A DNA stretch of 64,000 nt from Syntrophus aciditrophicus SB (GTDB lineage Bacteria; Desulfobacterota; Syntrophia; Syntrophales; Syntrophaceae): positions 2,853,001 through 2,917,000 of the forward strand of contig NC_007759.1 in assembly GCF_000013405.1 (NCBI RefSeq). The letters are read 5' to 3'. Of the stretch, positions 1 to 64,000 are shown one piece after another. The notes beneath the pieces are model-generated. The model did no database searches. It saw nothing but the letters and a program-made list of their open reading frames with translations, and had not been told where the DNA came from. Position numbers and translations under genes: made by a program. The stretch's first letter is position 1. Each line of letters starts with the position of its first letter.

Positions 1-1
1 A

Positions 2-1243
2 GTGGGCATCAAATCCGATCATCAGGCCGATCCCGATGTGCTGGCCCTGAAGGAACTCCTCATCTACGGCATCAAGGGGGGCGCGGCCTACGCCGATCAT
101 GCCCGCATCCTCGGGAAAACCGATGCGGCAATAACGCGGTTTCTCTACGAAGCCCTGGCCGCTACGCGCAATGCAGCACTGGGAGTCAACGATCTGGTTT
201 CCCTCGTGCTGAAATGCGGGGAGATCAACCTCAAGACCATGGAACTCCTCGACGCCGCCCACACGGAAGCCTATGGACACCCCGTTCCCACCGCCGTTCC
301 CCTGGGGGCAAAGAAAGGGAAAGCCATCCTCGTTTCCGGACACGATCTCAAGGATCTGGATGAACTCCTGCAACAGACCGCCGGAAAGGGGATCAACGTC
401 TACACCCATGGAGAGATGCTCCCCACTCACGGTTATCCGGGGCTGAAGAAGCATCCCCATTTCTACGGCCATTACGGGACGGCCTGGCAGAACCAGAAAA
501 AGGAATTTGCCGCCTTCCCGGGCGCCATCCTCATGACGACCAACTGCATCCAGAAACCCGCGGAGTCCTACCAGGACAACATCTTCACCGCCGGACTCGT
601 GGGATGGCCGGGGGTCACCCATATCGCCGACCGGAACTTCACTCCCGTAATCGAGAAAGCCCTGGCCCTGCACGGATTTCCGGAAGATGTTCCCGGGAAA
701 TCGGTATTAGTCGGTTTCGGCAGGAATGCCGTTCTCGGCGTGGCCGACAAGGTCATCGAAGGCGTGAAGAGCAAGGCCATCCGCCATTTCTTCCTGGTTG
801 CGGGCTGCGACGGCGCCAAGCCGGGACGGAACTACTACACGGAGTTCGTGGAAAAGGTTCCGAAGGACTGCGTGGTCCTTACCCTGGCCTGCGGAAAATT
901 CCGCTTCTTCGACAAGGATCTGGGAGACATCGGCGGCATTCCCCGGCTGCTCGACATCGGCCAGTGCAATGACGCCTACTCGGCCATCGCCATCGCCGGG
1001 GCGCTCGCCAACGCCTTCGGCTGCGGGGTGAACGACCTGCCCCTGTCCATGGTTCTCTCCTGGTACGAGCAGAAGGCCGTGGCCATCCTCCTGACCCTGC
1101 TCCATCTTGGAATTCGGGATATCCGGCTGGGGCCCAGTCTTCCGGCCTTCGTCACCCCCAACATCCTGAACGTCCTGGTGCAGAACTTCAACATCATGCC
1201 CATATCGACACCTGACGAGGATCTGAAAGCGATCCTCGGTTAA
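2..1243 (+). CDS. hcp: Hydroxylamine reductase / hybrid-cluster protein Hcp (5' end outside window)
   Basis: This is the C-terminal 413 or so residues of the hybrid-cluster protein, a cytoplasmic Fe-S-O protein that reduces hydroxylamine and, in enterics, is mainly an NO reductase in nitrosative stress. Visible family blocks are GEMLPTHGYPGLKKHPH, TTNCIQKP, VAGCDGAKPG, LACGKFRF and GQCNDAYS, which carry the His and Cys ligands of the hybrid cluster. The family is about 540 residues, so roughly 130 N-terminal residues with the CxxC cluster motif lie upstream of the window; the GTG at position 2 is an internal codon, not the start. A small cupin follows 17 bases downstream and is probably co-transcribed. 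The identity is very secure; the physiological substrate (NO or NH2OH) is not readable from sequence. Confidence 0.96.
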   Translation: MGIKSDHQADPDVLALKELLIYGIKGGAAYADHARILGKTDAAITRFLYEALAATRNAALGVNDLVSLVLKCGEINLKTMELLDAAHTEAYGHPVPTAVPLGAKKGKAILVSGHDLKDLDELLQQTAGKGINVYTHGEMLPTHGYPGLKKHPHFYGHYGTAWQNQKKEFAAFPGAILMTTNCIQKPAESYQDNIFTAGLVGWPGVTHIADRNFTPVIEKALALHGFPEDVPGKSVLVGFGRNAVLGVADKVIEGVKSKAIRHFFLVAGCDGAKPGRNYYTEFVEKVPKDCVVLTLACGKFRFFDKDLGDIGGIPRLLDIGQCNDAYSAIAIAGALANAFGCGVNDLPLSMVLSWYEQKAVAILLTLLHLGIRDIRLGPSLPAFVTPNILNVLVQNFNIMPISTPDEDLKAILG

Positions 1244-1260
1244 AGAGAAAGGAGATTGTC

Positions 1261-1596
1261 ATGGAAGGAGAGAAAAAAGAAAAAGAGAAGGGAATCCCCT
1301 TCAACCTGGATGCCGAGGTCGCTTACGCGGACGGATCCATCGTCAGCAAAACCCTTCTGAACAGGGATGTCGGCAATATCACGCTATTTTCCTTCGATGC
1401 CGGCCAGGGGTTGAGCGAACACACCGCCCCCTTTGACGCCGTCGTCTATATCCTGGACGGAGAAGCGAAGATTACCCTGTCGGGAAAACCGCACGTCGTT
1501 TCCGCGGGGAACATGCTGATCATGCCCGCCGAAGCTCCCCATTCCCTCATGGCGGAAAAGCCGTTCAAGATGCTGCTGATCATGATTCGGGGATAA
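1261..1596 (+). CDS. Small single-domain cupin protein
   Basis: A 111-residue cupin without signal peptide, preceded by AAGGAGA six bases from the ATG. After a charged N-terminus of about 15 residues it shows the two conserved cupin motifs: a first strand pair around residues 55-75 (SEHTAPFDAVVYILDGEAKI) and a second around 80-100 (GNMLIMPAEAPHSLMA). A His in each motif could ligate a metal. It lies 17 bases after hcp and probably forms an operon with it; small cupins next to hcp are common in anaerobes, so a role in redox or nitrosative stress is a reasonable guess. No substrate can be assigned. Confidence 0.85.
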   Translation: MEGEKKEKEKGIPFNLDAEVAYADGSIVSKTLLNRDVGNITLFSFDAGQGLSEHTAPFDAVVYILDGEAKITLSGKPHVVSAGNMLIMPAEAPHSLMAEKPFKMLLIMIRG

Positions 1597-1726
1597 CGGA
1601 TACAGATAATTTCTGATTGAACAAATATAAGTCTGCATCAGTCCTCACCCATGACCACCTAAGGGTTTACGCCATCGTCACGAGGACGTAATCTTAACAG
1701 GAAGCCTCGAAAGGAGGAACATCACA

Positions 1727-2383
1727 ATGAAAAATGTATCAAGTTTAGCTCGAATGTCTTTGCTCGTCATTATGGTAACGTCAATAGTTCTAGGAATTTA
1801 CAGCTTTGCCGCCGCTCACTGTGATACGTTGGATGGGCCGGTCATTCAAGACGCCCGTAAGGCGCTGGAGACCAAAGATGTAACGCCGATCCTTAAGTGG
1901 GTAAAACAAAAAGATGAAAAAGCTGTTCATGCGACCTTTGCCAAGGCGCTGAATGCCAAGGGCAAGAAAAATGCTGATGCGGCGGAGATAAAATTCTTTG
2001 AAACACTTGTCAGGATCCATCGAGCTGGCGAAGGTGCGCCCTTTACCGGACTGAAGCCTGCAGGCGAAGTGGAACCAGCCATTGCGGAAGCAGACAAAGC
2101 CTTGGCAAGTGGCTCCTCCGATGCACTGGTAAGATTGATCACTGATGATGTTGCCGTCGGTATCAAGAGGCGTTATGAGCGTGCAGCGGCCACGTACAAA
2201 CACAAGGATGAAAGTGTGGAGCAAGGTCGCGAATTTGTTGAAGCTTACGTAGAGTTTACTCATTATGTGGAACGACTTCATCTCGATGCAACCGGCAAGG
2301 GAGCGCATGACCAACATAATGAAGGTTCGAAACAGCCTGCCGATGAGCATCATACGTCTGACGTTCGCAAGCACGGCAAGTAG
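1727..2383 (+). CDS. Secreted DUF6448-like protein
   Basis: A 218-residue exported protein with AAAGGAGG before the ATG. Residues 1-30 are a Sec signal peptide ending SFAAA, and the mature protein begins HCDTLDGPVI, the block I associate with the DUF6448 family of periplasmic proteins. The middle is helical and charged (ILKWVKQKDE, FFETLVRIHRAGEGAPFTGL). The C-terminal 30 residues are rich in His, Asp and Lys, which may bind metal. The function is unknown. It is separated from the preceding cupin by 130 bases and followed by a large palindrome, so it is probably transcribed alone. The family name comes from memory of the sequence and should be verified. Confidence 0.7.
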   Translation: MKNVSSLARMSLLVIMVTSIVLGIYSFAAAHCDTLDGPVIQDARKALETKDVTPILKWVKQKDEKAVHATFAKALNAKGKKNADAAEIKFFETLVRIHRAGEGAPFTGLKPAGEVEPAIAEADKALASGSSDALVRLITDDVAVGIKRRYERAAATYKHKDESVEQGREFVEAYVEFTHYVERLHLDATGKGAHDQHNEGSKQPADEHHTSDVRKHGK

Positions 2384-2402
2384 ACGAACTCTGTTTTTAA
2401 AA

Positions 2403-2442
2403 GGACACTTTATCACTGGTCATGACCGGTGATAAAGTGTCC
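2403..2442. repeat. 40-bp near-perfect palindrome
   Basis: Outer arms GGACACTTTATCAC and GTGATAAAGTGTCC are perfectly complementary. The 12 central bases are also self-complementary except for one T/G pair, so only one symmetric pair in 40 bases is a mismatch. It lies between the DUF6448-like gene (stop at 2383) and the start of the next cupin at 2459. It lacks a T-tract, so it is not a textbook intrinsic terminator. It could be an RNA hairpin ending the upstream transcript or protecting it, or an operator for the downstream efflux operon. Confidence 0.75.
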
Positions 2443-2458
2443 GGATGAAAGGTTAAAA

Positions 2459-2794
2459 ATGATGGAAAGTATAAATCTTAGAGAGAAAGAGATGTTTAAA
2501 AAGGAAGGCCGGGGAATGGCCAAAGTGATCGATGAGCCGTATCTGCTTATGAATCAGGTCTGCCTGGAACCGGGGCAGAATGTCCCGGTGCATCAGGCCA
2601 ATTCCAATGTGACCATTCATGTGGTCTCCGGCGAAGGTACGTTTTCCGTCGGCAAGGAAAAAATTAAAGTCGGTCAGGGAAACCTCCTCCGGGTTCCTCT
2701 AACCTCCGCCATGAGCATCCAAAATGACTCCCCGGAACGTCTTGTCTTTCTCGTCATCAAAACCCCCCATCCGGATACCGTGAGAAAGACTTGA
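2459..2794 (+). CDS. Small cupin protein at the head of the efflux operon
   Basis: A 111-residue cupin. I chose the ATG at 2459 because AAAGG lies six bases before it; an in-frame GTG at 2429 falls inside the palindrome and has no ribosome site. Cupin motif 1 is near residues 40-65 (PGQNVPVHQANSNVTIHVVSGEG) and motif 2 near 75-95 (GQGNLLRVPLTSAMSI). The second motif lacks the usual His, so metal binding is doubtful. It is followed within about 60 bases by the TolC gene and may be the first gene of that operon, for example as a sensor; that is inference. It is only distantly similar to the cupin at 1261. Confidence 0.8.
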   Translation: MMESINLREKEMFKKEGRGMAKVIDEPYLLMNQVCLEPGQNVPVHQANSNVTIHVVSGEGTFSVGKEKIKVGQGNLLRVPLTSAMSIQNDSPERLVFLVIKTPHPDTVRKT

Positions 2795-2855
2795 GATGGC
2801 AACACCCCACGGGCAGGACTGTATTACGATCAATAAAACGATCCTGGAGAGCTGT

Positions 2856-4244
2856 ATGCAATCTTTATTTTGGAGAGATAAGTATTGGAAAAAGATCTCA
2901 ATTGTTCTCATGTTTCTTATTCTTATGCTCCTGACCTGCAGCAGCGTCCTGGCAGAGTCGGGGCAATGGCAAAACGCAGGTGATGTCAGGATTTTTACTC
3001 TTTCCGATATTATCCACCACGCAATGATTAACAGTCCGACCATTAAACAGGCAGAAAGCAATGTGGCCGTGGAACAGGCTAACTTAAAGGCTGCAAAATC
3101 CGAGAGATTTCCGAAAATCGAGTTGGGCGGGGGGGGCGCCCGGTATCACTACCCCACTCCCGTTACACCGATAAGCGGCTCACCTCTGGCGGGAGTGCCA
3201 TTTCCCGAATTCAGTGAGACCATTTACGATGTCGGTGCTTTTCTTCACCTACCCCTCTATAAAGGTGGGAGACTGGTTCGCAATGTAGAACTGTCAGAAT
3301 TGCGAGGGGCTGCTGCCGCCGATCTGCTGGTGGCCAAACGCCAGGATCTTATCTACAACCTCACGAGTGTTTACTATAAGATTCTCCAACTCAACTCCTT
3401 TATGCAATCGACAGAAGCACAGGTCAGGGGATTGGAGACGCATCAGCGCCAGGTTGAGGATTTTTTCAAGGCGGGAAAGGTGGCGCAGGTGGAGCTCTTG
3501 AAAGCGCAAGTCGAGGTGGCAAAAGCCAGGGAAAACTTCCTCTTGGCGGAAAACAGCCTGAAGACGACTTACGAGCTATTGCGAATGCTCATGGGGATGG
3601 AAGATCCGGGACAGGAGTTTCGGATCGCCGGAGAGCCAGGTTACAGGAAGATCGATTACTCGTTGGAACAGGCCCTCGCTGAGGCGTTGAAGAGAAGACC
3701 GGAGTATCTGTCCGTGTTGAAGACAATGCAGGCCGGAGAGGAGCGCGTTGAAATAGCGAAAGCCCGGAGGCTTCCCTACGTATACCTGGCTGGCCAGTAC
3801 GTTGAGACGACGGGCACCTCTGTCGACCTTAAAGAAAACTGGAACGCCGCACTGCGGCTTTCTCTTCCTCTTTTTGACGGAGGCCTCATCACCGCCGAAA
3901 TCGACCGCGAGAAGGCTGAACTCGAAAAAGTGAAACAGAACGAGCGATTCCTGCGACTCGAGATCAACCAGGAGGTCAAAGAGACGTTCTTGAGTCTCGA
4001 AAACGCTGAAAAACGCATGGAAGTAGCCTCGAAGGCGATGGAATCGGCAAAGGAAAATCTGCGAGTTGAGGAACTGAAGTACAGAAAGGGTGCCAGTACC
4101 ACCACCAATGTGGTTGACGCCCAGACGAATCTCGTACTGGTCGAGACGGGATATTACCAAGCCCTTTATGACCGGGATATTGCAATTGCCGGAGTGCGCA
4201 GGGCGGTCGGAGAAGACCTTTCCGGGGAGGAACAGTCGAAATGA
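2856..4244 (+). CDS. TolC family outer-membrane efflux protein
   Basis: A 462-residue outer-membrane channel subunit for a type I or tripartite ABC exporter. I chose the ATG at 2856, which has GGAGAG six bases upstream and gives a normal signal peptide (basic WRDKYWKK, then a hydrophobic core ending SSVLA); the ATG at 2796 would add 20 non-signal residues. Two outer-membrane efflux repeats follow, each with long amphipathic helices; typical blocks are FTLSDIIHHAMINSPTIKQA near the mature N-terminus and GASTTTNVVDAQTNLV near residue 420. Its stop overlaps the start of the HlyD gene (ATGA), so translation is coupled. Confidence 0.93.
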   Translation: MQSLFWRDKYWKKISIVLMFLILMLLTCSSVLAESGQWQNAGDVRIFTLSDIIHHAMINSPTIKQAESNVAVEQANLKAAKSERFPKIELGGGGARYHYPTPVTPISGSPLAGVPFPEFSETIYDVGAFLHLPLYKGGRLVRNVELSELRGAAAADLLVAKRQDLIYNLTSVYYKILQLNSFMQSTEAQVRGLETHQRQVEDFFKAGKVAQVELLKAQVEVAKARENFLLAENSLKTTYELLRMLMGMEDPGQEFRIAGEPGYRKIDYSLEQALAEALKRRPEYLSVLKTMQAGEERVEIAKARRLPYVYLAGQYVETTGTSVDLKENWNAALRLSLPLFDGGLITAEIDREKAELEKVKQNERFLRLEINQEVKETFLSLENAEKRMEVASKAMESAKENLRVEELKYRKGASTTTNVVDAQTNLVLVETGYYQALYDRDIAIAGVRRAVGEDLSGEEQSK

Positions 4245-5227
4245 AAACGAAGCGGTTGATCATTGTAGCCCTGCTGGTTGTCGCACTTCTTGTTATCATC
4301 GTCTGGTCGAAGGGCAAAGATCGGCGGGAAGAAGGAGCCATGAAGCTCTCCGGCAACATCGAGGTGACGGAGATGAATCTCAGTTTCAAGCGGCCGGGAA
4401 AAATCACTCTGTTGCTTACCGAAGAAGGACAATCGGTGAAGAAGGGTGACAAACTGGCTGAATTGGACGCGGAAGAGCTGGGAAATCAGCTCAGGCAGTA
4501 TCAGGCCCAGGTTTATGAAAGCGGTTTCCGCCTCGAGGAGCTGCTGGCGGGTTCACGACCTCAGGAAATTGAACAGGCCCGTGCTGCCGTCGGTCAAGCG
4601 AAGGCCGAGCTGGTCAAGGCCAAGGCCGACTTTGACCGGGCGGAGGAACTTTACGCCAACGGTGCAATCGCTGCCGAGGAAAGAGATGCCCTTCGCAGAG
4701 CTTATCTCGTGACCGTAGCTCAACTCAAACGAAGCACAGAAGCCCTGAGTCTGGTTCGGGAAGGACCCCGAAGAGAAGAAATCCAGGCGATTCGGATGCG
4801 CCTGCAGCAAGCAAAAGCCGCCCTTGCTGCTTCTGAAAATCGCCTGAGAGACTCTTATCTTTTTGCCCCTTCGAATGGGGTAGTCCTGAAAAAGACAGCC
4901 GAATTGGGGGAAACGCTCGCAACCGGGGTCCCTGTTTATAAGATTGGGGATGTCGCGAACCCCTGGGTTAAAGTCTATATCAAAGAGGACAAACTGGGGT
5001 TGGTAAAACTCGGACAGAGTGCCTCGGTGACGACAGACTCATATCCGGGGAAGGTCTATAAAGGTGCAGTAACTTATATCGCTTCCGAGGCCGAGTTTAC
5101 ACCGAAGAACGTTCAGACTGAAGAGGAACGTGTGAAGCTTGTTTTTGGTCTGAAGGTCAGCGTCGAGAACCCAGCAGGCGAGTTGAAACCTGGTATGCCT
5201 GCTGACGTGCGGATAGCACTCAGATAA
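4241..5227 (+). CDS. HlyD/YbhG-type periplasmic adaptor (membrane fusion protein)
   Basis: A 328-residue adaptor that links the inner-membrane ABC transporter to TolC. It has one N-terminal membrane segment (about residues 5-22, LIIVALLVVALLVIIVW). A first lipoyl half follows (GNIEVTEMNLSFKRPGKI), then a long Ala/Glu/Arg-rich coiled coil (about 75-195), the second lipoyl half (SYLFAPSNGVVLKKTAELGE), and a beta-barrel domain ending KPGMPADVRIALR. The order and length match YbhG/HlyD adaptors of two-ATPase ABC-2 systems. Its start overlaps the TolC stop by four bases, and the first ATPase gene starts 15 bases after its stop. Confidence 0.92.
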   Translation: MKTKRLIIVALLVVALLVIIVWSKGKDRREEGAMKLSGNIEVTEMNLSFKRPGKITLLLTEEGQSVKKGDKLAELDAEELGNQLRQYQAQVYESGFRLEELLAGSRPQEIEQARAAVGQAKAELVKAKADFDRAEELYANGAIAAEERDALRRAYLVTVAQLKRSTEALSLVREGPRREEIQAIRMRLQQAKAALAASENRLRDSYLFAPSNGVVLKKTAELGETLATGVPVYKIGDVANPWVKVYIKEDKLGLVKLGQSASVTTDSYPGKVYKGAVTYIASEAEFTPKNVQTEEERVKLVFGLKVSVENPAGELKPGMPADVRIALR

Positions 5228-5242
5228 GATAGGAATGAATTG

Positions 5243-6172
5243 ATGGGGGACAAGAGCGAAGCGATACGCACGGAAAACCTATCCCGGATCTTCGGGACGA
5301 ATACGGCCGTCGACAGGCTGAACCTGACGGTCGAAAAAGGGGAACTCTTCGGCTTAGTCGGGCCTGACGGAGCAGGCAAGACGACTCTCCTGAGGCTTCT
5401 GACAGCAATTCTTGATCCATCGTCAGGGAATGCCTGGGTTGGAGGTAGATCGATTCTTGACGAGGGAGAGGAAATCAAGGAACACATCGGCTACATGTCG
5501 CAACGTTTCGGACTCTATGAGGATCTCACGGTCATGGAGAACATTCTTTTCTATGCCGATCTTTACGACGTGCCGAAGAAGGAGAGGCCACCCCGGATCG
5601 AACGGCTTCTTGGATTCAGCAATCTCACCCCATTCAAAGACAGAAGAGCGGGCAATCTGTCTGGAGGGATGAAGCAAAAGCTCGGACTGGCCTGCACACT
5701 TGTACACACTCCGGAAATTCTCTTTCTCGACGAGCCAACTAATGGGGTTGATCCTGTTTCCAGAAGGGATTTCTGGCGAATTCTGTACGATCTCCTCAGG
5801 GAAGGGATCACCACGATTATTTCCACGTCGTACCTCGACGAGGCGGAGCGATGCACGAGGGTTGCCCTCTTTGACAAGGGGCGCCTTTTGCTGGTTGAAA
5901 AGCCCGATGCCATGAGACGGTCGTTCCCCTATCCGATGCTGGAGATCTGGTGTGACGATTCGCGGAGGGCCGGTGAGATCACGAAGAGATTGGAGGGTGT
6001 GAAAAATGTAAGTGTTTATGGTGACAGAATCCACGTGAGTCTCGATCGGGAAGAACGGGGTGACGCGGTTGTCACCGCCCTCCGGAACGAGTCAATCAGA
6101 GTTCTCGACCAGAGGGCAGCCATGCCTTCGATTGAAGACATCTTCATTTCAACAATCGGACAGGAGCAATGA
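5243..6172 (+). CDS. ABC-2 type exporter ATP-binding protein (first of two)
   Basis: A 309-residue nucleotide-binding subunit. The ATG at 5243 has TAGGA at proper spacing; an upstream TTG is less likely. Walker A is GPDGAGKT (residues 40-47; the usual Asn after GP is Asp), the signature LSGGMKQK is near 133 and Walker B LFLDEPT near 155, followed by the D-loop NGVDPVSRR. The C-terminal 90 residues are the extension typical of DrrA/CcmA-like ATPases. It overlaps the next ATPase gene by four bases. The two ATPases are clearly paralogous and probably act as a heterodimer or as a fused-type pair like YbhF; the substrate is unknown. Confidence 0.95.
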   Translation: MGDKSEAIRTENLSRIFGTNTAVDRLNLTVEKGELFGLVGPDGAGKTTLLRLLTAILDPSSGNAWVGGRSILDEGEEIKEHIGYMSQRFGLYEDLTVMENILFYADLYDVPKKERPPRIERLLGFSNLTPFKDRRAGNLSGGMKQKLGLACTLVHTPEILFLDEPTNGVDPVSRRDFWRILYDLLREGITTIISTSYLDEAERCTRVALFDKGRLLLVEKPDAMRRSFPYPMLEIWCDDSRRAGEITKRLEGVKNVSVYGDRIHVSLDREERGDAVVTALRNESIRVLDQRAAMPSIEDIFISTIGQEQ

Positions 6173-7098
6173 GAACAGAGGACGAAATAGCGGTCAAGAT
6201 AGACGGCCTAACAAAGAAATTCGGTGATTTCGTGGCAGTTGACTCCATAAGTCTTACCGTAAGAAAGGGAGAGGTCTTCGGGTTTCTGGGACCGAACGGG
6301 GCGGGCAAATCAACGACCATAAAAATGCTCTGCGGGTTGTTGACCCCTACAGAGGGCACGGGGTCTGTTGGCGGGTATGACGTCCGGAATGAAGCCGAGG
6401 AAATCAAAAAACATATCGGCTATATGTCCCAGAGGTTTTCCCTTTACGAGACATTGACGGCGGAAGAAAATATCGATTTCTTTAGCGGCATTTATGGAGT
6501 GCCAAGAGACAAAAAGAGCGAACGAAAAGATTGGGCGCTTCGAATGGCGGGTCTGGAGGATAGAAAGAACGCGCTTACGGGAACCCTGCCGGGCGGGTTC
6601 AAGCAACGCGTGGCCCTGGGCTGTGCAATCCTTCATGAGCCACCCATTATTTTTCTTGATGAGCCGACTTCAGGAGTCGATCCTGTTTCACGCCGCAGTT
6701 TCTGGGATCTGATTTACCGAATGTCGGCTGAAGGAGTCACCGTTTTCGTTACGACTCACTACATGGATGAGGCCGATTACTGTGATCGTCTGGCGCTTAT
6801 TTACCGAGGAAGACTCATCGCCGAAGGCACTCCCCAGCAATTGAAAGAAGAGTACATGGTGAAAGACGTCCTGGAGATCGAAGTCGATGATGTCGTCGGG
6901 GCAATGGAAACATTGAAACGCAGGGGAATAGAGAGTGTGGTGTTCGGCAGTCTCCTTCACGTCGCGGTGGAGAAAGACCCGCAAGGGCCAGCCAAACTCA
7001 AGGAAATGCTGGAACAGGATGGGATTCCGGTCAACGGGATCGAACAAATCCCGCCGTCCCTGGAAGATGTGTTTGTAACCTTGATTGAGGTATCGTAA
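6169..7098 (+). CDS. ABC-2 type exporter ATP-binding protein (second of two)
   Basis: A 309-residue ATPase. Walker A is GPNGAGKS near residue 44, and Walker B IFLDEPTSGVDPVSRR is near 160. The signature position reads LPGGFKQR rather than LSGG, a mild deviation from consensus that is nevertheless seen in ABC-2 ATPases. The switch His is in VTTHYMDEAD. Overlapping ATGA junctions at both ends (with the first ATPase and with the first permease) show a tightly coupled operon. In E. coli YbhF the two ATPase domains are fused in one chain; here they are separate genes. Confidence 0.95.
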   Translation: MRTEDEIAVKIDGLTKKFGDFVAVDSISLTVRKGEVFGFLGPNGAGKSTTIKMLCGLLTPTEGTGSVGGYDVRNEAEEIKKHIGYMSQRFSLYETLTAEENIDFFSGIYGVPRDKKSERKDWALRMAGLEDRKNALTGTLPGGFKQRVALGCAILHEPPIIFLDEPTSGVDPVSRRSFWDLIYRMSAEGVTVFVTTHYMDEADYCDRLALIYRGRLIAEGTPQQLKEEYMVKDVLEIEVDDVVGAMETLKRRGIESVVFGSLLHVAVEKDPQGPAKLKEMLEQDGIPVNGIEQIPPSLEDVFVTLIEVS

Positions 7099-8207
7099 TG
7101 AAACTTCGTCGGGTCTCGGCGGTTGCGAAGAAAGAGATTATCCAGATCTTGAGGGATCCATTCAGCCTGGCGCTGGCATTTCTTATGCCGGTGCTCCTGC
7201 TCTTCATATTCGGCTATGCCATTACCCTCGATGTAGATAATCTGAAAACCACGGTCTACGATCAGGACAACAGCAGGGAGAGCCGGGAATTTCTTTCTGA
7301 AATGGTGCGGTCGGGATACTTCACGGTCGTTGGTTATCCATCAACCCCGGCGGAGATCACACCTTATCTGGACAAGGGTATTGCCCGCATCGCCATCTGG
7401 ATTCCCTACGATTTCTCCAAGAATCTCCGAACGGGGAAGGAGAGTCAGGTGCAGGTGCTTGTGGATGGAAGCGACTCCAATACCGCAACGATCGGACTTG
7501 CCTACGTGGCTGCCGTAGCGGATCTTTTTACTCAACGGATGAGCCCCACCAGAAGGCTTCCACCCATTGAACCTCGTCTCCGGGTCTGGTACAACTCGGA
7601 ACTCAAATCGAGGAACTTCATCATTCCCGGGCTTGTCGCGGTGATCATGGGAATCATCGCCGCGCTCCTTACCTCCCTCACCATCGCACGTGAATGGGAA
7701 AGAGGCACCATGGAACAGCTTGTATCTACACCGATAAAGAAAACGGAATTGCTTCTTGGCAAATTGATCCCCTATTTTCTGATAGGCCTGATCGACGTTG
7801 CCATTTCTGTCATCATCGGCATCTTCCTTTTTGGCGTCCCCTTCCGAGGAAGCGTCGTTCTCCTTTTTCTGGTTTCGAGCATCTTTCTCTTCGGGGGGCT
7901 CAGCTTCGGCATACTTATTTCCGTAGCGACAAAGTCGCAGCTTTTGGCAAGCCAGGTGGCCATGGTTACTTCCTATCTTCCAGCCTTTCTTCTCTCGGGT
8001 TTCATGTTCTCCATCGCTAATATGCCGCAGCCGCTTCAACTTATGACCCGGATCATCCCAGCCAGGTACTTTGTCAGTCTCATCAAGGACATTTTTCTGA
8101 AGGCCAACCCCTTAAAATTTCTGGCCTTCGATACACTCCTGTTGAGTGTTTTCGGGATTCTCGCCTTTGCGATGGCTAACAGAAAGTTCAAGAAAAAAAT
8201 TATCTAA
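7098..8207 (+). CDS. ABC-2 family permease (YbhS/YhhJ type), first
   Basis: A 369-residue inner-membrane subunit. It has one N-terminal membrane segment (residues about 20-42, LALAFLMPVLLLFIFGYAI), then a periplasmic domain of about 130 residues, and five or six C-terminal membrane segments from about residue 175. Typical ABC-2 membrane motifs are SRNFIIPGLVAVIMG, REWERGTMEQLVSTP and the final SGFMFSIANMPQPLQ. This topology is that of YhhJ/YbhS/YbhR exporters for drugs and other hydrophobic compounds. Its first base overlaps the ATPase stop. The second permease is a close structural paralogue. Confidence 0.93.
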   Translation: MKLRRVSAVAKKEIIQILRDPFSLALAFLMPVLLLFIFGYAITLDVDNLKTTVYDQDNSRESREFLSEMVRSGYFTVVGYPSTPAEITPYLDKGIARIAIWIPYDFSKNLRTGKESQVQVLVDGSDSNTATIGLAYVAAVADLFTQRMSPTRRLPPIEPRLRVWYNSELKSRNFIIPGLVAVIMGIIAALLTSLTIAREWERGTMEQLVSTPIKKTELLLGKLIPYFLIGLIDVAISVIIGIFLFGVPFRGSVVLLFLVSSIFLFGGLSFGILISVATKSQLLASQVAMVTSYLPAFLLSGFMFSIANMPQPLQLMTRIIPARYFVSLIKDIFLKANPLKFLAFDTLLLSVFGILAFAMANRKFKKKII

Positions 8208-8238
8208 GCAATGTGAAACGCGGAAGCAGGAGTGTCAT

Positions 8239-9348
8239 GTGACTGAACGCATTCGACAGGTGGTAAGAAAGGAGTTTATAGAGCTTTTCCGTGACAAGCG
8301 GATGAAGGGAATCGTTTTGCTACTTCCGATCATCCAACTTTTTGTTTTCGGCTATGCGGTGACCACCGACGTGAATCATGTTTTGACTGCAATTTACGAT
8401 CGGGATGCTTCTCCCGACAGCAGGGAACTGGCAAGGCGGTTTGAAGGGTCGGGCTATTTCAATATTATTTACCGTGTCTCCTCTGGCAAGGAACTTCAGG
8501 AACTCGTTGACCGGGGAAAGGTGCTCTGTGCTATTGAAATAAGGGAAGGATTCGCAAAGGACCTCGCCCGGGGTTTCCCCACGGCTATCCAGGTCATTGT
8601 GGATGGAACTGACTCAAATACGGCCTCGGTAGCAGGCAGTTATGCCTCCAGGATTATCCTCCAGTATGGAAGGGAAAAAGGAAAGCACATCGAGGCGACC
8701 CCTGTCAAACTCGATGTTAGGGCACGGGCCTGGTACAACCCGGATTTGAGGAGCAGGAACTATAATGTCCCCGGGGTTATCGCTATCTTGATCATGCTCA
8801 TCTGCCTGCTGCTTACTTCCATGGCCATTGTGAGGGAGCGTGAAATCGGGACGATAGAGCAGCTCATGGTCACCCCGTTGCGTCCTTTCGAGCTGATGAT
8901 GGGCAAAACCGTCCCCTTCGCACTGATCGGGTTTTTTGACATGCTCCTTGTGACGACAGTGGGCACTACCTGGTTCAACATCCCAATCAAAGGTTCACTG
9001 CCCCTTCTCTTTCTGGGTACCGCCATCTATCTTATCTCAGTCCTTGGAATCGGGCTTTTTATCTCGACGATTTCCAGAACGCAACAGCAAGCCCTCATGG
9101 CCACCTTCCTTTTTTTTGCGCCTGCTATTCTCCTATCGGGATTCATGTTTCCAATCGAGAATATGCCAGTACCCGTACAGTACATCACCTACCTAAATCC
9201 GCTGCGGTACATCCTCGTGATCATTCGCGGCATCTTTCTTAAGGGCAACGGAATGGACGTTCTGTGGCCGGAGATAACCGCGCTATCACTTCTCAGCCTG
9301 CTTCTGGTCGGGGTAAGTTCGCTGAGATTCAAGAAAAAAATTGGGTAA
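8239..9348 (+). CDS. ABC-2 family permease (YbhR/YhhJ type), second
   Basis: A 369-residue permease with the same topology as its neighbour: N-terminal membrane segment, periplasmic domain, then five or six membrane segments. I chose the GTG at 8239, six bases after AGGAG; an open frame continues upstream into the previous gene but has no ribosome site. Diagnostic blocks are LDVRARAWYNPDLRSRNYNV, REREIGTIEQLMVTPLRP and LSGFMFPIENMPVPVQ. Two different permeases with two different ATPases imply a heteromeric transporter. With the adaptor and TolC upstream, the operon encodes a complete envelope-spanning efflux system. Confidence 0.92.
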   Translation: MTERIRQVVRKEFIELFRDKRMKGIVLLLPIIQLFVFGYAVTTDVNHVLTAIYDRDASPDSRELARRFEGSGYFNIIYRVSSGKELQELVDRGKVLCAIEIREGFAKDLARGFPTAIQVIVDGTDSNTASVAGSYASRIILQYGREKGKHIEATPVKLDVRARAWYNPDLRSRNYNVPGVIAILIMLICLLLTSMAIVREREIGTIEQLMVTPLRPFELMMGKTVPFALIGFFDMLLVTTVGTTWFNIPIKGSLPLLFLGTAIYLISVLGIGLFISTISRTQQQALMATFLFFAPAILLSGFMFPIENMPVPVQYITYLNPLRYILVIIRGIFLKGNGMDVLWPEITALSLLSLLLVGVSSLRFKKKIG

Positions 9349-9506
9349 AGGGAGGCGTTTATAGTTCATGGAGATCTCTTAAGGTTTTGAAGCATCACTT
9401 AGAAATATTTGCATGTTGCCTCAGTAATAAAAGTGTTGCCGATGCTTTTTCTTTATTGCTCGCCCGAAAAAACAACTTATTCTCTTTGAGATGGGGAGGA
9501 ATATTC

Positions 9507-9923
9507 ATGAATATCAATCTTATCAGGGAATTGAATTCGGACCATGCGCTGATTTTGGAGGCGTTCGTGAAGATAAAGGAGGCAGGAAACCTGTCAGATG
9601 AAACACGGAACCTGCTCCGAAATACGAAAGAACTTCTTATTAATCACTTACAGAAAGAAGAATCTGAGTTTTATCCTATCTTGCGAAAGGAGGCGGAAAC
9701 AAACGATTCTCTCAAGCAGACCATGAAGGTTATGGGCATTGAGATTGAGGAAATCGGGAAACAAGCACTCGCATTCCTTGATACCTACATTGGAGGTGGA
9801 ACGGAGACAGTTTTCAAGCAGGATTTGGACCGGTTTATCACTACAATCACAATGCGTCTACAAAGGGAAGAACACACCCTATACTCAAAATACCTCAAGA
9901 TCTCTGAAAAAAACAGGTCATAA
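9507..9923 (+). CDS. Hemerythrin-like (HHE domain) protein
   Basis: A 138-residue cytoplasmic protein predicted as a four-helix bundle with a diiron site. The ATG at 9507 has GGGGAGGA seven bases upstream; an open frame extends upstream without a start signal. Candidate ligands are His in SDHALILEAF (helix 1), His and Glu in NHLQKEESEF (helix 2) and His in REEHTLYSKY (last helix). Such proteins bind O2 or NO or act in Fe-S repair. It begins 158 bases after the efflux operon; whether it belongs to that transcript is unclear. Confidence 0.85.
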   Translation: MNINLIRELNSDHALILEAFVKIKEAGNLSDETRNLLRNTKELLINHLQKEESEFYPILRKEAETNDSLKQTMKVMGIEIEEIGKQALAFLDTYIGGGTETVFKQDLDRFITTITMRLQREEHTLYSKYLKISEKNRS

Positions 9924-10300
9924 CCTCTGGTCAGAGTTAGAGGCTATTTACTTGAATAAGTCATAATGATTAGTGGATAAGCGATGGTATTTAGATGGCA
10001 TCAAAAACCGGGGAATCCCATTTTTCTGTCGATGACTTTCGCAAATTAACAACAGAAATCTGCTATACTATCGCGTTCCGCGAAACTCTCACTTTCAATA
10101 AAATAATGAGCAATCTCAGGATGTAATCGATGGTGCGGATAAGCAGATGTTTTCCGCAATTTTCAGCATCCTCCAATGTTGGAATATATTGTAAAAGAGA
10201 TATTGTCAAATGTTGTGGATGAAATCTTTTCTCAGGTATCCTTCTCGGACAGAATCAAGCTGCTTCTTGCATGATGAGGCCGTCAACAAACCGGATTCCT
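9924..10300. other. Intergenic stretch left of the IS256 transposase
   Basis: No open frame with a plausible ribosome site on either strand. The left end of the IS is expected here. The only candidate I can match to the other side is a short block GTTGTGGA at about 10212-10219, whose complement TCCACAAC occurs at about 11589-11597 on the far side. That match is too short to define the ends. Confidence 0.5.
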
Positions 10301-11482
10301 TCAATGACCTTTACGATAAGTTGATGTCCTTTGATTCTCTGCCAGGTTTTTTTCTGTCTCCATTGCCAGCTTGAAAACCATGGTCAGCGTTGCTAACCGT
10401 GATCCACAGCCTTTTGTCCGATTTGTGCGGAGTCTGACCGTGGCAAAAGTGGATTCAATAGGATTGGTAGACCGGATGTGACGCCAGTGCTCTGCAGGAA
10501 AGTCATAAAACGCAAAAAGACTGTCCATATCCTTCGCTAAACAGTTACAAGCCCTTTCATATTTTGCCTGATACTGTGACAGAAAATGATGACAGGCCTT
10601 GAGGGCTTCCTCCTTTGTTGGCGCCATGTACATGTCCCGGATATGCACCTTGGCTCTCGGCTGAATACTCTTGGGCATCTTATCCAGAATATTGGCCGTC
10701 TTATGAACCCAGCAACGTTGCTCTATTGTTTCCGGAAATTCCTCCCGCAGGGCTGCCCAGAATCCCAGGCCGTCGTCGCCAACCGCCAACTTGGGACCCT
10801 CTTTGAGCCCCCTGTGCTTGAGATCGCCCAGCATCTCCTGCCAGGCTTGTTTGCTTTCCCGATAGCCATCGAGAATGGAGACGAGTTCTTTCTTCCCGTT
10901 TTTCAATGTTCCCATAATGATCAGGATGCATTGCCGCTTATTCTCGGCATCTTCCAAACGAACATTGAAGTAAATGCCGTCTGCCCAGAAATAAACATAT
11001 CGTTTGGAGGAAAGATCTCGTCTGGCCCAGTCTTTATAATCCTGCTCCCAGAGCCTCTTCAGCCGGACGATATTGGTCGCGGAAAGTCCCGATGCATTCT
11101 TTCCCAATATGGATTCCAGTACTTTGCTGAAGTCTCCCGTGGAGATTCCCTTAAGATAAAGTGCCGGAATTAAGGCATCAATCGAAGGTATCCGGCGCAT
11201 GTACCTTGGAAGAATACTGCTCGTAAAATGTTGTCCTTCTCTGTTGTCATGAATCCGGGGCTGTTTTAACCTCAAGGCTCCAATCCCTGTTACAATCTCT
11301 CTTGCTGGCAAGGAACCGTTTCTCACGACTAACCGCCTGTTCCGGGAGTCCTTTTCATTCTTGAAGAAATCAATATACTCGGCAATCTCGTTCTCGATTG
11401 CCGCCTGCAACATCCGGCAGGCTCCTTCTCGAATAATCAGTTCCAAGGCGCTCTTTGATTCTTCTTTAACTTGCTTTTCCAA
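10301..11482 (-). CDS. IS256 (Mutator) family transposase
   Basis: A 393-residue DDE transposase of the IS256 family, close to the usual 390-400 residues, so it is probably full length. Candidate catalytic residues are Asp in YFWADGIYF (about residue 168), Asp in AVGDDGLGFW (about 234) and Glu in STNPIESTFATVR (about 340), the last being the family signature block. The N-terminus is Glu/Lys-rich. The frame opens with TTG, with no obvious ribosome site; a better start may lie a few codons upstream. It is a different lineage from the deleted IS256 copy near 60.5 kb. It marks the left side of an accessory region. Confidence 0.93.
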   Translation of the reverse strand: MEKQVKEESKSALELIIREGACRMLQAAIENEIAEYIDFFKNEKDSRNRRLVVRNGSLPAREIVTGIGALRLKQPRIHDNREGQHFTSSILPRYMRRIPSIDALIPALYLKGISTGDFSKVLESILGKNASGLSATNIVRLKRLWEQDYKDWARRDLSSKRYVYFWADGIYFNVRLEDAENKRQCILIIMGTLKNGKKELVSILDGYRESKQAWQEMLGDLKHRGLKEGPKLAVGDDGLGFWAALREEFPETIEQRCWVHKTANILDKMPKSIQPRAKVHIRDMYMAPTKEEALKACHHFLSQYQAKYERACNCLAKDMDSLFAFYDFPAEHWRHIRSTNPIESTFATVRLRTNRTKGCGSRLATLTMVFKLAMETEKNLAENQRTSTYRKGH

Positions 11483-11507
11483 ACAATCGCAGTCATTATT
11501 TTCCTCG

Positions 11508-11575
11508 GGCGTATCCTTTCCTCCCCCTCAGCTAAAGGGGCTCGTTTTTTGGTTTAAACGTTTGGAGGATACGCC
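11508..11575. repeat. Nested inverted repeats upstream of the transposase
   Basis: GGCGTATCC at 11508-11516 and GGATACGCC at 11567-11575 are perfectly complementary and enclose a second small hairpin (CCCC/GGGG around 11523-11540). The structure lies just outside the transposase start. It may belong to the IS end or to its expression control, for example by blocking read-through from outside. Confidence 0.55.
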
Positions 11576-11719
11576 TTCTTTCTATACTGTCCACAACTTT
11601 GGATTATATCTCTGGTGCTACTTGCAGTCTGTGAGTACTCCGGAACCTACAGGAACAGATTAAAGAAAAGATATGCCGGACAAGTTGAAAAAGTTTCTTG
11701 GGGCTGATAGATAACCATC

Positions 11720-11787
11720 ACCCAACGAGGCGTTCCACCGGATCGGCGAGGAAAGGCGCTCGCCTCCCGGTGAACTTCATGTTAGCG
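11720..11787. other. attC-like recombination site (integron cassette-type hairpin)
   Basis: The left outer box ACCCAAC (11720-11726) fits RYYYAAC. Next come a five-base spacer GAGGC, then GTTC, and a long imperfect stem whose left arm (TTCCACCGG) carries one extra C relative to the right arm (CCGGTGAA), like an extrahelical base. The right half mirrors it: GAAC, five-base spacer TTCAT, then GTTAGCG (11781-11787). The layout of outer box, unpaired spacer, inner box and variable stem is that of attC. The right box differs from GTTRRRY at its last two positions, and no integrase is present in the window, so this is a candidate only. The methyltransferase gene begins 58 bases downstream. Confidence 0.45.
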
Positions 11788-11845
11788 CTATGTAAGAATT
11801 TACATATGCATCAGATGTTGGATAGAATAAAGGACGAATACTTCG

Positions 11846-13131
11846 ATGAGAACAATTCATAAGATCATTCACGGTGACTCGAGGCAAATGAATCTTGTTC
11901 CCAATGAATCGGTACATTTGGTGATAACCTCACCCCATACTGGCAACTAAAAGATTACGGCACTGATACTCAAATAGGATACAATGAGTCCTACGAAAGC
12001 TATATCAATAATCTGAATCTCGTTTGGAAGGAGTGTCATCGTGTTTTGTATCCCGGATGCCGACTTTGCATAAACATTGGAGATCAATTTGCTCGCTCGG
12101 TCTATTATGGAAGATACAAGGTTATTCCAATCAGAACGGAGATCATCAAGTTCTGTGAAACAATGGGCTTTGATTACATGGGTGCCATTATTTGGCAGAA
12201 GGTAACTACAACAAATACTACCGGGGGGGCAACGATAATGGGCAGCTTCCCGTATCCTCGTAACGGCATACTAAAACTCGATTATGAGTTCATCTTATTT
12301 TTTAAGAAACAAGGTAATGCACCCAAACCTACACGGGAACAGAAAGAGCGTTCTGTGATATCAAAGGAAGACTGGAATACATATTTTTCCGGGCACTGGT
12401 ATTTTTCCGGTGTGAAACAGGAAGGACATATCGCGATGTTCCCCGAAGAGCTGCCTGCTCGCCTAATCAAGATGTTCGCCTTTGTCGGTGACACTGTTCT
12501 TGATCCTTTCCTTGGAAGTGGAACAACATCGATGGCCGCTAGAAATCTGGAGAGAAACTCAATTGGTTATGAAATCAATCAAGATTTTATCCCCGCGATT
12601 CGGCAAAAGCTCAATGTTTGTCAAATGGATATTCATGGCGCAGAATACAGTTTTTTAGAAGATTCAGCGACCATCGACTGTGAGCAAGAGATTGAGAAGC
12701 TACCCTATGTTTTCAAAGACCCTCATAAACTCGATAAAAAGATTGACCCCAAGAAACTTCTTTTCGGCTCTAAAATTGACCGCAACAGCGCAGACCGGGA
12801 AGAATACTTTTCGGTTAAAGAAGTGATCAGCCCTGAGGTTATAAGGCTAAGCAACGGACTACTGATTCGTCTGATGGGTGTTCGAGAAAATACGGCGATG
12901 AATGGCTTAGCTGTCAATTTTATAACCGAAAAAACAAAAGGGCAAAAAATCTTTCTCAAATTCGATCTTCAAAAACACGATAGCCAAAATCGTTTGCTTT
13001 GCTATGTTTATCTGAAAAATAAAACATTTCTCAATGCACACCTGATCAAAGAAGGTTTGGCAATAGTTGACCGCTCTGTTGATTTTCGATACAAAGACAA
13101 ATTCATGAAACTGGAGGCACAGTGTGGCTAA
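11846..13131 (+). pseudogene. Beta-class N4-cytosine DNA methyltransferase with C-terminal SNase-like domain, frameshifted
   Basis: The gene starts at ATG 11846 (AAGGA upstream) and reads MRTIHKIIHGDSRQMN, then enters the catalytic motif. There a run of four C at 11933-11936 shifts the frame to an early stop (reading TSPHTGN, stop). With one more C the frame reads TSPPYWQLKDYG and continues unbroken to 13131, giving about 428 residues. Motif I (DPFLGSGTTSMAA) lies C-terminal to the catalytic motif, as in beta-class m4C enzymes. The last 110 residues (from about 12800) resemble a staphylococcal-nuclease fold (LSNGLLIRLMGV, LLCYVYLKNKTFLNAHLIKE). It overlaps the endonuclease start by eight bases. 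The break could be real, a phase-variable tract or a sequencing error. Confidence 0.85.
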
Positions 13132-13768
13132 GGAATGGATTCTAAACAGTGCGATGAACCGTTTCCAATTGAATTTCAAGAGAAATGTCGGCCCTACCTC
13201 GGAAAGCATCAGGCAGTGTGCGCCTGCAACATATAATGAATGGCGAGATTATTACTTTAGTAACGTCCGCACAAAAGAGCATATAGAAGACCTTGGCAAG
13301 AAACTCTACGTTAAAATCACCGAAGTCATTAGCGCTGAGGTGGAGGACGTTACCGAGCAAGACTGCATTGATTATATGTTGCAGATGGTCATAGACCGTT
13401 CATTTGATGGTTATATTACCGAGATCAAAACTGTTTACGGGCAATTGGAAAAAGAGCTTATGGTAAAAATCGAACCAGCACCAGATGAATGGGACAGGCT
13501 TTTCAATGTGGATTTTTTCATCAAAATTCAAGATAAGTACATAGGCATACAGATAAAACCGGTCAATCAGGGGATACAGTTATCGCAAATCTTCAAGGAA
13601 AAAGACTTGCAAGCCAAAACTCATGAAGCATTTACTAAGCAATATGGTGGAAGGGTTTTCTATGTTTATTCATCCAAGGTTGGGGAACGAAAAGAAATAC
13701 GCAACAAAGAAGTCATCATTGAAATAAGACAAGAAATTGAACGTCTCAAGACTGACATGACCCGCTAA
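13124..13768 (+). CDS. MjaI-family type II restriction endonuclease
   Basis: A 214-residue protein opening with GTG at 13124, six bases after GGAGG and inside the end of the methyltransferase gene. N-terminal WILNSAMNRFQLNFKRNVGP and central APDEWDRLFNVDFFIKI followed by KYIGIQIKP match what I recall of the MjaI family (CTAG-cutting enzymes); Asp and the Gln-x-Lys in this block are candidate catalytic residues. The partner is the adjacent m4C methyltransferase, consistent with that family. The endonuclease frame is intact while the methyltransferase is frameshifted, a combination normally toxic unless the nuclease is silent or another methylase protects the DNA. Confidence 0.75.
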   Translation: MAKEWILNSAMNRFQLNFKRNVGPTSESIRQCAPATYNEWRDYYFSNVRTKEHIEDLGKKLYVKITEVISAEVEDVTEQDCIDYMLQMVIDRSFDGYITEIKTVYGQLEKELMVKIEPAPDEWDRLFNVDFFIKIQDKYIGIQIKPVNQGIQLSQIFKEKDLQAKTHEAFTKQYGGRVFYVYSSKVGERKEIRNKEVIIEIRQEIERLKTDMTR

Positions 13769-14107
13769 TCGGGTAAGGAGGAGTATTTCTCTCCCCTCTC
13801 CCCACACCACCTGGCATTCGGGTCCGCACCGGAGTGTTCACTGAATATGACAGCTATTCTCGATTTCATTTAGAAATCAAGTGAGTGATAAAAATTTGTT
13901 TTCGACGCTTCGTAGATGAAACACGTGAAATTCTGCATTCACAAAATTTTGAAAAGCTTGCCTGACGAAATCCGCAAATACCTTCCTGTATTCGACAAAA
14001 GTTGATTTTGCGGATTAGTGGAATATTTCAATCCGTAATTGTCCGCACAGGCAGAAACAAGGCTTATTCTATACAACAATCCGGTGCGATGTATCCCATT
14101 GTCCTGT
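13769..14107. other. Intergenic region with inverted repeat and possible group II intron relic
   Basis: No convincing gene. Bases 13797-13840 read, on the minus strand, like the GGTGCGGACCCG...GGTGGTGTGGGG stretch that I have seen in group II intron sequences; no reverse transcriptase is present, so at most a fragment. A perfect 10-bp inverted repeat (AATCCGCAAA at 13969-13978, TTTGCGGATT at 14007-14016) with a 28-base loop lies further right, possibly a terminator for the convergent genes. Confidence 0.35.
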
Positions 14108-15106
14108 CTATTTTGGTATACGCTCGAGAAATGCCTTCATCTCTTTCATCACCGGTGCCTGACCTCGATCCTCCAGATGCAAAAGATGGCCGACACTGTT
14201 GATCTGGGCATAGTGCACATTGCTGAAATTCTCTTTCAGCCAGGAGATTTCCTCATCCGTCATCACCGCACCGAGCTGCATCTCGCCCCGAATAAATAAA
14301 ATGGGACATTTAACCTTCGTCATTATCTCTTTGGCGTCATATCCCTTGGTGAAGCCGTTAAAATCATAAAGCAGTGCGTTGAAGTAAGTGGGATCAAGCT
14401 GCCACAGGCATCCGGAAAAGAAAAGGATCCATTGACTGGTGACACCCGGATAATCCTTATATTTGTCTGCCAGTGAAAGGGATAACTCTTTTTCAGATCG
14501 AACTGATTTCTTCAAATCAAGCCAGAGCATAAACATGTCCTGGCTTGAATCGATGATTTTCTTATAGTTGTCCATGGTCAGAGGTGAATCCTCAATAATG
14601 AGGGCTTTCACCTTTTCCGGAGAGCGCACGGCTGCCATGAGCGCTATCACACCGCCAAGTGAGTGTCCTATGAGTACAGCCGGCGCATCCAATTGTCTTA
14701 TAAATGCCACGGTGTCCTCAGTAAAATCTTCCAGACGATAGTGCTCGGAAACCCAGCCTGATTTGCCATTTCCTCTCAAATCCATAGCGTAGACATGCCA
14801 TCTTTGAGACAGGCTTGGAATGAGGGAAAGATATTCCTGCCAGCGCCAGGCTCCCCCATGGAGCATGACCAGAGGTTCGGCCGATGGAGAACCATAATCC
14901 AGATAATTAATTTTCACCTTGCCAGTGTCAAAGATTTTTTCCTGTGGCATATCAACCCCATAGCCCTCATCGTTACTATTAAGAATTACCAACCTTTCCA
15001 CGGGCGCATTTATTGGGTAGTTACAGAGGCGGCCGCAGCCGGCTGTCCAGAACAGCATCACAACAAGGCAAGCAGCACAGAGGACTCGCCCATGGTGTGT
15101 CATCAT
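14108..15106 (-). CDS. Alpha/beta hydrolase, predicted lipoprotein
   Basis: A 332-residue alpha/beta-hydrolase fold enzyme. The N-terminus has a lipoprotein signal (VVMLFWTAGC, lipobox Cys at about residue 24), so it is probably anchored in an envelope membrane. Oxyanion block HGGAWRW is near residue 85; nucleophile elbow GHSLGG near 147 supplies the catalytic Ser; the acid is probably in LFIRGE near 270; and the His is in VGHLLHLED near 305. AGAGGTGA stands before the paired ATG codons. The gene is isolated, facing away from repeat debris on its right. The substrate is unknown; esterase, lactonase or dehalogenase activity are all possible for this fold. Confidence 0.88.
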   Translation of the reverse strand: MMTHHGRVLCAACLVVMLFWTAGCGRLCNYPINAPVERLVILNSNDEGYGVDMPQEKIFDTGKVKINYLDYGSPSAEPLVMLHGGAWRWQEYLSLIPSLSQRWHVYAMDLRGNGKSGWVSEHYRLEDFTEDTVAFIRQLDAPAVLIGHSLGGVIALMAAVRSPEKVKALIIEDSPLTMDNYKKIIDSSQDMFMLWLDLKKSVRSEKELSLSLADKYKDYPGVTSQWILFFSGCLWQLDPTYFNALLYDFNGFTKGYDAKEIMTKVKCPILFIRGEMQLGAVMTDEEISWLKENFSNVHYAQINSVGHLLHLEDRGQAPVMKEMKAFLERIPK

Positions 15107-15250
15107 TTATCACCTCTTAAGAGAAGTGTTTTACGTGAACATTTTATATCACAATCAACACGATCGACTTAAATAGAATTTCATGAGTCGCAGATGCAAG
15201 GGCCAATGTGGCATAACGAAATGTATTTACAGGCATATTTATTTTACGAC

Positions 15251-15370
15251 ACTGGCCGTCCATTTTTCATCCTTAGTTGGAATCTCCTCGCAGAATCGCC
15301 TCTGCATTAACCGATGAAATCGTCATTGCGGTCCTTTAGTCAAAGCTGATCAGACCGTGGAAACGAAAGT
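15251..15370. repeat. Dispersed intergenic repeat, copy A
   Basis: These 120 bases align without gaps to 62581-62700. By hand I count about 83 identical positions (around 69%), including an identical AATCTCCTCG block at the same offset. Neither copy lies in a gene. They may be relics of the same lost mobile element or a conserved untranslated RNA. Confidence 0.6.
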
Positions 15371-15395
15371 GGCAAGCAGAAAGTTACGGAAAGAA

Positions 15396-15628
15396 AGGTG
15401 TCAACTTAGAGGCGAGAAAATTGATGTTTCTAAACCGTTTATCAAGATTGTCTTTGTCATTTCCGAAAACGTCTTCCTGTATCAGAGGATTAGATCATTT
15501 TGAAAAAGTGCTCGATTTCAAGTGGTATTCATGATCTTGTTTAATGAATTTCCTGGAAACTTAGATGGCGAATCAAAAGCTCGGAAAAGTGTTCCGAAAA
15601 AATTGCATAAAAAAGAGTTGACACTACC
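15396..15628. mobile_element. Short MITE-like segment with IS256-type right end
   Basis: The right end (15601-15628) matches the 28-base right inverted repeat of the deleted IS256 copy at 60902-60929 at about 22 of 28 positions, including an identical GTTGACACTACC. A left counterpart AGGTGTCAACTT lies at 15396-15407. The roughly 230 bases between them are non-coding. It seems to interrupt the dispersed repeat: in the other copy TGGCAGG-GGTG follows almost at once, while here it follows only after this segment. Confidence 0.45.
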
Positions 15629-15670
15629 TGGCAGGCGGTGATTTATGGATGCGGACAGTCCTCCAGGATA

Positions 15671-16420
15671 ATGCTTCTATATCGCTTCATTATTTCAAGC
15701 ATACCGTTTCCGGCTGACTTCAAAAGCTTTACGCGGCATCTACATTATTTTTTGGGATTGGAGAATAATCCTTTGCTGAAAAAATATCGGTATGCTCTTA
15801 TAGGTCTGATCCAAGGCGCCCTTTACAGCCTTGTTCGATGTTACAGTTTGACCTTCCGGTTTCATATTGAAAACGAGAGCCCCTGGCTCGCTTTTTATCA
15901 TAGTGGCGGCCGGGTCCTTTTGTGCGGATGGCATCAGCAGTTCTTTGCAGCCATCCGTCATTTCAAGACCTACTCAATTTATTCCCCCTCCCTGATGATC
16001 AGTCAGAGTAAGGATGGTGACATCATAGCTGGAATCGCAAAAAGGTCCGGCTGGAATCCTGTGCGCGGGTCATCCTCCCGCAACGGAGGACGGGCACTGA
16101 GAGAAATGGTGGAGCAGCTTAAAGCCACCGGTCTTGCCGCACACATTGTCGACGGACCGACAGGACCTGCCGGAATCATTAAAGCAGGAGGGCTCAGCCT
16201 GGCCCGTTCCGCCGGGGCTGTCATCGTCCCCTTTTATATATCTGCTGACCGGGCTTGGTATTTCCACAGCTGGGACCGCTTTATGCTGCCGAAACCGTTC
16301 GCGAGGGTTTACCTGAGATTTGGTAATATGCTGGATTTTTCGTCGGGTGAGAGCCATGAAGCCTTCGAGGACCACCGGGCAGAGCTTCAGCAGATTATGC
16401 TGCCCGGTCTGATTTCCTGA
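15671..16420 (+). CDS. DUF374 lysophospholipid acyltransferase family protein
   Basis: A 249-residue membrane-associated acyltransferase-like protein. Motif WHQQFF (about residue 88) replaces the HX4D-type box of glycerol-phosphate acyltransferases, and ISQSKDGDIIAGIAKRSGWNPVRGSSSRNG followed by HIVDGPTGPAG are hallmarks of DUF374. Members probably acylate lipid A or a related envelope lipid, but activity is unproven. I prefer ATG 15671 (CCAGGA upstream, short spacing); an in-frame GTG at 15638 is possible. The gene begins just downstream of a MITE-like segment, so its native promoter may be lost or supplied by that element. Confidence 0.85.
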   Translation: MLLYRFIISSIPFPADFKSFTRHLHYFLGLENNPLLKKYRYALIGLIQGALYSLVRCYSLTFRFHIENESPWLAFYHSGGRVLLCGWHQQFFAAIRHFKTYSIYSPSLMISQSKDGDIIAGIAKRSGWNPVRGSSSRNGGRALREMVEQLKATGLAAHIVDGPTGPAGIIKAGGLSLARSAGAVIVPFYISADRAWYFHSWDRFMLPKPFARVYLRFGNMLDFSSGESHEAFEDHRAELQQIMLPGLIS

Positions 16421-16578
16421 CTGTTAGATTCTACACCGGACAGATTGCAGTCAATTTATCGATTTTTCCTTTATAAAATATTAATGTAAAAACACATTGC
16501 ATTTTCAGAAAGAATCAGTTATTAGCTGTACCAACAAGTGCAGTACATTATTGTAGTTAACAAAATACGAGAAGTTAG

Positions 16579-16612
16579 CCGCACATCCGGACTGAGGATT
16601 GTGCGGTTTTTT
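16579..16612 (+). terminator. Intrinsic terminator or csp leader hairpin
   Basis: Perfect 7-bp stem CCGCACA/TGTGCGG with a 14-base loop followed by six T. It lies 160 bases after the acyltransferase stop and 87 bases before csp, so it ends the upstream transcript or attenuates the csp leader. Confidence 0.75.
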
Positions 16613-16698
16613 GTTTATACGAAAATACTGCAAGTCGATTCAGTTCGACAAAATTAAAAAGGTTCCCGGAAGGAACCAGGAAAAAGGAGCAGGGAAAA

Positions 16699-16899
16699 AT
16701 GCCAGAAGGAACAGTGAAATGGTTTAACGATTCAAAAGGATTCGGCTTTATCGAACAAGATGGCGGGAAGGATGTCTTCGTGCATCATTCAGCCATCCAG
16801 GCAGAGGGGTTCAAATCGTTGTCAGAGGGAGATAGAGTGAGCTTTGATGTTGTCGTCGGAAAGAAAGGCCCATCTGCTGAGAATGTTCGTAAGGTGTAA
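16699..16899 (+). CDS. Cold-shock domain protein (CspA family)
   Basis: A 66-residue single cold-shock domain, the usual length. RNP-1 KGFGFI is at residues 13-18 and RNP-2 DVFVHHSAI at about 26-34; they bind single-stranded RNA or DNA and melt secondary structure. AAAAAGGAGCAGG precedes the ATG. It is followed by a terminator, a small basic protein and an RhlE-type RNA helicase, forming a cold-response or RNA-remodelling cluster. The residues after [10 protein letters not shown] are standard, with nothing missing. Confidence 0.97.
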
Positions 16900-16998
16900 G
16901 CCTTTAATCTCATTTTGATTGTAAAAGAACTCCTGTCAAGGAAACTTTATAATCAACTCAGATCAAGTTTTTAGATTTGGTTTTGGCTGTTAACTCCA

Positions 16999-17037
16999 CC
17001 CCAGAGCCTGTGAAAAGGCTTCTGGGGTATATTGTTT
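16999..17037 (+). terminator. Intrinsic terminator after csp
   Basis: CCCCAGAGCC (16999-17008) pairs with GGCTTCTGGGG (17017-17027) with one bulge, followed by a broken T-rich tail. It separates csp from the small basic gene. Confidence 0.7.
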
Positions 17038-17087
17038 TTCGAAGGCGCTCATCATGTATGAGATTGCAGCAGAGAAGGAGGACGACT

Positions 17088-17252
17088 ATGTCGAGGAAAA
17101 GTCCGCAACAATTCGTCAAAAGGCAGAAAGAGATGGAACGTGCAAGAAAGGCCAGAGAAAAAATGGCTAAACGACAGGAAAAGAAAGAATGTCTGGTGAC
17201 CGAAAAGGATTTGTCTGAAAATTCGGATCAACTGATCAGCAATGAAACCTGA
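17088..17252 (+). CDS. Small highly basic protein of the cold-shock cluster
   Basis: A 54-residue protein starting at ATG 17088 with AAGGAGG six bases upstream, an excellent ribosome site. The first 38 residues are rich in Lys, Arg, Gln and Glu (KRQKEMERARKAREKMAKRQ) and should form one long charged helix; the tail is acidic. There is no signal or membrane segment. Position between csp and a DEAD-box helicase suggests an RNA-binding or ribosome-associated helper, which is inference. I do not recognise a named family. Confidence 0.7.
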   Translation: MSRKSPQQFVKRQKEMERARKAREKMAKRQEKKECLVTEKDLSENSDQLISNET

Positions 17253-17356
17253 TTGCTTTTAAACAGATCCAATTTCGCAACAGTTGAACGCTCGGAGACG
17301 GGCTGCCACGCCGGGGGGTAACCCGGCTGAATATATATATGAACTAAGGAAAATGA
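17253..17356 (+). other. Structured leader of the RNA helicase gene
   Basis: The 104-base leader contains a perfect short hairpin GCCGGG/CCCGGC (17310-17327, loop GGGTAA) preceded by a G-rich block GGAGACGGGCTGCC, then an A/T stretch and TAAGGA before the ATG. Structured leaders are common in cold-induced RNA helicase genes; specific regulation here is inference. Confidence 0.4.
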
Positions 17357-18628
17357 ATGAGTTTTACTCAATTTAATCTTCACCCGCAGATCAATGCCGG
17401 TATCGAGGCCCTGGGCTATAAAACGCCGACACCAATTCAGATGCAATCCATTCCCGCGATTATCCAGGGAAGGGATGTTATGGGGCTTGCACAGACCGGA
17501 ACGGGGAAAACAGCTGCCTTTGCACTTCCGATTTTGCAACGGCTGATGAACGGTCCCGGCAAAATGGTTCGCGCCCTGATTGTCGCACCGACGCGGGAGT
17601 TAGCTGAACAGATAAATGAATCCATTAATGAAATGAGTCGGTCAACGAAATTGAAGAGCGTTGCTCTTTACGGGGGGGTGAGCAAGAATCCCCAGATCGA
17701 GAAACTCCGGCAAGGGGCCGAAATTATCGTCGCCTGTCCGGGTCGTCTTCTTGATCTTGTGGCCCAAGGCGTTGCCGACTTGTCTGGAATCGAAGTTTTC
17801 GTTTTGGATGAAGCGGACCGGATGTTTGATATGGGTTTCCTTCCTGAGATCCGGAAAATCACAAAGCAGCTGCCCGAAAAGCGGCAGACGCTGCTTTTCT
17901 CTGCCACCATGCCGGCCGACATCCGCAGCCTGGCAAAGGATATCCTGCACGACCCTCTAACCATCAGGATTGGCAACGATATTCCTGTCTCTACGGTTTC
18001 CCACACTCTTTATCCCGTTGAACAGCATCTCAAAACGGCGCTTCTGATAAAGCTTCTCAAGGAAACAGACACTGAGTCAGTCCTCGTCTTCGCGCGGACG
18101 AAGCATCGTACAACGCGGGTGGCCATGCAGATGAAAAAAGCCGGTTTCCCCGTGAGTTCCCTCCAGGGAGATCTGTCGCAGAATCAACGTCAGACAGCAC
18201 TGAATGGGTTCCGGGAAGGGAAGTATCGGATTTTGATCGCTACGGACATCGCGGCTCGCGGGATCGATGTGACCCGCATTTCTCACGTGATCAATTATGA
18301 CATGCCCGACACTGTCGAGGCTTACACACATCGGATCGGGCGCACTGGTCGTGCGACAAAGTCAGGGGACGCCTTTTCGTTTGTAACCTCAGAGGAAAGG
18401 GATTTGGTGGATTCCATCGAGTATGTGCTTGGAAAACAGATCGCAAGGTGTACCCTTGAGGATTTCGATTACTCAAGACCGGCTCCTGCTGGAAGTGGCA
18501 GGGTCCGCCATCCCATGCGAATGCCGGCAATAAGCGAACTCCCGACACGGTTTCGTAGTTCAACCCCGGTAAAGAAAACTGCATCTTATCACATGAGCCC
18601 TGGAGCTTCCGGCCGCCGAAGCCGTTAG
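17357..18628 (+). CDS. rhlE: DEAD-box RNA helicase, RhlE type
   Basis: A 423-residue ATP-dependent RNA helicase. The Q motif is GYKTPTPIQMQSIPAI (residues 20-36), followed by motif I AQTGTGKT (about 50), Ia PTRELAEQI (about 77), II DEADRMFDMGF (about 150), III SAT (about 181), then domain 2 with VLVFARTK, LQGDLSQNQR, ATDIAARGIDV and HRIGRTGRA. The short basic, Pro/Ser/Arg-rich tail of about 45 residues is typical of the RhlE/CsdA-like group and helps bind RNA. With csp and the small basic protein upstream it likely acts in ribosome or mRNA remodelling at low temperature. Confidence 0.95.
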   Translation: MSFTQFNLHPQINAGIEALGYKTPTPIQMQSIPAIIQGRDVMGLAQTGTGKTAAFALPILQRLMNGPGKMVRALIVAPTRELAEQINESINEMSRSTKLKSVALYGGVSKNPQIEKLRQGAEIIVACPGRLLDLVAQGVADLSGIEVFVLDEADRMFDMGFLPEIRKITKQLPEKRQTLLFSATMPADIRSLAKDILHDPLTIRIGNDIPVSTVSHTLYPVEQHLKTALLIKLLKETDTESVLVFARTKHRTTRVAMQMKKAGFPVSSLQGDLSQNQRQTALNGFREGKYRILIATDIAARGIDVTRISHVINYDMPDTVEAYTHRIGRTGRATKSGDAFSFVTSEERDLVDSIEYVLGKQIARCTLEDFDYSRPAPAGSGRVRHPMRMPAISELPTRFRSSTPVKKTASYHMSPGASGRRSR

Positions 18629-19076
18629 ACGTCACTGATCAATTCTTTCTCCGCGGAATCGCTCATAAAGATTCCTTCGATTCATCAAAGGTTGGAGGGA
18701 TTTTTTATGAGCATCCAGAATGTGCATTCTTTCATAAGTACTGTAGTTGTTCAAATCAGCCCGTCTGCATCCATCCAGGATTTCAATCGTTAGCCAATAG
18801 CCTCAAGGAAAGATGGATTAATCCTAACCCTTACCCGCTTATTCAACTTTTAACCGATAGTAAGAACTTTAGAAACAATCAAATAAGGTTGCTTAACTTT
18901 AAATAGTCTTATATTAATTTTTACAGTTACTGTTTCGGAAAACACTGATATTTAACCTGAATATTCGACATGCTCAAATTACCGATTATTCGAACAGGCA
19001 GGGCCTCTGGTACAGGGAAGTCATCTGTAGTCATTAAGTTAGATCAACTAAATTATCTGATAATGGGTGAGTGCAT
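18629..19076. other. Long A/T-rich intergenic region with one candidate micro-ORF
   Basis: No conventional gene. One 28-codon plus-strand frame (18707-18793, MSIQNVHSF...) has TTGGAGGGA upstream at workable spacing and could be a micropeptide or a leader peptide; it has no other support. The remainder is A/T-rich and presumably holds the promoter of the SHOCT gene. Confidence 0.35.
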
Positions 19077-19388
19077 ATGAAGAGGATAGTCTTGTCACTT
19101 TTTTCTTTGTTTCCAGCATTCATAACAGGTTGCGCCAAAGAGTATCCTTACGGTTCGGGGCCTGGCTGGGGCCATATGAGGTACTATGGTTACGGAGGCT
19201 GGTTTATGTGGATTCTGTTTCTGATTGTGATCGGCATCTTGCTCTACTTTGTGGTCCAGACTGCCAAAGCAAAAGGAGGAGCAGGAGTGTCGGAGGAGAC
19301 TCCCCTCGACATTCTGAAAAAGCGTTACGCCAGGGGTGAACTAACGAAAGAAGACTTTGACCGGATGAAACGGGAGCTTTCAGAGTAG
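19077..19388 (+). CDS. Small SHOCT-domain lipoprotein
   Basis: A 103-residue envelope protein. The lipoprotein signal ends FPAFITGC (Cys about residue 19). A Gly/Tyr-rich stretch (KEYPYGSGPGWGHMRYYGYGG) follows, then one membrane segment (about 47-65, MWILFLIVIGILLYFVV) and a C-terminal SHOCT motif (LDILKKRYARGELTKEDFDRMKREL). SHOCT motifs are short oligomerisation or tether modules of unknown exact function. I chose ATG 19077 over an in-frame GTG two codons earlier. It is followed 42 bases later by another Gly/Tyr-rich exported protein, probably in the same transcript. Confidence 0.85.
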   Translation: MKRIVLSLFSLFPAFITGCAKEYPYGSGPGWGHMRYYGYGGWFMWILFLIVIGILLYFVVQTAKAKGGAGVSEETPLDILKKRYARGELTKEDFDRMKRELSE

Positions 19389-19430
19389 TTAACTCGAAGG
19401 CCCCGAAAATCCATGATAAAGGAGGAAAAG

Positions 19431-20108
19431 ATGAAACGAAAAATGCTGTTCATCGGGGTCTTTATCCTTGTTTTGCTTATGGCTCTGCCGGCAATGTCCC
19501 AGCCTCGCTACGGCTACGGCCCTGGCTATGACGATGAATACGATTCCAGTGGACAATGGACGGGGCGGGGATGGGGTCCTGGATATGGAATGGGGCGGGG
19601 CGGGATGATGGGTTACGGGATTTATACTTATGTGCCGCAGAAACTGCCGGTTCCCAAGAACAAGGAGTGGATCGGAAAGTTGCGAGAGATCCTGGCGCTG
19701 GAAAAACTTTCGTTAGAGCAGTACGCCACAGACGCGGAGAAGTACAATACCTACATGCCTTACCATATGGTCATTCCTCAGGAGCAGGACCATGTCATGA
19801 CCATCGAGCGGCTTTTCACCGCCTACGGCCTCACAACGGATGGGAAGCCCCCGACGGTGAAAGATACGAAGACCCTTGAGGAAGCTTATCAACTGTGCGT
19901 AAAAATGGAACGCGACCTCATTCCACGTTATGAATGGCTGATCAGGAACGCCGAAGATCGCGACACCGCAGGGATTCTCAACAACCTTCTGATTCAGACA
20001 CGCTACCATCTTGCCATGTTCGAACACGTTTTACAGGTTGGTGGTTGGCATGGAGGAGCTCCCTGGGGCTCGCGAGGTCGAGGCCCTGGCATGATGTGGG
20101 GTTGGTAA
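19431..20108 (+). CDS. Secreted Gly/Tyr-rich ferritin-like helical protein
   Basis: A 225-residue exported protein with AAGGAGG before ATG 19431. The signal peptide is residues 1-23 (ending LPAMSQ), and a low-complexity segment rich in Gly, Tyr, Trp and Met follows (about 24-65). The helical domain (about 80-200) has repeated Glu/His positions (LEKLSLEQYATDAEKY, QEQDHVMTIERLFTAYGL, TRYHLAMFEHVLQV) spaced like a ferritin-like or DUF2202-type metal bundle. The tail is again Gly/Trp/Met-rich. A possible role is metal binding in the periplasm. It follows the SHOCT lipoprotein closely and ends before a strong terminator. Confidence 0.7.
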   Translation: MKRKMLFIGVFILVLLMALPAMSQPRYGYGPGYDDEYDSSGQWTGRGWGPGYGMGRGGMMGYGIYTYVPQKLPVPKNKEWIGKLREILALEKLSLEQYATDAEKYNTYMPYHMVIPQEQDHVMTIERLFTAYGLTTDGKPPTVKDTKTLEEAYQLCVKMERDLIPRYEWLIRNAEDRDTAGILNNLLIQTRYHLAMFEHVLQVGGWHGGAPWGSRGRGPGMMWGW

Positions 20109-20174
20109 AGAATTACTCACTGCCGAGCCCCTTCATCATCTCTGACAGACGGAAAATGGGTGATGAGATAAGAA

Positions 20175-20205
20175 AAGGCAGAGCCACAAATGGCTCTGCC
20201 TTTTT
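20175..20205 (+). terminator. Intrinsic terminator
   Basis: Perfect stem AAGGCAGAGCCA/TGGCTCTGCCTT with a four-base loop and five T, 66 bases after the stop of the Gly/Tyr-rich protein. It ends the SHOCT transcript. Confidence 0.93.
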
Positions 20206-20656
20206 CGAACATTTTAATCAAAAGTCATTATATAAAGCACACATCCATCATAAAACAATTATAGATGGAGTGCGGGATTTTCAGTTGTCATTGAGATCCG
20301 TCATCCGAACTTTAAATGATAATCTGCATTTGGCGAATAATAGCGTTGACATCAATAATAATGATGTCAAATTATTTGCATGATCGGGCCATGAAATGAA
20401 TGGAGACAAACTCGTCAAGCGCGCTGCTCATGCAGAGCCTTCGATATCGGATAAAAGAGTCTGGCGGAATTCACCAAAGCGACAGCCCTGTTATTTGTAC
20501 TTCTTAACCCTGCCCGCCATCTGCAACAGTAGTGTTCCGATTTTCAGGAAAAGAAGGGAAAAGTTCACAAACCTGCTTCGTCAAGGTAGAAAAGCGGGGG
20601 GGGGGGAGAAGGCTCAATCTGTGTCTGGAGATGCGGCCTCCTCCCTTGAAAGAATG
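20206..20656. other. Intergenic spacer downstream of the bam operon
   Basis: No supported gene on either strand; plus-strand open frames here are shadows of bamI/bamH. An uninterrupted run of ten G lies at 20596-20605, about 50 bases beyond the bamI stop. I see no clear intrinsic terminator for the minus-strand operon. Confidence 0.5.
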
Positions 20657-21241
20657 TCAGGGCGCCGTCAGCCCCATAGTCAGAACGAACGCGGCCTGGA
20701 GAGCCTCCGTGGGACACAGGGGGAAGCACTCCCTGCATTTCATGCATTCCCTGGCGGCAATCTCCGGGATGAAGCTGATCTCCTTGTGAATTCCCCGGTC
20801 GACGAAGCCGATGGCGTTCTTTTTCTTGACCTCGGCGCAGTACCGCACGCAGAGGCCGCAGTGAATGCAGAAGGACGCCTCCTTTTCGAAGCGGTTCCGA
20901 TCCGCTCCGTATTCCCGGGCCAGCTCCTCCAGAACAAAAGAATCCGGGGCATGAGCCAGCAGGAGCTCCAGGATCATCTTGCGGATTCGATCGATCTTTT
21001 CGGATCGCGTTCTGACGACGAGGTTCTTTTCCACCAGGTAAACGCAGGACACAACAAGCCTTGTGGAGCCGCGGCTTTCCAGTTCCACGATGCAGAGCCG
21101 GCAGCCGCCGAACGGTTCCAGTTTCTCGTGGTGACACAGCGTCGGAATATGGATTCCCGCGCTTCGCGCCGCCTCCAGGATGGTCATTCCTTCCCGCGCC
21201 CTGACCTCTTTCCCATCTATCTGCAAAAGGATTTCACTCAT
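20657..21241 (-). CDS. bamI: Class II benzoyl-CoA reductase subunit BamI (NuoG/HydA-like Fe-S protein)
   Basis: A 194-residue Fe-S protein resembling the N-terminal part of NuoG, HoxU or HydA. The N-terminal [2Fe-2S] ferredoxin domain (residues 1-80) has Cys at CHHEKLEPFGGCRLC and a later Cys in VVSCVY. Next come CIHCGLCVRYC and CMKCRECFPLCP four-Cys clusters (about 122-175). It overlaps bamH by four bases and is the last gene of the operon. In the Bam complex it is thought to work with BamGH in accepting electrons from or donating to NAD(H) or ferredoxin. No hydrogenase H-cluster domain is present, which separates it from true HydA. Confidence 0.85.
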   Translation of the reverse strand: MSEILLQIDGKEVRAREGMTILEAARSAGIHIPTLCHHEKLEPFGGCRLCIVELESRGSTRLVVSCVYLVEKNLVVRTRSEKIDRIRKMILELLLAHAPDSFVLEELAREYGADRNRFEKEASFCIHCGLCVRYCAEVKKKNAIGFVDRGIHKEISFIPEIAARECMKCRECFPLCPTEALQAAFVLTMGLTAP

Positions 21242-23166
21242 GATTCCTTACCCCCTCTGGCGACCCTTCTCGCTTCCCCGGAAACAGGAGGCGGAACCGG
21301 CTCGCCGGAAATCTTCCTTACCGCGTTGAAGCGGGGGGGACATACTTCAAAGCAGGTCCCGCATTTCGTGCACTTCTCCTGGTCTATGACGCTGATCAGG
21401 TCTTTGCCGCCGTCGATCGCCCCGGCCGGGCACTTCTTGACGCACAGCTGACAGGCCCGGCACTGTTCCGGGTCTATGACGTAGGCGATCAGGGCCTTGC
21501 AAAAAAGCGCCGGACACCTCTTCTCCCGAATGTGAGCCTCGTATTCATCCCGGAAGTACTGCAGCGTGCTCAGAAAGGGATTGGGGGCGCTCTTGCCCAG
21601 GGCGCACAGGGCGGCTTCCTGGGCGGTCTCGGCAAGCGCTTCCAGAAGCTCAATGTCGCCCTCTCTGCCCTTCCCTTCGGTGATGCGGGTCAGGATATTG
21701 TCCATCTGCCTTAAGCCCTCCCGGCAGGGGACGCATTTGCCGCACGATTCATCGGTGAGGAACTTGATGAAGTACCGGGCTGTATCCACCATGCAGGTAT
21801 CTTCATCCATGGCGATCATCCCGCCCGATCCCATCATGGACCCGGCTGCCGTCAGCTCATCGAAACCGACCGGCAGATCCAGCAGGGACTCTGGGATGCA
21901 CCCTCCCGACGGTCCGCCGGTCTGAATCGCCTTGAACTTCTTCCCGCCGGGAATACCGCCACCGATCTTGTAGACGATGTCCCGCAGCGAAATCCCCATG
22001 GGCACTTCCACCAGGCCTGTATTGGCGATCTTGCCCACCAGGGAGAAGATCTTCGTCCCCTTGCTGCTCTCCGTTCCAATGGAGGTAAACCAGTCCGCCC
22101 CCCTGTTGATGATCAGCGGCACATTCGCCCAGGTCTCCACGTTGTTCAGCACGGTGGGGTGACCCCAGAGGCCGACCACGTTGGAACGGACATACTTCGG
22201 CCGGGGCTCTCCCGCCCGGCCTTCAATGGACGTCATCAAGGCCGTCGACTCACCACAGACAAACGCCCCGGCCCCCTGGTTCACATACACCCGGAAGCTG
22301 TAGCCTGAACCAAGGATATTTTCTCCCAGCAGTCCATAGGTCTGTGCCTGCTGGATCGCCAGGGTGATATTCTCCACCGCCAGGGGATATTCGTGACGAA
22401 CGTAAATGTACCCCTCTGGGGCGCCGATGGCATAGCCGCCGAGGATCAGCCCCTCAAGAATGGAATGCGGATTTCCTTCAAGAAGCGCACGATCCATGAA
22501 CGCCCCGGGATCGCCCTCGTCGGCGTTGACGATGACATACTTGACCGGATCGGGGGCGTTGCGGGAACCTTCCCACTTCACTCCCGCGGGGAAGCCGGCG
22601 CCTCCCCGCCCGCGGAGGTTCGCCTTTTTCACTTCCTCCAGGACCTGAACCGGGGTCATCGAACCCAGGGCCTTGCCCAGGGCGGAATAGCCGCCGTTGG
22701 CCAGATAGTCATCGATGCTCCTGGAATCAATTTTTATGTTGTTGCAGATCACATTCCGTTCCTGATTCCGGTAGAAGGAGATGTCGTATTCATGAACCGC
22801 TTTCTCTCCCTTGGCGGGATCGACATAAAGCAGGCGGTCAACGACCTTCTTCTCTTTGACGGTCTGCGCGATGATCTCCGGAACATCTTCCGGCGTGACT
22901 TGGAGATAGCAGATCTCCTCGGGATAGATCACCACCAGGGGCCCTCTTTCACAGAATCCCGGACATCCCGTTCCCTTGGTATCCACCGTCGCCGCCAGCC
23001 CATGCTTTTCAATTTCCTCCCGGAAGGCTGCAATGACCTCGAGGGCGCCGGAAGCCACACAGCCGGAACCGGCACAGATGGAAATGCAGGGTTTATCCGG
23101 ATCTCTTCCGGATAATATCTCTTTCCTGAAGCTCTCTAATTCTTCAGGTGAATTTAACCGCACCAT
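21238..23166 (-). CDS. bamH: Class II benzoyl-CoA reductase subunit BamH (NuoF-like)
   Basis: A 642-residue NADH-binding flavo-Fe-S protein. The N-terminal thioredoxin-like domain (1-110) has CAGSGC and CPGFCERG for a [2Fe-2S] cluster. The NuoF core has the Gly-rich NADH/FMN loops GRGGAGFPAGVKW (about 190) and GAGAFVCGESTALM (about 300), and the N3-type cluster ESCGKCVPCREG (about 475). The C-terminus adds two [4Fe-4S] motifs (CRACQLCVKKCP, CTKCGTCFEVCP). This is the layout of HydB/NuoF-type subunits in electron-bifurcating assemblies. It starts nine bases after bamG ends and is coupled to bamI. Confidence 0.92.
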   Translation of the reverse strand: MVRLNSPEELESFRKEILSGRDPDKPCISICAGSGCVASGALEVIAAFREEIEKHGLAATVDTKGTGCPGFCERGPLVVIYPEEICYLQVTPEDVPEIIAQTVKEKKVVDRLLYVDPAKGEKAVHEYDISFYRNQERNVICNNIKIDSRSIDDYLANGGYSALGKALGSMTPVQVLEEVKKANLRGRGGAGFPAGVKWEGSRNAPDPVKYVIVNADEGDPGAFMDRALLEGNPHSILEGLILGGYAIGAPEGYIYVRHEYPLAVENITLAIQQAQTYGLLGENILGSGYSFRVYVNQGAGAFVCGESTALMTSIEGRAGEPRPKYVRSNVVGLWGHPTVLNNVETWANVPLIINRGADWFTSIGTESSKGTKIFSLVGKIANTGLVEVPMGISLRDIVYKIGGGIPGGKKFKAIQTGGPSGGCIPESLLDLPVGFDELTAAGSMMGSGGMIAMDEDTCMVDTARYFIKFLTDESCGKCVPCREGLRQMDNILTRITEGKGREGDIELLEALAETAQEAALCALGKSAPNPFLSTLQYFRDEYEAHIREKRCPALFCKALIAYVIDPEQCRACQLCVKKCPAGAIDGGKDLISVIDQEKCTKCGTCFEVCPPRFNAVRKISGEPVPPPVSGEARRVARGGKES

Positions 23167-23175
23167 AATTTTCCC

Positions 23176-23628
23176 CTACTCGTATTTTTTTAGCACATCG
23201 ATTGTCTTGCTCGGCGTCGCCTTGCCGTAAACCTTCCCGTCGATTTCCATCACGGGCCCCAGGGCGCAGCAGCCGAGACAGTTCACCGTTTCCAGGCTGA
23301 ACTTCAGATCCAGGTCCGTTTCCCCGGGCTTGATGCCGGTGGATTCCTGTACGGTGTCCAGGACTCGCGTCGCCCCACGGACGTGGCAGGCCGTCCCCAG
23401 ACAGACGTGAACCTGATGGCGACCCTTCGGCACCGTGCTGAAGACCTTGTAAAAGGTCGCGGCATGACGCACCGTCGTAATGGGAATCTGGAGTTTCTCA
23501 CTGACCCGCTCCAGCGCTTCCTTGGGAAGCCAGTGATTCTCCTCCTGGATATCCAGCAGTATCTGAATCAGCGCACTGGACGCTCCCTGATGCTTTTCGA
23601 TGATCTGATCGATTCTCTCGTTATCCAT
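23176..23628 (-). CDS. bamG: Class II benzoyl-CoA reductase subunit BamG (NuoE-like)
   Basis: A 150-residue thioredoxin-like [2Fe-2S] protein of the NuoE/HydC family, of typical length. Cluster ligands are CLGTACHVRG (two Cys, about residues 80-85) and VNCLGCCALGPVM (about 117-121). It partners BamH in the NAD(H)-reactive module. It starts 40 bases after bamF, with AGGATAA upstream, and ends nine bases before bamH, in the usual bam order. Confidence 0.92.
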   Translation of the reverse strand: MDNERIDQIIEKHQGASSALIQILLDIQEENHWLPKEALERVSEKLQIPITTVRHAATFYKVFSTVPKGRHQVHVCLGTACHVRGATRVLDTVQESTGIKPGETDLDLKFSLETVNCLGCCALGPVMEIDGKVYGKATPSKTIDVLKKYE

Positions 23629-23668
23629 AATCGTTATCCTAATCTTCTTTTATTCCCGGGCTGACCGC

Positions 23669-24439
23669 TCAAGCCAGGGCGTAACGCTTCAGTTCCGTAT
23701 CGTACCGGACCAGGCCATGCCTGGATGACGTATTCATATGTCTCGATACGGCAGACGGGGAGAGGACCAGACGCTCCGCGATTTCTCCCGTGGAAAGAGG
23801 CTGCTGCCGCAGGAGGGACATAATCTCACTGATCGCCAGCTTGTCGGCGATCAACTCGTCATAGATCCTGTTCACTTCATCACTGTTGAAAAAGGCTTCC
23901 ACTTCTTCTCTCTTTTTACCAAGGGGCAATCTCAGCCTCTCCCTTTCCACCAGCCGGATGGAGGGGATCAGTCTCGTCACGGCATCCAGTCTGGCCGCCA
24001 GCGTATCTTTCCCGATCCCTTCCGCTTCGCCGATCGGCCCCATCGCCTTCACCTTCCTCTCGATGTCATTCATGGTTTCGGCAAAAAGGATACCCTCGCC
24101 GCCGGAGATAAACTCGATCCTCAGCCTTTCGGGGTTCAACCCGACGCGCTCCATCATTTTCCCGGCAATGAGAACCGTGCTCAGGGCATGGTAATTCCCA
24201 TGCGTGATATAATTGCATTCCCCCAGGTGACAGCCGATGACGAACACGCCATCGGCCCCCTTCGAGAAAGCCCGGAATACGTGGGTCAGGTCGACTCTGC
24301 CGGAACACATGACCCGAATGAGCCGAATATCGGTCGCATATTGCAGTCTGGAAACTCCAGCCAGGTCAGCTGCGCCGTACCCTCACCACTGGCACACAAA
24401 ACCGAGTATCTTGGGTTTAAATTCCAGTCCTGTTGTCAT
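23669..24439 (-). CDS. bamF: Class II benzoyl-CoA reductase subunit BamF (MvhD-like selenoprotein)
   Basis: Read through an in-frame TGA, this is a 256-residue protein. It starts at ATG 24439 with GAAGAGGTGAG upstream. The N-terminus is KPKILGFVCQW, then TGA (codon 19, bases 24383-24385), then GYGAADLAGVSRLQY. MvhD/HdrD-partner proteins have CNWCSYxGADLAG here, so the TGA replaces the second Cys of CxxC. A stem-loop with GU in the loop follows 22 bases after the TGA. After the MvhD domain (to about 140) there is a C-terminal winged-helix-like extension (LSTGEIAERLVLSPSAVSRHM). BamF is a known selenoprotein in several species. Standard gene callers will miss the first 43 residues. Confidence 0.88.
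24348..24385 (-). promoter_or_regulatory. UGA selenocysteine codon and candidate bSECIS hairpin in bamF
   Basis: TGA occupies 24383-24385 on the minus strand. The hairpin is CTGGA/TCCAG with a three-base loop GTT (24348-24360), 22 bases downstream. The loop carries the GU that bacterial SelB binding favours. The stem is only 5 bp, so folding should be checked. Confidence 0.65.
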
Positions 24440-24499
24440 TGTTTCTCACCTCTTCCATCAGATATCCTGATTTTATTTCTTCGTATCGGTCCAACCATT

Positions 24500-27400
24500 T
24501 CAACACACCGTACCCATGAGACTGACCGTTTCTTCTTCCTGAACCGCCGCATCGATCTGGTTCCAGATCTCCTCATCGGTAAAGTGCTTCAGGGAAACCG
24601 CCGAGGTCGGACACACAGTGTTGCAGACCCCGTCTCCCTTGCAGAGGACGGGATTCACCCTGGCCCTTCTGCCCCGCAGCGACTCGTAGAAGTCGATGGC
24701 GCCGTACGAGCAGACCGTGATGCAGGCCCCGCAGGAAACGCACTTCCCTTCATCCACCTGGGCCACCGCCCCGGACGCCGTCACGATATCCCGGGAAAGA
24801 AGCGTCAGAACCCGCCCGGCCGCTCCATAAGCCTGGCTGACCGTTTCCGAGATGTGCTTGGGATACTGCGCCATTCCGCAGAGATAAACGCCGTCCGTCC
24901 CGAACTCAACGGGCCGCAGCTTGACGTGGGCTTCCTTGAAAAATCCATCCGGGTTCAACGTGACCTTGAACAGGCTCGCGACATCCTGAGTCGCGGCCGA
25001 AGGAATCGCGGCGGCGGACAAAACCAGATAATCGGCATCCAGAACCATCTTCGCACCCAGGATGTAATCCGGCGTCGTAACCCTTAGTACGGGCTTGCCT
25101 TCCTCCTCGACCGTTTCCACCTGAGGGGCGTCCTCCGGCTCGAAGCGGATGAACTTCACATCCTTCTCCGAGGCCTGCCGGTAATAATCCTCGGCATACC
25201 CGTAGGTCCTCATATCCCGGAAGAGAATGGAGACATCCATTCCCGGATTTTTCTCCTTCAGCTTCAGGGCGTTCTTGATGGCATGGGTGCAGCAGATCTT
25301 GCTGCAGTAATTCCTTTCCTCATTCCGGCACCCCACGCACTGGATCATCACGACACTCCCGGCATTGACGATCTTCTCGTCGCCTTCGGCGATCCATTCC
25401 TCCAGATCAAGCTGGGTCAACACCCGTTCATCCTGGCCATAGAGATATTCGGCGGGCCTGTACTCCTGCGCGCCGATGGCGATGACCGTGGCCCCGTGCC
25501 GGATCTCCGCGGGGCCTCTGTCGGATTTCACCCAGGTCACGAAATTCCCGATATAACCGCCCGCCTCCGTGATGGTCGCTCCCGTATGCACATGCACCAG
25601 GGGGTGACGGTAGACCTTCCGGATCAGATCGTTCAGGTAGACCTGGACATCCATCCCCTCCAAGGTGTAATGAATCCTTCTTGCCGTTCCCCCCAGCTCT
25701 TTTTCCTTTTCCACCAGATAGACCTCATGCCCCTGGTCGGCGATGGAGAGGGAGCAAGTCATCCCGGCAACTCCGCCCCCGACGACCAGGGCCGTTTTGT
25801 CCACGGACAGATCGTACTCGGGCAGAGGCTCCAGACTGCGGGCGCGCGCTACGGACATCCGGATCAGATCCTTCGCCTTCTGCGTGGCGTCTTCCTTCTC
25901 CCGGGCGTGAACCCAGGAGTTGTGCTCCCGGATGTTCGCCATCTCGTAATAATACTGATTGATTCCCGCTTCCCGGACGGTGTCCCGGAACAGGGGCTCC
26001 AGGGTCCGGGGGGAGCAGGCGGCAACCACTACGCGGTTGAGCCCCTTCTCCCGGGTCATGTCGGTGATTTCCCGGGAAGAATTTGTGGCGCAGGAAAAAA
26101 GCTGCTCCTGGGAGTGGACCACATTGGGCAGGGTCAGGGCATACTCCACCACATCAGGAACGTTGACGATCCTCCCGATATTGGCCCCGCAATGACACAC
26201 AAAGACGCCGATCCGCGGCGCTTCCCCGGAGACATCCCGCTCCTGGGGATAGACCCTCTCCGTGGACAGCTTACCCCGCCGGTAATTCAGCAGTTCGCCA
26301 CACTGCGAACCCGCAGCGCTGGCCGTCAGAACCGAATCCGGGATATCGGCCGGACCCTGGAATCCTCCACTGACAAAGATGCCGGCCCTGCTGGTCTCCA
26401 TGGGCTTGGCCGAATCGGTCAGGCAGAACCCGTGGGCGTTGAGGTCGATCCCGAACTTGCCCGCCATCGCCTGCGCCTCGGCGGGAGGATTCAGACCGAC
26501 GGACAGAACCACCATCTCGAACTCCTCTTCCCTGACCCCGTCATCGGGTGTGGAATATCGGATCGTGACGTTTTTCGTGACCGGGTCCTCACGAACGATG
26601 GACACGTAGCTGCGGACAAACCGTACCCCGGGAAGGTCCGCCGTCCTCTGGTAGAACCGTTCAAAATCCTTCCCGAAAGAACGAATATCGTTATGGAAGA
26701 TCGTGCACTCCGCCGCCGCGTCATGCTCCTTGGTGAGGATCACCTGCTTCTGGTTGTAGGTGCAGCAGACGCCTGAACAATAACTGTTCTCGCCCTCGGT
26801 CACCCGTCGCGAGCCGACGCAGGAAATCCACGCGATTTTATGGGGGTGCTTCAGATCGGAGGCGCGCAGGATTTCACCGCTATAAGCCCCCGTGGCGGAC
26901 AGAAGCCGCTCGAAATCCATACTGGTGACCACATTGACGAATTCGCCGTAATGATATTCCGGATTCGCTCGGGGGTCGTAGGGCTCCAGACCGGCCGCCA
27001 GAATGACCGCCCCCACATTGATCTCCACCTTCTGCGGCTTCTGATGGAAATCGATGGCGTCCGCCTTGCAGACCCCCTCGCATAAAGCACATGTCTTTTC
27101 TTTAAGATAACGGCAGCTTTCATCAATATAGGCCACCAGGGGGAAGGCTTGGGAGAAATAGACATGGATCGCTTTATTACGAGATATATTTTGATTAAAG
27201 GGATCAGGGTACTGAACCGGGCAGTACTCCGTACAGACGGCACAACCTGTGCACTTGTCCATCTGAATATATCTGGGCTTTTTGGTCAGCGTGACCGTGA
27301 AATTTCCCGCCTCTCCGTCGACACTGTCAACTTCAGTGTAACTCAGGATTTCGATGTTTGGATGCCGGCCGACCTCGGCCAGTTTAGGTGAGAGAATTCA

Positions 27401-27613
27401 CATGGAGCAGTCGTTGGTGGGGAAGGTCTTGTCCAACTGGGCCATATGCCCCCCGATGCTGGGTCCCTTTTCCACCAGGTAGACCTTGAAACCGGCGGTG
27501 GCCAGGTCGAGAGAGGCCTGAATGCCGCTGATCCCGCCGCCGACGACCATGACGTCTCCGAAATTAATGTTCCCGAAGCTTTTACAAAGCTGATCGATCT
27601 GTTCTTTTTCCAT
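24500..27613 (-). CDS. bamE: Class II benzoyl-CoA reductase subunit BamE (HdrA-like selenoprotein)
   Basis: Read through one in-frame TGA this is a 1037-residue HdrA-like flavoprotein. Residues 1-71 carry the first FAD fingerprint ([16 protein letters not shown]) and [12 protein letters not shown]. Codon 72 is TGA (27398-27400). The frame continues [18 protein letters not shown], exactly the HdrA block in which Cys or Sec stands at that place. Next are [12 protein letters not shown] (about 125), CXnCxxxC Fe-S motifs, a second FAD fold [16 protein letters not shown] (about 560) and two C-terminal ferredoxin motifs ([23 protein letters not shown]). It is the likely bifurcation or electron hub of the Bam complex. 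Naive translation splits it into two false genes. Confidence 0.93.
27367..27400 (-). promoter_or_regulatory. UGA selenocysteine codon and bSECIS hairpin in bamE
   Basis: TGA at 27398-27400 (minus strand) is followed after 17 bases by GGCCGA-GG-TCGGCC (27367-27380), a perfect stem whose apical part reads AGGTC. The E. coli fdhF SECIS apical loop is also AGGUCU. Position and loop fit a bacterial SECIS element. Confidence 0.8.
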
Positions 27614-27643
27614 TTATATTACCTCATCGGATAGGGTGATTTC

Positions 27644-28801
27644 CTAAATCAATTCCGAAATCACTTCCGTTATCTCTTTGACCTCGATCCTGTCATCCAG
27701 ACCCATGGTGACCCGGCTGTCCTCGAAGTTGGTGATGCAGTACGGACAGGCGGTGACCAGCACCTCCGCCCCGACATCGACCGCCTGATCGATCCGCAGA
27801 TCGCAGAACCGCTCTCCCTTGATCGTCTCCATCCAGATCCGACCGCCGCCGCCGCCACAGCACAGACTGGCGACATGGTGTTCCGGCAGTTCCGTAAACT
27901 CCAGACCGGGTACGGCCTGCAGAACATTGCGGGGCTCGTCGTAGATGCCGTTGTGCCGCCCCAGGTAACAGGGATCATGCCAGGTGACCTTCTTCTCATA
28001 CACCTTGTCCGGATCAAGCTTGAGCCGTCCCTCGCCAATGAGCTCGGCCAGGTACTGGGTGATGTGAACGATCTCGAAGTTCACCCTGAATTCGGGATAC
28101 TCGTTCTTGAAGGTATGGTAGCAATGGGGGGACGAAACAAGAATCTTCTTCACACCCGCATCGATAAAGGCCTTGATGTTCTCCTTCGCCAGGCGCTGGA
28201 ACACCTCCTCATCGCCTGCCTTGCGGATGCTCTCGCCACAGCAGACTTCCTTGTCGCCCAGGATGCCGAAATCCACCCCGGCCGCCTGCAGAATCCTGGC
28301 TGTGGCAACCGCGACCTTCTTCATCCGCGGGTCATAGCAGGCATAGCAGTCGGGAAAATACAGAATCTCCATCCCCTCGGCAAAAGGCTTCACATCCAGG
28401 CCCCTGGCCCAGTCCGCTCGCTTGCCCCGCTCCTCGTTCAGCGGGTTCCCTGAACCGACAAGGCTGCCTCTGATGCTCTTGATCGGCTGTACGGAATGGG
28501 GAAATACGCCGTACTCCGTGGCAATCCTGCGCAGGGCAACCCCGGATTCGATCTGTTTTACGTCCCGCGGACACTGCTGGGGACATCTTCCGCAGGTGGT
28601 GCAACGCCACATCTCTTCACTCTCAATGTCCGTCAGGCCGAACGTGGCCTCACGGACGATCTTGCGCATGCTGAACTGCCGCACCTTGTTCCAGGGACAG
28701 ACGGCATCGCACAAGCCGCATTGGAAACAGCGTTTGAAGGCGTCTCCACCGTGCGCTTTAACTTCCTCTATAATTTCCTTGAAGGGGGCTATAGTCTCCA
28801 C
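27644..28801 (-). CDS. bamD: Class II benzoyl-CoA reductase subunit BamD (HdrD-like CCG protein)
   Basis: A 385-residue protein starting at GTG 28801 with AGGAAGGAAA upstream. Two [4Fe-4S] motifs open it (CFQCGLCDAVCP near residue 25, CTTCGRCPQQCP near 67). Two CCG domains follow that in HdrB/HdrD bind noncubane clusters: EVCCGE with an upstream Cys pair near 200, and SLCCGGGGGR near 315. No membrane segment is seen, so it is soluble. In the Bam complex it likely relays electrons between BamE/F and BamC/B. It lies between bamC and bamE with short gaps. Confidence 0.9.
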   Translation of the reverse strand: METIAPFKEIIEEVKAHGGDAFKRCFQCGLCDAVCPWNKVRQFSMRKIVREATFGLTDIESEEMWRCTTCGRCPQQCPRDVKQIESGVALRRIATEYGVFPHSVQPIKSIRGSLVGSGNPLNEERGKRADWARGLDVKPFAEGMEILYFPDCYACYDPRMKKVAVATARILQAAGVDFGILGDKEVCCGESIRKAGDEEVFQRLAKENIKAFIDAGVKKILVSSPHCYHTFKNEYPEFRVNFEIVHITQYLAELIGEGRLKLDPDKVYEKKVTWHDPCYLGRHNGIYDEPRNVLQAVPGLEFTELPEHHVASLCCGGGGGRIWMETIKGERFCDLRIDQAVDVGAEVLVTACPYCITNFEDSRVTMGLDDRIEVKEITEVISELI

Positions 28802-28832
28802 CGGTTTCCTTCCTTTTTCCTAATTCTACTAT

Positions 28833-29393
28833 TTATCTTTCAGCTTCAACGCCTGCACCCTGTTGCGCCATCCGGGCAACCGCACTCATGATTTTGTCCA
28901 ATCCATAGCGATCCGCCAGACTTTCCAGTCCGATCTCCATCTCATTCGGTTTTATTTGTTCTTCAACTTCTTTCTCCGTTACTTCATAAGTCAGGGCGTC
29001 ACGGCTGCATATCTGGACACACAATGGTATTTGATTTGGATCGTCCCCACACATATCGCATTTGAGGGCGAGTCCGGAATCGGGTTCTTTAAATAAATCC
29101 CTAGCCGGGCAGGCATTACCGCAGAAGCTGCACTCACTGTATTCCTTTCCCTTGATCGTATATACGCGCCTCCCATCACATTCCGCCTTAGCATAACCAG
29201 TAGAGCGAATTGCAACCCATTCATCATTCCGCTCATCAATAACCACTCTGACCCTGGCACGACTCGGATTAAAAGAGCTGTATCTCGGATTTGCGTGGTA
29301 TGCCGCGCAGGCTATCTCACACGCTCGACAACCATTGCATTTGTCCAAGTCAACTTTTATTGTTTTGACGATTTTCTTTACCAACCCACTCAT
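28833..29393 (-). CDS. bamC: Class II benzoyl-CoA reductase subunit BamC (ferredoxin-like)
   Basis: A 186-residue four-cluster-type ferredoxin. I chose ATG 29393 because AAGGAGGTG stands nine bases upstream; the apparent GTG four codons earlier is part of that ribosome site. Cys motifs are CNGCRACEIACAAYH (about residues 18-28), CSFCGNACP (about 88), CDMCGDDPNQIPLCVQIC (about 115-132), as in AOR- or DMSO reductase-type beta subunits. BamC binds to BamB and feeds electrons to the tungsten site. It is 20 bases downstream of bamB. Confidence 0.9.
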   Translation of the reverse strand: MSGLVKKIVKTIKVDLDKCNGCRACEIACAAYHANPRYSSFNPSRARVRVVIDERNDEWVAIRSTGYAKAECDGRRVYTIKGKEYSECSFCGNACPARDLFKEPDSGLALKCDMCGDDPNQIPLCVQICSRDALTYEVTEKEVEEQIKPNEMEIGLESLADRYGLDKIMSAVARMAQQGAGVEAER

Positions 29394-29413
29394 CGCTGTT
29401 TTCACCTCCTTGA

Positions 29414-31441
29414 CTATTTATTTACGATATTGTACTCAGTCAGAGTGAAGTGTTCACCTTTACGTACCGATATAGTCGCTTCCTTTTTATTGACGTCTGA
29501 GTAACATGGATGATGTATGTAACAGTTATCCTCGGTGCCGTTCAGAATTCCTCTCCTGATAAGTTCATCAGCCACATAATCCAGCCCAAGCTTATCCAAC
29601 GTAGCTTTGGATGGAATTCCATCATCAGTCCAGCCTTTGAATGTATAGTACTCACTGAGGAGAGCTTGTTCTTTTTCAGGCTCTCTCTTGCTCCAGTGGT
29701 TTTCGGGCGGTTTTTCGTCAACTCTTCTCAATCCTCTGCTGACGTTTATGGCCCTGACCAGGTTTCGATTCCTTCTGGCAACTTGCCATAGGTCGTCGGC
29801 ATCCATATTCATTCCCGTAGCCAGGTTAATGAAATGTGGGATGTTATAAATGTGATATGCAGCGCCACCGCCAAACTGGCCTCTGAATGAAGAACAGAAT
29901 GCGCAAGTGCCAACTGAGTCATCGACATAGTGCATCGTCTCATTCCAGTCACAAATGTTAATACTGGCTTCTGGGGACGGGTCGGTGCGTGGCTCCCATT
30001 CCATGAAGAAGCGCCTGAATCTTTCGGGTGCCGATATCCATTCGTCGGCAAACTTCTGTCTCTCAACAGGGTCCTTAATTGCATCTTGCGGATATGACCC
30101 TTCACTCTGATTGATTGCCATCTTGTCACTGGTGCAATACATCAGGAAATAGGGAAAATTTACCCTTCCCAGTTTCAGAGGTATCTGCTCAAACTTTTTT
30201 ATTGTGTTATGGTCGTACTTTTCCGCGCCCTTGCCAATCAGACGAGCTGCTGCATAAACACCATTGGCTAGTACATCGCCGATTCCTTCACGCCGGACCA
30301 GCTTTTCAAGGAGATAATAAAACCGATCCGCGCCGCTGGCTGGAAAATCAGGCAGCTCCTTGTCTGTTAGAATGCCGTCTTCATAAAGCTCAATTGCAAA
30401 AGCGATTGTTTGTGGTGCGGCATAGCTGTCCACACCGTATTCCTGAGCCAGAGCCAGTATGTCGAACGTAAAGGGAAGTTCTTCAAAGGCTGCCATATGC
30501 CAGGTACCTTTGCCGAAGCATTTCAACATGTATCTTTGACGTCCTGGGGGTTTAACCACTAGATGGCAATTTTTGGGACAGTTGTAGCAACCCTGCAGTC
30601 GATCTCGTATCTCAAGGGTATAATCCTTCCATCTATCTTCGAGTTCCTGGCTCCAATAATTCTTTCGCCGCACACGCGAATTACCCCAGGCGAAATTATC
30701 GTGATGGAAAGCATCATTCCACTCGATGGCCATTAAATCCCCGTTAAACGGGCTGGCAGCAATTTCCTGGCTGTGCCTCAGGCATAATTCGAAAAATTCT
30801 TCTGGGCTAGCAACGGCAAAGTCCTTCGTGCCGCGTACAGCGATAGCCTTCAGCCTTTTATCCCCCATAACTGCACCCACTCCACGAGACGCACTGGCAT
30901 TTGAGTGTTCAATGCTGGCCATGAAGAGTCTATTCTCGCCGGCCAAGCCTATTGCGGCAACCTGAATTCTGGGATCATTCAGCTCCCTCTTAATAAGCTC
31001 TGCCGTCTCCTGCGCGCCTTTTCCCTTAAGATGTGAGGCATCTCGTATTTCCACTTTATCGTTATTGATCCACAGATAAACCAGACGAGGGGATTTGCCG
31101 CGAAAGACTATCTGGTCGTAACCGGCGTGTTTCAGTTCCGGGCCAAAATACCCCCCAAATATAGAGTGGGAAAAAAAGTTTGTCTGAGGAGAAATGGTAT
31201 CGACCATTGTGCGGTTGCAAGCGGGTAAGGGTGTACCGACTAACAACCCGGCGCTGAATATGAGAAGATTATCAGGAGAAAAGGCATCCGCTTCGGGAGG
31301 GACCCTGTCCCATATCATCTTGGCGGCCTTACCATTGCCACCTATATGAAGTTCGGTCAGTATCGGGTCTGTTTCGACCCGTTCAATATTACCATTAGAT
31401 AAATCAATTTCTAAATTATACCCTGTCTCTGCGTACCTCAT
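29414..31441 (-). CDS. bamB: Class II benzoyl-CoA reductase catalytic subunit BamB (AOR family, tungsten)
   Basis: A 675-residue member of the aldehyde:ferredoxin oxidoreductase family. ATG 31441 follows GAGGTG by six bases. The N-terminal domain (MRYAETGYNLEIDLSNG, then LLVGTPLPACNRTMV and GGYFGPELKHAGYDQIVFRG) binds the bis-pterin cofactor. The [4Fe-4S] motif is CYNCPKNC near residue 290, with a fourth Cys likely in SVGTCAFCSSF near 530. The gene is followed by bamC, D, E, F, G, H, I in the canonical order, so I assign it to dearomatising benzoyl-CoA reductase (to cyclohexa-1,5-diene-1-carbonyl-CoA, ATP-independent) rather than aldehyde oxidation. The exact aromatic substrate is not certain. 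Confidence 0.87.
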   Translation of the reverse strand: MRYAETGYNLEIDLSNGNIERVETDPILTELHIGGNGKAAKMIWDRVPPEADAFSPDNLLIFSAGLLVGTPLPACNRTMVDTISPQTNFFSHSIFGGYFGPELKHAGYDQIVFRGKSPRLVYLWINNDKVEIRDASHLKGKGAQETAELIKRELNDPRIQVAAIGLAGENRLFMASIEHSNASASRGVGAVMGDKRLKAIAVRGTKDFAVASPEEFFELCLRHSQEIAASPFNGDLMAIEWNDAFHHDNFAWGNSRVRRKNYWSQELEDRWKDYTLEIRDRLQGCYNCPKNCHLVVKPPGRQRYMLKCFGKGTWHMAAFEELPFTFDILALAQEYGVDSYAAPQTIAFAIELYEDGILTDKELPDFPASGADRFYYLLEKLVRREGIGDVLANGVYAAARLIGKGAEKYDHNTIKKFEQIPLKLGRVNFPYFLMYCTSDKMAINQSEGSYPQDAIKDPVERQKFADEWISAPERFRRFFMEWEPRTDPSPEASINICDWNETMHYVDDSVGTCAFCSSFRGQFGGGAAYHIYNIPHFINLATGMNMDADDLWQVARRNRNLVRAINVSRGLRRVDEKPPENHWSKREPEKEQALLSEYYTFKGWTDDGIPSKATLDKLGLDYVADELIRRGILNGTEDNCYIHHPCYSDVNKKEATISVRKGEHFTLTEYNIVNK

Positions 31442-31486
31442 TTTAAACACCTCTACGGTATAAAAGGATTATTCAGTCAAGCTCCC

Positions 31487-31927
31487 TCACTCTGACCGGG
31501 AAACCAACTGGCCTTTATCATCAATAAGTTCCGTCAATACACCATTGAGTGTCTTCGGATGAACAAATGCGAACTCACCATCGCGAAATGGCCGGACGAT
31601 TTCTCCCCGTTTATCCGGTATAAATTGATAGCCCTTGGCCTGCAGCTCTTTGGCGGCAGCGCGAGTATTGTCCAGATTAAAGCTGATAAGCATGAAGCCC
31701 TCGCCATTTTTTCCGATGAACTTGGCAACGTCACCATCCGTTGTTGTGGATTCCATTAACTCGAATCCAACTTCTCCGATCCAATATCGCGCTACTTTGA
31801 TCTTTTCAGGTTCATCCACATAAGCGTCGTCCGGTTTGTCTTTTCCCAAGAGTGGCTCCCACAACTTTCTGGCTTCCTCGAGGTTCTTAACCGCAATACA
31901 AATATGATCTATCTTTTTGATTTCCAT
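31487..31927 (-). CDS. VOC-fold protein, methylmalonyl-CoA epimerase-like
   Basis: A 146-residue glyoxalase/VOC protein. Start chosen at the second of two adjacent ATGs (31927), six bases after AAGGAG. Two beta-alpha-beta-beta-beta modules are visible: IKKIDHICIAVKNLEEARKLWEPLLG at the start and EGFMLISFNLDNTRAAAKELQAKG in the middle. Candidate metal ligands are His in DHICIAV, Glu in GFELMES and His in FAFVHPK, as in methylmalonyl-CoA epimerase. It sits between the CoA ligase and bamB, so it may act on a CoA thioester of the aromatic route; real epimerase activity is only one option. Confidence 0.8.
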   Translation of the reverse strand: MEIKKIDHICIAVKNLEEARKLWEPLLGKDKPDDAYVDEPEKIKVARYWIGEVGFELMESTTTDGDVAKFIGKNGEGFMLISFNLDNTRAAAKELQAKGYQFIPDKRGEIVRPFRDGEFAFVHPKTLNGVLTELIDDKGQLVSRSE

Positions 31928-32089
31928 CATTATCTCCTTAGTTCCTTGACATGGGGAATTTGTAGAAGGGTATGGATCGATCATTCCATCAGGCAGAGCG
32001 ATCCATACCTTCCAGATTTGAATATCCTCTTTTTCAGATGAAGGGATGGACTTTGTTAACCGGTCCCTCGTTTTTCAACGCATGGCTTC

Positions 32090-33685
32090 TTATTTCAGTT
32101 TGAATCTTTGCAGCTTCCCTGTTTCAGTACGAGGAAGAGCGGTTACGAATTCGACTACCCGCGGATACTTATAAGGAGCAGCGTTTTGCTTAACGAAGTC
32201 CTGAAGGGTTTTCACCATCGACTCGTCACCGGTATAACCCGGCTTCAATACGATGAAAGCCTTCAGAACCTGACCTCGGTCGGGGTCCGGTATTCCAATA
32301 ACGCCACATTCTGAAACTGCCGGATGCTCCAGCAGGACGGATTCCACTTCCGGACTCGATACGTTGTACCCTGAAGTCACGATGATATCGTCCACTCTGG
32401 CATGGAAATAATAATAGCCATCCGAATCCTGGTGGTAGGCATCCCCAGTGATGGTCCAACCGTTTCTAACTGAACTTTTCTGTCTTTCATCTGCCAGGTA
32501 GCGGCAACCGGTGGGCCCTTTGACCGCGAGCTTTCCTGTTTCTCCCACCGGCACTGGATTCATCTGCTCATCCACCAGCATGGCCCGGTAACCCGGTAAA
32601 GGCTTGCCCAAGGAACCTTCGCGATAGTCGTCAGGGTATGCAGCGAGGTAAATATGGATCAGTTCTGTTCCGCCAATACCATCGTGCATCTCTATGCCGG
32701 TCGCTTCCCTCCACTTTTTACGGGTATCAACTGACAGAGCCTCGCCGGCGGACACGCTTTTTTTCAGACTCGTGATGTTGTGCTGCGGAATCAGAGGCGT
32801 CATCTGCCGGTATCCGGTGGGAGCTGTGAAAGTGATGGTGGCACCATACTGCTCAATGGCCCCTATCAGGACAGGCGGGCTGAGCTTTTCCATCAACACC
32901 GTGCTGGCTCTTGCCCAAAGAGGGAAACACAGGAGTCCGCCGAGGCCAAAAGTGAAGGCGAGAGGTGGGGTGCCGATGAAAACATCGTCCGCGCTCGGCT
33001 TTAGCCAGTAACCGCAGACAACCTCACACATGGCCATCACATCTCTGTGAAGATGGATACAGCCTTTGGGGATGCCGGTCGTACCGGAAGTGAAAGCGAT
33101 CAGGGCCGGATCGTCGGACGCTGTATCGACTGCATTGAATTCTGCGGACTTTGAGGCGAGTTTCTTGTCGAATGCATCGTCGCCATATACCATTACCTCT
33201 TTGAGTTCCGGGCATTCAGGACGCGCGAGATTCAGCTCTTCGGCCAAAGACGCCTCGCACAGCGCATGACTGACGCGTCCGAGGTGTATCAATTGCTTTA
33301 ATTCTTTGGCCCGGAGCAAAGGCATAGTTCCGACAGCCACTCCGCCGGCCTTCCATACGGCGAGCCAACAAACGGCGAACCAGGGCGTATTACCGCCGCG
33401 CAATAAAACGCGGTTCCCCGGAATGAGTCCCATGTCCTCAGTAAGTAAACTGGCAAGCTGGTTCACCTTACTTTGCAAGTCACGATAGGTCCAACGGATG
33501 TCCTTGCCGATCATCGCAATTCTTTCGCCCGCTCCTTCCTCAAGCGCCTTGTCAAGCAAAAGGGCGGTGGCATTCAGATGTTCGGGGAACTGCAGCTCCG
33601 GTGTTTCAAAAATAAACTCCGGCAACTGATCTTCCGGCGGAAGATTTTCTCGAACAAAACGGTCAATGTGTCCTGTGTAATTCAT
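32090..33685 (-). CDS. Aryl-CoA ligase, benzoate/2-aminobenzoate type
   Basis: A 531-residue AMP-forming acid:CoA ligase, with TAGGAGGATAACA before the ATG. The ATP loop is FTSGTTGIPKG (about residues 190-200), the A5-like block GGTELIHIY near 340, the hinge GDAYHQDSDGYYYFHARVDDIIVTSGYN near 415-440, and the catalytic Lys in PRTETGKLQRFKLK at the C-terminus. Overall it resembles benzoate- and 2-aminobenzoate-CoA ligases; in bam gene clusters the activating ligase is BamY. It is the first gene of the operon and has paired TAATGNCATTA palindromes 26-52 bases upstream of its start. It would supply benzoyl-CoA or a substituted analogue to BamB. Confidence 0.85.
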   Translation of the reverse strand: MNYTGHIDRFVRENLPPEDQLPEFIFETPELQFPEHLNATALLLDKALEEGAGERIAMIGKDIRWTYRDLQSKVNQLASLLTEDMGLIPGNRVLLRGGNTPWFAVCWLAVWKAGGVAVGTMPLLRAKELKQLIHLGRVSHALCEASLAEELNLARPECPELKEVMVYGDDAFDKKLASKSAEFNAVDTASDDPALIAFTSGTTGIPKGCIHLHRDVMAMCEVVCGYWLKPSADDVFIGTPPLAFTFGLGGLLCFPLWARASTVLMEKLSPPVLIGAIEQYGATITFTAPTGYRQMTPLIPQHNITSLKKSVSAGEALSVDTRKKWREATGIEMHDGIGGTELIHIYLAAYPDDYREGSLGKPLPGYRAMLVDEQMNPVPVGETGKLAVKGPTGCRYLADERQKSSVRNGWTITGDAYHQDSDGYYYFHARVDDIIVTSGYNVSSPEVESVLLEHPAVSECGVIGIPDPDRGQVLKAFIVLKPGYTGDESMVKTLQDFVKQNAAPYKYPRVVEFVTALPRTETGKLQRFKLK

Positions 33686-33710
33686 TGTTATCCTCCTAAA
33701 AAATTTTACT

Positions 33711-33737
33711 TAATGCCATTAAATTACAATGGCATTG
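33711..33737. promoter_or_regulatory. Paired palindromic operators upstream of the CoA ligase
   Basis: TAATGCCATTA (33711-33721) and CAATGGCATTG (33727-33737) are both perfect 5+1+5 palindromes, 16 bases centre to centre, 26-52 bases before the ligase ATG. Related copies lie at 33847 and 34092. They are the best candidates for the binding sites of the divergent TetR regulator. Confidence 0.65.
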
Positions 33738-34130
33738 ATTTTATTATTTTTTTCTGTGTAATCCAAATAAATCCAAACGATCCTCAAAAATGAACTAATT
33801 TTGAGATTAAATAACCTTAAAAAACCGGGCTGTCAAGACAAAAAAATAATGCTATTAGGTTACCTTTGATATTATAAATAACCAATAATATCAAAATGTT
33901 ATTGTTAATAATTGTTTTTATGATCCATAATTGAAAAAATAATATCTAATATAATTATTTTTAACCAGTACCAAAAGGCTTATGGGATAAATATTTATAA
34001 TTAAATGCCTCTATTCTCAGATTAGAATCTAAATAAAAATTACTTTTTATGCTTGTTAGGCTGATTGACTTGTGTTAGGGAGAGTATTACCTAATGACAT
34101 TAGTATCATTGGAGAGGGGAAAAATTAGAA
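33738..34130. promoter_or_regulatory. Divergent A/T-rich promoter region with two more operator-like sites
   Basis: This very A/T-rich spacer holds TAATGCTATTA (33847-33857, one mismatch to symmetry) and CTAATGACATTAG (34091-34103, perfect palindrome) 27 bases before the TetR start. No gene is seen. The layout fits a bidirectional promoter with autoregulation. Confidence 0.6.
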
Positions 34131-34802
34131 TTGGCAGCAAACTCTGATAAAATAAATAACCTTAAAACATCAAAGGCTAATCATATAAAAGAGAAAAAGA
34201 GACTTCTCAGCAAGAAAGCGGAAAACACCAGAGACCGGATTGTAGAGAGTGCGAAGATTCTTTTTGCGGAAAATGGGTTTCTAAAGACAACAGTTGTGGA
34301 CATCTGTCGCAACGTCGGTCTTTCCGAAGCCGCATTATATGAACATTTCAAAGGCAAGGAAGACCTTTTGCTGGCCATCCCGGATTTATGGGTCTCTGAA
34401 TTACTGAAAGACTTGGATGATCAGATGTTCGGGGTAAAGGGTGCATTCAATAAGCTGCGAAAATACATCTGGTGGACATATCGTCGGACGGAGGAAGCAC
34501 CAGTTGATGCAAAGATTGTCTACTTGTTTCTGAAAACCAGTTCCAGCTTTATGGAAACATCCGTCTACCAGAATGTCAGACTCCTTTACCATTATCTCAT
34601 TGATATATTTGAAGAAGGCAAAAAATCCGGAGAGATGAGGCAGGATATTGATTCATCGGTAGCGCAGAGTATTGTGATCGGAACTATGGATCACATGATT
34701 ACGCTTTGGCTGCTTAAGAACATGTCTTACTCACTGTTTGAGAAAGCAGAAGAAACCTTTGATCTCTTAGAGAGTGCCTTTTCCAGTAAAGAGCGTTCCT
34801 GA
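34131..34802 (+). CDS. TetR family transcriptional regulator
   Basis: A 223-residue repressor. After a Lys-rich lead of about 30 residues the helix-turn-helix domain runs from about 32 to 80 (TRDRIVESAKILFAENGFLKTT, then VGLSEAALYEHFKGKEDLLLAI). The C-terminal ligand-binding helices are FadR/AcrR-like. The frame opens at TTG 34131, and no ATG or GTG precedes the DNA-binding domain; GGAGAGGGG lies about 12 bases upstream. Divergent orientation and the shared palindromes suggest it controls the ligase-bam operon, with an aryl-CoA as the likely effector (inference). Confidence 0.88.
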   Translation: MAANSDKINNLKTSKANHIKEKKRLLSKKAENTRDRIVESAKILFAENGFLKTTVVDICRNVGLSEAALYEHFKGKEDLLLAIPDLWVSELLKDLDDQMFGVKGAFNKLRKYIWWTYRRTEEAPVDAKIVYLFLKTSSSFMETSVYQNVRLLYHYLIDIFEEGKKSGEMRQDIDSSVAQSIVIGTMDHMITLWLLKNMSYSLFEKAEETFDLLESAFSSKERS

Positions 34803-35061
34803 ATGAACTTTCATTTGCAGATTGAAATGCGTTGCCTGGAGGCAGAATATCAAGTTGTTGAATTCAGTGACTTTGATTCCGTCGGCAATCTGATATCGAG
34901 TGGATTCTTCGAAAATAACCGGACCACATCAGTCTTGGAACATTCGAAGTAGAATCGAAAAAACTGGTGTGTCAATAACGAAGTCCACAGGGTTAAAGTC
35001 AAAACAAAACCCCGGGATCTTGATGCTCAATTCATTTCTGTAATCTATTGGGATGTCCGCG
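34803..35061. other. Spacer after the TetR gene
   Basis: A 49-codon frame (34803-34952, MNFHLQIEMRC...) starts immediately after the TetR stop but has no ribosome site and no recognisable features, so I do not call it. Nothing else is visible. Confidence 0.4.
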
Positions 35062-35415
35062 TCAACCCAGATACCAGAACAGGTAAATCAACAAAAAAGC
35101 CATGACCACCAGCCCAGCGAAGATTGTCCATACCACGGCAGCGACACTGTTTTTCTCTGCCTGAGTCTGGCCGGAAGAAACATGTATTTTCAATCGATGA
35201 CGCGCCAATATGGAAGATACATGGAATATCAATATTCCGGAGATGCCCTGCAGGGCATACGGGACAACCTCCTGCCATGATGAGCTCGGGCGTCTCGTCG
35301 TAATCCAGATGACTGCCGGTATGCCGATGACCGCCATCATGGCGCCCAAAAGTTTTCCCAGCGTAAAAGGGAGCTGCTTTATTTCCTGTTTCAAAGATTC
35401 CCGGATGATGCTCAT
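35062..35415 (-). CDS. Small membrane protein of unknown function
   Basis: A 117-residue protein with three likely membrane segments: about 18-38 (LGKLLGAMMAVIGIPAVIWI), 50-68 (VVPYALQGISGILIFHVSSI) and 93-115 (VWTIFAGLVVMAFLLIYLFW). Short basic loops lie between. No family recognised. It stands alone between the TetR gene and the Kunitz-domain protein, on the strand of the latter. The open frame and membrane pattern are convincing; function is unknown. Confidence 0.6.
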   Translation of the reverse strand: MSIIRESLKQEIKQLPFTLGKLLGAMMAVIGIPAVIWITTRRPSSSWQEVVPYALQGISGILIFHVSSILARHRLKIHVSSGQTQAEKNSVAAVVWTIFAGLVVMAFLLIYLFWYLG

Positions 35416-35617
35416 TCCCGCCTCAGTAAGGCAAAGAGCTTGATATTATTGGGATAATCCACTGGCTTTCACCGTTCATTCCAACGAACCCTTCTCTTAC
35501 AGTATAAACCTCCTCATTCAATGACAGTAAAACCTTTCCTGACAGGCTGAAAGATATCAGGCGTTTTCAGCAATATGCTTTTTTTCAAAGGTCTGAAATG
35601 ATCCCTTTTCCGGAATT

Positions 35618-37927
35618 TTAGCGCCCCCCTTTACCATCGGAGATGTCATGCTGAATATACTGAAAGGAAGGTGAAATCTCGGAATATGGAATCTTAAAGT
35701 CTTCAAGGACAGCGTTTTTAATGACCCATCTGTTTTTCTTTTTTACCATGAGGACAAAGTACCCCGTCATTGGCGCTCCATTCTGAGAAACATAGAACAG
35801 AGCCGTGTCTTTCTGTTCGTTGAATCCGATCCGGGAGAGAAAAACCTCATCAGGAAAAACCGTTAAAGGCTGCTCCATGCCACGCCCCCCCTCGCGGTTG
35901 GGTTCATTGGTCTGCAGAATTTCAAGCCATGGAACCACCATTCTGTCCCTGAGTATACGGACTCTTTTGTTTTTCTCCCTGTAATCCTCCATGATGGATT
36001 TATCCAATGCACCAAAACTCTCCATGAGATGTGTCAGCGTCTGCTTGTCCGAATTCTTCCCGGCTGACGTCTCATGATAAACGTGCCGCGCTCTATAAGT
36101 ATTGGAGAAATATGGAGGAATTTCAAAACCGCGCACTTCTTCCGCACTGAAGAAATCAGCATAGACCTCGTATTCGTCATCACTGACTTCCGCGACGGGT
36201 TCAGGCTTCGAATTCAGGCTAACCATTGGTTGAAATGAACTCAGGATTTTGTCGAACACCCATTTGTTTTCCTTGAACAACGCTTCCGGCGCATCGTACA
36301 CCAGCACATAAAAACCCGTATGGGCAGGTATAACCACATATCGCTCTATTGCCTTCACGGGCTTGGCGTTCATCCCCTGAAAGGGCTGTCTGACTTTTTT
36401 TATTTCCAGCGTCTTGGCTTCCGGCCCGGTTAACGGTAAAACTTTTGCGTCCGCTCTTCGAGAACTGAAACGGGGATTCAACAGGTCATATATGAACCGT
36501 TCAGGGGTTCCGCATGCGTCCCGATGCCAGGCAACCCTCACACTCAGATATTCCAGACCCTCCTGACCCGGCGCCCGGACAGTCAATTCATATTTATTGT
36601 TTCCGCTCAGGAGGCTGGATCGCTGGATGTCATATTCTTCTCGCGGCCATCCTGCTGGAATCTGCAGGGTGAAGTGTTTACTCGACGGCGTAAATTCTTC
36701 GAAATTTATATTCTTGAGTGTGGAAGAAGCGCCGCCGTCCTTCTCACACAGCGCCACACATTCTTCTTTTGTTTCAAAGGGCACCGTTCCCTCGCACCCG
36801 CCGTAAACGAATTTCTCGCATTTTTGGGTTTCCGGATTGAAAAAGTAACGCCAGAAAATCGCTTTGCATGGCCCTGAATCGGGCTTCAACCTGCACCTTT
36901 CCTTGAGATCCTTTACATTTTCTTCCATGGGAAAAAGCCATGGACTGCCCCATGCCTCTTCCACATGCCCTATGGCATACGGAACCGCTTGACCGAAGTC
37001 TCCCAGGAGATCCTGGTCAAACTCGTAGTCCCCCTGATATCTCATCAGTTGGATGAACATGTTCTGATTTTTGGAAAATTGCCCGATACCCGGAAAAATT
37101 CCTTTCATTTCATCATTTTCAAGCTGTGACGATGTCGTGGCCCTCATTTCTTGAAATCCGAAACATCCGCCATAATAAGATTGAAGAGGTTCACAGAAAG
37201 TCCCGGGTGTAATGAGAATAAGGTCGATCATTCCAGAGCCGCCAAACGTGTTGGAAGTTTTCAGAGGATAATAGAGTTCCTTCGTTTTAAACCTGTACTG
37301 GATCGGCTCAACGAAACGGATCTGTTCGTTCACCGTGACGAAGTCGAAAACAAACCAGACAAAGCCCCGCCGGGTGTAATCACGAACGACAGCCTCGATC
37401 TTCGGATCTTCACGCTTCAGTTGCAAACCCTTCTGCCTGAGGAATTCCCTGACCCACCCATTGAATTCCGCCGCATCATTGATCCTGATCACCGTCACAT
37501 CGTGAGAGCCAAGCCGCTGATTGAACCGCATCTCTACCGCTCGCGCCGCGGCACGGCCGCCCTTGGTCTGCTCAATGAATTTCAACCCGTGCTTTTTGAT
37601 CAAATCCATTGCGGACTCGAAGGAAGCCGGTGAGGCCAACTGCACCTTTGGTTCCTCAGGAAATGGAATAAACCGGATGATGCGTGCAGATTTATCCGCC
37701 TTGAGATCCGTCCCGAGAATCAGCACTTCTTCTTCGCGGTTGTGCAGGATAATGGCTTTCTGGCTGTCTTCCGACACCTGCGCCTCTGTGGCCACAACTC
37801 TGCCCATATCCGCCTGAATCGGCGTCGGCAGGATGATCATGATCAAAAATGCAATCCATAATAGAATAATTTGCGTGGGAATGACTGACAACATGGGCAT
37901 CTGATGGCTTGTATCAGACTTTTTCAT
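35618..37927 (-). CDS. Secreted DUF2330 protein with an embedded Kunitz/BPTI domain
   Basis: A 769-residue exported protein. The signal segment is residues 16-39 (ending TPIQA). Residues 40-325 match my recollection of DUF2330 (VVATEAQVSEDSQKAIILHN, IIRFIPFPEEPKV). At 345-394 lies a Kunitz domain: Cys at 345, 354, 370, 378, 390 and 394, with GPCKA at 352-356 and FVYGGC, almost as in bovine BPTI, so the reactive-site P1 residue is Lys355. Cys spacing is 8-15-7-11-3 against 8-15-7-12-3 in BPTI. A beta-rich domain (about 410-590) and a C-terminal domain follow. It is probably periplasmic or surface-exposed. It follows a hairpin downstream of the RiPP cluster and is probably a separate transcript. 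Confidence 0.85.
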   Translation of the reverse strand: MKKSDTSHQMPMLSVIPTQIILLWIAFLIMIILPTPIQADMGRVVATEAQVSEDSQKAIILHNREEEVLILGTDLKADKSARIIRFIPFPEEPKVQLASPASFESAMDLIKKHGLKFIEQTKGGRAAARAVEMRFNQRLGSHDVTVIRINDAAEFNGWVREFLRQKGLQLKREDPKIEAVVRDYTRRGFVWFVFDFVTVNEQIRFVEPIQYRFKTKELYYPLKTSNTFGGSGMIDLILITPGTFCEPLQSYYGGCFGFQEMRATTSSQLENDEMKGIFPGIGQFSKNQNMFIQLMRYQGDYEFDQDLLGDFGQAVPYAIGHVEEAWGSPWLFPMEENVKDLKERCRLKPDSGPCKAIFWRYFFNPETQKCEKFVYGGCEGTVPFETKEECVALCEKDGGASSTLKNINFEEFTPSSKHFTLQIPAGWPREEYDIQRSSLLSGNNKYELTVRAPGQEGLEYLSVRVAWHRDACGTPERFIYDLLNPRFSSRRADAKVLPLTGPEAKTLEIKKVRQPFQGMNAKPVKAIERYVVIPAHTGFYVLVYDAPEALFKENKWVFDKILSSFQPMVSLNSKPEPVAEVSDDEYEVYADFFSAEEVRGFEIPPYFSNTYRARHVYHETSAGKNSDKQTLTHLMESFGALDKSIMEDYREKNKRVRILRDRMVVPWLEILQTNEPNREGGRGMEQPLTVFPDEVFLSRIGFNEQKDTALFYVSQNGAPMTGYFVLMVKKKNRWVIKNAVLEDFKIPYSEISPSFQYIQHDISDGKGGR

Positions 37928-38194
37928 GGAACCTCTCTGTCAAAAAGAATTATTTTGTTGCACAAATCCTCGTTTACTTACCAGCGCTGCGCCGCCCTGT
38001 TTTCGCCCAACCAGCTCATTCTGCTTATTTCCAACTTCAGGGTCCGATTTTCGATTGGACTTCGACGGTTCAGATTCTGCTGCAATTCTTAGACAAAGGA
38101 TGATGCCAAAAAGTTCCCGCAAGGCAGATCTTTCTGGGGTATGAATATCTGTGGGGTTAATGGATTCTTGTTTAAGGAAGACTCAAGCAATACG
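37928..38194. other. Spacer between DUF2330-Kunitz gene and RiPP cluster
   Basis: No ribosome-site-supported gene on either strand; presumed promoter of the DUF2330-Kunitz gene on the minus strand. Confidence 0.4.
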
Positions 38195-38245
38195 AACCGG
38201 TAAGCCGGCCGGCAAATAATGCCTGCGCAGGCCGGCTTACCGGTT
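38195..38245 (-). terminator. Large perfect hairpin ending the RiPP operon
   Basis: Perfect 16-bp inverted repeat: AACCGGTAAGCCGGCC (38195-38210) and GGCCGGCTTACCGGTT (38230-38245), 19-base loop, 13 bases beyond the stop of precursor 1. There is no T-tract, so it may act as a 3' stabiliser or an imperfect terminator. Confidence 0.65.
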
Positions 38246-38258
38246 GGTTTCTCCGTTT

Positions 38259-38561
38259 CTACTCAGCCGTGACGGTGCAGCTGTTGGCACAGATGTCGCG
38301 GCAGGTGCGATCACACTCGCCGGCACAACTGCCTGTACATCCGGTGCATCCCTGGCAGGTTTCGGAGCATCCCCCGGAGCAGGTATCGGCACAATCAGCC
38401 GCTGCCGGCTTTGGTGAAAGCTGCATCAAACTCAAGCCAAGAATGCCGAGAGTGGGAATGATGGCCTTGCCGACCGTCGTAAAAAACCCACGCCTGTCAA
38501 CCTTTTCCGTCTTGCCGTATACCGTTTCCATCTTTTTCCTGAATGAGTCCTCGCCATCCAT
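38259..38561 (-). CDS. CXXX-repeat RiPP precursor 1 with Tat signal peptide
   Basis: A 100-residue precursor. The leader has a charged N-terminus, then VDRRGFFTTVGK (twin-arginine, RRxF), a hydrophobic stretch IIPTLGILGLSL and an Ala-x-Ala signal-peptidase site in PKPAAAD directly before the first Cys. The core (about residues 57-96) has 11 Cys spaced 3-3-3-2-2-3-3-3-3-3, i.e. nearly pure CXXX repeats (CADTCSGGCSETC...), ending VTAE. It is closely similar to precursor 2. Such peptides are substrates of radical SAM maturases of the CXXX-repeat type that likely form thioether links. AAGGAG lies nine bases before the ATG. The product is unknown. Confidence 0.85.
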   Translation of the reverse strand: MDGEDSFRKKMETVYGKTEKVDRRGFFTTVGKAIIPTLGILGLSLMQLSPKPAAADCADTCSGGCSETCQGCTGCTGSCAGECDRTCRDICANSCTVTAE

Positions 38562-38669
38562 GGGAACATTCTCCTTTCGCGAAGTAAAAGCTGAAAAACA
38601 TTAGGAACTGACTTAATGAGGTCGGTCGCTGAAAATAAAAGCATCCAAAGACTTTATCTATCCGGGATT

Positions 38670-38975
38670 CTACCTTGCCGTGACGGTGCAGCTGTCAGCG
38701 CAGATGTCGTGGCAGGTGCGGTTACATGTACCGGAACAGTTGCCCGAACATCCACCAGTACACCCACGACAGGTTTCGTAACACCCCCCCGAACAGGTAT
38801 TTGCACAATCGGCCGCGGCTGGCCGCGGAGAAAGCGGCATCAAGCTCAAACCGATTATTCCGAGAGTGGGAATGATGACCTTGCCGACTTTCGCAAAAAA
38901 ACCGCGTCTGTCGACCTTTTCCGTCTTCCCGTATAATTTTTCCACCTTTTCCCCGAACGGCAGTTCATCATTCAT
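38670..38975 (-). CDS. CXXX-repeat RiPP precursor 2 with Tat signal peptide
   Basis: A 101-residue paralogue of precursor 1, sharing YGKTEKVDRRGFF and IIPTLGI(I/L)GLSLM in the leader and 11 Cys in the core. Cys spacing is 3-3-3-2-3-3-3-3-3-3, so it differs by one residue in the centre (CRGCTGGCSGNC). Leader residues are better conserved than the non-Cys core residues, as expected for a recognised leader. AAAGGAGAG lies upstream. It is 74 bases after the small accessory protein and 108 bases before precursor 1; the two are a recent tandem duplication. Confidence 0.85.
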   Translation of the reverse strand: MNDELPFGEKVEKLYGKTEKVDRRGFFAKVGKVIIPTLGIIGLSLMPLSPRPAAADCANTCSGGCYETCRGCTGGCSGNCSGTCNRTCHDICADSCTVTAR

Positions 38976-39049
38976 TTCCGGACTCTCCTTTCACGAATTC
39001 TTATTGAGGATCATAGGCCTCTGCGGGGTGTTTTTATGAAGAATACTCT

Positions 39050-39391
39050 TTATATTTTCCGCAAATATATATTGCAGGTTTCAAAATCGATTTCCCAGAT
39101 GCAGCCACTGACCCGCTCCCATTGATATCGCTGTGCACATCGGTCCCACCACTGCTGGTGCAACGTTGTCGTTTTTCCCAGGTCGGCGACGATTTTTTCG
39201 TAAAAATAGCTGTTTGTGAGAATTTCATCGCCGGACTCCACCAGCGCTTTGATGAGTTCGGTCAATCCGTTTTTGCGTTCAAAAAGTGCGGATATTTCAT
39301 CGCGCTCCCGGGGAGTCACCTTCCCGATCTTACTGCGCTCGTCTTTGCCGTTGCAGACTCCGGCCTTATCGTCCATCGTGTTCGTCCTCAA
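39050..39391 (-). CDS. CXXX-repeat peptide modification system accessory protein
   Basis: A 113-residue soluble protein with no signal. The middle reads LTELIKALVESGDEIL, then FYEKIVADLGKTTTLHQQWWDRC and a C-terminal aromatic stretch (YQWERVSGCIWEIDFETCNIYL). Length, context and this YEKIVxDLGKT...WW block fit the small CXXX repeat peptide modification system protein annotated by TIGRFAM next to such maturases; this is from memory. Its start overlaps the stop of the SPASM partner (ATGA). It may be a leader-binding adaptor comparable in role to PqqD, although I see no PqqD fold. Confidence 0.7.
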   Translation of the reverse strand: MRTNTMDDKAGVCNGKDERSKIGKVTPRERDEISALFERKNGLTELIKALVESGDEILTNSYFYEKIVADLGKTTTLHQQWWDRCAQRYQWERVSGCIWEIDFETCNIYLRKI

Positions 39392-40473
39392 TCCAGTTCT
39401 AATTTCCGCAGGATTTTCTTCTGCATCTCGTATATCTGCTGCAGGCAGTTATCGGCATCCTGCGACGTCGCGCTGACTGCTGCAGGCTCCTCCCTTTTCC
39501 AGGTCTCCCCCACGATCAGATCGAACGGATCGTCATAGGTTAGACTGGCAATGGCAGGGAACTGGTCAAACGGTCTGACCGTCCGGAGACTTTGCAGCAG
39601 AAGCCTCGAAACCTCCCGCTCGACATGTGACGCCAGACACTGCTCCCGGGAAGGCACATTGACTTCCAGTGTGGTCTTCTTGTTCAGATAGACGCAGCGT
39701 TTGCAGTGGAACGCGTCGCAGCGTGAACAGATCGGCGCACAGCCGAGATCCAGCAGCTGGTGATTGGCATGCGTTGTTTCAATAATGTCCGACCAATAAC
39801 CGACCGTATCCGCTTCATCGTCATAATAAAATGCCGGACAGATATAGGCGTTCCCGTCGGGAGCTATGGTCAGGTGTTTGATTCCGGCATCACAATTGTT
39901 CATCTGGTTCAAAAGCAGCCGGTCTGAAATGACATTGATCTCGATTTCCCTGCCGGTCCGGTAAAGCTGGGCAAGCCGGTCCGCTATTTTTTTCAATTCG
40001 CTTTGGTAAACATCCAATTGTGCGGAGGAAATAGTCTCAACTCCCACCAGGTGCAGATTCAGCCGTTTGAATTTTCCCCAAAGCGACGCGACCATGTCGG
40101 ACAGATGAGGAAGATCCGTCGGCGTGACCGACAAAACGAGGTTGCGCTCAGAATCGGCTTCGAGCTCCGAGAACCGCATGCTTTCATCCGCTTCCAGCAC
40201 CGGCACGCCATCGGGATAGATGTCCTTCAGGACCACCGGGATCATTTTGACATGTCCGATCGTGCCAATCAGGCTTTCATACTCTAGGGACAACGGGTGT
40301 CTTCCAAAGAGGAAATTGAGGAACAAGCCGTTTTCCCGGGCATATTCGACTATCTTCCCGAGGATTTCCAACGGCATGAATTCCGGTTCTGCCGAGGAAT
40401 AATAAAAAGGATTGCTGTAGTGGCAAAACGGGACTGCGCCTTTTTCCAGAATCACCAGCAGATATCTGTACAT
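39388..40473 (-). CDS. SPASM-domain partner maturase lacking the radical SAM motif (CXXX-repeat system)
   Basis: A 361-residue protein related to radical SAM/SPASM enzymes. Where CX3CX2C is expected the N-terminus reads ILEKGAVPFCHYSNPFYYSS, so the SAM cluster cannot form. The C-terminal half keeps SPASM-type Cys: GIKHLTIAPDGNAYICPAFYY (about 205-225), then CAPICSRCDAFHCKRCVY and REQC. ATG 40473 is one base after the stop of the true maturase; an in-frame TTG five codons upstream is less likely. This fits the family named CXXX repeat peptide maturase, found beside a genuine radical SAM enzyme. It probably binds auxiliary Fe-S clusters and helps in substrate handling. Confidence 0.78.
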   Translation of the reverse strand: MYRYLLVILEKGAVPFCHYSNPFYYSSAEPEFMPLEILGKIVEYARENGLFLNFLFGRHPLSLEYESLIGTIGHVKMIPVVLKDIYPDGVPVLEADESMRFSELEADSERNLVLSVTPTDLPHLSDMVASLWGKFKRLNLHLVGVETISSAQLDVYQSELKKIADRLAQLYRTGREIEINVISDRLLLNQMNNCDAGIKHLTIAPDGNAYICPAFYYDDEADTVGYWSDIIETTHANHQLLDLGCAPICSRCDAFHCKRCVYLNKKTTLEVNVPSREQCLASHVEREVSRLLLQSLRTVRPFDQFPAIASLTYDDPFDLIVGETWKREEPAAVSATSQDADNCLQQIYEMQKKILRKLELD

Positions 40474-40474
40474 G

Positions 40475-41665
40475 TCATCTCGCCTCAACAGGTCGTTCGC
40501 GGCCGAGCCTGTCCGCTAATTTTTCCCCAAAATACCGGTTTGCCCGCACCCTGGCCTTGTGCATGGCACAGGTATAAACAGCGCGCTGGTAGATGGTGTC
40601 GGTCGCCGCAAGGTCGTAATTGTTACCCTGACACCAGGCACAGCCGCTGGCGACATCGCACGCGATACATTCCTCTGGACTCTGCATGCTCCTGTTCAGC
40701 ACCAGGAAAGGCCTGACCCTGTTCATGTCGAGGCCATCGAAGCAGTTGCCGATCGATCTCGCCGGTTTATACCGCATGGAATAGGGAGCGAACCGCACGC
40801 AGGGATAAAAGACGCCGTCACCGTCAATCGCCAGCATTTTTCCGCTTCCGCACCAGTTTCCGTTGTCCGTCTTGCAGTCGAGCGGCTTTCCAATGGATTT
40901 GGAAAAAAACGAACAGTTGTGGGTGTCGTACAGATCGTTTTCGACAATGTAATCCGCCAGCTCACGCAACTGCGTCTCATAAATGATGTCATCGCCGGGT
41001 TCCCAGATGTTCTCGTTGACCAGGTTGATCGTCACATTTTTCAGGCCGAGCTGCCAGAGATGGATCACGCTTTCTTTGAGCAGCGGCAGGTCATCATGCG
41101 CGACCGTGGCTTTGGTGGACGCGTTTGGAAATTGTTTCAGCCATAACGGCACATTTTTCACGACCGCGTCATAAGACCCGCTGCCGTCAGGGAAAACCCG
41201 TTGCGCGTCATGCTTTTTTCTGGTGCCGTCGATGCTGATCGATATGCTCAGGTGGTGGGCATTCTTTCTGATAAAACGCTGCACCTTTTCAGTGCCGTAC
41301 AGGAGACCATTGGTGGAAAAACTGAACCGGTAGCTGTTGAACCAGGGATGATCCAACTCATACATCCGGCGCTTGATGTAATCGCAGATCCGGTCGATCA
41401 ATTCGATCTCAAGCAGCGGCTCACCGCCGATAAAATCCCAGATAACCGAATCTTCCCAGAACAGGGCTCGATTATGCAGGATATAGTCAACCGCCGTTCT
41501 GGCTATCGTAAACGACATTCTGTTGAATTTGTTTTTCCCGATGATGTAGCAGTAACCGCAACGCAACTGGCAATCTTCGGTGACAATAAAGGTAATCGAT
41601 TTCGCCATTCCCGATCGCCAGGTTGGCTCGTATTCCCCCATCTTTACATCGCTATAAGAGTCCAA
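40475..41665 (-). CDS. Radical SAM/SPASM peptide maturase, CXXX-repeat target type
   Basis: A 396-residue enzyme. The radical SAM cluster motif is CQLRCGYC (Cys32, Cys36, Cys39) with the GGEP motif in FIGGEPLLE (about 80). The SPASM region has CGSGKMLAIDGDGVFYPC (about 280-297) and CIACDVASGCAWCQGNNY (about 335-352), then a last Cys near 370, enough for two auxiliary clusters. Such enzymes form C-S (thioether) bonds in Cys-rich peptides. The frame starts at TTG 41665, eight bases after AAGGAG; the ATG eight codons later lacks a ribosome site. Two precursor genes lie upstream and two downstream on the same strand. Confidence 0.9.
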   Translation of the reverse strand: MDSYSDVKMGEYEPTWRSGMAKSITFIVTEDCQLRCGYCYIIGKNKFNRMSFTIARTAVDYILHNRALFWEDSVIWDFIGGEPLLEIELIDRICDYIKRRMYELDHPWFNSYRFSFSTNGLLYGTEKVQRFIRKNAHHLSISISIDGTRKKHDAQRVFPDGSGSYDAVVKNVPLWLKQFPNASTKATVAHDDLPLLKESVIHLWQLGLKNVTINLVNENIWEPGDDIIYETQLRELADYIVENDLYDTHNCSFFSKSIGKPLDCKTDNGNWCGSGKMLAIDGDGVFYPCVRFAPYSMRYKPARSIGNCFDGLDMNRVRPFLVLNRSMQSPEECIACDVASGCAWCQGNNYDLAATDTIYQRAVYTCAMHKARVRANRYFGEKLADRLGRERPVEAR

Positions 41666-41834
41666 TCACATTTCTCCTTGGAGAGGGTATGATCGGGATG
41701 GAATGGCATCGGAAGTTTTTATGCATGGCCGGGTTGATACGAATCGCCCCCGACGTGACCTGATCCCCGAGGGGGTGAAGAAAGAAAAAAGATTCCTTTG
41801 CAATGCCCTGAAGTTCCTTTATCTGCAAACACAT

Positions 41835-42212
41835 CTAAAACATATGTCCTTCGCATCCGCCTTTGCACGTTCCGTCACAGCCGCCGCAGACATGGGCACA
41901 GCCGCCGGAGCATGACGAGCCGCAATCGTCGGCGCAGGTTCTCACACAAGTGCTTCCACAGCCGCTGCTGCATCCATCTTGACAAGTGCCGTCACACCGG
42001 CCGCTGCATGAGAGGCTGCAGCTGCTGGCACACATACTGTTACAATTGGCGGATACGCTCTGCGGCCGACCCGCCAAAGTCAAACCAATAATGCCGAGCG
42101 TGGGAATAACGATTTTGCCCGCCATGGACAAGAAGCCCCGTCGATCGATATTTTCCGTTTTTTCCTCGGAGGGTCTTGCCACTGTTACATTTCCATCCTT
42201 GTCGTCTTTCAT
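41835..42212 (-). CDS. CXXX-repeat RiPP precursor 3 (17 Cys) with Tat signal peptide
   Basis: A 125-residue precursor, the longest of the four. ATG 42212 has GGGGTG six bases upstream; an in-frame GTG ten codons earlier is less likely. The leader contains ENIDRRGFLSMAGK and IPTLGIIGLTLAG, and the cleavage site SVSAN immediately precedes the first Cys. The core has 17 Cys; all but one of the intervals are exactly three residues (one is GG). Gly and Ser dominate between Cys. The core has 1.5 times the repeats of precursors 1 and 2. It is 76 bases downstream of precursor 4. Confidence 0.85.
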   Translation of the reverse strand: MKDDKDGNVTVARPSEEKTENIDRRGFLSMAGKIVIPTLGIIGLTLAGRPQSVSANCNSMCASSCSLSCSGRCDGTCQDGCSSGCGSTCVRTCADDCGSSCSGGCAHVCGGCDGTCKGGCEGHMF

Positions 42213-42288
42213 GAAACGCACCCCATTTTTATGAAGATCCACCAGGTTTTTCTTTTGCCCATGTCAATGATGATCCGGGACGATATTT

Positions 42289-42588
42289 TCAACGTCTTTC
42301 TGTCATGCCGCTGCAGGTATCTTTGCACGTGTCGGAACAGGCCCAGTGACAAGTGCCTGAGCAGGAACCCGTGCACCCTGTACAAGCGCCCTGACATCCC
42401 CCCGTACAGATGCTGTTGCAGTCTGCAGCCAAGGCTCTTGCCCCGGACATTGAAAGGCTTATCCCCAAAAGTCCAAGGGTAGGAACGATGATCCTCGCTG
42501 CCGTGATCAGAAACTCGCGCCGGTCTTTCTTTCCATCGTCTGTAAGGGCAGAATTTATCTCAGGTTTTTTATAAGAATCCGTCTTCAT
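42289..42588 (-). CDS. CXXX-repeat RiPP precursor 4 (10 Cys) with Tat signal peptide
   Basis: A 99-residue precursor and the first gene of the cluster. ATG 42588 follows AGGGAGGCAAC; 24 upstream in-frame codons have no start signal. The leader carries KKDRREFLITAAR (RRxFL) and IIVPTLGLLGISLS, and the site ARALAAD lies directly before the first Cys. The core has 10 Cys spaced 3-3-3-2-3-3-3-3-3 (CNSICTGGCQGACTGC...), and the tail is SGMTERR. It shares the PTLG(I/L)(I/L)G leader block with the other three. A 6-bp-arm palindrome lies just upstream of its ribosome site. Confidence 0.85.
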   Translation of the reverse strand: MKTDSYKKPEINSALTDDGKKDRREFLITAARIIVPTLGLLGISLSMSGARALAADCNSICTGGCQGACTGCTGSCSGTCHWACSDTCKDTCSGMTERR

Positions 42589-42601
42589 GTTGCCTCCCTC
42601 G

Positions 42602-42615
42602 CGGCACACGTGCCG
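42602..42615. promoter_or_regulatory. Short palindrome before the RiPP cluster
   Basis: CGGCAC-AC-GTGCCG, perfect 6-bp arms, 14 bases before the ATG of precursor 4. It overlaps the region just upstream of the ribosome site and could be an operator or a translational control hairpin. Confidence 0.45.
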
Positions 42616-42820
42616 TATACAGCAAACAGCATCACATGTAAATGGAGAAAGTTGGATCATCCGGCAAAAAATATCTTTATCTTTTCATAGAGTCACTCTC
42701 TTGCTCATGCCCGGATGTTTTATTTGTTTTCAAAGCAGCATTCCATCCGTCGACATGACTTTGCGAAATTTTTTCCCGGGGTTTGATGGGGCATTGAGGA
42801 CTTGCGGATAACAACAGGAA

Positions 42821-45800
42821 TTACCGGAACTCGATTTTGTAAAAGATGTCCGCGCCGCTCACGGTTCCGCCGTGTGTTTCCACCTCCCACTTTTCGGAAA
42901 ATTTGTATCGCAGCTTGACGACGCTCTGCTCCGAAAAGAGGTAGCGACCGAAACTGACATAAAGCCTGGGGGTCAGATACTTGCCGATGGAGACCATGGA
43001 ACCGGCCATCAGACCGTTCTGCGTCGCCGCCGTGCCGGGCTGGCCCGCAACAGCCGACGTATCCCTGGTGAATTTGACTTCCACGCCTTCAAGTCCCAGT
43101 CGGCTCTTCAGCTGGGAGATAACGGAAGGAGATTCGGATTTCGTCAGAATGGAGCCGGCCGCGCGCAGCAGCAGGGACAGATCCGGTTCGTTTCCCTCTC
43201 CCTGAAGGGCGCGGCCGAGCACGAGATAGGAAAGAATTTCCGGCTCCTGCATGGCAGGACGGGAGTAGAGGCGGATGCGGGGCGAAGAGATCGTCCCGCC
43301 GACAAACACTCCCGCCGTGACATCCTCGACCTTGCGGGCGGCGGTGATATCGAGTTGCGGGGTGTCGGCCGGCCCGGCAAAGATGATGCGGCCGCTCTCC
43401 ACCTTCAATGTTACACCGTACACACTGTAACTGCCATCCACGATCCGGACAGTCCCCTGCGCCCTGATATTTTCCGGGCCCGTCGCCGCGGTTGCAACCG
43501 TTCCGCCAAGCTGGAGATTGGCGCCGTCGGCCTTGACGCGAACATCGTCACCAAGAATGACGGCAACCCGGACATCGAGAGCGAAGGGCATCTTTCTTCC
43601 CCTTGAGGGCGGCGCATCCACGACAACCACGTCCCTGCTCGGCGTGATCACGGACGGCCCCTGTCCTGCAAGAGCCAGCATCCGGGGCACCGAAACGCTG
43701 CCGCGCACGGCCAGTTTTTCCAGATTGCCTTCAAAACGGAGATCGGGACTTGTCAGCAACTGCAATTCCGGCAGATTGACGGTCTGAAACCGGTCTCCCT
43801 TGACTGTACCGGAATAGGATGACACCTGGCTGCCACTCAAGACGATTTCCGCCTGAAGGTCGATGCTGCCGGGGCCGGAATTCGCCCTCAGGGAATCGAT
43901 CAGGATCTTTGTCCCCTCCATGCGCGCCTTCAAGCTCACATCCTTCAGCTCGATCCCGGCGGCCGGGAGGTAGGCCCCCGCTTTCGCCATGTCGACACGC
44001 CCCTCCACCCTGGGATCGCCCCAGGCGCCGCCGACCGTGACGGCGAGATCGAGTTCCCCCTTCCCCACTTCGACAAATCCCGGAAAGGCGGCATTCAGCA
44101 TGCCCGCTTCCCGGAGTCGGCCGCGGATCGATGCGGCCACGGTTCCCGACGGGTCCGGGACGACGGGAATCCGCGCCGGAAGAGGAATTCTGAAAGCCGC
44201 CTGCAGGCTGCCGTAATCGACAAACTCAGCGCTCGCCCTGCCTCTCAGATCAGCGTCCCTCCAGGAAAAGTCAACGGCGGCGCTCCGAAATCCGATGGAA
44301 ATCTGCCCCTCTTCGTCCTTCCGGGTTGCCGATCCCGATAAGACATTCAACTTTCCGGACAGTTCAAAGGCGCTGCCGGGCAGCAGCCTCCCCTCGACTT
44401 TACCCGCCGCGCGGCCGGCAACCGTTACGCCGGAAGGCAGCCAGGCATGGAACAGGCCAGGATCGAGATCCCGGACATCCATTTCGAATTTCCCCTGGTC
44501 GGGAAGAGCCAGGCGAACGGGAGCCGGTGAAGAGGCACGTCCGTTAATCACCCCTTCGCCCGCAAGGGAAACTTCCAGCCGAGCGTCCAACCCTTCCCGT
44601 CCCCAATTAAGCAAAGCCTCCGCCCGGTTGAAGGAAACGGGCCGCCCCCCGATTGCAGCCTTCCCCGAGGAGCTGAATTTGCCGGCAAGGAGAGCCACAT
44701 CTCCTCGGGCAAAACGGGTTTCCAGATTTCCCGATGTCTTCCCGGAAAGACCGCTATCGGGAATCCAGGAGGAAATGCGCTCCAGCCGGATTCCAGCCCA
44801 GGAGGCGTTCAGACGTCCCTGCAGGGGATTCAGAAACATATCCGCCGCCAGGTCCAGACGCTCCCCGGCGTTGCCGGCGAGAACCAGAGGGGAGACGGAT
44901 ACGGCACGCCGGGAGATCATCAGCTCAGCCGGCGACAGGAGCCGCCAGGGGCCGGATCTGTCCCGGCCGGAGAGTTTTTCGATCGTTCCCCGCCATGTCC
45001 CGGACGCGTAGGAACCGGCAAGAGAGGCATCCGCCGTTGCCCGCGGCGCCCGCGCTTCTATGGAAATCCGGTGGCGCGAAAGGGCGCCCCGCGCCCGCAC
45101 GACAGCGGCAGAGAGCTCGACCGAATCGTACCTCAGGCTCTTTGCGTTCACAGCCGCATCCAGCAGCCGGTCTTTTTCCGCGGCGAGCGTCATCCGGTAG
45201 GAAAGGGAATCGGCCGCGAAGCGGTCAACCGAAACATTTCTCCCGCTTCCTTCCGCGGAAAACGCGGTCAGCCCGTCCCGCAGGCGGACCCAGCCCTGGG
45301 CGGATAGCCGTCCCCGGGCGGAAGGAATCAGTTCCCCGAGATCGCCAGCGGCAGCACGGAAGTCGATCCGTTCTTTCAGCGCCCCGGAAGCGCGCACGGC
45401 GAACTGCCGCCCCCTGACATCCAGTAGAGCGATATCGAGATCATCGCCGCGCAGGCGCACGTCCGCTTCGCCCGTAAGATCTCTGCCGAGCAGTTGACTG
45501 CGTGATATCCAGGCCTGGACGCGGGCATCGGGGGGCGCATCCGCTTTCATGCCGAGCTGTCCGCGGGCCGTTACATTCAACGCCCCTTTCCATTGGGGAT
45601 CGAATACCGCCGGATTCAAACCGGTTCCTTCCACCGCTGCCGTCAGGCGCACGCCTTCTTTCCAGTTGACCGCGACGTCGCCCGAAACGCGTCCGGCCAG
45701 CCATTTCCCTTCCGAAAGCGTCAGTTTGAGCCTCTCCAGGTCGCCGCCAAAGGACCCTCTGAGGACAGTCGAAGCCCACGTTTTCCCCGTGTTGGTCAGA

Positions 45801-46798
45801 GAATACGACCCTGTGTAATCCGTGGGAACGCCCTTCAGATCGATCTCACCGCTGATGTCCGTGGGAAAGGAAATTTCCGGGGAAAGATCGAGATGGGACG
45901 CCTTCACCCGAATACTGTAAAATGGCTCTCCTTCCGGAAACGTCACGACGGCGCTGCCAGCCATATCTCCTTTCAGTCCGGGCCTGAGCAGACGGACATC
46001 CCTCAGATGGACGGAATGTTTCGCCAGCCCAATGATGCCCGTCAATCCCGTCTTTCTGCCGCCGATGTCAGCGGCTGTGAGAGAGACTTCCCCAGCGATC
46101 GGCTCGGGGGCCGCGGTTTTCCTCAAGCCGGCTTTCAAGGAAAATTTCCCGACACCGTCCCCACCCCCGCTTTGCAGGTCAAGGGCCGTTTCCAGATTCA
46201 GAAAGGGGATGATAAAGCCCGCCGAAGCGTCCCCGCGAAGCTCCCCCCAGGGAGACTTGATGCGGATATTTTTCAAATCGAGGATGCCGGCATTCCACTC
46301 CAGACTCCCCTGAATGCGGTCGATCCGGACCGGCGGCTCTTCAAGTCGGCGGTATTCGATATTGCTGATGTCGAGAGAAGCGATTCCGCCTCTCAGGGAA
46401 CCGAGAAAGCCCGGTACGGAAGGCCAGCTCAAGTCCGGCGGCTCTTTCTCTTCCGGCCTCCGGTCGTGCACGGCGACGCCCTCCATCCGCAATTCTTCCA
46501 CAGACAGGAAGCCCGCCGGAAGCGATCGAGGGGAAGGCTTGATGAAGATGGAGGAGATCCGCGCATCGAAGGATTCTGTGGACAGCTCCAGGTTTCGAAG
46601 CGCCAGACCGTCCATCAGGTTGCCCTCGGAGCGCCCGATTTTCATCTGAACGCCGGCCTGGCTTCCGAGAAATTTCAACAGCCGGAGGGACCCCTCGGGT
46701 GTTTTCAGAACATGATAGAGCGCTGCCGACAGGAGCAGAACGACCAGCAGAATCCCCGCGAGAAAGAACAGGCCGTATTTGACTCTTTTTGACGTCAC
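42821..46798 (-). CDS. tamB: Translocation and assembly module subunit TamB (AsmA-like, DUF490)
   Basis: A 1325-residue inner-membrane-anchored periplasmic protein. One N-terminal membrane segment (about 8-30, LFFLAGILLVVLLLSAALYHVL) is followed by about 1000 residues of repetitive beta-strand sequence forming a lipid-transporting groove (many GxLxLxG-type strands). The C-terminal DUF490 domain has SGRIIFAGPADTPQLDITAAR and ends SGADIFYKIEFR, typical of TamB. It spans the periplasm and works with the TamA barrel in phospholipid transport or autotransporter insertion. Its ATG overlaps the tamA stop. The RiPP cluster begins 232 bases downstream on the same strand; co-transcription is possible but unproven. 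Confidence 0.93.
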   Translation of the reverse strand: MTSKRVKYGLFFLAGILLVVLLLSAALYHVLKTPEGSLRLLKFLGSQAGVQMKIGRSEGNLMDGLALRNLELSTESFDARISSIFIKPSPRSLPAGFLSVEELRMEGVAVHDRRPEEKEPPDLSWPSVPGFLGSLRGGIASLDISNIEYRRLEEPPVRIDRIQGSLEWNAGILDLKNIRIKSPWGELRGDASAGFIIPFLNLETALDLQSGGGDGVGKFSLKAGLRKTAAPEPIAGEVSLTAADIGGRKTGLTGIIGLAKHSVHLRDVRLLRPGLKGDMAGSAVVTFPEGEPFYSIRVKASHLDLSPEISFPTDISGEIDLKGVPTDYTGSYSLTNTGKTWASTVLRGSFGGDLERLKLTLSEGKWLAGRVSGDVAVNWKEGVRLTAAVEGTGLNPAVFDPQWKGALNVTARGQLGMKADAPPDARVQAWISRSQLLGRDLTGEADVRLRGDDLDIALLDVRGRQFAVRASGALKERIDFRAAAGDLGELIPSARGRLSAQGWVRLRDGLTAFSAEGSGRNVSVDRFAADSLSYRMTLAAEKDRLLDAAVNAKSLRYDSVELSAAVVRARGALSRHRISIEARAPRATADASLAGSYASGTWRGTIEKLSGRDRSGPWRLLSPAELMISRRAVSVSPLVLAGNAGERLDLAADMFLNPLQGRLNASWAGIRLERISSWIPDSGLSGKTSGNLETRFARGDVALLAGKFSSSGKAAIGGRPVSFNRAEALLNWGREGLDARLEVSLAGEGVINGRASSPAPVRLALPDQGKFEMDVRDLDPGLFHAWLPSGVTVAGRAAGKVEGRLLPGSAFELSGKLNVLSGSATRKDEEGQISIGFRSAAVDFSWRDADLRGRASAEFVDYGSLQAAFRIPLPARIPVVPDPSGTVAASIRGRLREAGMLNAAFPGFVEVGKGELDLAVTVGGAWGDPRVEGRVDMAKAGAYLPAAGIELKDVSLKARMEGTKILIDSLRANSGPGSIDLQAEIVLSGSQVSSYSGTVKGDRFQTVNLPELQLLTSPDLRFEGNLEKLAVRGSVSVPRMLALAGQGPSVITPSRDVVVVDAPPSRGRKMPFALDVRVAVILGDDVRVKADGANLQLGGTVATAATGPENIRAQGTVRIVDGSYSVYGVTLKVESGRIIFAGPADTPQLDITAARKVEDVTAGVFVGGTISSPRIRLYSRPAMQEPEILSYLVLGRALQGEGNEPDLSLLLRAAGSILTKSESPSVISQLKSRLGLEGVEVKFTRDTSAVAGQPGTAATQNGLMAGSMVSIGKYLTPRLYVSFGRYLFSEQSVVKLRYKFSEKWEVETHGGTVSGADIFYKIEFR

Positions 46799-48576
46799 AA
46801 TTGAAACCCCAGAGAGAAATGGATGCGGTAATCAGAATCGGGATAGTCGATCGGATGAGCGACATCCAGCCGGATAGCTCCGACGGGTGTATAATACCGG
46901 ACTCCGATGCCGACGCTGCGATAAAGTTCCAGATCCGACAGATTGTTGAAGGCGTTTCCCGTATCGTAAAAGACCGCCGCGCTGAAATTCTTCGGGAAAG
47001 CCTTTTCCAGCTCGACACTTCCGACGATCAGATTCTTGCCTCCGACGACCGTACCTGTCGAGTCCGTCGGTCCGAGAGAGTTATAAGAGAAGCCGCGCAC
47101 GCTGTTGTCGCCACCGGTGAAAAAACGCAGGGACGCGGGCATGTCGCTGAGGGGATCTTTTTCATACGACGCGGCTCCCTGCGCACGGAACGTCGCCATA
47201 AGATTCCAGGGCAGGGGCAGCAGGTATCTTCCGTTGGCCAGCACCTGCGCAACTCCGACGTCGGAGCCGAGAAACGCATCCGTTCCTCTCAGTTCGAGAG
47301 CATAGTTGTAGCCTCTTCGGGGACGGATCAGATTGTCGTAACGCTGCCTTGAATAACGAACACCAGGCAGGACAAGGGTAGCGCTTACATCCTGCTCCCC
47401 CACCTCCGAATCTTCCCTCTGCAGGCGGAGATAGGCCGTACCGAGCCTCCCCCTTCCGAAATCCCAGGTCCGGTTTGCTTCGAGGGATGCAAACCGGCTC
47501 GTGTAGGAGGAAATGTCCTCATTCTGAAGTCTGAATTGAAAACCCGTAAAGCTTTCTATCCGACGTCCCGGCAGTCGAAAATCGGCGACAAACGCCTGAA
47601 GACGCTCAGAGACGACCAGGTCGGCGGAAAGCTCCCGTCCTTCTCCCGAAATGTTCAAATCCCGGTAGTGGGCGGAAGCCCGAGGACCTGTATCCGTTCC
47701 GTATCCGATCCCGAACCGAAGCCGTTTTGGGAGGGAAGGTTCCAGTCGGATTGTTATGGGAACCATGAAATTTTCCGCTGTTTCCTTGTCCGGCTCGACA
47801 ACGGCTTCCCGGAAGCGCTCGGAATTGATGAAATTCAGCTGGGTCCGATAGATTCTATTATAGGAAAAAGGCTCGCCTTTCCTGAAGGCCACATGCCTTC
47901 GAAGAAAGGTGTCGCTGTAAGCCTCTCCCCCCAGGATTTTCCAGTCGCCGAAAGCATAAAAGGGCCCCGTATCGAGAAGGAGTTCGATCCGGGCGGAATA
48001 ATCCCGAAGGGAAACTTCAACCCGGCTGACGGAGAAGTCCGCATCGAGATAGCCCCGGGCCAATGCGGCCTCTCGGAGCTGTGTCTTGCCCGCTTCGTAG
48101 GCCGTATGGTCGAAAACATCTCCTTTTTTCAGGGGAAAGGAGTCGACGGCCCTGTTCATACGGTTTTCCTTCGCCCCAGGCCCCTCGATCGCGAGACTCA
48201 CGTCCGCCACGAGAGTTGGCCGGCCGGGGGAAACATCCACTATGACGACGTAACCGTCCGTCGTCTTTTCGATCCGGGTTTTTGTGCGGACATCGTAATG
48301 GCCGAAGGGTTCCAGCGCGCGTTTCACCTTCTCCGGAACCTGCTTTTCAAACCGTTCCAGCCAGGGCATATTGACGTCTCCGTTACGAACAATACCGGAA
48401 GGAAGATCCAGAGCTGCCCGAACGTTGTCCAGCTTTTCGCCTTCGATCCCGGTTACGGCGACCTCAACGGGAGACGGCGCGGCGCCTGCGGAATAATTGA
48501 AGGCAAAAAGAATCACCGCCGACAGGATGACGGCACAGAAATTCTTCCATGGAACTCGGACGGGCGTTTTCTTCAT
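46795..48576 (-). CDS. tamA: Outer-membrane assembly factor TamA (BamA/Omp85 family)
   Basis: A 593-residue outer-membrane barrel protein. I chose ATG 48576, which gives a clean signal peptide (MKKTPVRVPWKNF, hydrophobic core, cleavage near SAGAAPS). POTRA domains occupy about residues 28-265 (VEVAVTGIEGEKLDNVRAAL, then FSVSRVEVSLRDYSARIELL). The C-terminal 16-strand barrel has RFGIGYGTDTGPRASAHYRDLN and the Omp85 substrate-lock block FFTGGDNSVRGFSYNSLGP (about 470). It ends in HFSLGFQL with aromatic-polar alternation. It forms the TAM complex with tamB, which follows with a four-base overlap. Confidence 0.94.
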   Translation of the reverse strand: MKKTPVRVPWKNFCAVILSAVILFAFNYSAGAAPSPVEVAVTGIEGEKLDNVRAALDLPSGIVRNGDVNMPWLERFEKQVPEKVKRALEPFGHYDVRTKTRIEKTTDGYVVIVDVSPGRPTLVADVSLAIEGPGAKENRMNRAVDSFPLKKGDVFDHTAYEAGKTQLREAALARGYLDADFSVSRVEVSLRDYSARIELLLDTGPFYAFGDWKILGGEAYSDTFLRRHVAFRKGEPFSYNRIYRTQLNFINSERFREAVVEPDKETAENFMVPITIRLEPSLPKRLRFGIGYGTDTGPRASAHYRDLNISGEGRELSADLVVSERLQAFVADFRLPGRRIESFTGFQFRLQNEDISSYTSRFASLEANRTWDFGRGRLGTAYLRLQREDSEVGEQDVSATLVLPGVRYSRQRYDNLIRPRRGYNYALELRGTDAFLGSDVGVAQVLANGRYLLPLPWNLMATFRAQGAASYEKDPLSDMPASLRFFTGGDNSVRGFSYNSLGPTDSTGTVVGGKNLIVGSVELEKAFPKNFSAAVFYDTGNAFNNLSDLELYRSVGIGVRYYTPVGAIRLDVAHPIDYPDSDYRIHFSLGFQL

Positions 48577-48871
48577 GAGGTCACAATTCCCGGTCAAAAC
48601 GATATTTGGCGCCTGTTAAAAAATCCTCTTTTTCGCGGACAGCGTTTCCGCTTCAAAATCAAGATTCATCCCGGTAAAGCCCAAAAATAACGCAAGGCCG
48701 CTTGTGAAATCAACAGAATGGAGAATGAAAGGCCGACCGATAATGTTCCGCTGCCGGTGATGACCGGAGAAATCAATCCTGTCGGCCTTCTTTTTGAAGA
48801 TATACAGATGAGCTGATTTGCGCAAAGGAATATTCCGATGAAGTTCTGCAGACACCCACGACGCATTCGAC

Positions 48872-49045
48872 TCATTTCCGGAAGTTCCTGTCGATTTTGT
48901 CTTTGTTCAATAGATACAAAATCAGCATGATGAAAAGAATGATGAAAATCCACTTTGGAAACTCAGCGGAGCCACCTATGAGGCTGCCTGCAACGGCTAT
49001 AATGAAGAAAAAGCAGGCATAAATTATTTTATCCCATCTATTCAC
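48872..49045 (-). CDS. 57-residue membrane protein with two membrane segments
   Basis: Starts at GTG 49045 with AGGTGG nine bases upstream. The sequence runs VNRWDKIIYACFFFIIAVAG, then SLIGGSAEFPKW and IFIILFIMLILYLL, ending NKDKIDRNFRK. Two membrane helices of about 17 residues are joined by a Gly/Pro-containing turn with basic ends. It is too short for standard gene finding, and no family is recognised. It lies between tamA and menB, all on the same strand. The hydrophobic pattern and ribosome site make a chance frame unlikely. Confidence 0.55.
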   Translation of the reverse strand: MNRWDKIIYACFFFIIAVAGSLIGGSAEFPKWIFIILFIMLILYLLNKDKIDRNFRK

Positions 49046-49213
49046 AGCTAACCACCTTGACAGACATATCCGGATTTGATCAGGAGGATGCCCTTCCCAT
49101 CAGCAGGACAGGAGACCATCCCAGGACGGTCTTGAGCGTCACATTATCACAGGTCAGGCTTCCCGTTAAGGCACAGGAGAGACAGACCTCCTGCAGTTGG
49201 TTTTTCCTCTCTC

Positions 49214-50107
49214 TCAGAAATGCCAGGGGAACTTCGAAAAGTCCTTGGGGCGCTTCTCCAGGAAGGCGCTGCGCCCTTCCAACGCCTCGGGTGTGCCGTA
49301 AGCGAGCCGGGTGGCCTCCCCGGCGAAGAGCTGCTGCCCCACCATGCCGTCATCCAACAGGTTGAACCCATACTTCAGCATCCGCATGGCCGTGGGCGAT
49401 TTGGCATTCATGATTCCGGCCCATTCGAGGGCGACCGTCTCCAGTTCAGCGTGAGGGACGACCTTGTTGACCATGCCCATTTCGAAAGCATCCTGGGCGG
49501 AATAATCCAACCCGAGGAAGAAGATCTCCCGGGCGCGCTTCTGCCCGATGTGCTTGGCCAGATAAGCGGAGCCGTAGCCGCTGTCGAAGCTGGCCACATC
49601 CGGGTCGGTCTGCTTGAAGACGGCGTGTTCCTTCGAGGCGATCGTGAGATCGCAGACCACATGGAGGCTGTGGCCGCCGCCGACCGCCCAGCCGGGAACC
49701 ACGGCCACGACGATCTTGGGCATGAACCGGATCAGGCGCTGAACTTCCAGGATGTGGAGCCGTCCAAGGCGGGAGGGATCGACGCCGCCCCCCTGCCCGG
49801 AGTATTGATAACCGTCTCTGCCGCGGACCTGCTGATCGCCTCCGGAACAGAAGGCCCAGCCCCCATCCTTTGGAGACGGGCCGTTGCCGGTCAGTAGCAC
49901 CACGCCGACATCGGGAGTCATGCGGGCATGGTCCAGGGCGATGTAAAGCTCATCGACCGTCTTCGGCCGGAAAGCGTTGCGCACCTCCGGCCGGTTGAAT
50001 GCGATCCGCACTGTGCCCTGCTCCCGGGCGCGATGATAGGTAATGTCGGTAAATTCAAAGCCGGGGACGGCAAGCCAGCGTTCGGGATCGAATATTTCTG
50101 AAATCAT
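49214..50107 (-). CDS. menB: 1,4-dihydroxy-2-naphthoyl-CoA synthase MenB
   Basis: A 297-residue crotonase-fold enzyme that closes the naphthoquinone ring in menaquinone synthesis (o-succinylbenzoyl-CoA to DHNA-CoA). Diagnostic MenB blocks are RPEVRNAFRPKTVDEL (about 40-55), FCSGGDQQVRGRDGY (about 86-100), VPGWAVGGGHSLHVVCDLTIAS (about 137-158) and QTDPDVASFDSGYGSAYLA (about 165-183). The C-terminal KFPWHF is typical. It is the third gene of menF-menD-menB, 29 bases after menD. The other men genes are not in the window. Confidence 0.95.
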   Translation of the reverse strand: MISEIFDPERWLAVPGFEFTDITYHRAREQGTVRIAFNRPEVRNAFRPKTVDELYIALDHARMTPDVGVVLLTGNGPSPKDGGWAFCSGGDQQVRGRDGYQYSGQGGGVDPSRLGRLHILEVQRLIRFMPKIVVAVVPGWAVGGGHSLHVVCDLTIASKEHAVFKQTDPDVASFDSGYGSAYLAKHIGQKRAREIFFLGLDYSAQDAFEMGMVNKVVPHAELETVALEWAGIMNAKSPTAMRMLKYGFNLLDDGMVGQQLFAGEATRLAYGTPEALEGRSAFLEKRPKDFSKFPWHF

Positions 50108-50136
50108 GGGGGTCTCCCTTTCTTTATTAAAATCGT

Positions 50137-51873
50137 TTATGGCAGGCGAACGTTCTGAAATGTCTGGAACGTTCGCAGATCCTCTTCCGGGTCCAGGGTG
50201 ACCTCCAGCACGGCGGAACGTTCCGCATCCAGGGCCGATTCGTAAGCCTTTCTCAACTCGTCCGGCGTTGCCGCCCTGAAATAGGGCAGGTCGAACTGGG
50301 CAGCCAGCAGGTCGAAGGTCATCCCATGAGGCGTAGTCATGTACGGTTCGAGAATTTCAGGGAAGTCGCGGATCGGAAGGCGCTCGAAAATCCGTCCTCC
50401 GCCGTTGTTGATGATGATCAGGACAACGGGAGTTGCGCTCTGAGCAAGCAGCAGGAGCGAATTCAGATCATGGAGGAAGGAGATGTCGCCGATGACCGCC
50501 GTCACCCGCCGCCGGGAGGCCTCGGCAAAGCCGACACTCGTGGCGATGTTCCCCTCGATGCCGCTGACCCCCCGGTTGGAAATCACGGATATTTTCCGAG
50601 GGAAAGGCGACCGGAATTTATCGAAGGCACGGATAACCAGGGAATTGCCCAGAAAAAGGCCTTCCCCGTCAGGCACCGCACCGAGGAGATCGGAGGCGAT
50701 CCGGGAAAAGCTCAAAGTTTCTTCCGGAATCCGCCGCTGCAGGGCCTGGTAGAGGGTCTCCAGCGAATCGAGGAACAGGCAGCAGGCGGTTGCGTCCAGC
50801 GAGGGATTCTCCTGGAGGTGCAAGCCTTCGACAAAAGCAAAGGCGGGCATCGAAAGGCGGACATTCACCCGGTGGGCCGGATCGCGCAGGCCGGCCCGGG
50901 GGCTGATCTGAATCACCGTCGCCTCGCTGTGCGGAAGCAGGGAAGCGAAATAATGCTTGGAAACGAGGCCGGAACCGAACTGCAGGATCGTCTCCGGGGC
51001 ATAGGCGCTGACCAGCCGGAGGGCTTCGGGATGATCGAGACTGAAGATCTGTCTGTCTGAAGGAATCCTTCCCTTCATGGAAGAAGCGATGTCACAGAAA
51101 ACCGGCCAGCCGAGCTTCTTCGCCAACTCTTCGAGTGCCGGGGCATCCCGGGGTCCATCAAGGCGGCCGATGACGATCAGCCCTCTGGCGGTCCGGTTGA
51201 GAATCGCCTCAACGTCTTCAAGGCCGGTGTGCAGGGTTCCCGGTGAGGGATACGTTGTATACGCTCCTTCCCGAGCATACAGACGCCCTGCCGTCGCCAG
51301 CAGCTCGTCCGGAATCGGTCGGGAATCGGGAATTCCCGGAACCAGTGGATCCCGAAAGGCGCAGTTGATATGCACAGGTCCCACAGGGCGGGCAATCAGG
51401 GAATCGATCCTGGCCAGCAGGGCCTCCAGGGGATAATCGGCGGAGGGACAGGGAATCAGAAGGGAATCGCGGCAATAGCGGCCATAAAGGTCCGGCTGGA
51501 CAATCGTCTGGTTGGCGTCGCTGCCGATCAGCTCCGGAGGGCGATCAGCGCTCAGAATCACCAGCGGGATCTCGTCCCGGAAGGCCTCGATCACCGCCGG
51601 ATAATAATTGGCCGGCGCCGTGCCGGAAGTGCAGACCAGAACGCCGGGGCGGCCGGCGGCCTTCGCGTGACCAAGCGCCCGATACCCGGCTGCCCGCTCA
51701 TCCACGCAGATCTTCTTTACGGAGCGCTCTTCGTGAATCAGGGCGGAGATCAGCGGCGCGTTACGGTTTCCGGGAGAAATAAAGAAGGTATCCAGCCCGT
51801 TCTTGACCAGTTCGGCGACGATCAGCGAGGACCACAGCAGATTCAGGTTATCGGACAGCGGCATTCTGGGCAT
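50137..51873 (-). CDS. menD: SEPHCHC synthase MenD
   Basis: A 578-residue thiamine-diphosphate enzyme that adds succinic semialdehyde (from 2-oxoglutarate) to isochorismate. N-terminal blocks are FISPGNRNAPLISAL (about 32-46), VDERAAGYRALGHAKAAG (about 58-75) and VCTSGTAPANYYPAVIEA; the ThDP-binding GDISFLHDLNSL (about 457) and IINNGGGRIFERLP (about 485) follow. Its ATG overlaps the menF stop by one base (TGATG), with AAGGAG inside the menF end, so translation is coupled. The length is normal for MenD. Confidence 0.95.
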   Translation of the reverse strand: MPRMPLSDNLNLLWSSLIVAELVKNGLDTFFISPGNRNAPLISALIHEERSVKKICVDERAAGYRALGHAKAAGRPGVLVCTSGTAPANYYPAVIEAFRDEIPLVILSADRPPELIGSDANQTIVQPDLYGRYCRDSLLIPCPSADYPLEALLARIDSLIARPVGPVHINCAFRDPLVPGIPDSRPIPDELLATAGRLYAREGAYTTYPSPGTLHTGLEDVEAILNRTARGLIVIGRLDGPRDAPALEELAKKLGWPVFCDIASSMKGRIPSDRQIFSLDHPEALRLVSAYAPETILQFGSGLVSKHYFASLLPHSEATVIQISPRAGLRDPAHRVNVRLSMPAFAFVEGLHLQENPSLDATACCLFLDSLETLYQALQRRIPEETLSFSRIASDLLGAVPDGEGLFLGNSLVIRAFDKFRSPFPRKISVISNRGVSGIEGNIATSVGFAEASRRRVTAVIGDISFLHDLNSLLLLAQSATPVVLIIINNGGGRIFERLPIRDFPEILEPYMTTPHGMTFDLLAAQFDLPYFRAATPDELRKAYESALDAERSAVLEVTLDPEEDLRTFQTFQNVRLP

Positions 51874-53234
51874 CAGCGCTCCTTCATGATGGCGGCGAAA
51901 TTGTCCATTTTCTTTTCCGTTTCACTCCATTCGGCATGGGCGTTCGATTGCGAGACGATGCCCGCTCCGGCAAAAATATGCAACGCCTTCCCGTTGACCA
52001 GGGCCGAGCGGATGCCGACGGCAAATTCGGCGTTCCGGCGGTTCATCCAGCCGATGGGAGCCGCGTACCATCCCCGCCGGAAGGGTTCATGACGCCGAAG
52101 GCATGAGCGAATCTCCTCCTGGGGAAGACCGCCCACCGCCGGGGTGGGATGAAAAGCCGCGGCAACGGAAAGGGGCGAAAAACTCGAATGCGCCCTACCG
52201 GAAAACCGGGTAACGATGTGCTGGACGTTCTGCAGCTTCAGGATTTCTTCCCGGGATTCCATCCGCACATCCGCACAGAGCCGGTTCATCCCGGCCTCAA
52301 TGAACCCCGCGACGAAGCGGTGTTCTTCCAGTTCCTTAGGCGAACTTAACAGTTCCGCTTCGAGGCGCTGATCGTCGAAGGGGGTTTTCCCCCGGGGACG
52401 CGTTCCGGCGATGGCCTCGGTCAGAATCTGTCCGTTCTGCATGCGGAACAGCCTTTCCGGAGAACGTCCCAGAAACGCGATGCCGTCATCGACCTGGTAA
52501 AAAAACGTGAATGAATTTTCCTGAATTCTCGACAGAGACGCGATAATCTGCGCCGGGTTCCACAAATCCCTGTGGGTGATGACTTTTTTACGGGCCAGAA
52601 CGATCTTTTTCAACTCGCCCTCCCGAATCGTCCGCAGCGCCTTTTTGATCATCCGGTTCCATTGCGGCTTGTCCGGGATGAGCTGCCTGTCCGCGACCGC
52701 CGGCTGAAACTCTTTCGGAAAGTTCCGGGTCAGGGCGTCCAGGGATTGCAGGGCATCGGCCAGTTCCCGGCAAACCTGCGCCCTGGACATTTCCTTTTTG
52801 TTGACGCAATTCACGCTGATCCGGACACCTTCAGGAGATCGCCGGATTTCCACCAGCGGAAGGGTAAACCGGAAGCGGCCGAAGGGCTCCCATTCAGGAG
52901 AAGAGGGTTCCTCATCAAAGGAAAAGCCTCCGAAGACGGGAATCGTTTCATCCGCATCCCACAACCAGCTAAATCCGTTCAGGATTTCATCCTCGCCGGC
53001 GGCCTCGATGTTCAGGGCACTCCCCAATCCCCCAAGTTCAAACAGATCGTCCCTGGCGCTGTAATAGAACTTTTCCGGGATCTGACAGGAAAGGATGATG
53101 TCGAGGATCGGATCACTCAACTCCGTCCGGTTCTCGATGCGCAGAAGATAACCGGCCTCTTTCCTTCCGGAATTTCGGGACAACCGGTCAATCTCTTCCC
53201 GAAAGAGGGGATAAAACAGAAAATCGGACTTCAT
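51873..53234 (-). CDS. menF: Isochorismate synthase MenF
   Basis: A 453-residue chorismate-utilising enzyme that makes isochorismate for menaquinone. The C-terminal chorismate-binding domain carries KIVLARKKVITHRDL (about 217-231), FLGRSPERLFRMQNGQILTEAIAGTRPRG (about 268-296), EHRFVAGFIEAGMNRLC and HPTPAVGGLPQEEIR (about 375-389). The N-terminal region is variable, as usual in this family. A siderophore EntC role is unlikely because menD and menB follow directly. No strong ribosome site precedes the ATG. Confidence 0.93.
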   Translation of the reverse strand: MKSDFLFYPLFREEIDRLSRNSGRKEAGYLLRIENRTELSDPILDIILSCQIPEKFYYSARDDLFELGGLGSALNIEAAGEDEILNGFSWLWDADETIPVFGGFSFDEEPSSPEWEPFGRFRFTLPLVEIRRSPEGVRISVNCVNKKEMSRAQVCRELADALQSLDALTRNFPKEFQPAVADRQLIPDKPQWNRMIKKALRTIREGELKKIVLARKKVITHRDLWNPAQIIASLSRIQENSFTFFYQVDDGIAFLGRSPERLFRMQNGQILTEAIAGTRPRGKTPFDDQRLEAELLSSPKELEEHRFVAGFIEAGMNRLCADVRMESREEILKLQNVQHIVTRFSGRAHSSFSPLSVAAAFHPTPAVGGLPQEEIRSCLRRHEPFRRGWYAAPIGWMNRRNAEFAVGIRSALVNGKALHIFAGAGIVSQSNAHAEWSETEKKMDNFAAIMKER

Positions 53235-53489
53235 GGGACGGATAATGATGAATTTCCTCTTTTAATAAACATCTTTCCGGAAGGAGACGTATTACAAGAA
53301 CGACCCGATGTCAATGAAAGATCGAATCTTTTTTCCTTCCCACTTCCTTGATACATTCCATCTTGACACTCCCGTCTGCCTGCTCTACATTGTTTTTTAC
53401 TTTCATTTCAATCCTGCCTGGGAACGTTAAGATTCAACAGGTCTCTTCATGATTTTTCGCGAAATAACATTGGGTAAGCAAGGCAAAGC

Positions 53490-53942
53490 ATGGACCCCTT
53501 AGAGGAAAAAATCGCCGCCTTTGAGACGGCCTGCCGCAAAGCCGGCCTCAAGGTCACCCGTCAGCGCCGGGAGATCTACCGCGAACTCCTGCTGTCGACC
53601 GATCATCCCTCTGCGGAGGCCCTGCATCAGCGTCTCCGTGGCATACTTCCCGGAATTTCCCTGGACACGGTCTACAGAACCCTCGCGACCCTTGCAAGCG
53701 CGGGATTGATCAAGAAGGTGGAAACCTCGGAAAGTCTCTCCCGTTTTGAGGCAACGTTCAGCCGGCATCACCATCTCATCTGTCGCCAGTGTGGTCAGAT
53801 TCAGGATTTTACATGGTCTTTTCTCGACGAGGTCTCTCTTCCCGATGAAATCGGAGACTGGGGCCGCATCGATTCCAAAAACGTCGTGGTTTATGGCATC
53901 TGCAGTACCTGTCTCAATCAAACTCACAAAAAGAATTTCTGA
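53490..53942 (+). CDS. Fur family regulator, PerR-like
   Basis: A 150-residue metal-dependent repressor. The winged helix occupies residues 1-85 (VTRQRREIYRELLLSTDHPSAEALHQRL, then ISLDTVYRTLATLASAGLI). The metal site has RHHHLICRQCGQI (His cluster and first CxxC, about 90-102), and the second CxxC is CSTC near 143, so a structural zinc site is present. Divergence from classical Fur and the catalase gene just downstream, with a perfect palindrome between, point to a peroxide sensor of the PerR type. Residues distinguishing PerR from Fur cannot be settled by eye. Confidence 0.88.
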   Translation: MDPLEEKIAAFETACRKAGLKVTRQRREIYRELLLSTDHPSAEALHQRLRGILPGISLDTVYRTLATLASAGLIKKVETSESLSRFEATFSRHHHLICRQCGQIQDFTWSFLDEVSLPDEIGDWGRIDSKNVVVYGICSTCLNQTHKKNF

Positions 53943-53963
53943 AATAAACATTGTTTTTGCCAT

Positions 53964-53988
53964 CTAAATAAGATAATTTCTTATTTAG
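53964..53988. promoter_or_regulatory. PerR/Fur-type palindromic operator upstream of katA
   Basis: Perfect 10-bp arms CTAAATAAGA and TCTTATTTAG around a five-base centre TAATT. It lies 87 bases before the catalase ATG and 22 bases after the regulator stop. Size and A/T-richness fit a PerR or Fur box. Confidence 0.75.
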
Positions 53989-54074
53989 AAAATCGTCAGC
54001 GGCCATTGTTAATAGTTCAGCCAACCTTTCCCGGCTTTCTGCCGGGACAACGCAAAATAAGGGAGGAGAAAGCA

Positions 54075-55544
54075 ATGAGCAAGGAAAAGAAATTAACGAC
54101 CCGGGCCGGCGCCCCCGTCGTCGACAACAACAACATCATGACTGCCGGGCCACGAGGGCCACAGCTTCTGCAGGATGTCTGGTACCTGGAGAAAATGGCC
54201 CACTTTGACCGGGAGGTGATTCCCGAACGGCGGATGCATGCCAAGGGCTCCGGCGCCTACGGCACCTTCACCATCACCCAGGACATCACCAGGTACACGA
54301 AGGCAAAGATCTTTTCCGAGATTGGGAAAAAAACAGAGATGTTCGCGCGCTTTTCCACGGTGGCCGGAGAACGCGGCGCTGCCGACGCCGAGCGGGACAT
54401 TCGCGGTTTTGCGCTTAAATTCTACACCGAGGAGGGTAACTGGGATCTGGTGGGCAACAACACGCCCGTCTTCTTCCTCCGCGACCCGCTCAAATTTCCG
54501 GACCTCAACCATGTCGTCCATCGCGATCCGCGCACCAATCTGCGTAACGCCAACAGCATGTGGGACTTCTGGACGTCCCTGCCTGAGGCCCTGCATCAGG
54601 TGACCGTGGTAATGAGTGACCGCGGGATCCCGGCAAGCTATCGTCACATGCACGGCTTCGGCAGCCACACCTTCAGCTTCATCAGCCCCAAAAACGAGCG
54701 CTACTGGGTCAAGTTCCACTTCCGCACCCAGCAGGGGATCAAAAATCTCACCGACGCGGAGGCTGAGGCTGCAATCGGCCAATGCAGGGAAAGCCATCAG
54801 CGGGATCTCTACTACAGCATCGAGAACGGCGATTTTCCGCGCTGGACCATGTACGTCCAGATCATGACTGAAGAGCAGGCCCTGAACCATCCCTACAACC
54901 CCTTCGACCTGACCAAGGTCTGGTATCACAGCGATTATCCCCTCATCGAGGTCGGAGTCATGGAGCTGAACAGGAACCCGGAAAACTACTTCGCCGAGGT
55001 CGAACAGTCCGCCTTCAATCCGGCCCACGTCGTGCCCGGCATTGGTTTTTCACCCGACAAGATGCTCCAGGGTCGCCTCTTCTCCTACGGCGACGCCCAG
55101 CGCTACCGGCTCGGCGTAAACCATCTCTCGATCCCCGTAAACGCACCCCGCTGTCCCTTCCACAGTTATCACCGCGACGGCCAGATGCGGGTAGACGGCA
55201 ACTACGGTTCGACCATCGGCTACGAACCCAACAGCTACGGCGAGTGGCAGGAGCAGATCGACTTCGCCGAACCGCCCCTTAAGCTCTATGGCGACGCCAA
55301 GAACTGGAACTTCCGCGAGGACGATGACGACTACTACACTCAGCCCGGCAAACTCTTCCGCCTGATGAGTCCGGAGCAGCAGCAGGCCCTTTTCGGGAAC
55401 ACCGCCCGCGCCATCGCAGAAGCTGCAAAAGAGATCAAGATGCGCCACATCGGCAACTGCATGAAGGCCGACCCGGCCTACGGCAAAGGAGTGGCCGACG
55501 CCCTGGGCCTTCCTCCGTATCCCATGAGCGATATCTGCGCGTAA
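54075..55544 (+). CDS. katA: Monofunctional haem catalase KatA (clade 3 type)
   Basis: A 489-residue small-subunit catalase that splits H2O2 into water and O2. ATG 54075 has GGGAGGAG upstream; an open frame extends earlier without a start signal. Active-site blocks are [20 protein letters not shown] (distal His near residue 54), [39 protein letters not shown] with the catalytic Asn near 127, and the proximal haem ligand region [14 protein letters not shown] (Tyr near 337). Cytoplasmic. Regulation by the upstream PerR-like repressor is likely. Its presence indicates oxygen tolerance in an otherwise anaerobic gene set. Confidence 0.97.
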
Positions 55545-55575
55545 GCCTTGTTTGTCTCTGCTCACACCGACCTGA

Positions 55576-55620
55576 GCAGGCGGCGGCTCCAAAGAAGATC
55601 GGGCAGCCGCCTGCTTTTTT
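55576..55620 (+). terminator. Intrinsic terminator after katA
   Basis: Perfect 9-bp stem GCAGGCGGC/GCCGCCTGC followed by six T, 32 bases after the catalase stop. Confidence 0.93.
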
Positions 55621-55828
55621 CGTCAGACCGATCCCTGTCGGCAGAGGCTCCCCCAATAATCCTCTCTCTTTGCCAAACCTTTTTCTGTGCATTGCGGCCA
55701 CTATCTCATTGACAGACCCGCCGGCTTTCCTTAAGCTCTCTGTCCCGGAAAGGATTTACAAATTTACTCAAAGCCGTTTCCCTCATTCCCCGGAATGACA
55801 GGATACCGCTTTGTCAGGAGATCTTTTA

Positions 55829-56860
55829 TTGAAGAAACACCACCTCCGACATGCTCTGCTTGTTCTTTCAGCCGCAATCCTTCTCGCGGTTTCATGCTCC
55901 TTTTCCGCTGCCTCCGCCTCCGCGTCCCCGCCCGCATCCGAGAAAAAAATCGCCGTATGGGAGGCCGCGATCCTGGGAGTTGTCGAAGGCATCACGGAAT
56001 ATCTGCCCATCTCTTCCACAGGACACCTGATCCTTGCCAGCCACGCCCTGGGTATGACGCAGTTCAGTGAAACGCGCGGCCCCCTGGGCACTCTCATGGT
56101 TAAAAACGACGCCATGGACTCTTACAACATTGTCATTCAGCTCGGGGCGATCCTTGCCGTCCTGGGACTTTATCGCAAGCGGGTGAAACAGATGCTGAAA
56201 GGATTGAGCGGGGCTTTGGCTGTCCTTGTATCCCGCAGGTCGGTCACGGCACTGGGGGATTCTGAGCGGCAGGGGCTCAAGCTCCTTGGACTGCTGCTGC
56301 TCGCCTTCCTGCCGGCCGCCGTGTTCGGGAAACTCTTTCATGAAGTCATCGAGACGTATCTTTTTGGCCCGCTGCCCGTGGTGTACGCCCTGGTGGCCGG
56401 CGGGGTCCTGATGATCGGAGTGGAGTATTTCTTCTGGCTGAAGGATCGCAACCGGCTGCGCATATCCGATGTCAATTCGATGTTCTACCGGCAGGCCCTG
56501 TTCATCGGGATGATGCAGGTGGTGTCGATGTGGCCGGGAACGAGCCGGAGCATGATCACCATGATCGCCGGGCTGATCGTCGGCCTCGACATGATCGCGG
56601 CCGCCGAGTTCAGTTTTCTCCTGGCCCTGCCGACCCTCGGCGCGGCGACGCTGTATTCCGGATACAAAAACTGGCATGCCCTTGATGATTCCGCCGGAAT
56701 GCTGGCCCTGGCAGTGGGACTGGCCGTGAGCTGGCTGACCGCCGTGATCGCCGTAAAAGCCCTGGTCAGATGGCTGACCCATCACGGCCTCATCCCCTTC
56801 GGCGTATATAGAATCCTGCTGGCAGGGGTTCTGCTCATCTACTTCTGGCAGTGGAGATGA
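55829..56860 (+). CDS. uppP: Undecaprenyl-diphosphate phosphatase UppP (BacA)
   Basis: A 343-residue polytopic membrane enzyme that recycles the lipid carrier for peptidoglycan and O-antigen. I prefer TTG 55829, eight bases after AGGAG; an in-frame TTG six codons upstream is also possible. The two catalytic blocks are [17 protein letters not shown] (about 55-71) and [19 protein letters not shown] (about 236-254). An unusual N-terminal extension of about 40 residues looks like a signal or extra membrane segment ([23 protein letters not shown]). A 50-residue basic loop around [14 protein letters not shown] separates helices 3 and 4. It is about 70 residues longer than E. coli UppP. Confidence 0.93.
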
Positions 56861-56996
56861 CGGAGTTGAGTTCTACATCGAAACTATGCCTTGGACGACG
56901 GTGTCATCGTTTCCTGAATGATCGCCTTATCTATCCCGCACCGCCCCGGCCGCCCTGCTTTCGTCTCTGATCTGGAATGAGATGGAATAAAGCGCC

Positions 56997-58046
56997 TCAG
57001 AGGGGGCTTTCCGGTTCCTGCTGGCTGAGACAGTGCCAGCTTCCCAGGCCCCAGATGATCTCCACGGAATCGATGCCGATGACGGACCGGTCGGGAAAAC
57101 AGCGGCTCAGAAGGTCGATGGCTTTCTGGTCTTCGACGCACTGAAAGGTTGGAACGATCACGCCGGCATTGCAGATGTAGAAATTGGCATAGGAGGCGGG
57201 CAGGCGCTGCCCGTCGTAAAAGACCGGATGCGGCATGGGAATTTCAACGATGTTCAGTTGCCTGCCGTTGAGTAAACGCATTTTTTTCAACGCCTTCAGG
57301 TTGTCCCGCAGGGGCCGGAAGTTGGCGTCCTTCCGGTCGGGTTCCACCATGGTGATCACCGTGTCGGGCGCCACAAAGCGGGTCATATCGTCGATGTGTC
57401 CGTCGGTGTCATCCCCTTCGATTCCCTCACCCAGCCAGAGCACCTGCTCCACTCCGTAATAATCCTGCAGAAACTGTTCGATCTGCCCCTGATTCAAACC
57501 GGGATTCCGGTTTTCGTGCAGCAGACAGGACCTCGTCGTCAGAACGGTCCCCCCACCGTTGAAATCCACGGCTCCTCCCTCCATGACGATCCCCGGGGAA
57601 AAAACGGGGAGACCGAGAGATGAGGCGACGCGCCGTGGTATCGCATTGTCCAGGCCGTGGGGATATTTGTTTCCCCAGGCGTTGTACTCCCAGTTGACGA
57701 TCACTTTTCCCGGCCTTAGTTCCGGCCGTCGCGCGATCAGGAAAGCCGGACCATGATCCCGGCACCAGGCGTCATTAGTGGGATGTTCATAAAGAGAAAT
57801 CTGTGCCAGGTTTACGCCGATTATCTCCAGCGCCTCCCGGACCTGTCGGCCCATGGCCTCGTTGGCCACGTTGATGTTGACCCTCTCGCCACGGCTGATC
57901 TCCCGGATAAACTGGTTGTAGAAGGGAAAAATCGTGGCAATCTTCCCCGGCCAGGAAGCCTCGTTATGGGGATAGCTCAGCCAGGTAGCGGCGTGACGAT
58001 GCCATTCGGGAGGGAAAAAGTAACCCAGGTCTTTCGGTGTCTTCAT
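56997..58046 (-). CDS. aguA: Agmatine deiminase AguA
   Basis: A 349-residue guanidine-modifying enzyme that turns agmatine into N-carbamoylputrescine and ammonia. ATG 58046 (MKTPKDLGYFFPPEWHRHAATWLSYP) begins the conserved region. Active-site blocks are NDAWCRDHGPAF (about 86-97), EGGAVDFNGGGTVLTTRSCLL (about 149-169), GDDTDGHIDDMTRF with the catalytic His (about 209-222) and the nucleophilic Cys in the terminal GLGSWHCLSQQ (about 337). It is downstream of aguB with 16 bases between, forming a two-gene putrescine operon. Confidence 0.94.
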   Translation of the reverse strand: MKTPKDLGYFFPPEWHRHAATWLSYPHNEASWPGKIATIFPFYNQFIREISRGERVNINVANEAMGRQVREALEIIGVNLAQISLYEHPTNDAWCRDHGPAFLIARRPELRPGKVIVNWEYNAWGNKYPHGLDNAIPRRVASSLGLPVFSPGIVMEGGAVDFNGGGTVLTTRSCLLHENRNPGLNQGQIEQFLQDYYGVEQVLWLGEGIEGDDTDGHIDDMTRFVAPDTVITMVEPDRKDANFRPLRDNLKALKKMRLLNGRQLNIVEIPMPHPVFYDGQRLPASYANFYICNAGVIVPTFQCVEDQKAIDLLSRCFPDRSVIGIDSVEIIWGLGSWHCLSQQEPESPL

Positions 58047-58062
58047 AGAATCGGCGGAAGTC

Positions 58063-58938
58063 TCAGTCAAGGAAACGCTTTTGAAGATCCCCGTAGGATT
58101 CGATCCGGCGGTCACGCAGAAAAGGCCAGTGAATCCGGTAGAAGTTGGTGAGGGACAGATCGATACTCTGCACATGCACGACCTCTTCATGGTGCGGGGC
58201 CTGCCAGAGAACGGTACCCAGAGGATTGGAGACAAAGGAACCGCCCCAGTACTGCATTTCCCCTTCCCTACCCGTACGGTTCACCGCCACGACATGCAAT
58301 CCGTTGGCGATGGCGTGCCCCCGCTGGATTGTCTGCCAGGCATCGAACTGTTCCCGGTTGGCCTCTTCGTTTTGAGCCGTTGCCCAGCCTATCGCCGTGG
58401 GATAGAAAAGGATATCAGCGCCCATCAGGGCGGTGATCCGGGCCGCTTCAGGATACCACTGATCCCAGCAGATAAGCGTCCCGATTTTCGCGTAACGGGT
58501 CGTAAAGACGCGGTATCCCAGGTCGCCCGGCGTAAAGTAGAACTTTTCATAGTAGCCGGGGTCGTCGGGGATGTGCATCTTGCGGTACTTACCCAAGTAT
58601 TCTCCTCCCGCGTCGATCACGGCCACGGTGTTGTGATACAGACCCTCCGCCCGCTTCTCGAAGAGAGAGGCGACGATCGCCACATCCCGTTTCCGGGCCA
58701 GCGCCTGCAGGCGTTCGGTGGTAGGTCCGGGAACGGCTTCGGCAAGCCGGAAGCAGTCATAGCTTTCCACATCACAGAAATAAAGGGACGTAAAGAGCTC
58801 CTGAAAACAGAGAATCTGCGCCCCCTGCCCAGCGGCGATTTCGGCCTTTTCCAATGCCCCGGCCAGATTTTGCTCCATGTCCGGTCCGCAGGCCATCTGG
58901 ATCAGGCCAACCGAGACCTTTCTTTTTTTTCCGTTCAT
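58063..58938 (-). CDS. aguB: N-carbamoylputrescine amidase AguB
   Basis: A 291-residue nitrilase-superfamily hydrolase that converts N-carbamoylputrescine to putrescine, CO2 and ammonia. The catalytic triad is Glu in CFQELFTSLYF (about residue 47), Lys in KYRKMHIPDD (about 119) and Cys in TLICWDQWYPE (about 156). The substrate-specific block ATAQNEEANREQFDAWQTIQ (about 187-206) is typical of AguB. It precedes aguA in the same operon, so the pair makes putrescine from agmatine. No arginine decarboxylase is present in the window. Confidence 0.95.
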   Translation of the reverse strand: MNGKKRKVSVGLIQMACGPDMEQNLAGALEKAEIAAGQGAQILCFQELFTSLYFCDVESYDCFRLAEAVPGPTTERLQALARKRDVAIVASLFEKRAEGLYHNTVAVIDAGGEYLGKYRKMHIPDDPGYYEKFYFTPGDLGYRVFTTRYAKIGTLICWDQWYPEAARITALMGADILFYPTAIGWATAQNEEANREQFDAWQTIQRGHAIANGLHVVAVNRTGREGEMQYWGGSFVSNPLGTVLWQAPHHEEVVHVQSIDLSLTNFYRIHWPFLRDRRIESYGDLQKRFLD

Positions 58939-59122
58939 GCCCTGCTCGATCCTCTGTCGGTTTCTGGTCTTTCTTGAAGTACACCGATATACATACCGGC
59001 TTTACGATTGTCAATTACTGAATCCTGAGAGGAGCTGCCGTTGTAATCAATTGGTTAGCCGAACTGGATCAGGTCATTCTCTGTATTTGTAACCGGTTTT
59101 CTCAAAAATTGCATCTCCCGGT

Positions 59123-60244
59123 CTACAAGGATTTCCTATGTTTGAATACAAAGAGTTTGCTTCCCATAAAATTGATTACTGTGCCTCCGAGAATGCCCAT
59201 GAAGGCCGCCGTGAGATAATGCGTATTGAAGAAGTGAATATGTTCATATAGATAGACAGAGACAAGCCAGTTTATAGTAAAGCCGATCAACGACACCAAG
59301 AAAAAAGACAGGTATTGTCGATAGATATTCCCCTGTTCCGCTCTTGAGAATGTAAACCTCCTGTTCAATAGGAAATTGGAGGTAACGGCAAAAATAAATC
59401 CGATCACCCGTGCAATGCGAAATTGGAATAGTTTCGAAACGATGCCGAAAATTACAAAAATCTGCATTGATAAATAGACAAATGTGAGATCAACCATCAT
59501 GCCGAAGCCGCCGATGAGGCAAAATTTTGTGAACTCGGCAAGGGTTTTGTATTTATATTCAAACAGCCTTGTGATGTGTATAAGATAGTATATCTGTTCC
59601 TTTAGCGACAGTTTGCTTTCACCGAACAGTCTCTCCTGAAATTGAATAGGAACTTCCGATATTCTCTTTGGAGAAGCCTTGACAATCATTTCCAAGCCTA
59701 TTTTGAACCCAAGGGGATTCAATGCAGGTAATGGATTAAGCATCTTTCCAGGAAAAGCGAAAAAACCTGCCATCGGATCGGAAACACGGGTAAAGGGTCT
59801 GGCTATCATCTTCGATAACCAGGCATTCAACTTGCGATACCAGTTGAAATGGTGTGCAGAGCCGCCTTTAACGAACCTGCTGCCGATCATAAAATCACAG
59901 CTGCCATCCAATATCGGGGCGACGAGTTCCGGTATTTTTGCGGGAGGATGACTCAAATCCGCATCCATAATGACGACAACCTCTCCCGTAACCAGTCCAA
60001 ACCCGGAAATCACAGCGGAAGACAGGCCCTTCTCGGATTTTCTGACCTTCAGTTCTATGTTGTATCTATCTTTGATCTTCTCAATGGCTTCGATGATGCC
60101 GTCTTTTGAATCATCATCCACAACTATGATTTCATAAGTAAGGTTCGCATCCTTCATAGCCCGATCAATCTGTTCCGACAGAGGGGTTATGTTCTTTGCT
60201 TCTTTATAGGTTGGGACAATGATGGAAACATTCATGGCATTCAT
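59123..60244 (-). CDS. GT2 glycosyltransferase fused to a GtrA-like membrane domain
   Basis: A 373-residue polyprenyl-phosphate glycosyltransferase. The GT-A domain (1-225) has VSIIVPTYKEAKNI, VVDDDSKDG, the metal motif MDADLSHPP (about 93-101) and the ADP-type FFAFPGKM block, like dolichol-phosphate mannose synthases. The C-terminal GtrA domain (about 230-370) has four membrane segments (FCLIGGFGMMVDLTFVYL, GFIFAVTSNFLLNRRFTF). It probably loads a sugar on undecaprenyl phosphate and helps flip it. GAGGATTA precedes the ATG. The nearby GT39-type transferase could use the product; an IS remnant now separates them. Confidence 0.9.
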   Translation of the reverse strand: MNAMNVSIIVPTYKEAKNITPLSEQIDRAMKDANLTYEIIVVDDDSKDGIIEAIEKIKDRYNIELKVRKSEKGLSSAVISGFGLVTGEVVVIMDADLSHPPAKIPELVAPILDGSCDFMIGSRFVKGGSAHHFNWYRKLNAWLSKMIARPFTRVSDPMAGFFAFPGKMLNPLPALNPLGFKIGLEMIVKASPKRISEVPIQFQERLFGESKLSLKEQIYYLIHITRLFEYKYKTLAEFTKFCLIGGFGMMVDLTFVYLSMQIFVIFGIVSKLFQFRIARVIGFIFAVTSNFLLNRRFTFSRAEQGNIYRQYLSFFLVSLIGFTINWLVSVYLYEHIHFFNTHYLTAAFMGILGGTVINFMGSKLFVFKHRKSL

Positions 60245-60346
60245 TCTTAATCCTCAGTAATCCTTCGATTCTATTGCTCCGGAAATAACTATATCAAAGT
60301 ACGATCGCCTTCTTCGAAAATTATGAGCGTCCCCTGATTTTTTATT

Positions 60347-60929
60347 GGTAGTATAAAACATTTTGTGTAAAATTCATTGCGCTGAAGAGGTAGTAAAAAA
60401 GGCGCTTTTCCTTTAAAGAGGTTTTAGTCCAAAACCATAGATTAAAGGAGAAAGCGCCACGAAACTGGAAGTTACGGTACCTGAGATTGTGGATATTATC
60501 AAGCCGATTCAGGAGAAACGGGGGGATTGTTTGAGATGATGCGCCTGGATGTTCGCGGGAGTGTCGGTAAATATCTTTCCCGGATGATGGACGCTGAACT
60601 CTGCCATTTACTGAAAAGGGAATATTATGAGTACGGCAAGGGGGAAGTGAATCATCGGAATGGTCATTATTCCCGTCATTTCACCCTCAAAAGGATTGGG
60701 AAGGTCGATGTGGAAGTTCCGCAAAACCGATGGGGCGATTTCCGGAGCCAAGTTCTCCCAAAAAGTAAGCGGTACGAAGAGGAACCGGCCTCATCCTGGC
60801 GGGAATTTTTCAAGGATCTGAAGTCCCGGGGCATGGACCGCCGAAAGGTGGAATTAGGAATTATGGATGGCCTGCCTGTCTTCAAGAAACTGGTCCAGGA
60901 AAATTTTACACAAAATAGTTGACACTACC
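60347..60929. mobile_element. Internally deleted IS256-family element with 28-bp terminal inverted repeats
   Basis: Left end 60347-60374 begins GGTAGTATAAAAC and ends ATTTTGTGTAAAATT; right end 60902-60929 is its complement with four mismatches in 28. Between them lies a transposase remnant joining the first 85 or so codons directly to the last 40, with the whole catalytic core missing, so the element can move only in trans. No clear target duplication was found. The total length is 583 bases. Confidence 0.88.
60527..60922 (+). pseudogene. IS256 transposase remnant
   Basis: Frame reads FEMMRLDVRGSVGKYLSRMM and ...GHYSRHFTLKRIGKVDVEVP (normal N-terminal IS256 sequence), then PSSWREFFKDLKSRGMDRRKVELGIMDGLP directly joined. 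The Asp-Asp-Glu region is gone. The native N-terminus (LEVTVPEIVDIIKPIQ) is in another frame just upstream, so a frameshift near 60527 adds to the deletion. It is not functional. Confidence 0.85.
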
Positions 60930-60961
60930 TCTTTAACATTTCTGCATATGCGGATGGATAA

Positions 60962-62548
60962 ATGTCTCGAGATCAGCACACCATACAAAAAATGATTCCC
61001 CGAATCGGACTTCCCGGCACGGCATTGCGGTACGCCGGACTGAGGTGGCAATGGGTTGGTACCTTCGCACTGTTGCTCGTCTTGGCACTGGGGCTTCGTC
61101 TGCTGGCAATGGCAAACGTGCCGTTGATTCCCGAGGAGGCGTACTACTGGATGTACGCGCAACACGCTGAACTCAGCTACTTCGATCATCCACCGATGAT
61201 CGCCTGGGTGATCGGTCTGGGAACGGCGGTTTTCGGCCATACGGAGTTTGGTGTCCGCATCGTCGGGAACCTGTTGATGCTTGGCGCGAGTTTGCTGATG
61301 TACCGATTCGGACGGGCCTGGTTCAGTCAGGCGGCCGGTGCGGTGGCAGCTTTGCTTCTGCAAGTCTTGCCGGTGTTTTTCGGTGTCGGGTTTATTGCGA
61401 CGATGGACGCGGCGTTGGTTTTTTTCTGGATGCTCGGTCTGGTCGGCGTAACTGCCGCGTTGCGTGACAACCGAGCGTGGGGCTGGTATTTGGCCGGATT
61501 CGCCCTCGGTTCGGCCATGCTCAGTAAGTATACTGGCTTGTTCCTGGCTGTGGGGACAGGACTGGCGGTTGTTGCACATCGACCATGGCGGCGGCATCTG
61601 CAAACCATCCACCCATACCTATCGATCCTGTTCGCGGTGGCCCTTTTCAGCCCGGTCATCATCTGGAATGCACAGCACGACTGGGCCAGTTTCCGTTTCC
61701 AGTTCCTGGATCGCTTCACCGCTGAGCCGATTAGAGTTAGCACGATGCTGACGTTCATAGGATTTCAACTCCTGATCGCAACACCGATCATTTTCTGGGT
61801 TTACGGTCGACTCACTGTCCAACTGCTTCACAAACCGCTGCAGGCGTTGCCCCCGCAATCTACCCTCACGTTTGCATTCAGCTTGCCCCTGTTTTCGATA
61901 ATGGCATATAAGTCGCTCCGGTATGGCGTCCACATCAACTGGACGCTCCCCGCATTTCTCAGTCTTTTGCCCGCCGTATCGCAATGGTTTATTGATCATG
62001 GACTTGCCGACTTCAAACGCCGGCTGTGGACACGCGGATTTGCGTGGACGATCATACTCTGCGTTCTTTTCAATATCAGTTCGGCCGCATACCTGCTGAT
62101 CCTCCAGCCACGCGTGCAATGGATCTCGGCATTCGGGCCGTGGAAGCAGTTAGCCTCTATCGTCGAGCAGTACGAAGATCAACTTGAGTCAGAGACCGGG
62201 CGTGAGCCCCTGATCATCGCGGAGGGCGCGTACCGCCTGGCCAGTGTCCTGGCCTTTTACCGCAGGCCAGTAGAACACCACGTGAACACAGCCTGCTACA
62301 CAACCAGCCAGTGGGTTCTCGGAGGGAACGGCCTGGGTTATCCCTACTGGAGCGACCGTAATCGCTGGCAAGGGAGTGTCGCCATCTTTATCGACGACGA
62401 CGAAGGCGCTCTCGCAAGAACGCGGGATCACTTCGATGAAGTCCGGCTGGTAACAGACGCGCGTCTGCTTGAACTCGGACGGCATAAATACCAGCTCGTT
62501 ATGGGCAAAAACCTGAAGTTAGGCAATGATTCGGTTTCCAGTAAATAA
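60962..62548 (+). CDS. GT39/GT83-type membrane glycosyltransferase (ArnT-like)
   Basis: A 528-residue polytopic membrane enzyme of the PMT/ArnT superfamily that moves sugars from polyprenyl-phosphate donors to envelope acceptors. The first periplasmic loop has the family acidic/aromatic block PLIPEEAYYWMYAQHAELSYFDHPPMIAWV (about 55-84), with the essential Asp/Glu. At least ten membrane segments run from 30 to 390, and a periplasmic C-terminal domain follows (EPLIIAEGAYRLASVLAFY, WSDRNRWQGSVAIFIDDDEG). The GT2-GtrA gene across the IS remnant may provide the lipid-linked sugar. The start lies only 32 bases from the IS end, so transcription may be altered. Confidence 0.85.
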   Translation: MSRDQHTIQKMIPRIGLPGTALRYAGLRWQWVGTFALLLVLALGLRLLAMANVPLIPEEAYYWMYAQHAELSYFDHPPMIAWVIGLGTAVFGHTEFGVRIVGNLLMLGASLLMYRFGRAWFSQAAGAVAALLLQVLPVFFGVGFIATMDAALVFFWMLGLVGVTAALRDNRAWGWYLAGFALGSAMLSKYTGLFLAVGTGLAVVAHRPWRRHLQTIHPYLSILFAVALFSPVIIWNAQHDWASFRFQFLDRFTAEPIRVSTMLTFIGFQLLIATPIIFWVYGRLTVQLLHKPLQALPPQSTLTFAFSLPLFSIMAYKSLRYGVHINWTLPAFLSLLPAVSQWFIDHGLADFKRRLWTRGFAWTIILCVLFNISSAAYLLILQPRVQWISAFGPWKQLASIVEQYEDQLESETGREPLIIAEGAYRLASVLAFYRRPVEHHVNTACYTTSQWVLGGNGLGYPYWSDRNRWQGSVAIFIDDDEGALARTRDHFDEVRLVTDARLLELGRHKYQLVMGKNLKLGNDSVSSK

Positions 62549-62580
62549 TGATCGAGACGATGCAGAATGCCGTTTCAAAC

Positions 62581-62700
62581 GTTGGCTGTCCTTTTTTCAT
62601 CCCCAACCTTAATCTCCTCGCAAAATCGACTCTGTATCAACGGCTGAAAGTCTCATGCCAAGCTTCTCATAAAGGCTGATCATACAGCAGAAGCGAAATT
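62581..62700. repeat. Dispersed intergenic repeat, copy B, in a gene-free gap
   Basis: Ungapped match to 15251-15370 (about two thirds identical by hand count). The rest of the gap 62549-62877 shows no gene; it contains GACACTTGGCAGGGTGGTG right after this repeat, similar to the sequence after the MITE-like segment of copy A. Confidence 0.6.
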
Positions 62701-62877
62701 GAGACACTTGGCAGGGTGGTGTTAGTCAACTCTGGGGGTTGCTTCCTGTAACAGCATATCAGCCAATTACTGAGGGAGTGCAGCCTTTCGAGTGGCAATC
62801 AATAAAACCTCAGCCTCTCAATTAATGGATACAATCCCACTGATTATTTCAAGAAAAGAACCGATAGATAGATAGAA

Positions 62878-63783
62878 TTAAAGCCGTATTAAATCTTTAT
62901 GTTCCCCCTCAGGTTCGTGCGGATTGACGTGAATCGTGACATCCCCGACATTGGTAAACTTTTCAAATAAGCGCTTTTTAACTAAAACCGTTGCTTCATG
63001 TGAATCCTTAACTGTCATATTGGGGTCCATCTCCAGTTTGAGGGTCATGATGAGGTACTGGCCAGAACGGCGACAGCGAACCTCGTGGACACGTTCAACC
63101 GCCGGAATTTTATCCACCTCTGCAGCTATCTCACAGATCAGTTCCTCTGGAGCCTGGCCATCCATCAGGTCATGGGCCGCGTTATGGAAGGTTTCCCAAG
63201 CAATATAAAAAATGAAGAAAGCTGTAAGGACTGCGGCGAGAGGATCCATAACTGATATACCCAAATATGCCCCTCCTACTCCAATCAGCGTTGCTATAGA
63301 GGTAAGGGCATCCTTGCGATGATCTTTTGCAATGGCATCCACGGCCGGACTCTCAAGCCGTTTCGCTACACTTCGGGTATAATGGAAGAGGGCTTCTTTA
63401 ATGATGACAGTTGACACAGCAGCAAGAATAGCGATCAGATGCGGTTCCAGATATGATCCGTTCATGATAGTCTGGACTGCTCTGAAGAGAATGCCGCCAC
63501 CGGCGGAAAAAATAACGAGAGAAACCAGGATCGCAGATATGCTTTCTGCTTTGCCATGACCAAAGGGATGCTTCTCGTCAAGTGGTTTACGGCCGATTTT
63601 GAGTGCAATCATCGTGGAAATAATTGCTACAAAATCGCAGGCGCTTTCCATGCCGTCAGCAAAAACAGCTTCCGAATTGCCAAAATGACCAGCCAGAAGT
63701 TTCATGGTCATCAGGACCGCATTGACCCAGAAGCCAATGGAGATAATGCGGTCCGCCATCCCGAATCGTTCGTCTCTATCCAT
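62878..63783 (-). CDS. Cation diffusion facilitator (CDF) family transporter
   Basis: A 301-residue metal/proton antiporter of the inner membrane. Six membrane helices occupy about 14-205. Metal-site motifs are FADGMESACDFVA on helix 2 (the usual HxxxD is replaced by Asp-x3-Glu/Asp-type residues) and KDHRKDALTS on helix 5 (His-Asp pair). The loop has KHPFGHGKAE. The C-terminal cytoplasmic domain (about 210-290, VERVHEVRCRRSGQYLIMTLKLEMD) is the CDF dimer domain. Helix 2 Asp/Glu in place of His suggests a manganese or iron-type rather than zinc-type member; that reading is tentative. It is the last gene before a partial coding end. Confidence 0.93.
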   Translation of the reverse strand: MDRDERFGMADRIISIGFWVNAVLMTMKLLAGHFGNSEAVFADGMESACDFVAIISTMIALKIGRKPLDEKHPFGHGKAESISAILVSLVIFSAGGGILFRAVQTIMNGSYLEPHLIAILAAVSTVIIKEALFHYTRSVAKRLESPAVDAIAKDHRKDALTSIATLIGVGGAYLGISVMDPLAAVLTAFFIFYIAWETFHNAAHDLMDGQAPEELICEIAAEVDKIPAVERVHEVRCRRSGQYLIMTLKLEMDPNMTVKDSHEATVLVKKRLFEKFTNVGDVTIHVNPHEPEGEHKDLIRL

Positions 63784-63835
63784 GGCTTTCCCAGTTACGA
63801 ACTCTCATGAATCAATCTGTGACGTTTCGCATGAA

Positions 63836-64000
63836 TCAGTCTTTTTCTTCTGATGAATCCTCATCATCGGAATCTTTCTCAGACTTTTCCTCGCCCGACT
63901 TGGCAACGCCCTTCTCATTTTCTTTCTGCTCGTTACCGGTACCTGGAATTACCTGATCAAGCTGCTTTTTTATTTCCTCTTTCGTTTTGGCAACCTCGCC
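63836..64000 (-). CDS. Acidic/charged C-terminus of a truncated gene, possibly TatA/TatB-like
   Basis: The last 54 codons of a minus-strand gene cut by the window edge: GEVAKTKEEIKKQLDQVIPG, then a Lys/Glu/Asp/Ser-rich low-complexity tail ending SSEEKD and TGA. An amphipathic charged helix followed by an acidic tail is what TatA/TatB proteins have after their single membrane helix, but other proteins share this. The membrane part lies outside the window. The reading frame is open and biased as expected for coding sequence. Confidence 0.45.
   Translation of the reverse strand, partial: GEVAKTKEEIKKQLDQVIPGTGNEQKENEKGVAKSGEEKSEKDSDDEDSSEEKD

Follow-up and report, generated by a model that had tools for sequence, protein, structure and literature searches.

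Does an apparently exported bacterial protein carry an inhibitor of the Kunitz/BPTI type, and against which protease would it act? The question is raised by a gene of Syntrophus aciditrophicus SB in the window, by which we mean the whole stretch of 64,000 nucleotides analysed here (contig NC_007759.1, positions 2,853,001 to 2,917,000). Inhibitors of the BPTI type are commonly regarded as belonging to an animal family, and an initial annotation of the window had described a eukaryote-like Kunitz domain in the middle of a DUF2330 protein, as one of a few bacterial cases. The gene, its parts and further features are compiled in Table 1.

Table 1. Location of the Kunitz-bearing protein, its parts, neighbouring genes and related loci
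Feature	Location	Strand	Basis or remark
769-aa protein: signal peptide, DUF2330, Kunitz, C-terminal region	window 35618..37927	-	intact ORF; matches to PF10092 and PF00014 exceed the gathering scores
N-terminal signal peptide, residues 1-39, hydrophobic run then ...PIQA/DMG	window 37811..37927	-	read off the sequence; putative cleavage site
DUF2330 Pfam-matched core, residues 37-226	window 37250..37819	-	PF10092 E 1.9e-7, 31 bits vs cut-off 24.7
Kunitz/BPTI domain, residues 345-394, Lys P1, six Cys	window 36746..36895	-	PF00014, AF2, Foldseek, VIA-align
Predicted reactive-site loop GPCK/AIFWR, residues 352-360, P1 Lys355, P1' Ala356	window 36848..36874	-	aligned with the loops of TFPI and smCI
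C-terminal region, about residues 400-769	window 35618..36730	-	weak PsbP-like match; stand-alone secreted homologues
Complete CXXX-repeat peptide cluster	window 38259-41665	-	two TIGR04117 precursors, TIGR04116, TIGR04119, radical SAM maturase TIGR04115 (705 bits)
1325-aa TamB-like protein	window 42821-46798	-	332 bits, below NCBIfam cut-off 825
Leader-Kunitz/radical SAM locus	L045:7818-9393
Leader-Kunitz/radical SAM locus	L047:7818-9378
Leader-Kunitz/radical SAM locus	L034:7818-9369
Leader-Kunitz/radical SAM locus	L035:1012-2554
Leader-Kunitz/radical SAM locus	L038:7811-9444
Leader-Kunitz/radical SAM locus	L036:9912-11413

The match to PF00014 spanned residues 344-395 and the complete profile (1-53 of 53) with an E-value of 3.5e-15 and 56.4 bits against a cut-off of 21. 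No other PF00014 match was present in the genome, and none in 14 control genomes, thus the match is not due to chance. The six cysteines in register and the motifs GPCKA and FVYGGC, previously noted for residues 345-394, were all present, and the lysine assigned to P1 is Lys355. A shortening of the fourth interval by one residue had also been noted: the distance between C4 and C5 is indeed 11 residues, and among the PDB entries listed, nearly all solved animal Kunitz domains have one additional residue in the alignment. The shorter interval is accommodated by the Pfam model; it marks a subgroup and leaves the membership in the Kunitz/BPTI family intact.

Modelled alone with AF2 on 90 prokaryotic rows, the domain had the BPTI fold with a pLDDT of 92, presenting a hairpin of the strands 19-25 and 30-36 and a helix at 48-55; the full-length model on 11 rows was poor (pLDDT 47). 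Foldseek matched the domain model to TFPI, APPI and BPTI with a TM of about 0.75-0.83 and an rmsd mostly of 1.4-2.8 A, including complexes of BPTI, APPI and textilinin with trypsin, plasmin or factor XI/XIa. Alignments with VIA-align reached a Z near 9 and included mambaquaretin and conkunitzin. The closeness to bovine BPTI noted initially has to be qualified: the nearest solved domain and first rank in Foldseek was TFPI KD1, with 52 % identity over 58 columns and an rmsd of 1.7, while identity to BPTI was 37-39 %. The six cysteines in register and the predicted fold are compatible with a putative Kunitz pairing C1-C6, C2-C4 and C3-C5. The best indirect evidence for a pairing is a natural two-bridge version in another prokaryotic locus (L005, 1492-1665) that lacks exactly Cys 2 and Cys 4, corresponding to Cys14 and Cys38; their joint absence fits a C2-C4 bridge. 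In favour of the predicted bridges, the genome of S. aciditrophicus encodes a DsbC-like isomerase. Against them, this protein was the only match of a DSBA search and was below the cut-off, VKOR was not found in this genome, and Syntrophus is an obligate anaerobe.

The position in the middle of a protein predicted to be secreted was confirmed, with DUF2330 before the Kunitz domain, a further region behind it and a signal peptide at the N-terminus. The hydrophobic N-terminus is common to the relatives L003, L011 and L012. DUF2330 had been recognized correctly, with a match above the gathering score, but its accession is PF10092 and not PF09988. This match is modest, since a six-frame scan of the genome for PF10092 missed it; in the relatives, the conserved region extends past the Pfam-matched core to about residue 345. 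In the C-terminal region, PsbP (PF01789) at residues 408-566 obtained 14.8 bits against a cut-off of 23.5 and did not reach the gathering score. This region alone constitutes a secreted protein in two other loci (L014 and L015, 29-30 % identity), and a DUF2330 paralogue without Kunitz domain (L021) is located beside the Kunitz-bearing copy L011, thus the parts exist separately. A search for the same architecture elsewhere was successful: seven further DUF2330-Kunitz proteins were obtained (L003, L004, L011, L012, L013, L040 and L091). In L013, most of DUF2330 is deleted, and signal peptide, linker and Kunitz domain are kept. Distant DUF2330 relatives (L118-L121) have other C-terminal regions and no inhibitor.

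An initial profile of 14 domains held no stretch conserved enough for a scan of the whole collection. A scan with degenerate patterns, covering 84,980 species with a single genome per species, revealed 163 prokaryotic Kunitz-encoding stretches, and 80 loci were kept. These were affiliated to Thermodesulfobacteriota, Myxococcota, Bacteroidota, Pseudomonadota, Campylobacterota, Nitrospirota, Fidelibacterota, Methylomirabilota as well as three archaeal groups. The hosts include strains of Spirosoma, Hymenobacter, Alloalcanivorax, Geomobilimonas, Marichromatium, Maribacter and Larkinella, several of them cultured type strains. Many of the proteins are small and have a signal sequence with a lipobox. 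The distribution is patchy: Kunitz matches occurred in 9 of 395 genomes of the own phylum, where one (L009) looks spurious, and in 9 of 155 genomes of the own class, and the gene was absent from the three other genomes of the genus that were searched. Carriage on a mobile element and membership in a defence system were rejected, as plasmid and phage collections contained no Kunitz match and PADLOC gave no match.

The shorter interval is a property of the prokaryotic domains: 93 of the 98 that could be counted have 11 residues between C4 and C5. A segment [TV]-V-P-F replaces the N-x-F of animal domains, with P and F in 90/90, a count biased by one of the two scan patterns, which contained GGC-x-G-x-[VD]-PF. 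A fair test is therefore provided by the 15 domains outside this pattern; all 15 have P-F, and the interval is 11 residues in twelve, 10 in two and 12 in one of them. As judged from these alignments, the one-residue-shorter interval together with VPF is the hallmark of prokaryotic Kunitz domains. Tree reconstruction on 58 columns separated the 90 prokaryotic domains from ten animal domains with a support of 95/91; few of the inner forks were resolved. With 163 prokaryotic loci, this split and the shared deletion with the P-F motif, the initial description as eukaryote-like with few bacterial cases proved to be wrong or too narrow. The domain of the window grouped with L034 (67 % identity), two Sulfuricurvum domains and L038, and not with the DUF2330-Kunitz proteins L003, L011 and L012. 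This grouping points to a transfer of the domain from one chassis to another.

The reactive loop combines a variable position with fixed surroundings. Across the 90 prokaryotic domains, Gly12 (90/90), Cys14 (89/90), Ala16 (84/90) and Gly37 (90/90) are kept. P1 has an entropy of 2.55 bits (Lys 40, Glu 14, Arg 12, Met 7, Gln 4, Phe 4 and others); one scan pattern required CKA, which inflates the share of lysine but does not affect the difference in variability between P1 and the flanking positions. A variable P1 between fixed flanks corresponds to an inhibitor loop that is subject to selection by its targets. Among the other DUF2330-Kunitz proteins, P1 is lysine in 7/7. Such a distribution would be expected for targets that differ between lineages and are fixed within the DUF2330-Kunitz architecture.

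The DUF2330 chassis is apparently not limited to the Kunitz domain. In a protein of the same phylum and another family (L116, 1384-3474), DUF2330 is followed at the Kunitz junction by a serpin with an E-value of 3.5e-103. The match covers 2-336 of 370 profile positions, in a frame with ambiguous bases that stops about 34 profile positions early. The hinge reads EEGTEATAATAV, which we take to resemble that of inhibitory serpins. This replacement is a single case from a MAG, and no further DUF2330-serpin protein was detected in three searched genomes of the order of G058. Prokaryotic Kunitz domains were also fused to a serpin in a Nitrosopumilaceae MAG (L057, 7731-9335), to six Kazal domains in a Methanophagales MAG (L064, 135-1466) and to thyroglobulin-1 in a further MAG (L086, 3414-4544), and six Kunitz domains occur in tandem in L055. 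The three fusions combine, in archaeal and bacterial MAGs, classes of inhibitors that are usually thought to be animal. In a Neomarinimicrobiota MAG (L048, 185-2269), a Kunitz domain ends a kelch/galactose-oxidase-like protein with a dockerin.

Taken as a whole, the protein probably serves as a secreted chassis of DUF2330 type that displays a canonical serine protease inhibitor with Lys at P1, and inhibition is the best-supported role of the Kunitz domain. The loop G-P-C-Lys(P1)-Ala-Ile, fixed by the predicted bridge between C2 and C4 (Cys14-Cys38 in BPTI numbering), would insert into the active site of a trypsin-like serine protease specific for Lys or Arg and block it by the standard mechanism. 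DUF2330 and the C-terminal region may position the inhibitor within the periplasm or on the surface of the cell. Points against inhibition are that Kunitz domains may lose this activity and turn into ligands or channel blockers, that the full-length model is poor and that the gene is patchily distributed. A role as small disulfide-stabilised module for structure or protein binding, kept without a protease target, would agree with the position midway in a larger protein, with the occurrence of both neighbouring regions without Kunitz domain (DUF2330 in L021, the C-terminal region in L014 and L015) and with the ligands mambaquaretin and conkunitzin among the structural matches. However, P1 Lys, P1' Ala, Cys14 and Cys38 are kept, the 90 domains conserve a canonical inhibitor loop, and prokaryotic Kunitz domains are fused with three other families of inhibitors. 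The serpin in the place of the Kunitz domain in L116 weakens this alternative further, and we regard it as unlikely.

An inhibitor may also regulate a protease in the envelope of its own cell. The signal peptide of the Kunitz protein and three S1 proteases of the HtrA kind in the genome are in line with such a function, but these three, the only S1 proteins obtained in a search with PF00089 alone, are all of the HtrA type (Trypsin_2 and PDZ). To our knowledge, HtrA-type proteases have no preference for Lys or Arg at P1 and are not known as targets of Kunitz inhibitors. We consider the regulation of an own protease quite unlikely. As the PF00089 search revealed no S1A trypsin in the genome, the target of the presumed inhibitor is probably foreign and might belong to neighbouring bacteria, predators or protists. 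The fame of Kunitz domains as animal proteins and the identity to TFPI KD1 may finally suggest a recent transfer from an animal or an eukaryotic contamination of the assembly. This origin was rejected as highly improbable: the genome is a single contig, the domain hardly differs from its flanks in GC and GC3, the domain carries the prokaryotic deletion and P-F motif and falls on the prokaryotic side of the tree, and relatives are present in cultured type strains.

A separate observation concerns radical SAM enzymes. In six loci (L024/L036, L034, L035, L038, L045 and L047), among them that of the named strain Geomobilimonas luticola, a gene for a short leader-Kunitz protein directly precedes a radical SAM/SPASM enzyme, and these proteins end in a conserved [KR]Y-x-x-V-x-x-RDF. 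The enzymes examined were far below the cut-off of the nearest named families. From this arrangement, the leader-Kunitz-RDF protein is possibly a protease inhibitor that is matured like a RiPP. At L036 (6610-11413), a DUF2330-Kunitz gene cut to signal peptide, linker and Kunitz domain adjoins two radical SAM genes and a second Kunitz gene. In the window itself, the Kunitz gene is adjoined by a CXXX radical SAM cluster whose peptides match the family Syntroph_Cxxx. A shared function was considered and found unsupported: the cluster has its own precursors and is separated by a gap of 331 bp, and promoter and terminator matches were near chance.

More tentatively, and with somewhat less than even confidence, we propose that prokaryotes possess their own lineage of BPTI-type domains, characterised by the 11-residue interval and VPF, that would serve as interchangeable anti-protease warhead on chassis of DUF2330, secreted ankyrin or lipoprotein type and could be replaced by a serpin. 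One branch near the domain of the window, with leader-Kunitz-RDF proteins before radical SAM/SPASM enzymes, suggests a RiPP-like maturation. Should the prokaryotic domains form a separate lineage and be functional inhibitors, the history of the family would extend beyond the animals, and bacteria and archaea would use Kunitz domains in protease conflicts. Two types of inhibitor on one DUF2330 chassis would give DUF2330 a first testable role, and the natural variation at P1 would be a ready set of inhibitors of differing specificities.

Kunitz domains from bacteria have been described before: inhibition has been reported for the protein F6W77, annotated in Acinetobacter baumannii, with five Kunitz domains: domains with Arg at P1 inhibit factors Xa and XIa, those with Leu at P1 elastase (PMC11511053). 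The open-access literature searched contained no mention of DUF2330 and no description of the breadth over bacteria and archaea, the common deletion or DUF2330 with Kunitz domain or serpin, an absence there being no proof. By its description, F6W77 shares with our protein the Kunitz domain in a bacterial record, and P1-dependent inhibition was measured for it; it differs as a tandem Kunitz exoprotein for which no DUF2330 was reported (PMC11511053). In comparison with the Kunitz/BPTI family (PF00014; MEROPS I2), the domain of the window resembles BPTI, TFPI KD1 and APPI in the six cysteines, the predicted fold, the GPCK-A loop with Lys at P1 and Ala at P1', and the GGC after the second strand. 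It differs from them by 11 instead of 12 residues between C4 and C5 and by V-P-F for N-x-F, and from animal Kunitz domains by its embedding between DUF2330 and a further region of a bacterial, predicted-exported protein. The N-terminal half matches DUF2330 (PF10092), a family without known function, above the gathering score. The serpins (PF00079) appear as another inhibitor domain on the DUF2330 chassis in L116 and beside a Kunitz domain in L057, with an unrelated fold and a suicide mechanism.

Follow-up and report, generated by a model that had tools for sequence, protein, structure and literature searches.

We describe here a gene cluster of Syntrophus aciditrophicus SB, situated within a 64,000-nucleotide stretch of contig NC_007759.1 (the window), in which four precursors with cysteine-ladder cores flank a three-gene maturase, all on the minus strand between positions 38259 and 42588. 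The features are listed below, with each precursor divided into a putative Tat-type leader/signal peptide and a core read from the sequence with its stop codon included; the bit score given at a leader is that of the precursor against TIGR04117.

42424..42588, minus strand, precursor 4, leader/signal peptide, residues 1-55, RREFL at 23-27 (139 bits)
42289..42423, minus strand, precursor 4, Cys-ladder core, 10 Cys
42048..42212, minus strand, precursor 3, leader/signal peptide, RRGFL (137 bits)
41835..42047, minus strand, precursor 3, Cys-ladder core, 17 Cys
40475..41665, minus strand, radical SAM/SPASM peptide maturase, CXXX-repeat target family (TIGR04115; 706 bits, cut-off 350)
39388..40488, minus strand, SPASM partner, CXXX repeat peptide maturase (TIGR04119; 279 bits, cut-off 150)
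39050..39391, minus strand, small protein, CXXX repeat peptide modification system protein (TIGR04116; 112 bits, cut-off 50)
38811..38975, minus strand, precursor 2, leader/signal peptide, RRGFF (163 bits)
38670..38810, minus strand, precursor 2, Cys-ladder core, 11 Cys
38397..38561, minus strand, precursor 1, leader/signal peptide, RRGFF (155 bits)
38259..38396, minus strand, precursor 1, Cys-ladder core, 11 Cys
38192..38248, no strand assigned, inverted repeat with 22-nt arms (91%), a candidate transcript end just past precursor 1

All seven genes score above cut-off in an NCBIfam profile search with the models of the CXXX-repeat peptide system, the four precursors matching TIGR04117 (137-163 bits) and also TIGR04114, and the maturation proteins matching TIGR04115, TIGR04119, and TIGR04116. 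A sequence-only reading had described four small proteins of 10-17 Cys around a radical SAM/SPASM enzyme, a SPASM partner and a small protein on one strand, and had assigned them to a CXXX-repeat system with three types of maturation protein; the arrangement is borne out, and the assignment is clearly confirmed by the scores of those three proteins (705.8, 278.7 and 111.6 bits against cut-offs of 350, 150 and 50). The cluster is thus the same system as that of the NCBIfam models (TIGR04114, 04115, 04116, 04117, and 04119), which is already known as annotation and in which every part has a name; TIGR04117 (Syntroph_Cxxx) was probably built from this genome's own paralogues, judging by its name. 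The model descriptions returned contain neither the Tat/ABC split nor the cross-phylum spread described below, and in the literature searched we found no paper that names these models and no experimental work on the system.

Precursor 4 likely starts at the internal ATG at 42588, although its open reading frame reaches 42660, and precursor 3 probably starts at the internal ATG at 42212, with GTG 42242 as an alternative start of the frame; the SPASM partner probably starts at ATG 40473. With the two precursors starting there, all four have their first core Cys at residue 57. The cysteines are nearly all three residues apart, as had been noticed from the sequence, with 8/10, 9/10, 15/16, and 8/9 steps of the CxxxC type in precursors 1 to 4 respectively (11, 11, 17, and 10 core Cys), values that none of 100,000 core shufflings matched. 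The ladder follows the consensus C-x-G-T/S with a variable X1 position, and among the precursors examined reaches up to 24 Cys at a strict spacing of four. The precursor genes look real and are under purifying selection, in that between precursors 1 and 2 dN is ~0.14 for leader and core alike, compared with a dS of ~1.0 in the leader and ~1.1 in the core.

The leaders carry the motifs VDRRGFF, VDRRGFF, IDRRGFL, and KDRREFL in precursors 1 to 4, each followed by a hydrophobic block, and the earlier description of RRxF(F/L) with a PTLG(I/L)(I/L)G block holds in all four, the block reading in full (I/V)PTLG(I/L)(I/L)G. The Arg-Arg codons differ among all four paralogues. Lys or Arg is present in the c-region of each of the four leaders, and a basic residue in this region is a Sec-avoidance feature. 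Putative cleavage sites are PAAA/D, PAAA/D, SVSA/N, and ALAA/D, so that the Ala-x-Ala-type site previously placed directly before the first Cys is present, but one residue (Asp or Asn) lies between them. A lipoprotein signal can be ruled out, as Asp or Asn precedes the Cys and there is no lipobox. The presence of a hydrophobic stretch in every RR-type precursor might also be read as an uncleaved membrane anchor, with the ladder peptide displayed on the membrane and never released, although the Ala-x-Ala-type sites that follow the block in the window precursors and its modest hydrophobicity (best 12-residue Kyte-Doolittle mean ~2.1) make this very doubtful.

The twin-arginine leaders are not restricted to this genome. 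Comparison of the window with eight related clusters from Negativicutes, Planctomycetota, and Bacteroidota (nine clusters in four phyla, 15 precursors in total) shows that 15/15 precursors share RRxF(F/L/I/M), a hydrophobic run, and a conserved Pro. The pattern RR.[FGAVML][LITMVF] is likewise present in every one, where shuffled leaders match at 0.2-8% each, and [ILV]P.[LI] follows 12-19 residues downstream of the RR motif in all 15. The Pro is only weakly distinctive, as two other Tat-like proteins of the genome share a hydrophobic-Pro-x-hydrophobic sequence in the h-region. TatC is encoded in all nine genomes with RR precursors (in the window's genome, PF00902, E 2.2e-75) and in one of 12 without them (Fisher, 3e-5), whereas an ABC exporter lies near seven of eight Gram-positive, non-RR modules and near none of the nine RR modules (Fisher, 4e-4). 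No RR leader block was seen in the Gram-positive homologues examined, and three non-RR clusters include an S8 subtilase. The RR-type maturases form one branch of the maturase tree (support 91/97) that spans the four phyla. These co-occurrence tests are phylogenetically non-independent, because the maturase tree shows a single change in the RR trait and TatC follows the divide between diderm and monoderm lineages, and the association of TatC and exporter with the RR leader is partly confounded by envelope type and common descent. There is also a counter-case in the Clostridiaceae (L018), in which TatC is present, yet the leader is of the non-RR type and accompanied by an ABC exporter.

The proposal that the precursors are exported by Tat thus finds strong comparative support in the invariant RR motif, the distribution of TatC, and the single maturase branch, although the generic Tat models stay below cut-off. 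TIGR01409 and PF10518 have no match in the window precursors, which carries little weight for such short models (29 and 21 positions), and their best scores in the relatives are 15.5 of 16.7 and 19.5 of 22.7 bits. The shortfall would fit export by the Sec pathway, with the twin arginine incidental or merely part of a leader read by the maturase. Bufferins show that RiPP precursors can carry Sec signal peptides (PMC12452194), and in most pairs compared no part of the leader is better conserved than the segment comprising the RR motif and hydrophobic region (the RR-h block), as expected of a recognition motif. We nonetheless regard Sec export as distinctly unlikely, given that RR-x-F plus a hydrophobic residue is kept, with synonymous codon changes, in all 15 precursors of the four phyla, that the window leaders have a basic c-region, that TatC co-occurs with RR precursors, and that Gram-positive relatives with the same maturase lack the RR block.

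The maturation proteins bear on what is done to the ladder. The TIGR04115 maturase contains CX3CX2C at residues 32-39 and SPASM-type Cys at positions 272, 289, 333, 336, 342, 345, and 366, and its nearest solved structure is CteB (5wgg, E 1.9e-27), an entry whose title refers to thioether bond formation. The radical SAM match starts ~20 residues in, as opposed to residue 92 of CteB, and the N-terminal domain of CteB is therefore missing here. The structure model of a relative (L013) has the radical SAM/SPASM fold, and its comparison with CteB gives Z 22 across 321 residues; the mean pLDDT of a fused maturase model was 65, and the radical SAM half alone was therefore used. Of the other NCBIfam models, that of the ranthipeptide enzyme PapB comes closest, the window maturase scoring 196 of 340 bits against it and 118 of 425 bits against the SCIFF model. 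The system thus shares a radical SAM/SPASM fold and Cys-rich substrates with the ranthipeptide and SCIFF maturases, but falls below both family cut-offs and differs in that no Asp or Glu recurs at a fixed place in its cores, so that Cys-Asp chemistry of the PapB type is not simply transferable. The SPASM partner has no CX3CX2C motif, and in relatives from Gram-positive bacteria and planctomycetes it is fused to the radical SAM domain. The AlphaFold2 model of the small protein (mean pLDDT 88) consists of a strand, a long helical hairpin, and a beta hairpin and has no confident match among solved structures, those to the helical hairpins of CsoR, FrmR, and SerRS (Z <=7.6, Foldseek E >0.4) being background; an RRE-like domain does not appear in its structure-match lists, an absence that excludes nothing.

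Kinship of the maturase to CteB and PapB suggests that the modification is thioether formation. A different product could also leave by Tat, namely a thiol-rich, metal- or redox-active peptide with some other modification or few cross-links, in which most Cys stay free for periplasmic metal binding; this concerns the product and overlaps the export part of the reading that we favor. As many as 24 strictly spaced Cys with a variable X1 would suit such a peptide, copper-binding bufferins are exported, modified Cys peptides able to chelate metal (PMC12452194), and the RR clusters contain no recognisable gene for immunity or for an outer-membrane exporter. We consider it rather unlikely, since the maturase is akin to thioether-forming enzymes and the neighbours examined include no recognisable metal-related gene.

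The reading that we regard as probable is that of a diderm-type CXXX-repeat RiPP cluster, in which the Cys ladder is modified by radical SAM chemistry in the cytoplasm and then exported by Tat. The four precursors would be translated with a Tat-type signal peptide, and the ladder would be modified by the radical SAM/SPASM enzyme together with the SPASM partner and small protein, most likely through thioether links to adjacent residues. The Tat translocase would then export the stiffened peptide, and signal peptidase would cleave at Ala-x-Ala, one residue ahead of the first Cys, to give a periplasmic peptide of ~44-70 residues. Conservation of the RR-h block suggests that the signal peptide may double as the leader recognised by the maturase. 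In Gram-positive relatives, usually without Tat, the same module would yield peptides with a short, non-signal leader, which the ABC transporter encoded nearby would export and which a subtilase probably trims in some of them.

Among described systems, the AC3_0185-type CXXX RiPPs and related Gram-positive loci have the same three-part maturase and Cys ladder (TIGR04118 is exceeded in L069 and L070, with L015 just below cut-off), but their leaders are short, of the LFSxKKI/YSSKI type without RR, the radical SAM protein and partner are fused, and most have an ABC exporter and some a subtilase. Bufferins resemble the window system in having Cys-rich precursors with a signal peptide at the N-terminus that are modified and exported, and there is preliminary evidence that their maturase recognises the Sec signal peptide (PMC12452194). 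They differ in using an MNIO enzyme and the Sec pathway rather than a radical SAM enzyme and probably Tat, and Pfam and NCBIfam scans show no MNIO (DUF692) maturase among the cluster genes. The earlier remark that no characterised RiPP is known to follow this logic needs qualifying: we found no natural Tat-dependent RiPP in the literature searched, which left out most subscription journals, but with bufferins there is already a RiPP that carries a signal peptide. For phage display, nisin has been engineered for Tat export (Hetrick et al., cited in PMC11048544); there too a modified, cyclised peptide passes through Tat, but as an artificial fusion and not a natural pathway.

RiPPs are usually exported by dedicated ABC transporters, with the Sec-exported bufferins a recent exception. 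Tat would solve the export of a peptide that is already cross-linked and stiff, and its preference for folded cargo could provide a check on completed maturation. Relatives with the same tag occur in three other two-membraned groups, and Gram-positive relatives lack the tag and mostly have a dedicated pump. We tentatively propose, as a possibility somewhat short of an even chance, that these clusters constitute a natural RiPP class carried by horizontal transfer into no fewer than four phyla that include diderms, matured by radical SAM enzymes in the cytoplasm and exported folded by Tat, in which the Tat signal peptide (RR-h block and Pro) is also the recognition leader and the Tat/ABC switch followed the host envelope. 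A single maturase module paired with two modes of export, divided according to envelope type, would offer a natural experiment on leader recognition, and also on the degree of folding needed of a Tat cargo. When 155 genomes from the class and 395 from the phylum were searched for the maturase, only the window's genome had it, which left no close relatives for synteny. A search of viral contigs gave one truncated maturase homologue and none of the TIGR04116 small protein.

The CXXX-repeat cluster of the window is organized as a single run of genes on one strand.

42588 to 38259, minus strand: CXXX cluster, with precursor 4, precursor 3, the radical SAM enzyme, the SPASM partner, the small protein, precursor 2 and precursor 1 in that order

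The three maturase genes overlap or abut, and the CxxxC step counts of the precursor cores, whose consensus is C-x-G-(T/S), were reached by 0 of 100,000 shuffles. In NCBIfam profile searches of the cluster genes, all four precursors match TIGR04117 (named Syntroph_Cxxx) above cut-off and the three maturation proteins match TIGR04115, TIGR04119 and TIGR04116 above cut-off, so that the sequence-only reading was right both about the four cysteine-ladder precursors with their maturase set and about the models expected for the latter. Since every gene is assigned in this way, the cluster is of an already known, annotated kind, and TIGR04117 may have been founded on it; the numbers of the five CXXX models (TIGR04114, TIGR04115, TIGR04116, TIGR04117 and TIGR04119) occur in no paper of the literature searched. 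Purifying selection acts on both the leader and the core of precursors 1 and 2. Profile searches of the window's genome found neither a second TIGR04117 locus nor a further TIGR04115 match over cut-off. A second radical SAM protein of this genome (L002:1153-2586) scores 88.9 bits to TIGR04115, below cut-off; a transposase-like ORF lies upstream of its gene and a gene for a 97-residue protein comes after it, a possible separate peptide-modification locus.

The leaders of this family are of two types. RR-x-F-(F/L/I/M), a hydrophobic stretch and a hydrophobic-Pro-x-(L/I) motif are present in 15 precursors from the window and eight diderm clusters, whereas the Gram-positive clusters have short LFSxKKI- or YSSKI-type leaders that lack the RR. 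The twin-Arg and hydrophobic (RR-h) block is the best-conserved leader segment in most pairs compared, and the four window paralogues all use different codon pairs for these arginines, with the residues kept. Window leaders also have Lys or Arg in the c-region, and basic residues there disfavor Sec export.

The export genes differ correspondingly. TatC is present in 9/9 genomes with RR precursors and 1/12 without (Fisher 3e-5, ignoring kinship, and leaving out genome G539, whose contig shows no precursor), and an ABC exporter is nearby in 7/8 Gram-positive modules but 0/9 RR modules (Fisher 4e-4, likewise ignoring kinship), the sole weaker match near any RR module being an ATPase of a different type (planctomycete L013:1179-1952). 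Three Gram-positive clusters also contain an S8 subtilase. RR-type maturases occupy one branch of the maturase tree (support 91/97), and because the RR trait changes only once on it and TatC follows envelope type, the Fisher values overstate the evidence. The Clostridiaceae genome L018 has TatC, yet retains the ABC layout. The pattern is what a Tat-for-ABC swap predicts, rather than independent proof of one; the earlier proposal of Tat export has gained real comparative support, which now spans four phyla, with the Gram-positives in clear contrast, although Tat transport itself is something we infer.

The RR-h block could plausibly double as the maturase leader, given its conservation and the precedent of bufferins, MNIO-modified RiPPs whose Sec signal peptide is, on preliminary evidence, recognized by the maturase (PMC12452194). 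By sequence, the closest solved enzyme to the maturase is the SCIFF maturase CteB (5wgg), to which fold comparison with a model of the L013 relative also points (Z 22 over 321 residues). The maturase has no N-terminal extension of the size found in CteB, and leader recognition must then sit in the radical SAM domain, the SPASM partner or the small protein. The last is predicted with good confidence to fold as a strand, a helical hairpin and a beta hairpin, a model with no confident match among solved structures.

Kinship to CteB and to PapB, the nearest other NCBIfam model, makes thioether formation likely. PapB links Cys to Asp or Glu (PMC9413430), but CXXX cores offer neither at a fixed place, so its acceptor type is not simply transferable; our guess for the putative acceptor is the Thr/Ser or Gly preceding the next Cys.

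A search of one genome per species (84,980 species), a plasmid collection and a sampling of several classes found true maturase homologues (48-65% identity) in Negativicutes, Planctomycetota (Thermoguttaceae), Bacteroidota and Gram-positive Clostridia/Tissierellia. All relatives with enough flanking sequence keep the three-part module, in Gram-positives and planctomycetes with the radical SAM enzyme and SPASM partner fused. Because 154 further genomes of the class and 394 of the phylum yielded no homologue, the window's lineage likely acquired the cluster horizontally.

Several neighboring features were also observed. An inverted repeat with 22-nt arms (91%; 38192-38248) directly follows precursor 1 and lacks a clear T run. 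Immediately downstream of the cluster and likewise on the minus strand is a gene for a 769-residue secreted-looking protein (35618-37927) that combines DUF2330 with a Kunitz/BPTI domain (E 3.5e-15), the latter unusual in bacteria, and directly upstream are TamB- and TamA-like genes (42821-48597, minus strand) with strong NCBIfam matches below cut-off. Among the relatives, the Anaerococcus prevotii plasmid pAPRE01, typed as conjugative, carries a Gram-positive module adjoining an ABC exporter and a class III lanthionine synthetase gene. Two adjacent proteins near the planctomycete module (L013:8924-10873) have weak DnaJ Cys-rich-domain matches, and in three Negativicutes clusters (L055:12248-13198, L012 and L056) the gene after the precursor encodes a UvdE-type UV endonuclease.
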